From an uncultured Eubacteriales bacterium (GTDB lineage: Bacteria > Bacillota > Clostridia > UBA1212 > CASDQQ01), in assembly GCA_949282945.1 (NCBI GenBank), contig CASDQQ010000005.1:1-32930 (forward strand): a stretch of DNA of 32,930 nt, in the 5' to 3' direction. How positions within the stretch are numbered: position 1 is the first letter of the stretch; each line of letters opens with the position of its first letter. Positions 1-32,930 of this stretch are shown here, in pieces. Under the pieces are notes generated by a model, which saw nothing but the letters and a program-made list of their open reading frames with translations, was not told the origin of the DNA and did not search any database. Position numbers and translations under genes: made by a program.

Positions 1-1
1 A

Positions 2-514
2 AATCAAACTAAGGGAGAATTTTTCAATCATTTAGCCGATAAAAATATTCCGACAAATACGGCTAATCTTATTTTTCAACAATTGCTAAATGATGTGAGG
101 AAAAAGAGCAAAGAAAAAATTAAAATACCTATCAGTATGAAGAGTTTAGTTGAGAAAAAAGGTGTTGATGTTGCTCAAATAGGCAGAAAAATTGATGGTA
201 ATATAAAAAACAGCGGTAATTATGATGCATTTCACCAGTATTTGTTGAAACAGCCGTTAGCGGAAAAGGATATTCATCGTATTAAAGCAGCAAAAACACT
301 CCACGATGCAAGATGGCTTGATGTTAATGATTTTAAATACCAAGAGATTGTAGTAGTATTACGACAAGTGCTTTCTACATATTGTGAAACATCAGATAGA
401 GACGGACTCGATGACGAATTAAAAAGATTGTGTAGTCAAGAACTAAGGAAAAATCATTTGTTATCAGAATCACTGGGTATGATTAAAAAAGCAATAAAGA
501 CCCTGCCAGGCTAA
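2..514 (+). CDS. Unrecognised protein, C-terminal part (5' end outside window)
   Basis: The reading frame is open from the first bases of the window to the TAA ending at 514. It continues upstream of the TTG at 83, so that TTG is probably not the true start and this is the last ~170 residues of a longer gene. The visible part is charged, with a lysine-rich stretch (KKSKEKIKIP) followed by mostly helical-looking sequence and several Trp/Tyr/Leu-rich segments. There is no signal peptide or membrane segment. I do not recognise a family; a mobile-element or defence-related protein is possible but nothing in the residues proves it. No clear terminator follows. Confidence 0.5.
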   Translation, partial: NQTKGEFFNHLADKNIPTNTANLIFQQLLNDVRKKSKEKIKIPISMKSLVEKKGVDVAQIGRKIDGNIKNSGNYDAFHQYLLKQPLAEKDIHRIKAAKTLHDARWLDVNDFKYQEIVVVLRQVLSTYCETSDRDGLDDELKRLCSQELRKNHLLSESLGMIKKAIKTLPG

Positions 515-803
515 CCTTTATCTACAAAACAGAATTTAAGAATAGAGTTTACGGTACGGTTTAAAAGCCGCAGGGGAAGAACAGCAATGTAAAAGTGGAG
601 TTTTGAACCATTGTCAAGTAAGTAGACACTTATGGTTCCAATGAATGTGCGGATATGATTATCAAAGACTTATTTTTTGGATAAAACACTTATTGACCGG
701 TACATAAAACTGGATATCTACAAGTCCATCACTTGCCGTTGCCATATTTGTGTGATATATTATGTATATATTTAAAATTAAAAAATAAACAGGAGAAACT
801 GAA
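515..803. other. Gene-free stretch with an imperfect inverted repeat
   Basis: No convincing gene is seen here. An inverted repeat GAACCAT (605-611) / ATGGTTC (632-638), with inner arms TGTC (612-615) / GACA (625-628), could form a bulged hairpin. It has no T-tract, so it is not an obvious terminator. AT-rich sequence before 790 probably holds the promoter of the lipoprotein gene that follows. Confidence 0.35.
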
Positions 804-1322
804 GTGAAGAAGTGTGTGATAGTCATATTAGTTCTTTTTGTCTCTATATTTTCTGGATGTTCTGATAACAGCGGACAAGTCAAATTGGTAGATACTTTGG
901 ATAAGATTGAAGGTATGGGAAATTATGTTCCAACTGGAACTCTTGCCCAATCATTTAGTAAAAATGTGTACTATGAGGTATCGGATATTGCGTGGGAAGA
1001 TAATGTTGGCGTTGCAAAAGTAAAGATTTCCACACCGGATCTGGCGCAGTTAATTGCTGATGGCATTCAACAGGCCATTGACGAATATGGAACAGAAGAT
1101 TATGATGCTTTGCTTAAAAAGGCAAAAGAAAATATCCAGACGATTTTAGATTCTCCTGATTATCCGGTTTCTGAAAATACCATTGAAATGAAAGCAGAAA
1201 AGACAAAAGACGGATATCTCCTGGTTAGTAATGAAGAATTTGAGAGGATTATTTCAGGAAATCCGGAAAAAGTTTTTATTAATGCATTAATGGAGGGGAT
1301 TGCCGATGAAAGCAAGAATTGA
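804..1322 (+). CDS. Small predicted lipoprotein, function unknown
   Basis: This is a 172-residue protein with a GTG start; AGGAG at 791-795 sits 8 bases upstream. Residues 1-18 form a short Lys-Lys plus hydrophobic signal sequence ending in a lipobox-like FSGC, so Cys19 is the predicted lipidation site and the mature protein would sit on the outer face of the membrane. The mature part is acidic, with an Ile/Ala/Asp-rich helical segment around residues 75-110. It has no motif I recognise. The gene overlaps the next by 17 bases, which implies co-transcription and probably translational coupling. The two products may therefore act together at the cell surface. The lipoprotein call is good; the function is unknown. 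Confidence 0.75.
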   Translation: MKKCVIVILVLFVSIFSGCSDNSGQVKLVDTLDKIEGMGNYVPTGTLAQSFSKNVYYEVSDIAWEDNVGVAKVKISTPDLAQLIADGIQQAIDEYGTEDYDALLKKAKENIQTILDSPDYPVSENTIEMKAEKTKDGYLLVSNEEFERIISGNPEKVFINALMEGIADESKN

Positions 1323-3816
1323 CCAATATTTAAAGCGTTCTATTGTCATTTATATCTTGATATCTCTGTGTATTTACATGTTAGGCATGTCTGTATCGGT
1401 TATATATGCCTCGGAAGATAATTTTGAGGAAGTTATACTCTCATTAAACAGTAATGTTATTGATGATACATCAATCAGTCTTTATCTTTATGAAGATACA
1501 CACTATATTACTATAGATGATTTGTGCGCGTTAACACGGTGCTCCCAATATGCGGAGGATGATACTATTTCGGTTACTCAAGGATTTTGGAACGCAAAAT
1601 TTGATATTAAAAATCAGGTGTTTTATGATGGCTATCAGACTGTTGATATTATAATTTTAGAGGTATCTGAAAACAAATATGCTGTTCCGGCTCTTATGTT
1701 TCTGAGCTATTATAAGGCGATAGCGTTTATCGAAGGCCGCACAGTTTATTGCAGAATGCCTGAATGCACGGCGTGGGAAGCGCTTGATATAGATTATGAT
1801 AATACGTTACTCGATATCTATGAATTGTACGGCGGTGAGAGTAATGTTACATTTTCATTAACGTTGGATATCATCATGGACCTCATAGGGAAAGATAATT
1901 CAAGTTCAGACGATTATCTAAACGATGCGTTTTTTAGTGCGCTTAAAGTTGACATATATGACTACTCGTCTGTTCAGAAGTATAAAGAGGTAAGTCAAAA
2001 TGAATTATATTCAGACTTACATTCTGACAAAGGTACAGAATTTCTGGATGCAATTGAGAGGACTTTATCGTTTGTTGCGGAACCGGCAGAATGGTATATT
2101 CAATATTACTATAATGCTATTGAGAAATCATTTATGAATCTTGCGTATAATGCCTTAGAAGCGGGTCGGCGTGATGAAGTGGCTTCTTATGGGGAGAAAC
2201 TCTATGAAGCTTTTACTGAAAATAATAAGACGAGTGAAAACGCGGAAAAATATTTTGACAAATTGGACTATCAGATGCTTTTCATTTCCGCCGCAATAGA
2301 AACGGCGCAGGAAATGAAATATGTGAATGCTACGAAAAATCTTGTCTATAATGTAATGGGGCGGAGAAATCTCGACTATCTTAAAATATCAGCGGATAAT
2401 AATGACTGGACTGATGTTGCGGACAGGTATCATAATATATTGAGAGTTGTGGAAATACAGCTTGAAAATGAAGCGATAGGGTTTTTCAAAGATAAGTCTT
2501 GTTGGGAGACCCTTATTGATACAGATGTGTCAACAGCGGCTAATATTAGTAAGGGCGCATGGGATTCCGGATTAAATATCTCGCAGATGTTTAACGAGAG
2601 ATTTCCATTAACAAATCTGTCGTCTGATGAATGTTTTAAAACTGATCGACGCGCGATGTATTTGTCTGATTTACAGCAGAATGTATACAGAGTGGCGAAA
2701 AATACCCTTCAGGCTGTGCAGACCCAATTAAATGACCCTGAAATTTATAGTAAATATATTCAGGCTGCACAGCTTTATTGTCGAACGTCAATCGCTCTGT
2801 ATGAAAATCTGACTGCAATTGTAAATGAGCTTGGGAATAATCAGGATTACTGGACAAATTTATTTCAAGAGCGTATTGATACGATAGCGGTTTCGTTATA
2901 TCAGCTTACAATGATACAGAAAGATGGTATAAACAATTGTTTGCCTCTGGATATATCATCATTTCAACATAGTGCTGATGAACTGTCTGTTTTTGAAACT
3001 ATTCCTTCTCAGTTTACATTTTGCAGTGGAGCCGGGGCCTGGAGAACTGAGCTTAATATTGAATCTGACGGATCTTTTTATGGCGACTATCATGATGCTG
3101 ATATTGGTAGTTATGGAAAAGATTATCCTAATGGAACTGTATATATAAGTGAATTTCACGGGAAATTTTCATGTCCCAAAAAGGTTGATGAGTATACCTA
3201 TTCGATGAGTGTTGAGAGCTTTGAAATTGATGAAAGCCCTGATGTGTATTATGAAAACGGCACCAGATATATTACTGTTATTGCGCACATGTGGAATATT
3301 GGAGATGAAATCCTGATCTATTTACCTGGCGCTCCGATTGACAATTTGCCAGAAGGTTTTTTGGACGGATCTTATATTGACCCTTCCAGGCGCGAACTTC
3401 CATTTGGAACTTATTACCTTTATGTAGTAAATGATAGAGATAGGTTTGAGAGTGAGCTTGATAATAGTATTTGGGATGGACGTTACATATATTTATATTC
3501 TTTTGAGGGACGAGAATCTGAAATAAACCCGTCATATGTTTGGCCAAGCCATTTATTCTTTTGTTCTGATAATGGTGAAAGGCTGATTAAACTATATTTT
3601 GAATGGGAAACTAATGATCAAAGGGAATTTGAGGCAACTGATGAATATGGAAGCGGAACCTATTATATTTCCATTGATATAAGTGATGATTTGTCAACTT
3701 TTGTCGTTACTCTAACAAGTGTTGATGGAACAGACTTATCGGCATGGGGAGGAACGACAGACGGCCGCTTTGTTGCTGAGTATGTAAGAAAAAGTATAGT
3801 TGGTTCCCCGGCATGA
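1306..3816 (+). CDS. Large exported protein with stalk-like N-terminal and Gly/Asp-rich C-terminal domains
   Basis: I take the ATG at 1306 because GGAGG at 1292-1296 is well spaced for it; a TTG at 1300 in the same frame is possible. The protein has about 836 residues. Residues ~9-36 are a long hydrophobic signal peptide or signal anchor. Roughly the next 120 residues alternate short hydrophobic strands with polar turns and end in residues like YAVPALMF, resembling copper-amine-oxidase-like N-terminal 'stalk' domains of Firmicutes surface proteins. The middle is helical. Around residue 565 begins a beta-rich module with the pattern GAGAWRTEL...DGSFYGDYHD...YPNGTVY. I remember this pattern from other clostridial exported proteins, but I know of no assigned function. 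There is no anchor at the C terminus. A hairpin at 3894-3931 follows. This is a hypothetical surface protein, probably working with the overlapping lipoprotein upstream. Confidence 0.75.
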   Translation: MKARIDQYLKRSIVIYILISLCIYMLGMSVSVIYASEDNFEEVILSLNSNVIDDTSISLYLYEDTHYITIDDLCALTRCSQYAEDDTISVTQGFWNAKFDIKNQVFYDGYQTVDIIILEVSENKYAVPALMFLSYYKAIAFIEGRTVYCRMPECTAWEALDIDYDNTLLDIYELYGGESNVTFSLTLDIIMDLIGKDNSSSDDYLNDAFFSALKVDIYDYSSVQKYKEVSQNELYSDLHSDKGTEFLDAIERTLSFVAEPAEWYIQYYYNAIEKSFMNLAYNALEAGRRDEVASYGEKLYEAFTENNKTSENAEKYFDKLDYQMLFISAAIETAQEMKYVNATKNLVYNVMGRRNLDYLKISADNNDWTDVADRYHNILRVVEIQLENEAIGFFKDKSCWETLIDTDVSTAANISKGAWDSGLNISQMFNERFPLTNLSSDECFKTDRRAMYLSDLQQNVYRVAKNTLQAVQTQLNDPEIYSKYIQAAQLYCRTSIALYENLTAIVNELGNNQDYWTNLFQERIDTIAVSLYQLTMIQKDGINNCLPLDISSFQHSADELSVFETIPSQFTFCSGAGAWRTELNIESDGSFYGDYHDADIGSYGKDYPNGTVYISEFHGKFSCPKKVDEYTYSMSVESFEIDESPDVYYENGTRYITVIAHMWNIGDEILIYLPGAPIDNLPEGFLDGSYIDPSRRELPFGTYYLYVVNDRDRFESELDNSIWDGRYIYLYSFEGRESEINPSYVWPSHLFFCSDNGERLIKLYFEWETNDQREFEATDEYGSGTYYISIDISDDLSTFVVTLTSVDGTDLSAWGGTTDGRFVAEYVRKSIVGSPA

Positions 3817-3893
3817 AACATAGTTATGCCTTTATGAGTCATTAGGGTTTATAGTAGACATTTATATATAACTTAATAGATGCAGGTAACATT

Positions 3894-3960
3894 AACTTAG
3901 TCATATGTCCGGGCAGACAAATGACTAAGTTTGGATTATTGGTCATTTTAATTTTTTAAT
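3894..3960 (+). terminator. Strong hairpin between convergent genes
   Basis: AACTTAGTCAT (3894-3904) pairs with ATGACTAAGTT (3921-3931). After one A/A mismatch, the inner arms TGTC (3906-3909) and GACA (3916-3919) extend the stem to 15 pairs around a six-base loop. T-rich sequence follows on the plus strand, up to a six-T run near 3952-3957. It lies between a plus-strand gene ending at 3816 and a minus-strand gene ending at 3969, so it may stop transcription from both sides. Confidence 0.6.
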
Positions 3961-3968
3961 AAAATTGT

Positions 3969-4835
3969 TTACTCATATTGATAGTCCAATGCTCTGTCGA
4001 AATGCAGCTTTGCAATATAAACTCCGCCTTCGCCCCAACCGCATCGCGTAATATAATATTCGCCGTTATCGTCAATTACAACTTCCGCCGCGTGAGATGG
4101 GATTTTACCAACGCAGTTTTCTATTCTAAAATTAAAAGGGTCGTCGCTCATAAATACCTCTGTTCCATTGTATCCGTTTCTCGGACCAATAAACAGGAAG
4201 TAATGCTCTTGCTCATAAACCACAAACGGACTCTCGCAAGGTCCGCCGAAGGTACCTATAGACGGATCTACAAACACCTCTTTTTTATTACCCCAGTGTA
4301 TCAAATCCTTACTGGTAACACAGGCTACAAGATGATTTCCTCCGTTAGGGGTGCTGTTTGCAGTGTAGTACATGACCCATTCATCTCCGACTTTGAGGAC
4401 CATAGGATCTCGGGCATCAAACCCGTCGATAACCATGGGATTCGCCTGGTGCCTGGTCCAGTGATACAGGTCGGGAGAAGTTGCTAAATGAATACGGTGA
4501 TGAGCGCTGTCGGAGCCTCCCGCGCAGTAATACATATAGTAAAGGCCGTCGACTCTAATTACGTGCGGCGCCCATAGAAGGCGTTCCTGCCAGTTTTCAT
4601 AGTCGCAGGAGAGCGCATAAGGCTGTTTGGTCCACATACCTTCTGTAAGTTTTCTGCCTACAGCGTGAGCGAAATTTTTCTCTTCGCCTGGGTTGGCGGG
4701 CTCCTCATGAGTTATTCCAAAAAGATGCCAACCGTCTTCACTGCGGATTATAGTATGGTCGTTTATGTACCATTTTTCTTTTTCCCCTATACTTGGATCG
4801 TAAATATGAGTAAATTCTTCAGAGTAAACTTTCAT
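3969..4835 (-). CDS. Five-bladed beta-propeller glycosidase, GH32/GH43 superfamily
   Basis: This is a 288-residue protein without a signal peptide, so it is probably cytoplasmic. Three acidic motifs spaced as in clan GH-J/F five-bladed propeller enzymes are visible. They are WYINDH (Asp26, nucleophile position of the GH32 WMNDPNG motif), DARDP (Asp143, transition-state stabiliser) and GPCESP (Glu201, general acid/base). Blade-like repeats such as LLWAPHV...YYMYY, LATSPDLYHW and VTSKDLIHW fit the fold. The length is a bare catalytic domain, lacking the C-terminal beta-sandwich usual in GH32. The motifs look nearer to GH32-type fructosidases than to arabinanases, but the Pro after Asp in WMNDP is replaced by His, so a different sugar specificity is likely. 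It is a monocistronic unit; AAGGA lies upstream of the ATG at 4835. Confidence 0.75.
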   Translation of the reverse strand: MKVYSEEFTHIYDPSIGEKEKWYINDHTIIRSEDGWHLFGITHEEPANPGEEKNFAHAVGRKLTEGMWTKQPYALSCDYENWQERLLWAPHVIRVDGLYYMYYCAGGSDSAHHRIHLATSPDLYHWTRHQANPMVIDGFDARDPMVLKVGDEWVMYYTANSTPNGGNHLVACVTSKDLIHWGNKKEVFVDPSIGTFGGPCESPFVVYEQEHYFLFIGPRNGYNGTEVFMSDDPFNFRIENCVGKIPSHAAEVVIDDNGEYYITRCGWGEGGVYIAKLHFDRALDYQYE

Positions 4836-5120
4836 TTTCAGTATTCCTTATATTTTTTGTTTTTGTTAATTATATATAACTGGATATAAAAACTCAATAA
4901 TAATTTGACAGCTGATTATTTAAAAATGGACGACGTATTTGACATTACATAGACTCGAAATTTTTTATATGTATTATGCGTAAAGACTATTTTTTACGAT
5001 CTGAAATACCGCGAGTAAGACATATTTCTCATTTTGAAAAGGCTGATTCTTCTGTAGACTTTTTTTGCAAAAGCGATAAAATAAAAATTAAAGTCAAAAT
5101 GAATTAAACGAGGAGCTAAA
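4836..5120. promoter_or_regulatory. Divergent intergenic region of glycosidase and methyltransferase genes
   Basis: 285 AT-rich bases separate two divergent start codons, so promoters for both directions must lie here. A TTGACA occurs at 4939-4944 on the plus strand, but I see no well-spaced -10 for it, so I do not assign exact promoters. GAGGAG before 5121 is the ribosome site of the methyltransferase gene. Confidence 0.35.
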
Positions 5121-5906
5121 ATGGAAATTACAAATAAAGACATAGATTTTGGAAAAGCTTTTGATTTTGGAAAGACGTCCGCCGATTACGGAAGGTACAG
5201 AGATATTTATCCCGAAGTTTTCTATGATAAGATTGCCGAAAGAAACCTGTGCGTAAACGGACAGAAGGTTTTGGACTTGGGAACCGGTACCGGCGTGCTC
5301 CCAAGAAATATGTATCGTTTCGGAGCGGAATGGACGGGGACCGACATATCTGAAAATCAGATCAGGCAGGCCCAAATACTGTCCAAAAACCTAAACATAC
5401 AATATTTGACGGTAGCCGCGGAGAATATAGAATTTCCTGAAAAATTTTTTGACGTAGTAACAGCATGCCAATGTTTTTGGTATTTTGACCATGAAAAAAT
5501 CATCCCGAAGCTGACGCGTATCTTAAAAGATCATGGACGGCTATTGCTTCTTTATATGGCATGGCTGCCCTTTGAGGATAAAATAGCGGGAGAAAGTGAA
5601 AAATTAGTTTTGAAATACAGTCCGAAGTGGACGGGAGCGGGGGAGAAAAAACGTCAGATAACCGTTCCCGAATGCCTATATAAAAGTTTTGATAAAGTAT
5701 ACCATGAAGAATACGAGATAGATATTCCTTTTACAAGAGAAACATGGAATGGAAGAGTAAAAACATGCAGAGGAATAGGAGCTTCGCTGTCTGCGGAAGA
5801 AATCTCAGCGTGGGAGAGTGAACATAAGGCCCTGCTAAAAAATATTGCTCCCGAAAAATTTTCAGTGAAACATTACGCGGCTATGCTAGAGCTAGAGAAA
5901 AAATAA
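5121..5906 (+). CDS. Class I SAM-dependent methyltransferase
   Basis: This is a 261-residue soluble protein. Motif I, the glycine-rich SAM-binding loop, is VLDLGTGTG at residues 50-58. It is followed by the acidic end of strand 2 (TGTDIS) and a motif IV-like stretch FDVVTACQCFWYF, the typical order of the Methyltransf_11 group. The substrate is not readable. The aromatic ACQCFWYFDH region resembles many clostridial small-molecule methyltransferases. The AGGAG ribosome site at 5111-5115 is well placed. The gene stands alone and converges on the minus-strand regulator at 5942. An inverted repeat TGAGCTTTT (5932-5940) / AAAAGCTCA (5962-5970), which overlaps the regulator's 3' end, may contribute to termination. 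Confidence 0.85.
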   Translation: MEITNKDIDFGKAFDFGKTSADYGRYRDIYPEVFYDKIAERNLCVNGQKVLDLGTGTGVLPRNMYRFGAEWTGTDISENQIRQAQILSKNLNIQYLTVAAENIEFPEKFFDVVTACQCFWYFDHEKIIPKLTRILKDHGRLLLLYMAWLPFEDKIAGESEKLVLKYSPKWTGAGEKKRQITVPECLYKSFDKVYHEEYEIDIPFTRETWNGRVKTCRGIGASLSAEEISAWESEHKALLKNIAPEKFSVKHYAAMLELEKK

Positions 5907-5941
5907 TTATTTAATTTTACTCGCAAAAGGCTGAGCTTTTG

Positions 5942-6907
5942 TCAATCGCATTTGGGCTGATAAAAGCTCATACATTTGTTGTCGATTATATTCGATGCTT
6001 TTTTAAAATACTCGTTATTTATAGAATAGTAATTTATACCGTCTTCTTTATGCATAATAACGGCGTTTTCCGACAGAAGATTGGGCAAGGCCATATATAA
6101 TACTAGCTGAGAACAATTTAAATGCTTCAGAATTTGATCTGAGGATAACGGCTTTCCATTCATATGAAGTAATTCAAGTATATTTACCGATAATTTATCC
6201 TCCAATATTGTGAGAACCGATTTAAGCGTCACATTTGATAAATTATGCCTGTTATTGACCGAGAGGTCGGCCATGTAGCCGAATATCCAGACAGTTTTGC
6301 TTTTTTTAAAGTTAAAAGGTAGCAGCAGAGAAATGCCATAATATTCTATTTCATCTGTATCGCAGCCAAAATTATTTATTATGCTTATATAGTCTGACAA
6401 TTTTAATCTGTATTTTATCCTGTGCATATTTTCAGCATAGCATTTTTGTATAACAGAATTTACGTTATGTAAATCTCCTATTAAATTTTTCAAAATCAGG
6501 TCGTAATCATTTATGACCATCAGCAAACCGGAGGTTATTATAGGATCTGCTTCAAAACCGGAACCTTTTTCTCCGGGGTTTTCCAGTCCGTCTTTGTAAA
6601 ATTCGGAGAATAATCCTGATATATAGTTTTTGTCCTGTAAAATATTTATAAGTTCCTCAAGAGAATTGATCTTGTCTATATGAGTAAACAACAAAAACAG
6701 CATAAAAGAATAGTTATTGTTACCGTAACCAAAAAAAGTTCTATCTGTTTCTTTAAGACTGATGTTGATAGTATTATAAAGCTCAAAGGCAATATTTTCA
6801 TTAAATCCATAGTTTTCGGAACTTTCCGTAAGTCTTTCTTTGTTAAAAAATATTTCCATATAATATACTGTGTCAAACAAAACGCTTTTTTCCAAACTAA
6901 ATATCAT
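5942..6907 (-). CDS. Putative winged-helix (ArsR-like) transcriptional regulator
   Basis: I take the ATG at 6907 because AAGGA lies 8 bases upstream. The ATG at 6916 has the purine run touching it and would be poorly initiated. The protein has about 321 residues and no signal or membrane segment. The first ~220 residues are a helical, Asn/Leu-rich domain I cannot assign. Residues ~225-300 read as a winged helix: KLSVNILELLHMNGKPLSSD, then ILKHLNCSQLVLYMALPNLL as a recognition-helix-like segment, then AVIMHKEDGINYYSIN as the wing. That is the usual ArsR/DUF5937-like arrangement with an N-terminal sensor domain. Targets are unknown. The regulator call is moderate because it rests on the C-terminal pattern only. 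Confidence 0.55.
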   Translation of the reverse strand: MIFSLEKSVLFDTVYYMEIFFNKERLTESSENYGFNENIAFELYNTINISLKETDRTFFGYGNNNYSFMLFLLFTHIDKINSLEELINILQDKNYISGLFSEFYKDGLENPGEKGSGFEADPIITSGLLMVINDYDLILKNLIGDLHNVNSVIQKCYAENMHRIKYRLKLSDYISIINNFGCDTDEIEYYGISLLLPFNFKKSKTVWIFGYMADLSVNNRHNLSNVTLKSVLTILEDKLSVNILELLHMNGKPLSSDQILKHLNCSQLVLYMALPNLLSENAVIMHKEDGINYYSINNEYFKKASNIIDNKCMSFYQPKCD

Positions 6908-7151
6908 TTCAATCATCCTTCAATAAAACTTAATAGCCATCAAACATTTAACGCAGACAATTATACCATGTTGATTCTGTATGGCAAATAATTTATCTGC
7001 AATTTGACAGAAAAAATACGTAAAAATATAATAAAAAATGTGCTCAAAATGAAATTAAAGCACAGGTGCAAGTATATTTTTAATCAGTAATAGTTATAAA
7101 ACCGAGGCTGACTTAAATTGATCGGATCAGTATTTACTATGGAGGAAAAAT

Positions 7152-8042
7152 ATGGCGGAATTTTGTACTGCCTGTCCCCGGGCCTGCGGGGTAAGACGTG
7201 ACGTTGGAGAACTGGGAGTGTGTAAAAGTCCTGCCTCCCTCAGAGTAGGGAGAGCCGCCCTGCATATGTGGGAGGAACCGTGCATCTCCGGATCGCGCGG
7301 CTCGGGAACGGTATTTTTCTCGGGATGTAATTTAGGCTGTGTTTATTGTCAGAATAAAGATATCTCCCGTGGCGCGAGCGGAAAAGAAATCACCATTGAC
7401 AGACTAGCGGAAATTTTCGGGGAATTACAGCTCAAAGGTGCTGAAAACATAAATCTTGTAACCCCCACCCACTATGTATATTCAATTGCAGAAGCTATCG
7501 TAAAGGCGAAAAAACGCGGCCTTAAAATACCTGTAGTATACAATTGCGGCGGATATGAATCTGTTAAAGCCCTAAAATATTTAGACGGCCTGATAGATAT
7601 TTATTTAACTGATTTTAAATATGCGGATCCTCAAATAGCTCTTCGCTATTCCGGGGCGGAAGATTATCCCGAGATAGCGAAAAAAGCTCTTTTAGAAATG
7701 GTAAGACAGTGTCCGCAGCCGCTTTTTGACAAAAGGGGAATAATGACAAAAGGAGTAATCGTAAGACATCTGCTTTTACCCAATAGATTTGAAGACGCGA
7801 AAAAAATCGTTCGCTATCTTTATGATACTTATCAAAATAAAATATATCTCAGTTTAATGAATCAATATACCCCGGTGGGAGAGATGAAGGAATATCCTGA
7901 GCTCAGACGTCCGGTACATAGATACGAGTATGACAGACTGGTGGATTTTGCTGTTAATATAGGTGTTGAGCAGGGCTTTATCCAGGAAGAAGGAACTGTC
8001 GCAGAAAGCTTTATACCTGTATTTGACGGCGAAGGAGTATAA
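7152..8042 (+). CDS. pflX: Radical SAM protein, PflX-like (pyruvate formate-lyase activating enzyme homologue)
   Basis: This is a 296-residue soluble protein with a GGAGG ribosome site. The radical-SAM cluster motif CxxxCxxC is present as Cys59, Cys63 and Cys66 (GCNLGCVYC). An extra N-terminal cysteine set (Cys5, Cys8, Cys12, Cys24) is typical of the COG1313/PflX branch. It is followed by YNCGGYE and the TDFKYADPQ segment, also characteristic of that branch. These proteins resemble glycyl-radical activases, but the family's substrate is uncertain. No pyruvate formate-lyase or other glycyl-radical enzyme is encoded nearby, so it is an orphan copy here. A GC-rich hairpin (8093-8107) follows without a T-tract. 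Confidence 0.85.
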   Translation: MAEFCTACPRACGVRRDVGELGVCKSPASLRVGRAALHMWEEPCISGSRGSGTVFFSGCNLGCVYCQNKDISRGASGKEITIDRLAEIFGELQLKGAENINLVTPTHYVYSIAEAIVKAKKRGLKIPVVYNCGGYESVKALKYLDGLIDIYLTDFKYADPQIALRYSGAEDYPEIAKKALLEMVRQCPQPLFDKRGIMTKGVIVRHLLLPNRFEDAKKIVRYLYDTYQNKIYLSLMNQYTPVGEMKEYPELRRPVHRYEYDRLVDFAVNIGVEQGFIQEEGTVAESFIPVFDGEGV

Positions 8043-8153
8043 AAAGATACTTTGGAGTTTTGACGGGGAGTTTTAAATTTCTGCGGCAAACAGCGACGAC
8101 GCGTCGCCGTGAACATGTTTACAAACAAGGGAGGATCAAACTTGATTTTTCAA

Positions 8154-8189
8154 AATAAAAACCGCCGCGAACGATATAGTCCGCGACGG
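8154..8189 (-). terminator. Rho-independent terminator of the tRNA
   Basis: Read on the minus strand, CCGTCGCG (8182-8189) pairs with CGCGGCGG (8162-8169) with one T-G pair, and TTTTTATT follows at once. It lies directly 3' of the tRNA CCA end. Confidence 0.8.
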
Positions 8190-8192
8190 ATG

Positions 8193-8269
8193 TGGTGGGC
8201 CTTCAGGGACTCGAACCCCGGACCGACCGGTTATGAGCCGGTTGCTCTAACCAACTGAGCTAAAGGCCC
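8193..8269 (-). tRNA. tRNA with CAT anticodon (Ile2 or elongator Met)
   Basis: This is a 77-base cloverleaf on the minus strand with an encoded CCA end. It has the acceptor stem GGGCCTT/AAGGCCC, D-arm sequence TAGCTCAGTTGGTTAGAGC, anticodon arm CCGG-CTCATAA-CCGG, and T-loop GGTTCGAGTCC. The anticodon CAT could mean elongator methionine, or isoleucine after lysidine modification of C34. The acceptor has C4-G69 and C5-G68. In E. coli these pairs help TilS recognise tRNA-Ile2, and they are absent from elongator tRNA-Met there. I therefore lean to Ile2, though automated tools may label it Met. Confidence 0.9.
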
Positions 8270-8290
8270 GCACAACTAACGTGCCTTTAT

Positions 8291-8318
8291 ATATTACCAC
8301 AAGTTTTGGAAAAAGCAA
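8291..8318 (-). promoter_or_regulatory. Promoter of the tRNA gene
   Basis: On the minus strand TTGCTT (8313-8318) and TAATAT (8291-8296) are separated by 16 bases. The mature tRNA begins about 21 bases downstream of the -10. Confidence 0.55.
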
Positions 8319-8503
8319 GTACTAATTTTAAAAAAAGTAAAATTTTTTTTAATGAGCAGGTTAAGGCGGATAAAATAGAATGACCGGGAAGATCGCTGTT
8401 ATATTTATATATGGCAAATTTGCAAATATGTACCTCATTATATAAACATATCTGTTCATTAAAGCATAATATATAACAGTTAAAATATATAAAGGATGGT
8501 TCT

Positions 8504-9523
8504 ATGGTTAAGATTTGCATAGACGCGGGACATGTTGAGGGTTATAAGACATATAATATAAAACCCGAAAAATATGAAGGAACTCAAATGTATTATCTGT
8601 CTCTATATGAAAAGGAAGAGCTGGAAAAATATAAAGACGTAGAGGTTGTTCTTACCAGAGAAAGACCGGGGGATAACCCAAGCCTGTGGAACAGGGGAAA
8701 AATGGCCAAAGATTTTGACCTGTTTATTTCCAACCACTCAAATGCAAACAGTTCCGAGGCGGTAAACGGGGTACTTTGCTATATGGACTGTACGGAGACC
8801 GATGGAACCCTTGCCGATTCTTTGGGAGAAATCGCCGCGGAATATCTGAAATGTTCCTATGAAGGGAAGCGTTACTGGATAGAAACTTACAAAAACGGCG
8901 TACTGACAGAAAGAGGGGCTGTTTATAAAACTCCGCAGAAAGGAAAGACCAATTGGCTCACCGTTTTACAAAGCGCCAAAAACTATGGCTGTAAAATGGC
9001 ATTTTTAATGGAGCAGGGATATCATACCAATAAAGAAGCCGCCGCGTTGCTCGGAGACAACGATTTCCTGAAAAAATTGGCCGCAGCCAAGGTAAAAGTT
9101 ATCGCAAAATATTATGGACTTGAGCCAAAGGCTTCTGAAGATGTGGAAAAATATAAAAAATACGTAGTTCAAAAAGGGGATACTCTCACTAAAATAGCGT
9201 TGAAATTCGGAACTACGTGGGAAGTATTGGCAAAAATAAATAATATTGAAAATCCCAATTTGATATATGTGGGACAGATAATACTCGTTCCGGACAGTGA
9301 AGGTTTAGAGGAAGAAATTCTCCAAGTGGGCGACGAGGTAATTGTAAACGGTAATATATACAGCAATGCTAACGGCGGAAATACGGTAATAAAAAATAAT
9401 GAAAAAATGTATGTGACCGAAATCCTTGAAAGCGGTAAATACAAATATCCTATTTCAGTAGCCAAAACAAAGGACGGTATCCGTCAGGGATGGGCAGATA
9501 AAAATACAATAAAAAAGGTGTAG
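8504..9523 (+). CDS. N-acetylmuramoyl-L-alanine amidase with LysM domain
   Basis: This is a 339-residue protein with AAAGGA seven bases before the ATG. Residues 1-~205 form an Amidase_3 domain that cleaves the peptide from muramic acid. Zinc ligands are readable as His10 (DAGH), Glu25 and His78 (ISNHSN), with the catalytic Glu170 in FLMEQGYHTN. Residues ~219-263 are a LysM repeat (YVVQKGDTLTKIA to GQIILVP) that binds peptidoglycan glycan strands. The last ~70 residues look like an SH3-type domain. There is no signal peptide, which is more like a phage endolysin or an enzyme acting after cell lysis than a secreted autolysin. No holin or phage genes adjoin it. A terminator follows at 9549-9588. 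Confidence 0.88.
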   Translation: MVKICIDAGHVEGYKTYNIKPEKYEGTQMYYLSLYEKEELEKYKDVEVVLTRERPGDNPSLWNRGKMAKDFDLFISNHSNANSSEAVNGVLCYMDCTETDGTLADSLGEIAAEYLKCSYEGKRYWIETYKNGVLTERGAVYKTPQKGKTNWLTVLQSAKNYGCKMAFLMEQGYHTNKEAAALLGDNDFLKKLAAAKVKVIAKYYGLEPKASEDVEKYKKYVVQKGDTLTKIALKFGTTWEVLAKINNIENPNLIYVGQIILVPDSEGLEEEILQVGDEVIVNGNIYSNANGGNTVIKNNEKMYVTEILESGKYKYPISVAKTKDGIRQGWADKNTIKKV

Positions 9524-9548
9524 ATAAATTAACGATTGAAATTTTAAG

Positions 9549-9588
9549 ATCCGGTAAAAAACAAAATTGGTTTTTGCCGGATTTTGTT
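9549..9588 (+). terminator. Rho-independent terminator after the amidase gene
   Basis: ATCCGG (9549-9554) pairs with CCGGAT (9577-9582). The stem continues through a T-G pair into AAAAA/TTTTT, and a T-rich tail follows. Confidence 0.8.
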
Positions 9589-9623
9589 AAATAAAAGTTA
9601 ATAATTTTTTTAAAAGGCTGTAA

Positions 9624-9686
9624 TTGCTTTTAATATAAAACATATTATAATGTTAAGAAACTTAACAGTTAATAAACTTAAGTTTA
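9624..9686 (+). promoter_or_regulatory. Promoter and two palindromic operator candidates of the MarR-ABC operon
   Basis: TTGCTT (9624-9629) and TATAAT (9646-9651) are 16 bases apart, a good vegetative promoter. The predicted start site (~9658) falls inside GTTAAG-AAA-CTTAAC (9652-9666). A second, perfect 14-base palindrome TAAACTTAAGTTTA lies at 9673-9686. The two share the CTTAA core and are centred about 20 bases apart, two helical turns. This fits autorepression by the MarR protein encoded immediately downstream (inference). Confidence 0.65.
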
Positions 9687-9717
9687 ACTTGCGCAAAAAA
9701 AGAAAGAGGATGACTGT

Positions 9718-10164
9718 ATGTACGATGAAATAGTGGAAAACTTTATTAAATCGCTGATCAAGTTTAAAAGGATAGAGAAACCGGCGCATAGAGAGGAGGA
9801 ACTAAGCTTTTCCGAGATGCGCGTACTTGTCCTTGTAAAAGAAAATTACGAAGAACGGGGTGAGAACAGCGGTTTAAAAATGAGCGCAATGAGTAAAATA
9901 TTGAGTATATCCAAACCGGCGCTTACTCAGATAATAAATAAGCTAGAGAGCGCGGGTTTTGTTGAAAGAAGATTCTTGAAAGAAGATAGAAGAGTTACAT
10001 ATATCTTTTTTACTGAAAAGGGTCATTATTTGTTTGAAAGGGAGGCGGAAAAATTTAAACTCAGGATAAAAAATATTTTTGAAAAAATGGGTGCTCAGGA
10101 CTCTGAGGAGTTTGTAAGGCTTTTTGAAAAATTTTGTGAAATTATGAGTGGAGAACTTTTATGA
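9718..10164 (+). CDS. MarR-family transcriptional regulator
   Basis: This is a 148-residue protein. A winged helix spans residues ~45-115: the segment SAMSKILSISKPALTQIINK is the helix-turn-helix, and VERRFLKEDRRVTYIFFTEKG is the wing with its conserved D-R-R. The flanking N- and C-terminal helices are those used for MarR dimerisation. AGAGGA precedes the ATG. The stop overlaps the start of the first ABC gene by four bases (ATGA), so the three genes form one coupled operon. In this MarR-ABC-ABC layout the regulator usually represses the exporter until a toxic compound releases it; here that is inferred from layout and from the palindromes at the promoter. Confidence 0.9.
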   Translation: MYDEIVENFIKSLIKFKRIEKPAHREEELSFSEMRVLVLVKENYEERGENSGLKMSAMSKILSISKPALTQIINKLESAGFVERRFLKEDRRVTYIFFTEKGHYLFEREAEKFKLRIKNIFEKMGAQDSEEFVRLFEKFCEIMSGELL

Positions 10165-12344
10165 AATTGATATTAAAGTATATAAAGCCGTTTATTGCTT
10201 TGGTTATCATATCTCTTATTTTTCTGTTCGGACAGGCTATTACTGATTTGAGCCTTCCGAATTTAATGAGCGATATTGTCAATGTGGGTATACAAAACAG
10301 TGGGATTGAGGAAAAGATACCATATGAGATCAGCGAGAACGGCATGAAACTTTTAAGTTTTTTTATGACTGATGAGGACGCTGAATTTATGGTATCCGGA
10401 TATACGCTTGAAAACGGCGTTTACAAAATAAAGGAGACAGATTCAGATAATATTGAGCGCATGGGAGAAATATACGGAAGATCCGCGCTTGCTTTTATAG
10501 GTTATATGAATAGTCTTCAGGGCAGTACTGGGGAGAATGCCGCAGATGAGGAAGCTCTTACAGATTATGAGGATATCGATGTTAAAGAATTTTATGCGCT
10601 TATTCCTATGCTCGAGGCGCTGCCTGAAGGCAGTCTGGATTCATATATAGTAAGCGCGGAGAACTCGGACGGCATGCTTCTTGAACAGATAGGCGTGGTA
10701 TTTACAAAGCTGTTTTATGAAGAGACTGGCAGGGATGTAGCCGAAATGCAGCAAAGCTACATACTGAAAAAAGGAGCAGTGATGCTCGCAGTGGCGCTGG
10801 CGGGAGTGATAGCCGCTGTGATAGTCGGATTTATGGCGGCTAAAATAGGTTCGGGAGTGGCAAGAAATATAAGAAAAGATGTGTTTGAAAAAGTAGAGAG
10901 CTTTTCAAACGGAGAGTTTGACAAGTTTTCTACGGCGTCTCTTATAACAAGGACTACAAACGACGTACAGCAAGTTCAAATGTTGGTTACAATGGGATTA
11001 AGACTTATGTGCTACGCTCCTATAATAGGTATAGGCGGAGTTTTTATGGCTGTAAATAAAAGTGTGTCCCTTAGTTGGCTGATCGCGGTAGCGGTTATAA
11101 TTTTACTCGGACTTATACTTGTAGTTTTTTCCATAGCCATACCTAAATTTAAATCGCTCCAGAAGCTTATCGACCGCATTAATCTGGTCAGCCGGGAAAA
11201 TTTAAGCGGCATGATGGTAATAAGAGCCTTCGGAAATGAAAAGTACGAAGAAAAACGTTTTGAAAAAGCCAATTCAGAGCTTAGCGATACCAACAGATTT
11301 ATACAGAGAGTCATGGCGTTCATGATGCCGGCAATGACTCTTATAATGAATATGCTTTCTCTTGGTATTGTATGGGTAGGAAGCCACGCCATAGCTGAGT
11401 CTACTTTGCAGATTGGCGATATGATGGCGTTCATACAGTATGCAATGCAGATCATAATGGCATTTTTGATGATCGCTATGATGTTTATAATGGTGCCGAG
11501 AGCCTCGGTTTCGGCAATGCGTATAGAAGAGGTGCTTGATACGGAGCTTATGATAAAAGAACCTGAAAACGGCTCTGAAAAATATGCGGTCGATACAAAC
11601 AGGATAACCGTTGAATTTAAAGATGTTTCTTTTAAATATGTAAACGCTGAAAATAATGTACTCGAGCATATTTCCCTTAAAGCGGAACCGGGAAAGACCA
11701 CGGCCTTTATCGGTTCTACAGGATCTGGAAAATCAACGATAATAAACCTGATACCGAGATTTTATGATGTTACGGAAGGTTCTATAGAATTTAACGGAGT
11801 GGATATAAGGAATATACCCCAGGAGGATCTGAGAAACGCTATAGGCTATGTCCCTCAAAAGGGAGTTCTGTTTTCTGGAGATATTAAGTCAAATCTCAGC
11901 TACGGAAAAAACGACGCCTCTGATCAGGAAATATACGAAGCTATAGACGTAGCTCAGGCAAGGGAGTTTGTAGATTCTACTGAAAAAGGCATAGGAACGC
12001 CTATAGCTCAGGGAGGCGGGAATGTCAGCGGAGGGCAGAAGCAGAGACTTGCTATAGCAAGGGCTCTTGTAAAAAAGCCTCCTGTATATATTTTTGACGA
12101 CAGCTTTTCGGCGCTGGATTTTAAGACCGACGCGGCTTTGAGAAAAGCTCTCAAAAAATATACGAAAGACGCCACTGTATTTATTGTCGCGCAAAGAGTA
12201 AGCACAATAATGAACGCCGAACAAATAGTTGTGCTCGACAAAGGAAAAATAGTAGGAATAGGTACGCATAAAGAACTTATGGATACTTGTGGAACATATA
12301 GGGAAATAGCTGAATCTCAGCTTGCAAAGGAGGAGTTGCAATGA
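10161..12344 (+). CDS. ABC exporter half-transporter with degenerate Walker B (BmrC/LmrC type)
   Basis: This is a 727-residue membrane half-transporter. The N-terminal helix (~10-30) is followed by an unusually long extracellular insertion (~35-205) before the second helix, then the remaining transmembrane helices to ~460. The nucleotide-binding domain has Walker A GSTGSGKST (518-526), signature VSGGQ (622-626) and Walker B IFDD (D646). The catalytic position after Walker B is Asp647 instead of Glu, so its own ATP site should hydrolyse poorly. The next gene encodes the complementary partner, together forming an asymmetric drug/lipid/peptide exporter like BmrCD, LmrCD or TM287/288. The large TM1-TM2 extracellular domain accounts for the extra length over the usual ~580 residues. 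The substrate is unknown. Confidence 0.9.
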   Translation: MKLILKYIKPFIALVIISLIFLFGQAITDLSLPNLMSDIVNVGIQNSGIEEKIPYEISENGMKLLSFFMTDEDAEFMVSGYTLENGVYKIKETDSDNIERMGEIYGRSALAFIGYMNSLQGSTGENAADEEALTDYEDIDVKEFYALIPMLEALPEGSLDSYIVSAENSDGMLLEQIGVVFTKLFYEETGRDVAEMQQSYILKKGAVMLAVALAGVIAAVIVGFMAAKIGSGVARNIRKDVFEKVESFSNGEFDKFSTASLITRTTNDVQQVQMLVTMGLRLMCYAPIIGIGGVFMAVNKSVSLSWLIAVAVIILLGLILVVFSIAIPKFKSLQKLIDRINLVSRENLSGMMVIRAFGNEKYEEKRFEKANSELSDTNRFIQRVMAFMMPAMTLIMNMLSLGIVWVGSHAIAESTLQIGDMMAFIQYAMQIIMAFLMIAMMFIMVPRASVSAMRIEEVLDTELMIKEPENGSEKYAVDTNRITVEFKDVSFKYVNAENNVLEHISLKAEPGKTTAFIGSTGSGKSTIINLIPRFYDVTEGSIEFNGVDIRNIPQEDLRNAIGYVPQKGVLFSGDIKSNLSYGKNDASDQEIYEAIDVAQAREFVDSTEKGIGTPIAQGGGNVSGGQKQRLAIARALVKKPPVYIFDDSFSALDFKTDAALRKALKKYTKDATVFIVAQRVSTIMNAEQIVVLDKGKIVGIGTHKELMDTCGTYREIAESQLAKEELQ

Positions 12345-14182
12345 GTCAAAAACAAGGTATGAAAAGAGGACCAATGGGAGGCCCTATGGGCGGAATGGTG
12401 CCGGGAGAGAAAGCTAAAAACTTTAAAGGGAGCTTTAAAAGGTTGGTTTCCTATCTGTCTCCTTTTGCCCTTCAAATACTGTTCGTTGTGATTTTTGCGG
12501 CGGTATCCACTGTTTTTACTATCCTTGGTCCTAAAATACTTGCCGGGGCCACAGATGAGATAACCAACGGACTTTTCGGCACTATTTCAGGATCAGGAGA
12601 GGGCATAAATTTCGGGAAAATAGGTTTTATAATTGTTGAACTTATCATACTTTACGGAATAAGCGCGCTGTTTTCATACATGCAGGGACACCTGATGGCA
12701 GGAGTAACTACTAAAGTATCTTATAACCTGAGAAATGCGATTATGGAGAAAATAAATAAGCTTCCCCTGGGATTTTTTCATAAGACCAGTCAGGGAGACG
12801 TTTTATCCAGAATAACCAACGACGTGGATACTTTAAGCCAGAGCATGAACCAATGTATAACTCAGGCCATAACTTCGGTCACATCAATTTTGGGCGTATT
12901 TATCATGATGCTTTCCATAAGCTGGCAGCTGACTTTGGTAGCCCTCTGCATTATACCGGTTTCACTTATTCTTGTGGTAAGTATAGTAAGAGTTTCTCAA
13001 AAATATTTTAGGGGACAGCAGGAATACCTTGGAAGTGTTAACGGACACATTGAGGAAATGTACGGAGGCCACGTGGTCATAAAAGCCTTTAACAGAGAAA
13101 AGGAGTCGTTGAAAAAGTTCAATGAAGAAAAAGATAAGCTCTATAATTCTTCCTGGAAGGCTCAGTTCCTTTCCGGAATAATGCAGCCCGCTATGGGATT
13201 TATAGGAAATTTAGAATATGTAATGATATGTATTATCGGAGCGTCGATGGCGGCAGGGGGAACCATGAGCATAGGAGATATACAGGCGTTTATACAGTAT
13301 GTAAGAAGCTTTACCCAGCCTATAACACAGATGGCCAATATATCAAACATGGTTCAGCAGACTGTGGCGGCTTCGGAAAGAATATTTGAATTTTTGGACG
13401 AAGAGGAAGAATGCCCGGAGACTGTTAAGGTGAAAAACGTTGATATTAAAGGGGATGTAAGATTTGAACATGTAAAATTCGGATATGAGGAAAATGAAAT
13501 TATAATAAAAGATTTTTCCGCGGATGTTAAGGCCGGGCAGAAGGTGGCTATAGTAGGGCCTACTGGGGCGGGTAAAACTACAATGGTAAAATTACTTATG
13601 AGGTTTCACGAGCTTAACGGCGGCGCTATATATGTGGACGGCCACAATATAAAGGATTTTTCAAGAGCGGAACTAAGAGGCGCTTTTGGAATGGTATTGC
13701 AGGATACGTGGCTTTATAACGGTACCATTATGGACAACATAAGATACGGAAGGCTCGAAGCTTCGGATGAAGAGGTAATAGCCGCGGCAAAAGCCGCTCA
13801 GGTGGACCATTTTGTCAAAACTCTCCCGGATTCCTATAATATGGTATTAAATGAGGAAGTGAGCAATGTGTCCCAGGGACAAAAGCAGCTTCTGACTATA
13901 GCGAGAGCTATTTTGGCGGACTCGAAAGTTTTGATATTGGACGAGGCTACATCCAGTGTTGACACCAGAACGGAAATACTTATTCAAAAGGCTATGGATA
14001 ACCTTATGAAGGGCAGGACCAGTTTTATAATAGCGCACAGGCTTTCGACTATAAAAAATGCCGATCTTATCTTATGTATGAAAGACGGCGATATAGTAGA
14101 GCAGGGAACCCATGAGGAACTTATGGAATTAAACGGGTTTTATGCTAATCTTTATAACAGTCAATTTGAAAAGGTCTCTTAG
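12341..14182 (+). CDS. ABC exporter half-transporter with catalytic Glu (BmrD/LmrD type)
   Basis: This is a 613-residue protein, overlapping the preceding gene by four bases (ATGA), with GGAG inside that gene as its ribosome site. The N terminus is a Met/Gly/Pro-rich cytoplasmic tail (MKRGPMGGPMGGM), common in this subfamily. Then come six transmembrane helices (~40-330) and a nucleotide-binding domain. Walker A is GPTGAGKTT (406-414) and Walker B is ILDE (D534, catalytic Glu535). The signature is VSQGQ (510-514) instead of LSGGQ. Paired with the upstream subunit this gives one good site (this Walker A/B plus partner VSGGQ) and one degenerate site (partner Asp647 plus this SQGQ). That is exactly the asymmetry of heterodimeric exporters. 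A terminator follows at 14202-14249. Confidence 0.92.
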   Translation: MSQKQGMKRGPMGGPMGGMVPGEKAKNFKGSFKRLVSYLSPFALQILFVVIFAAVSTVFTILGPKILAGATDEITNGLFGTISGSGEGINFGKIGFIIVELIILYGISALFSYMQGHLMAGVTTKVSYNLRNAIMEKINKLPLGFFHKTSQGDVLSRITNDVDTLSQSMNQCITQAITSVTSILGVFIMMLSISWQLTLVALCIIPVSLILVVSIVRVSQKYFRGQQEYLGSVNGHIEEMYGGHVVIKAFNREKESLKKFNEEKDKLYNSSWKAQFLSGIMQPAMGFIGNLEYVMICIIGASMAAGGTMSIGDIQAFIQYVRSFTQPITQMANISNMVQQTVAASERIFEFLDEEEECPETVKVKNVDIKGDVRFEHVKFGYEENEIIIKDFSADVKAGQKVAIVGPTGAGKTTMVKLLMRFHELNGGAIYVDGHNIKDFSRAELRGAFGMVLQDTWLYNGTIMDNIRYGRLEASDEEVIAAAKAAQVDHFVKTLPDSYNMVLNEEVSNVSQGQKQLLTIARAILADSKVLILDEATSSVDTRTEILIQKAMDNLMKGRTSFIIAHRLSTIKNADLILCMKDGDIVEQGTHEELMELNGFYANLYNSQFEKVS

Positions 14183-14201
14183 TCTTTTGAGAATTATTGT
14201 T

Positions 14202-14249
14202 GGCTGAAAGACAGAATATTTTTCTGGCTTTCAGCCGTTTATTTTTATT
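14202..14249 (+). terminator. Terminator between convergent genes
   Basis: GGCTGAAAG (14202-14210) pairs with CTTTCAGCC (14228-14236). The inner arms CAGAA and TTCTG lengthen the stem, and GTTTATTTTTATT follows on the plus strand. It ends the exporter operon and lies just 3' of the minus-strand gene ending at 14245, so it may serve both. Confidence 0.85.
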
Positions 14250-15357
14250 GGTCTGTTTCAGAAAGCTTTTTTTCAATTTGGGCTACGCGTTTTTCTAAAG
14301 AAGAAAGACTTTTCTCTATGGAAAGCATTTTTGAAATGTCCATAATATCAGGTTCGTTTTTTATATCGGTAAATGGATTGAATATATATATGAACATCCC
14401 TGAATAAATATTGCCGGGAACGGAACTTCTCAGGAATCTGTTTTCAAAGAAACAAAAGTCAATGCGGAATAAGCTCCCCTGATAGCGGAACGGCCGTTTT
14501 TCCAGGACAGAAGAGGAGCCACCTCCCCTTAGAACACATGTGTACAGGGTTTTGCCCAAAACCATGTAGCACGTAGTCTTTCCGTATATATGGGTAAGTC
14601 CGAAAAAAGAGTTCTTTAATTCAGAAGGCGCAGGATTTGCAATTTCGGTGTTTATAAATTCGTTTCCGTCGAACTGGTGAAAATGAATTTTACCTGAATC
14701 CGGACAGTGAGTTAAAAGTTGGATTTCTCCCGACTCGTCGCATAATATTCCGTCTGTATTAAGGGGAGAATCCCACTGAGGAAAATATTCAAATGAGGAT
14801 ACTACTTCGCCTTTAGAAGAGAATTTTTTTAAAACATTTATGCAGGCTTCATTTTTTACTCCCGTATACGACAGAAAAATAAAGCCGTCGTCGCTTTCGC
14901 ATATACCTTGCCTGAGATCAGCGTTATATATGTAATCTATTGCGCGGGGAGATTCCGCGCGGCTTTCTTCGGTATTTATACTCTGAATGGAAAGTATGTT
15001 TTTGCCGTTGTGCTTTATTGTGTAAAAAATATATACCGAGTCAAAGGCGGCAGAAATAAGTATATTTTTCCTGTAGTCCATGGGGGATTTAGAGGAAAGT
15101 ATTTTAAAGGAACGGAAAAGATTGCCTGAAAGACATCCGTAATATATTCCGCCTCCGTCTGCGGAAAACGCAGTATGAATGTTGCCGCTTTTATCCGCGG
15201 AACAGGAAAAATCCGGCTCGGCGTTTTTGTATAAAATTGTTATTGAGCTTTTGTTTCCGTTTTTGCTCATACTTCTCATAGAAATAGAGGAAGTTTTATA
15301 GTCATAAAAAATATAGGTGAAAGTTCCGTCCTCTTTTTTGAATAAAAAATGATTCAT
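14245..15357 (-). CDS. Unrecognised protein, probably beta-propeller with C-terminal coiled coil
   Basis: I start it at the ATG at 15357 (sequence MNHFLFKKEDGTFTYIFYDY), behind a modest AGGCAGG. The upstream in-frame codons run through the terminator of the preceding gene and are unlikely to be translated. The protein has 370 residues. About 330 residues alternate hydrophobic strands and short turns of the type GxIHTAFSADGGGIYYG, GFIFLSYTG and GEIQLLTHC, suggesting a propeller-like repeat fold. The final ~30 residues (MLSIEKSLSSLEKRVAQIEKKL) form a heptad coiled coil, likely for oligomerisation. There is no signal peptide or catalytic motif. The same architecture occurs in unannotated clostridial proteins as far as I recall; the function is unknown. 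Confidence 0.7.
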   Translation of the reverse strand: MNHFLFKKEDGTFTYIFYDYKTSSISMRSMSKNGNKSSITILYKNAEPDFSCSADKSGNIHTAFSADGGGIYYGCLSGNLFRSFKILSSKSPMDYRKNILISAAFDSVYIFYTIKHNGKNILSIQSINTEESRAESPRAIDYIYNADLRQGICESDDGFIFLSYTGVKNEACINVLKKFSSKGEVVSSFEYFPQWDSPLNTDGILCDESGEIQLLTHCPDSGKIHFHQFDGNEFINTEIANPAPSELKNSFFGLTHIYGKTTCYMVLGKTLYTCVLRGGGSSSVLEKRPFRYQGSLFRIDFCFFENRFLRSSVPGNIYSGMFIYIFNPFTDIKNEPDIMDISKMLSIEKSLSSLEKRVAQIEKKLSETDQ

Positions 15358-15432
15358 ATAGTACCTGCCTGTAAATTTTAATAAGTTATTACAGACTAAA
15401 TATATTTTATGTTTCGATAAAATATTACGGAT

Positions 15433-15466
15433 AAAAAAGACTTGCGGAGATATACTCGGCAAGTCT
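15433..15466 (-). terminator. Terminator of the cytoplasmic fucosidase gene
   Basis: On the minus strand the perfect 8-base arms AGACTTGC and GCAAGTCT (15459-15466 and 15438-15445) are followed by a run of T (complement of 15433-15438). It separates the fucosidase gene from the 14245-15357 gene. Confidence 0.8.
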
Positions 15467-15491
15467 TTAAAAATTTATTATGAACAAAAAT

Positions 15492-16745
15492 CTATATAGC
15501 GTATATGACGCTTATATCGGTAAGCTCTTCCAGTCCGTCCGATTCTTCAATAATAATGTCAAGCCGTCTGGTCCTGATTGTGGGAAAATAGCAAATGTGT
15601 TTGTGACCTATAGTATATCCTTCATATACCGTATAGGCTGTCCCGTTTATATCCGGCGACGCCATAACTTTAAATTTTGCTACGTGATCTCCTGTGGTCA
15701 GATTTTCTGCCAGGACCACATGATTTACAAGAGAGCTTTCCGACAGAGTTATTTGAAGCACGGAATTGCCGCTGCTGTCTGTGATTTTCTTTATTTCAGC
15801 GATTTTTAGTCTGCATTCCTCAAAACGTCTTTTTATTTCTTTTCCCATTTCTACTATGCGGTCTACTTCTATCTGAGGAAGCAGGCCTTTTCTGTCGGGA
15901 CCTATATTTAACAGCAGGTTTGCGCCTCTTCCCACAGAGTAATAGTAAAGCCCCATAAGTTCGTCGGGAGTGCGTACGGCGCCTTCGTTGCGGTCGCTGT
16001 AAAACCATTGATCTCTCATGCAGCAATCGCATTCCGCAGGGAGAAAGTAGCCGTCTCCGAAATAATCATGATCTATACAGTCCTCGGCAAGATCTGAAAA
16101 TACTACATTGTTAGGGTTGCGCAGCCTGGCTATACCTGTTTCATTTCCAACCCACCTTACGTCAGGTTCCCAAAGATTAAAAAGAAGAATATCAGGCTGC
16201 ATCCTTCTGATCTCTTTTATGATCCTTTTTGTGTCATATTTGTGTCCGTGGGAACCGCAGCCGTCAAACCATAGATAGTCTATTTTTCCATAGCCGGTAA
16301 GTAATTCTCCTATCTGGTTTATAAAATAGTCGTCGTATTCTTTTGCGTCCATTTCGTTTGATCCGAACTGGGCGGGAGAGTAGTAAAGACCGACCTTTAT
16401 TCCAAACTTTCTGCATGAATCGGTAAATTCTTTTACAACGTCTCCGCGGCCGTTTTTCCATGGAGTGTTGGCAACCGTGTAATCGGTATATTTTGACGGC
16501 CAGTTGGCAAAACCGTCATGATGCTTGCAGACTAAGACCGCGTATTTTGCTCCTGAATCCTTTACAGCTTTTAACCATTGGTCGCAGTCAAGCTCTGCAG
16601 GATTAAAGGCGTCGAGGGGCATTTCCTTCATGTCCCAGTCCTGATGTCCTTCGTAAAAGGTTCTTATGCCGAAATGAAAAAATATGCCGAACTCCCAGTT
16701 TAGAAATTCAAGCTGATTCTTTTTAGGAATATAGTTTGTACTCAT
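15492..16745 (-). CDS. Alpha-L-fucosidase, GH29, cytoplasmic
   Basis: This is a 417-residue protein with no signal sequence, so it should act inside the cell on imported fucosylated oligosaccharides. The GH29 barrel is clear: FGIFFHFGIRTFYEG near the N terminus, then AKYAVLVCKHHDGFANWPS with the conserved HHDGF, YYSPAQFG, and the nucleophile motif YLWFDG with Asp161. SVGRGANLLLNIGPDRKG marks the end of the catalytic domain (~residue 310). The remaining ~100 residues form a beta-sandwich. The acid/base residue is not conserved enough in GH29 to name with certainty. An AGGAGG ribosome site sits before the ATG. It is transcribed divergently from the broken binding-protein gene at 16964, and a terminator follows at 15433-15466. 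Confidence 0.92.
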   Translation of the reverse strand: MSTNYIPKKNQLEFLNWEFGIFFHFGIRTFYEGHQDWDMKEMPLDAFNPAELDCDQWLKAVKDSGAKYAVLVCKHHDGFANWPSKYTDYTVANTPWKNGRGDVVKEFTDSCRKFGIKVGLYYSPAQFGSNEMDAKEYDDYFINQIGELLTGYGKIDYLWFDGCGSHGHKYDTKRIIKEIRRMQPDILLFNLWEPDVRWVGNETGIARLRNPNNVVFSDLAEDCIDHDYFGDGYFLPAECDCCMRDQWFYSDRNEGAVRTPDELMGLYYYSVGRGANLLLNIGPDRKGLLPQIEVDRIVEMGKEIKRRFEECRLKIAEIKKITDSSGNSVLQITLSESSLVNHVVLAENLTTGDHVAKFKVMASPDINGTAYTVYEGYTIGHKHICYFPTIRTRRLDIIIEESDGLEELTDISVIYAI

Positions 16746-16790
16746 TAAAATGACCTCCTGCCAGTTTGAAAATTGGATTTTATGTAACCA

Positions 16791-16819
16791 ATTATGCCTG
16801 TAAAAATACGCTAAGTCAA
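16791..16819 (-). promoter_or_regulatory. Promoter of the cytoplasmic fucosidase gene
   Basis: On the minus strand TTGACT (16814-16819) and CATAAT (16791-16796) are 17 bases apart, a near-consensus vegetative promoter about 45 bases before the start codon. Confidence 0.65.
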
Positions 16820-16822
16820 TCG

Positions 16823-16909
16823 ATTGAAATAATTATTTATTTATTGAAATCAATATCAAAATTTTTGAATTGTATAAAATGGAATGTTAAATATGCATTA
16901 TGCTATAAT
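16823..16909 (+). promoter_or_regulatory. Divergent control region: direct repeats, AT-rich box and extended -10
   Basis: Two ATTGAAAT direct repeats (16823-16830 and 16843-16850) are spaced 20 bases start to start, two helical turns, a common layout for AraC-type operators. AAATTTTTGAATT (16859-16871) resembles the box seen in other cluster promoters. For the rightward gene there is an extended -10 TGCTATAAT (16901-16909) with no recognisable -35, as expected for an activator-dependent promoter. Confidence 0.45.
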
Positions 16910-16963
16910 GAAAAAAATATTAAAGATCATCATTTTTTTAAAACAAGAGGAGGAATAAATTTT

Positions 16964-17806
16964 ATGAAAAAGATATTTGCGGTTTTAGCAGTTTTGGTTA
17001 TCGCGGTATTTTCTTTACAGGTGAATGTAAGCGCTTTTGAACAGGACGGAGACCTTACATATGTAAATGTTGATGAAAGCGACTACTGGATATTACAGAA
17101 CGGAAATGATAGTGAAGGGAATCCGTTAGAATGGGGATTTTATGAGGCAGAGGCGCAGTACGGAGGAGTACAGCTCTTTGCATACGGATATCCGCAGTAT
17201 ATCTAAGAGCCTGAAGTGGGGTGGGTAATGCCAGCCGCCACATTTAGTTTTAAAGGTACATATGTGGGAGTGATTTCTGTTCCGGGAAACGACCAGGGGT
17301 GGATGGATATATATATTGACGGAGAATATCAGATAACTATAAGAAGTATAGATTATGAGGCTGAGGATTCCGACCCTGTATGGGAAGATATAAATTCTAT
17401 TTTGCTTTGGAGCATAGACGACCTGGAGGATACGGTGCATACTATTACTGTTACCCCCACAAAAAACATAAGCTATGATGAAGATATTACCTGGTCAAAA
17501 TGTAACGTAGATGCCATAGTTATAAAAGGAGAGCCGGTAAAGGCTTCCGAAGTAGAGGTGCCTGAGCTCAGAACGCCGGATCCCACGCCGACACCGGAAA
17601 GAACTGATACTCCTAAGCCCGCCAATACCGCGACTCCGACGAAGACTCCGGAGAAAACCGCTTCCGCGACAAGTCCCGCCAGTACGGACGCCGTAGGAGA
17701 CGGGGAGGATGCTTCTAATATGGGGATTATTATCGCCGTTATTGCGATATGCGTTATAGCAGTAGCCGTAGTAATATTTGTTATTGTGAAGAAAAATAAA
17801 AAATAA
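16964..17806 (+). pseudogene. Surface-anchored carbohydrate-binding-type protein, interrupted by an in-frame TAA
   Basis: One continuous frame of 281 codons is split only by the TAA at 17204-17206 (codon 81). Before it come a signal peptide (residues 1-24, ending VSA) and the start of a beta-sandwich (LTYVNVDESDYWILQNGND). After it the same domain continues (ATFSFKGTYVGVISVP, then WMDIYIDGEYQIT and WSKCNVDAIVIKG). Next come a Thr/Pro-rich linker (TPTPERTDTPKP), a transmembrane helix (MGIIIAVIAICVIAVAVVIF) and a Lys-rich tail. Intact, it would display a non-catalytic binding domain on the membrane. A CAA-to-TAA change would explain the stop; readthrough or reinitiation at GTG 17216 would give no signal peptide. 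AGGAGG precedes the ATG. It lies between the fucosidase and beta-galactosidase genes. Confidence 0.75.
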
Positions 17807-17836
17807 ATTATGGTCATAGGCTGTACAAATTATATT

Positions 17837-20960
<3,124 letters not shown>

Positions 20961-20983
20961 TTTTTATAATTTATAGATATAAA

Positions 20984-21018
20984 GGGAGACAGTCCTTTTG
21001 GGCTGTCTCTTATTTTAA
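20984..21018 (+). terminator. Terminator of the LacZ-type gene
   Basis: GAGACAG (20986-20992) pairs with CTGTCTC (21003-21009) around a ten-base loop, followed by TTATTTTAAT. Confidence 0.8.
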
Positions 21019-21063
21019 TATATAAAATAAGATGTATATGCCAGGAAAAATTGGACATACCAA

Positions 21064-21117
21064 TTGACAAATTAATTTATCTATAATATTGTAATACAGC
21101 TGTTAGTAAAGGCTAAC
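21064..21117 (+). promoter_or_regulatory. Promoter with GTTAG...CTAAC operator-like dyad
   Basis: TTGACA (21064-21069) and TATTGT (21087-21092) are 17 bases apart. The dyad GTTAG (21102-21106) / CTAAC (21113-21117) covers the predicted start site. It resembles operators of the DtxR family of iron- or manganese-dependent repressors, whose sites share a TTAGG...CCTAA type core. A related dyad lies before the DUF3793 gene. Repression by metal is an inference. Confidence 0.5.
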
Positions 21118-21335
21118 TATCTGGATTAACTAGTTGCTGGAAGAGCTTTTTTAGAACATAAGTTAGTCGATGATAACCTCAATATACGAAAAATTAAGAA
21201 ATATAGCTGTTATATAGTGCCACACCGTTGGTCAGACATGAAAGTTGTGGATAGACAGGATATATTTTTGAGGACAAGCTTATACGTAAAGACATTGTCA
21301 GCAAGCGTGATAAAGAAAAAGAACTTATATCTCAA
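21118..21335. other. Leader region without a recognisable gene
   Basis: About 220 bases between the predicted promoter and the next coding frame hold no open frame of interest. The frame of the following gene is open back to 21255 but without ATG, GTG or TTG before 21336. Confidence 0.4.
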
Positions 21336-21611
21336 ATGATATCTCTATACTGCAAAAAGCGACATAAAAGAAAATACGTTCTCTGTTTCGAATGCCAGAA
21401 ATTAGATAATTACGCAAGACGGCGCAGCGATAAATGCCCTTTTATGGAAATAAAAACTTTCTGCTCTAACTGCAAAGTAAATTGCTATAAGCCTGTTATG
21501 AGAGAAAAGATTCGTGAAGTTATGAGGTTTTCAGGTCCCAGGATGATATTTCACCATCCTGTCACGGCAATTCACCATATGATTCAATCAAAAAATAGAA
21601 AAACCGATTGA
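21336..21611 (+). CDS. Nitrous oxide-stimulated promoter family protein (possibly start-codon-less)
   Basis: This is a small Cys-rich protein of 91 residues from ATG 21336. The family pattern is clear: MISLYCKKRHKRK, LCFECQKLDNYARRR, CPFMEIKTFCSNCKVNCY, then MREKIREVMRFSGPRM. The cysteines (CFEC, CP, CSNC, C) suggest a metal or Fe-S site. In relatives, about ten charged residues precede MISLYC. Here those residues (SKRDKEKELISQ) are encoded in frame from 21297, but no standard start codon lies upstream, and ATG 21336 has no ribosome site. The gene may therefore be decaying or use a rare start codon. The family often lies near iron-transport genes and flavodoxins, as here. Confidence 0.75.
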   Translation: MISLYCKKRHKRKYVLCFECQKLDNYARRRSDKCPFMEIKTFCSNCKVNCYKPVMREKIREVMRFSGPRMIFHHPVTAIHHMIQSKNRKTD

Positions 21612-21817
21612 AGAATAAAAAATGAAAGTAGAAAGATTATTTATATCATTTACTTTCAACATTTAGAGTGAAAACACTGATGACGGAAAAATCAGACAGT
21701 AAAGAAAGTATATTCGAGAGAAAATAATTCTGCCTCAGATTAATGTAGAAATGCCGTTTTGGAGCATATTTGCGCTCTTTCGGAGTAGGCGGAGAGCAGA
21801 AAAATAAGTATAATTAT
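21612..21817. other. Gene-free stretch before the DUF3793 unit
   Basis: No gene is seen. An inverted repeat TGAAAGTA (21623-21630) / TACTTTCA (21651-21658) has a 20-base loop and no T-tract. A TATAAT at 21809-21814 has no convincing -35. Confidence 0.3.
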
Positions 21818-21846
21818 AAAAACCTTTTAAAAAAGGTTTTTGTTTT
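21818..21846 (+). terminator. Rho-independent terminator upstream of the DUF3793 gene
   Basis: AAAAACCTT (21818-21826) pairs with AAGGTTTTT (21833-21841), followed by GTTTT. It would end the transcript of the gene at 21336-21611. Confidence 0.65.
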
Positions 21847-21854
21847 GAAAATTA

Positions 21855-21870
21855 GTTAGCCTTAGCTAAC
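21855..21870 (+). promoter_or_regulatory. GTTAGC-CTTA-GCTAAC operator-like dyad
   Basis: This is a perfect 6+6 dyad with a four-base centre, 27 bases before the DUF3793 start codon. It shares GTTAG/CTAAC arms with the dyad at 21102-21117. Both resemble DtxR-type metal-repressor sites. I did not find a well-spaced promoter for it. Confidence 0.45.
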
Positions 21871-21897
21871 CAAAGCTTGTTGTGTAAGGAGGTACAA

Positions 21898-22449
21898 ATG
21901 TCTGAAGAAATGATCGTAAAACACTGTTCACCAACTCTTGCGGGAATGAAAACCGGCAATATATTTACCTGTCCTTATGGGGACGCTGCCGAAATGAAAA
22001 ACAGCGTCAGGAGATGGAATAGATTACTCGGCAAAAAAGGTCTGCGTGTTCTGCCGCTGAAGTTTCAAAATGGCAAAGCTCTTATCTATATATTTCGTCC
22101 TAACCGTCTTTACAGCGACTTACGGCATGACGCTGCCTGCCGGATATTGAGGGAACTGGGCTACAGTATAGAAACCCCGGAACGCTGTGTTTTACAGTTG
22201 ATAAAACGATTGGATGAGTGTAAGGAATTTCCTCATGAGATAGGCCTGTTTCTTGGCTATCCACCTGAAGACGTTCGTGGTTTTATAAAAAACGGAGCGT
22301 CAGACTTTAAATGTGTTGGTTGTTGGAAGGTATATGGCGATGTAGAAGCCGCGCGAAAGCTTTTTACGAAGTACAAAAAATGCACGGATATATACAGTAT
22401 GCAGTTTGCTAAAGGAAAGTCTGTTGACCGGCTTACGGTGACCGGTTGA
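21898..22449 (+). CDS. DUF3793 family protein
   Basis: The start at ATG 21898 is chosen because AAGGAGG lies just upstream; the frame is open to a TTG at 21877 that would include the ribosome site. The protein has 183 residues. It begins with the family signature MIVKHCSPTLAGMKTGN and ends with FLGYPPEDVRGFI, CVGCWKVYGD and KLFTKYKKCT. The HCSPTLAG and CVGCW cysteines are conserved and may bind metal. The function is not known. In Clostridia the family is often next to Feo iron transporters and flavodoxins. Here the flavodoxin follows after 36 bases, presumably in the same transcript, but no feoA or feoB lies in the window. Confidence 0.85.
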   Translation: MSEEMIVKHCSPTLAGMKTGNIFTCPYGDAAEMKNSVRRWNRLLGKKGLRVLPLKFQNGKALIYIFRPNRLYSDLRHDAACRILRELGYSIETPERCVLQLIKRLDECKEFPHEIGLFLGYPPEDVRGFIKNGASDFKCVGCWKVYGDVEAARKLFTKYKKCTDIYSMQFAKGKSVDRLTVTG

Positions 22450-22485
22450 TATATAAAATAATTTATAAGAAAGGTTGGGAAAAAC

Positions 22486-22908
22486 ATGAGTAAAATAGCA
22501 GTGGTTTATTGGAGCGGCACAGGTAATACCCAGGCGATGGCTGCGTCCGTTGCAGACGGCGCAAAAGAAAACGGAGCTGAAGCGGTTATGCTGACGGCGG
22601 TAGAATTCGACTCTTCTATGATGGATTCTTTTGACGCCATTGCTTTTGGCTGTCCGTCTATGGGGGCTGAGGAATTAGAAGAAAGCGAATTTGCTCCGAT
22701 GTTTCAATCCTGTGAGGCGAAGCTTCCAGGCAAAAAAATCGCTTTGTTCGGATCCTATGGTTGGGGAGACGGAGAATGGATGCGAAACTGGGAAGAAATC
22801 TGTAGAAATGACGGAGCTGAGATTGTCTGCGATTCTGTTATCTGTAATGAAGCTCCGGATGACGATGCGCTGTCATCTTGCAGAGCAATTGGAAAGGCTT
22901 TAGTTTAA
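22486..22908 (+). CDS. Flavodoxin
   Basis: This is a 140-residue electron carrier. The FMN phosphate-binding loop is WSGTGNTQ (residues 9-16). The other flavin-contacting loops are GCPSMGAEELEE (~55-66) and FGSYGWGDGEWM (~88-99). The length is typical of short-chain flavodoxins of anaerobes. It lies 36 bases after the DUF3793 gene, likely in the same operon. Together with the metal-box-like dyads this suggests expression under iron shortage, when flavodoxin replaces ferredoxin (established for flavodoxins; inferred for this copy). Confidence 0.92.
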   Translation: MSKIAVVYWSGTGNTQAMAASVADGAKENGAEAVMLTAVEFDSSMMDSFDAIAFGCPSMGAEELEESEFAPMFQSCEAKLPGKKIALFGSYGWGDGEWMRNWEEICRNDGAEIVCDSVICNEAPDDDALSSCRAIGKALV

Positions 22909-22924
22909 TTATTTGACATAGCCG

Positions 22925-22975
22925 ATAAAATAAAAAACAGCGCCAGAAAGAATTTTTATATCTTTAAGGCGCTGT
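22925..22975. terminator. Bidirectional terminator between flavodoxin and binding-protein genes
   Basis: ACAGCGCC (22937-22944) pairs with GGCGCTGT (22968-22975). On the minus strand it is followed by TTTTTTATTTTATC, a strong tail for the minus-strand gene ending at 23000. It may also stop the flavodoxin transcript. Confidence 0.8.
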
Positions 22976-22999
22976 GCTGTTAATAAATAGGAAAAGAAA

Positions 23000-23743
23000 C
23001 TATTTTCTCTTTAATTTTAAACTTCCGAATATACCTGCGCCTGTTGTCAAAATAGCCAGTATGGCGCTTACGTCACCTGTTTTGACGGGAGTGTCTTTGT
23101 CGTCGTCTTTATTGCTGTCTGTATCTCCGTCATTATTTTCGCCGCTGCCTACATCTTCGGCGGGAGTATCGTTATTGTTATCTCCACTGTTATCGTCAGA
23201 AATACCGTAGATTAATTCCTCGCCTTCCTCAACGGTACCTTTATATACCTTTACTCCTTTAAGCTCCCAGACTGTGTCCTGTCCGCATGACCAGAAAGCC
23301 AACTTTTCTATTGTTGCTCCGCTTGGTACATCCAATTGTACTTTGTATGTCAGATCGCCAGTTTCTTCGAGGTCAGCATATAAAAGATTTCTTGTAGTTA
23401 CAAAATAATCATTATGTGTGTTATCGCCGTCTGGAGCCTTTGTATAAAAATTTCCTATTTCGGCGGCGGAATTTGAAGATTCTTCTACAAAGAGGCTAAG
23501 CTCTATAACCCATGAACCCTCTGTAAAATTAGCTTCATAGGAAAAAGCTTCGCAGTTTTTGTTTTCAAATCTTGCCGCCGTTTCTGTCACTGAAGCGGCG
23601 TCTCCGGCGTTGAGCCACATGCCGTCTTTGCCGTCTGCAATATCGGTCACAGACCATGTGCCTCCTGCCTCAGCGGCGAGAACGGTAACAGAAGCTGCCG
23701 ACAAAACAGTAAAGACTAACAGAAGCGCAAATAATTTTTTCAT
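23000..23743 (-). CDS. Exported, membrane-anchored protein with a binding-type beta-sandwich
   Basis: I start at ATG 23743 (MKKLFALLLVF), preceded by AAGGAAAGTGAG; codons further upstream give an unlikely N terminus. The protein has 247 residues. The signal peptide spans ~1-24. A ~140-residue beta-rich domain follows (GTWSVTDIADGKDGMWLN to VWELKGVKVYKG), of the galactose-binding or carbohydrate-binding type. Then come an Asp/Asn/Gly-rich linker (~178-220) and a C-terminal hydrophobic helix with the tail KLKRK. PVKTGD before the helix recalls sorting signals, but P-V-K-T-G has one residue too many for LPxTG. There is no catalytic motif. It is transcribed divergently from the lipoprotein GH2 gene, so it probably displays a glycan-binding domain for that enzyme. 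Confidence 0.75.
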   Translation of the reverse strand: MKKLFALLLVFTVLSAASVTVLAAEAGGTWSVTDIADGKDGMWLNAGDAASVTETAARFENKNCEAFSYEANFTEGSWVIELSLFVEESSNSAAEIGNFYTKAPDGDNTHNDYFVTTRNLLYADLEETGDLTYKVQLDVPSGATIEKLAFWSCGQDTVWELKGVKVYKGTVEEGEELIYGISDDNSGDNNNDTPAEDVGSGENNDGDTDSNKDDDKDTPVKTGDVSAILAILTTGAGIFGSLKLKRK

Positions 23744-24111
23744 AAAACTCACTTTCCTTTCTCTATTATAAATTATTTTGTACTTCAATAATATCAGCAT
23801 GGATACAAACCGTTCAATATAAAAATGATATATTATAAAAAATGCAAATATTTTTAAAATGTGGACAAATATTAGAAATAAAAAAAGCGATACCGCTATA
23901 AGTACCGCTAATAAAAAAAATCAGGTGGAGGAGATTTTTTTTCTTCAGCTAGTATTAGCTGACATATGTATAATAAACGTAAGAACATGGTTTTGAAAAG
24001 ATGAATATTGTAATATTTAAACTATTGTCAATATTTTTAAAATCTGTTATAAGAATACCGTGATATACTATACCTATAGAGTAAAAAATTTAAAAAAAAG
24101 GAGAGAAGTAA
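23744..24111. promoter_or_regulatory. Divergent control region of anchored binding protein and lipoprotein GH2
   Basis: Leftward: TTGAAC (complement of 23812-23817), 18 bases, then an extended -10 TGATATTAT (complement of 23788-23796). Rightward: extended -10 TGATATACT (24061-24069) with no -35. The identical box ATATTTTTAAAAT occurs at 23848-23860 and at 24031-24043, the latter over the expected -35 of the rightward promoter. This layout fits two activator-controlled promoters, with the AraC protein of the cluster as candidate. No gene is seen in this stretch. Confidence 0.5.
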
Positions 24112-27486
<3,375 letters not shown>

Positions 27487-27525
27487 TTATAGTATAGGAA
27501 AAAAGCACGGACGCGAGATAAAATA

Positions 27526-27575
27526 CCCCATTTTGTCAGACAAAATAAAAGTCTGGCAAAATGGGGTTTCTTAAA
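27526..27575. terminator. Long perfect terminator between convergent genes
   Basis: CCCCATTTTGTCAGAC (27526-27541) pairs along all 16 bases with GTCTGGCAAAATGGGG (27551-27566), with one T-G pair. TTTCTT follows. It separates the lipoprotein GH2 gene from the AraC gene. Confidence 0.85.
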
Positions 27576-27637
27576 TCAGGACCTTTTTACTGTACAATAT
27601 CATAAAAATGCAAGTACTCTATAAAAACAAAAAATTT

Positions 27638-28483
27638 CTATTTGTCTATATATTTATTTATAAAATTCATTTTAAAATATTTGGGAGAATAACCTGTAAG
27701 ATTGTTAAATACTGTGCAAAAATAACTTAAACTGTTAAATCCGACTTTATCGGCTACCTGTTTTAGGGGCATATTGAGATTTTCCGACATTATTTCTTTA
27801 GATTTTTCTATTCTGAGTATATTTATATATTCAAAGGGCCGTATTTTATAAGCCTGCTTAAACAGTCTGCAAAGATGAGAGGCAGTTATGTCTATATGGG
27901 AAGCTATATCGTCTATTGAGATTTGGTTCATATAGTTCTTCTGCATATAATCGAGGACCGGTTCAAGACGTATTTCTGGTGAAGAGGAGTCTTTTGTATT
28001 GCCTCCTAAGATAAAATTGCCCAACTGAATTATAAAAGAATACAAAAGGACAGATGTCTCAGCAAATCTGTTGGGCGATAGACTTTCTCTAAAAGATATC
28101 ATGTTATTTATAAGGTTTTCTACAAAAGCAAGCTGATTCGCATAAAATACATAAAAATCATTTGTTATTTCTATATGCCTGAGTACGTCGGCCGTACCGT
28201 AGCCGTCAAATACGATATAGCTTGTCTTCATTACTGAAGTAGTGGGGTAATATTCATGAGGTATGTTTGGAAACATAAAAAACCCCATACCTTTTACAAG
28301 CTTATATTTCCTATTTTCTATAATCAGAATACCTTCCCCCTCGGTTACGTGCAACCACTGGTATTCGACCATTCCGTCTGGTCTTTTGATAGCAGATTGG
28401 GGAAGGTCCTGGCCCACAGATACAATATGGAAAGGCAGAGCCACGTCAAGTTTAGTTATTATAGGAAAAAAGGGTGTATTCAT
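27638..28483 (-). CDS. AraC-family transcriptional regulator
   Basis: This is a 281-residue protein with an AAAGGAGG ribosome site. Residues ~15-90 are a cupin-like ligand-binding domain (YQWLHVTEGEGILIIENRKY, then GMGFFMFPNIPHEYYP), typical of sugar-sensing AraC proteins. Residues ~193-278 hold the two helix-turn-helix motifs (ISIDDIASHIDITASHLCRL and MPLKQVADKVGFNSLSYFCT), closing with the family signature TVFNNLTGYSPKYFK. Such proteins usually activate glycan-use genes when bound to a sugar. Its position between the lipoprotein GH2 gene and the fucosidase operon makes these its likely targets. It is separated from the upstream fucosidase by a terminator, so it forms its own transcription unit. 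Confidence 0.92.
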   Translation of the reverse strand: MNTPFFPIITKLDVALPFHIVSVGQDLPQSAIKRPDGMVEYQWLHVTEGEGILIIENRKYKLVKGMGFFMFPNIPHEYYPTTSVMKTSYIVFDGYGTADVLRHIEITNDFYVFYANQLAFVENLINNMISFRESLSPNRFAETSVLLYSFIIQLGNFILGGNTKDSSSPEIRLEPVLDYMQKNYMNQISIDDIASHIDITASHLCRLFKQAYKIRPFEYINILRIEKSKEIMSENLNMPLKQVADKVGFNSLSYFCTVFNNLTGYSPKYFKMNFINKYIDK

Positions 28484-28532
28484 ATTATTCCTCCTTTATA
28501 TATATTTTATATTGAGATAAAGGATAAATCAA

Positions 28533-28575
28533 TAAATTAAAATAAAAAAGCGCCGCGTAAATATCTTTACGCGGC
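28533..28575 (-). terminator. Terminator of the CBM9-fucosidase operon
   Basis: GCCGCGTAAA (28552-28561) pairs perfectly with TTTACGCGGC (28566-28575) around a four-base loop. On the minus strand a TTTTTTATTTTAATT tail follows. It lies 18 bases past the fucosidase stop. Confidence 0.9.
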
Positions 28576-28593
28576 AAAAGTCTTAACTTTTTA

Positions 28594-30831
28594 TTAAGAA
28601 ACGGTTATTGAAGCTCTTGGGTTAACTCCGAGCCTACTGTTGTCTTTATCAATAAGTTCAAGTTGTAGATAAAAATCCTTAGGGGAATCTCCTATATCTC
28701 CAATAAGTTGGATCTCTATGATTTTTTCTGCCTCTCCAGGTTCAAAGCTTATTTCTTCATAGATATGAGTAAAAACTTTTCCGTGAACTCCGGTGCCCGG
28801 TTCCGTATAAATTTTTACCGAAGATTTAGAATCAATATTATTAAATCTACTTACCTTTATCTCTATTGACTTATCTTCTTTGGAGGCTTTATATTCTGCG
28901 GCTTCAATGGAGTAGGAGGTTTTGTTCCCGGCATTGTAAAAATATACTCCGTCTATATCCACAGGCGCGCCGTTAACGCTTAAAACGACCTTATGCTCCC
29001 CGTAAGAAAGTTCTGGCGAAGAGAATACTAATTGGCGTCCTCTCCTGTCTTTAGCGTAAAAGTTTGCTTTTCCGATATCAACTCCGTCTACTGTTACCGT
29101 GGCTCTGCCATGACCGGGGTCTGATACTCCTATTATGTAAAAGCTGTTTCCGGTAAAACTAAATTCGGCGGTACAAGATCCGGAGGACCATGTATGGGTA
29201 TCATTCATGCTTTGCATGGCCGATCCGGTTTCCCATTTACCTGTAAATTTAAATTCTGTATCATCTATAAACTCTGAACCGTTCGGTATATCTAACGACT
29301 GAACCTCAAAAGCTTCATCCGCTTTATATACTCCTATGGAATTTATAACGGGAACTGCCTGAGATTCCAGTATGTTTATACGAACCTGAGAAGCCGTAAC
29401 TGCTCCATCGCGTATTAAAGCTTTATAGCCTATAGTCTGACCTGTCTGGGATGGGTCGCCGAAATTTCTCCATTCACCGTCTGTGAAAACCTCCACACTG
29501 AATTTTGATACTCTCTGTCCCAAAGGTATATATTCTTGTATCGATATTACGTCGAAGGTTTTCTCTTCTCCCAAATCCAGAGTAATTGAACCTGTAGTCT
29601 GTCCATCATTCATTGTCCAGTACGTATCGTAATTTCCATCTATAACATTTGAAGGTCTGTAAGCTTCATTATTGTTTCGCATTTGAGTAGCAGTCACGAC
29701 TGCGCCTTCGGCTAAATTTTCTTTAAAAGTATTTCTTACTGCTTCACCGAATTCCGTAATCCTTTCCTCCTGAGCTTTGGAAATTTTTCCATCTGTACCT
29801 GGGGCGGCGTTTAGAAGGAGGATGCAGCCTCTTCCAACTGATGAAAAATAAATATCCCCCAATGTAGAAAGACTCTTTGGAGTACCTTTGTAATCAAACC
29901 ATCCAGGGACAAGGGATACGTCAGCCTCAACGACGCTCCAATTTTCTCCGTCGGGATCTCCGTGGCCCACATAAGCTTCATTTTCACCATAATGTTGGTC
30001 ATAATAAGCTTTTTGTTCACTCCAGTTTATTTTGCTCCAACAAGGAATTCTTGAATAGCCGCTTTCAGTTCCGTTCCATCTTACCGTAGCTCCTACCGGA
30101 CAGAAAATAACGGTATCTTCGTTATAACTGTGGATAACATCGAACCAGTTTTCTTTACCATCTTCTACATAGCTGCTGTTAAAATAATATTTTTGATCGC
30201 TCGGACTTGCGCCGTCCATCCATACTTCTACAAATTTGCCGTTATTTCCATAGTTAGGATTGCCTAAAATTTCTTTAAGCTGATTCATATAATAGGTGTT
30301 ATAGTCGTCTTGATTTCCGCTTCCATAGGCTTTGGAATTTTTATCAAAGGGGGAAAGGTATATTCCCATATCCAAATTATATTTTGTACATGCCGCAGAT
30401 ACCTCTCCTACTATGTCCACCTGATGAGGACTGTTTTTTACACTGTGCTCAGTATACTGACTGGGCCAATTACAAAATCCGTCGTGATGTTTCCCGACAA
30501 GTATCAGGCGACCAAATCCGGCGTTTTTGAAAGTGCTTACCCATTGTTCGGCGTCAACCGATTCGAGAGTAAATTCACTGGGGTCTTCCTCTCCTGAACC
30601 CCATTCCTGGCCGTTAAATGTGTTCATTCCAAAGTGTATAAAAGCGGCCATTTCCTGTTTATGATAATACAGTTGGCTTTCAGATGGAGTAGGACCGTAG
30701 GCGGCCGGCGCGTCCGGCAAAATTGTAGGTCCGGGAGTGGAATTTTCATGAGAATTATCACAGCCAAAAAGAGTTGCAGCCGATAAGATAGCTGACATTA
30801 TGATCACCGCCTTTTTTTTAAAATATTTCAT
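28594..30831 (-). CDS. Multidomain alpha-L-fucosidase, GH29, surface lipoprotein
   Basis: This is a 745-residue protein. The signal sequence ends in LFGC, so Cys24 is lipidated and the enzyme sits outside the cell. The GH29 barrel (~45-385) shows MAAFIHFGMNTF, GKHHDGFCNWPS, IYLSPFDKN and the nucleophile Asp206 in VEVWMDGAS; it resembles the GH29-B (1,3/1,4-fucosidase) type. An F5/8 type C/CBM32-like domain follows (~390-505; PSNVIDGNYDTYWT). Next comes a second sandwich (~530-640; SCTAEFSFTGNSFYIIGVSD) resembling the domain of the broken protein at 16964. The end is a Calx-beta-like strand repeat (~648-745; ASKEDKSIEIKVSR, ISFEPGEAEKIIEI). AAGGAG precedes the ATG, 13 bases after the CBM9-protein stop codon, so the two form one operon. 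Confidence 0.92.
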   Translation of the reverse strand: MKYFKKKAVIIMSAILSAATLFGCDNSHENSTPGPTILPDAPAAYGPTPSESQLYYHKQEMAAFIHFGMNTFNGQEWGSGEEDPSEFTLESVDAEQWVSTFKNAGFGRLILVGKHHDGFCNWPSQYTEHSVKNSPHQVDIVGEVSAACTKYNLDMGIYLSPFDKNSKAYGSGNQDDYNTYYMNQLKEILGNPNYGNNGKFVEVWMDGASPSDQKYYFNSSYVEDGKENWFDVIHSYNEDTVIFCPVGATVRWNGTESGYSRIPCWSKINWSEQKAYYDQHYGENEAYVGHGDPDGENWSVVEADVSLVPGWFDYKGTPKSLSTLGDIYFSSVGRGCILLLNAAPGTDGKISKAQEERITEFGEAVRNTFKENLAEGAVVTATQMRNNNEAYRPSNVIDGNYDTYWTMNDGQTTGSITLDLGEEKTFDVISIQEYIPLGQRVSKFSVEVFTDGEWRNFGDPSQTGQTIGYKALIRDGAVTASQVRINILESQAVPVINSIGVYKADEAFEVQSLDIPNGSEFIDDTEFKFTGKWETGSAMQSMNDTHTWSSGSCTAEFSFTGNSFYIIGVSDPGHGRATVTVDGVDIGKANFYAKDRRGRQLVFSSPELSYGEHKVVLSVNGAPVDIDGVYFYNAGNKTSYSIEAAEYKASKEDKSIEIKVSRFNNIDSKSSVKIYTEPGTGVHGKVFTHIYEEISFEPGEAEKIIEIQLIGDIGDSPKDFYLQLELIDKDNSRLGVNPRASITVS

Positions 30832-30844
30832 ATGTTTTTACTCC

Positions 30845-31741
30845 TTATTTAATCTTTTTTCCGGATTTTTTTATTATCAATATTGCTGCTCCCGCAATTA
30901 TCGCCACGGCTAAAATACCTAAAGCCACATAGAGAACAGTGTTTGAATTTTCGGTATTTTCATTTTCCCCTGAAACTGTGGATGAAGGGGTACTAAAATC
31001 AGTTGGATTTGCAGTGTTGGCGGGGGAGGCAGATGTGGGAGTTGGAGCAGGGGTTTTGGTAGGAGTTGGAGTCTTTTCGGGTGCTTTATCGGCAAGCTGC
31101 AGAACTCCTAAAAAATCCGGATTCTGCCAAGCCTGGTTAGAACCGTCCGCCCAACCGTAGGCGCCGCTTCTCGAAGGACTTTCTTCTTCGGCACAGTCGT
31201 CTATTTGGACCTCAAGCCCTAACTCGTCGCCCGATTTAAAGGATATACCTAAATCAACCGAGCATTGTACAATATACCCCTTTTCGGTCTGAACGGCCAT
31301 GGAAACTATTTTCTCCTCTGAAATAGCGTTGGCGGCTTCAAAATATTCTCCGGTAGCTAAAATACCTATGCCACCGTCGACTCCTTCGGTATATTCCAAA
31401 GTATCGGCCGTCGAGGTAAGGAATATTTCCACAGCGTCACCGTCCCACCCAACGGCCGGAAAATTATATGTTTCATCGGTTACGTCTACGAGAAAATACA
31501 GTTTGCTGTCGTCCCACATAACCTTAAATACGGCAGACGATTCTGTATCATAGCCGTCTTTTAAAACATCGGAATAATATTCGGGAACATTTTCCCAAAT
31601 TGCGTCTGGAGTCTCGCCGAATACCGGAGTACCTTTTACAGCGATTGCCGTGTAATCGGGATCAGCTGCATATATATTTACAGAAAAAATTCCTGCAAAT
31701 ATAATACTGATAACTAAAAAAATACTCAGAGTTTTTTTCAT
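30845..31741 (-). CDS. CBM9-like, membrane-anchored surface binding protein
   Basis: This is a 298-residue protein with GGAGG eight bases before the ATG. The signal peptide is 1-25 (NIYA cleavage). Residues ~30-215 are a CBM9/DOMON-type beta-sandwich: AVFKVMWDDSKLYFLVDVTD, VGWDGDAVEIFLTS, YIVQCSVDLGI and LGLEVQIDDCAE. The Trp-Asp-Gly-Asp segment is the usual ligand-side loop of this family. Then come a Thr/Pro/Ser/Asn-rich linker (~218-265), a C-terminal helix (VLYVALGILAVAIIAGAAIL) and a KKSGKKIK tail. It has no catalytic residues. It is the first gene of the operon with the lipoprotein fucosidase, so it likely binds the glycan that the fucosidase attacks. Confidence 0.88.
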   Translation of the reverse strand: MKKTLSIFLVISIIFAGIFSVNIYAADPDYTAIAVKGTPVFGETPDAIWENVPEYYSDVLKDGYDTESSAVFKVMWDDSKLYFLVDVTDETYNFPAVGWDGDAVEIFLTSTADTLEYTEGVDGGIGILATGEYFEAANAISEEKIVSMAVQTEKGYIVQCSVDLGISFKSGDELGLEVQIDDCAEEESPSRSGAYGWADGSNQAWQNPDFLGVLQLADKAPEKTPTPTKTPAPTPTSASPANTANPTDFSTPSSTVSGENENTENSNTVLYVALGILAVAIIAGAAILIIKKSGKKIK

Positions 31742-31790
31742 ATTATAGTCCTCCTATAAAATTAAAAATTTGAAGTGTTTGTTTGATTGC

Positions 31791-31862
31791 AGTATAACAC
31801 TATAGAAAAATAAGGACAATTGAATAATTATATTCTTAAATCTATGTTGATATTTTTGAAAT
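31791..31862 (-). promoter_or_regulatory. Promoter and upstream AT-rich box of the CBM9-fucosidase operon
   Basis: On the minus strand TTGTCC (31814-31819), 17 bases, then an extended -10 TGTTATACT (31791-31799). Upstream, ATATTTTTGAAAT (31850-31862, plus-strand reading) lies inside the dyad TTGAT...ATCAA (31848-31866). Its centre is 60 bases from the -10, against 61 bases for the leftward promoter at 23788. Confidence 0.55.
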
Positions 31863-31971
31863 CAATAAAACTGCCTTTTTATTTAATTTTATGTGCATTC
31901 TTTAGTAACCAACAAAATATAAGAGCCATATTATATATTAGCATGTTTAGATTTAATGGAGAAAATAATAA

Positions 31972-32109
31972 ATGAGAGAAAAAAGTAAAGTTTTACCAGG
32001 ACTCATTTGTGGAGATGAGCTTTCAAATATAAGAGAAGCAGTATGTGTTACAGCAGAGAAGGTATATGACGCTTGCAGAGAATATGATGTATCACGTTAT
32101 ATACTATAA
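31972..32109 (+). pseudogene. Truncated small conserved clostridial protein
   Basis: A 45-residue frame starts at ATG 31972 (GGAG ten bases upstream) and ends at TAA 32107. The stretch LSNIREAVCVTAEKVYDAC resembles the beginning of a clostridial hypothetical family that I recall with AVCIDT-KVYDSCRDKDC followed by ~100 more residues. Homology appears to stop after VYDACRE, so this looks like a 5' remnant cut by a rearrangement. I recall the family pattern but no function. Confidence 0.4.
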
Positions 32110-32470
32110 TAACATGTGCTTATGTTCGCTTGTTGTCATTAATATCAGGAGCCGATACATGAAGATCGGGAAGATTTGCAGCGTTTGGCGGTTAAACCTC
32201 GTAATGAAAGAAGAGAATACCGGCAAAGTAGTATCTATATTAAATACAAATTAATAAAATAATCTATATGACAAATGTCATCCAATATAGCGTTCGTTAA
32301 TTTCTTTGTGGAGTTTGTACAAAACGGATAACCTTGTTCTAAGTTGTGACTGTTTTGCCCCCACCGCAAAGTTCCATAAATGCTGACTTTTTCACGATAA
32401 AAGGCTGAAAAATCCCGTTATTTCAGGTGAGAGTTCGAATGTGACAGAAAATCTACCCAAAGGAGGTACC
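32110..32470. other. Junction region without an intact gene
   Basis: No intact gene is seen. A perfect dyad ATGACA-AA-TGTCAT lies at 32268-32281. The sequence just before 32471, including AAAGGAGG, is the ribosome site of the truncated frame that follows. Base composition starts to change toward GC-rich near 32540. Confidence 0.35.
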
Positions 32471-32545
32471 ATGTCAGACAACCTAAAATACTATTACCTC
32501 AAGCTGAAAGAGAAATACTTTGACAAGGAGGGAGGGGGTTTATGA
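32471..32545 (+). pseudogene. N-terminal remnant of a phage replisome organiser-like protein
   Basis: A 24-residue frame begins MSDNLKYYYLKLKEKYFD behind a strong AAAGGAGG. This matches the opening of phage replisome-organiser N-terminal domain proteins (MSDN-KYYYLKLKENFFD), which normally continue for 250 or more residues. Here the frame reads into a GGAGGGAGGGGG tract and stops, overlapping the next ATG by ATGA. It is probably a deletion remnant of a conjugative element or phage. Confidence 0.55.
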
Positions 32546-32930
32546 AGAACGAAATTAACACTGTTTTGGAGAATATGACGACCACCGCCGCCGACAAAAT
32601 GGAGCGCGTGCAGGAGCTACGCAAGCAGCGCACCCGCGACTGTACGGCCCACTTTATCCGCACCAACCTGTTGACCGCCGGTGTCCTCTCTAATCTCCGA
32701 CAAGTGACGGAATATGCCGCCAAGCATGAGAGCCGCTTTGTGAAGCTGCTTATCCAGCAGAACGAGATCGGCGGCAAGAGAAAGACCGCCGCAGCCACCA
32801 AGCAGCTTGAACAGGCGCAGGAGCGCATTGCCGAAGTGAGCCGCATTATCAAGCGGCTGTATGAGGACAATGTGAACGGCAAAATCAGCGACGAGCGTTT
32901 CATGGAACTGTCGGCAGACTATGAGCAGGA
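32542..32930 (+). CDS. Large serine recombinase, C-terminal part, continuing past the window
   Basis: The frame is open to the window end (129 codons). From about residue 33 it reads CTAHFIRTNLLTAGVLSNLR, the segment that normally follows the zinc-ribbon of large serine recombinases. Then come the coiled-coil-like TKQLEQAQERIAEVSRIIKR and LYEDNVNGKISDERFMELS, characteristic of integrases of Tn4451-like and ICE-type clostridial elements. The catalytic resolvase domain with its serine should lie N-terminal but is absent; residues 1-32 are unrelated-looking helical sequence. It is therefore a fragment or fusion without recombinase activity. The DNA is clearly GC-richer than the rest of the window, a sign of recent transfer. 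Confidence 0.7.
   Translation, partial: MKNEINTVLENMTTTAADKMERVQELRKQRTRDCTAHFIRTNLLTAGVLSNLRQVTEYAAKHESRFVKLLIQQNEIGGKRKTAAATKQLEQAQERIAEVSRIIKRLYEDNVNGKISDERFMELSADYEQ

Follow-up and report, generated by a model that had tools for sequence, protein, structure and literature searches.

Bacterial genes interrupted by a nonsense codon, i.e., recent or apparent internal-stop pseudogenes, have been reviewed (PMC11078800), and many apparent internal-stop pseudogenes stem from assembly errors (Cooley and Wright, PMC11017572). The locus described here shares with the nonsense-interrupted genes of these two works (PMC11078800, PMC11017572) one in-frame stop, a frame that is otherwise intact, and relatives that are uninterrupted. 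As far as could be tested, it does not differ from them. The best fold matches of its domain are the jelly rolls of the CE2 N-terminal family (PF17996) and of CBM35. The reading that we favour, with a probability of about 0.6, is that a point mutation has recently created a nonsense codon in the gene of an accessory surface lectin, next to a GH2 beta-galactosidase gene. This value, and the smaller weight that we give to an artefact, are judgements and were not computed.

The window, i.e., the whole stretch of 32,930 nucleotides that was analysed, is an entire contig (C5) of a metagenome-assembled genome of 1.92 Mb (153 contigs, 84% complete). The interrupted gene, its parts and its two neighbours are as follows.

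15492 to 16745, reverse strand: alpha-L-fucosidase-family gene, intact and divergent, on the upstream side
16947 to 16966, forward strand: Shine-Dalgarno-like GAGGAGG and ATG start (from the sequence)
16964 to 17203, forward strand: upstream fragment, codons 1-80, with the signal peptide and the first sandwich strand(s) (codon usage, fold model)
17204 to 17206, forward strand: in-frame TAA, codon 81, within an 11-residue loop missing from eleven aligned relatives (sequence, alignment)
17207 to 17548, forward strand: downstream fragment, predicted core of a CE2_N/CBM35-like jelly roll, probably carbohydrate-binding (profile, alignment, fold match)
17549 to 17692, forward strand: Thr/Pro-rich linker, common to many other proteins of the genome (sequence)
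17693 to 17803, forward strand: transmembrane helix and Lys tail (KKNKK), a C-terminal membrane anchor (sequence, paralogous tails)
17889 to 20960, forward strand: GH2 beta-galactosidase gene, intact, the downstream neighbour

Between 16964 and 17806 a single forward frame of 281 codons is open but for the TAA at codon 81. It starts with the ATG at 16964, downstream of the GAGGAGG, and ends with a TAA at 17804-17806. The codon log-likelihood was +0.44 bits per codon before the internal TAA and, after it, +0.42 in the sandwich, +0.29 in the linker and +0.38 in the transmembrane segment (80-codon chunks of the other genes of the window gave 0.31 +/- 0.10). The remaining two forward frames had negative values over the same interval. 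By arithmetic at 40% GC, the 199 codons that follow the stop would stay open by chance with a probability of about 2e-6. The earlier note had described a surface binding protein whose frame, otherwise clean and without a frameshift, is broken by one TAA at codon 81. Frame, codon usage and relatives all agree with this description: we found no frameshift between 16964 and 17806, and the stretches before and after the stop are equally gene-like in their codon usage. Since, in addition, the eleven aligned relatives read through the stop site, the interrupted frame is one gene and not two. With two separate genes, the first would encode a secreted peptide of 80 residues and the second a protein of 196 residues from the GTG at 17216, which does lie four codons 3' of the stop. 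Yet the scan revealed no start with a Shine-Dalgarno-type motif near the stop, this GTG included, the downstream product would lack a signal peptide, and the domain is continuous across the site in the relatives. We therefore regard two genes as highly improbable, a reading that the sequences of the relatives largely refute.

To retrieve these relatives, we combined the read-through domain of the query and its three first relatives into a profile. It matched three genomes of the same order, with E values of 7.9e-55 (G001), 1.2e-89 (G014) and 1.8e-66 (G021), where the domain occurs in tandem copies without stops. We aligned eleven uninterrupted copies from these genomes; they are distant, being 18-25% identical to the query within the domain, and the source is the only member of its family among the genomes compared. 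The loop that holds the TAA is specific to the query (0 of the 11 aligned relatives have it), and none of these distant copies has a stop at or near the site. Eight columns are invariant across the eleven copies and the query; all of them lie 3' of the stop, and all are kept in the query. A natural end at codon 80, which the earlier note had named as grounds for refutation, is seen in none of the aligned relatives. No related lectin gene adjoins the GH2 homologues of G001, G002, G003, G004, G022 and G027, and no close relatives turned up among phages, plasmids, viruses and genome contigs.

The architecture proposed in the earlier note (signal peptide, beta-sandwich, Thr/Pro linker, membrane helix and Lys tail) stands, with one refinement. 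The TAA comes before almost the entire sandwich core, and the part upstream of it comprises only the signal peptide and the first strand(s). The query domain scored 20.8 bits with PF17996, under the curated cut-off of 27.9, and weak matches to this family were obtained for 9 of the 12 domain copies. The alignment-based fold model is usable for the core only (mean pLDDT 57, with several strands of the core above this value), and the single-sequence model had a pLDDT of 34. The top Foldseek matches were CE2 N-terminal domains and CBM35 (4xvh, 2wao, 2w3j, 2w46), with an E value of 6.3e-4 and a TM-score of 0.42 to CE2. Unlike CE2 proteins, the query has no attached esterase domain and is fixed to the membrane by the Thr/Pro linker and the transmembrane helix. 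We infer sugar binding, and it is reasonable to regard the product as a putative glycan-capturing surface protein. When intact, it would be a secreted, membrane-anchored carbohydrate-binding protein with a signal peptide, one jelly roll, a Thr/Pro spacer, and a C-terminal transmembrane helix with its Lys tail. Such an anchored protein would keep glycan close to the cell for the neighbouring glycoside hydrolases.

Tandem-domain surface proteins of the same order, encoded on CAJFUB010000036.1 (L084) and JAAYLF010000326.1 (L085), share with the query the domain, the Thr/Pro linker and the C-terminal transmembrane segment with a basic tail. Like the query, they adjoin carbohydrate-active enzymes. 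They differ from it in having at least two copies of the domain and no stop, and their neighbours are not GH2 but a protein similar to aceric acid hydrolase and an oligosaccharide amylase-like one (weak match). The related proteins of G014 are those beside the protein similar to aceric acid hydrolase (a match below the cut-off of that model), and those of G001 are beside the one weakly similar to oligosaccharide amylase.

One point mutation would have turned codon 81 into TAA, and translation would then stop beyond the signal peptide, about 56 residues into the mature protein. Because the domain core and all eight invariant columns are located 3' of the stop, this 80-residue product would have neither the core of the binding domain nor the anchor. 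No anchored lectin would be made, the released fragment would be devoid of the domain core, and function would presumably be lost. The lesion would be recent, since the frame shows no decay elsewhere. The earlier note had listed a very recent nonsense mutation and a sequencing error among its explanations, and it is these two that the evidence favours.

The second of them is the main rival of a nonsense mutation. The TAA may be a sequencing, assembly or strain-mixing error in the metagenome consensus, in which case the gene would be intact in the organism. In a metagenome assembly like this one, 84% complete and in 153 contigs, an assembly error would look the same as a mutation. The otherwise undamaged frame also fits an error, as does the frequency of assembly errors behind such pseudogenes (Cooley and Wright, PMC11017572). 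One metagenome assembly cannot by itself settle the matter. We consider an error possible, though clearly less probable than a mutation, by which the TAA would be a real base in the population.

The background of interrupted genes bears on this choice. We scanned 1.30 Mb of the source genome, i.e., around two thirds (contigs C1-C121, apart from the tails of long contigs), for stops flanked on either side by coding signal in the same frame. This produced 86 mechanical candidates, most of which were ordinary neighbouring genes or antisense frames; only candidates without a nearby start were looked at closely. Two were true single-stop interruptions besides the lectin gene. The first is a Tn916-type tyrosine integrase (C26, 724-1929) with one in-frame TAA at 1504-1506 inside the Phage_integrase domain, and the Pfam domain spans the stop. 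The second is a large protein with a mannose-6-phosphate isomerase-like domain (C12, 2045-3865) with one in-frame TAG at 3215-3217, where the alignment with 1qwr crosses the stop; it matched no Pfam or NCBIfam family and had no relative in 30 other genomes of the order at an E value of 1e-40. With these two other genes each cut by one in-frame stop, the lesion of the lectin gene is part of a small background of single-stop interruptions. The total of three is a lower bound, as the scan relies on codon signal. Three genes cut once each, by two kinds of stop codon, are consistent with ordinary nonsense mutation or with scattered consensus errors. The two further cases in the same assembly thus add to the case for error, but about three such stops in 1.30 Mb also indicate that the assembly is not generally error-ridden.

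The earlier note had also raised programmed readthrough and phase-type switching, and neither gained support. If ribosomes sometimes passed the TAA, a small amount of full-length lectin would be made: a leaky UAA would meter the anchored protein, with a short product that is secreted and, rarely, a full-length one at the surface. The stop does sit in a loop absent from the relatives, a place at which any residue might be acceptable, and published work reports cases in which an in-frame stop of a bacterial gene has persisted under purifying selection (PMC7918605). Yet TAA is the commonest stop of the source genome, ending 271 of 479 long ORFs (57%), and none of the 28 tRNAs found in this incomplete assembly has a UAA-reading anticodon. 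The base following the stop is a G, the RNA downstream is no more structured than its shuffles (fold z = -0.11), no slippery sequence was found at the site, and the relatives carry no stop there. The sole other stop-flagged match among the tail-sharing proteins of the order, an apparent second TAA case in G001 (C326), was rejected, being the natural terminus of its gene. Leaky reading of the codon is accordingly very improbable.

Phase variation often acts on surface proteins, and the gene could in principle be turned on and off by such switching or by local recombination. However, the stop has no tandem repeat, and the neighbouring inverted repeats, which are short or imperfect, are not positioned to invert the codon. 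The domain is single-copy in the source genome, which leaves no intact donor for recombination, and a point stop is not a usual switch. We give switching hardly any weight. The lectin gene seems to be broken in an ordinary way, or else the assembled sequence contains a slip; a new form of gene control is not what the locus looks like. As one more single-stop interruption it matters little beyond annotation, where pipelines would call such a locus a pseudogene or two small genes.

The window encodes two more secreted proteins with a transmembrane anchor (30845-31741 and 23000-23800); one of the two has a CBM9-like domain, and the other matched nothing in Pfam. They belong to the same glycan-use cluster, which includes two GH2 genes, two alpha-L-fucosidase-family genes and an AraC-type regulator. 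Two long genes, at 1300-3816 (838 residues) and 14245-15462 (405 residues), had no Pfam match at an E value of 0.001. The linker, transmembrane helix and Lys tail of the query were matched at 13 other places of the source genome at E <= 0.001 and at 22 at E <= 1; no matched stretch contained an internal stop. The tail copies that we read lack LPXTG. Altogether, a C-terminal Thr/Pro linker followed by a transmembrane helix and a basic tail is common to many otherwise different secreted proteins (14-23 places in the source genome, and many in G001, G002 and G014), and looks like a lineage-wide membrane-anchoring module. The occurrence in this order of membrane-anchored, sugar-binding-like proteins beside glycoside hydrolases may be of modest use for the annotation of these Clostridia.
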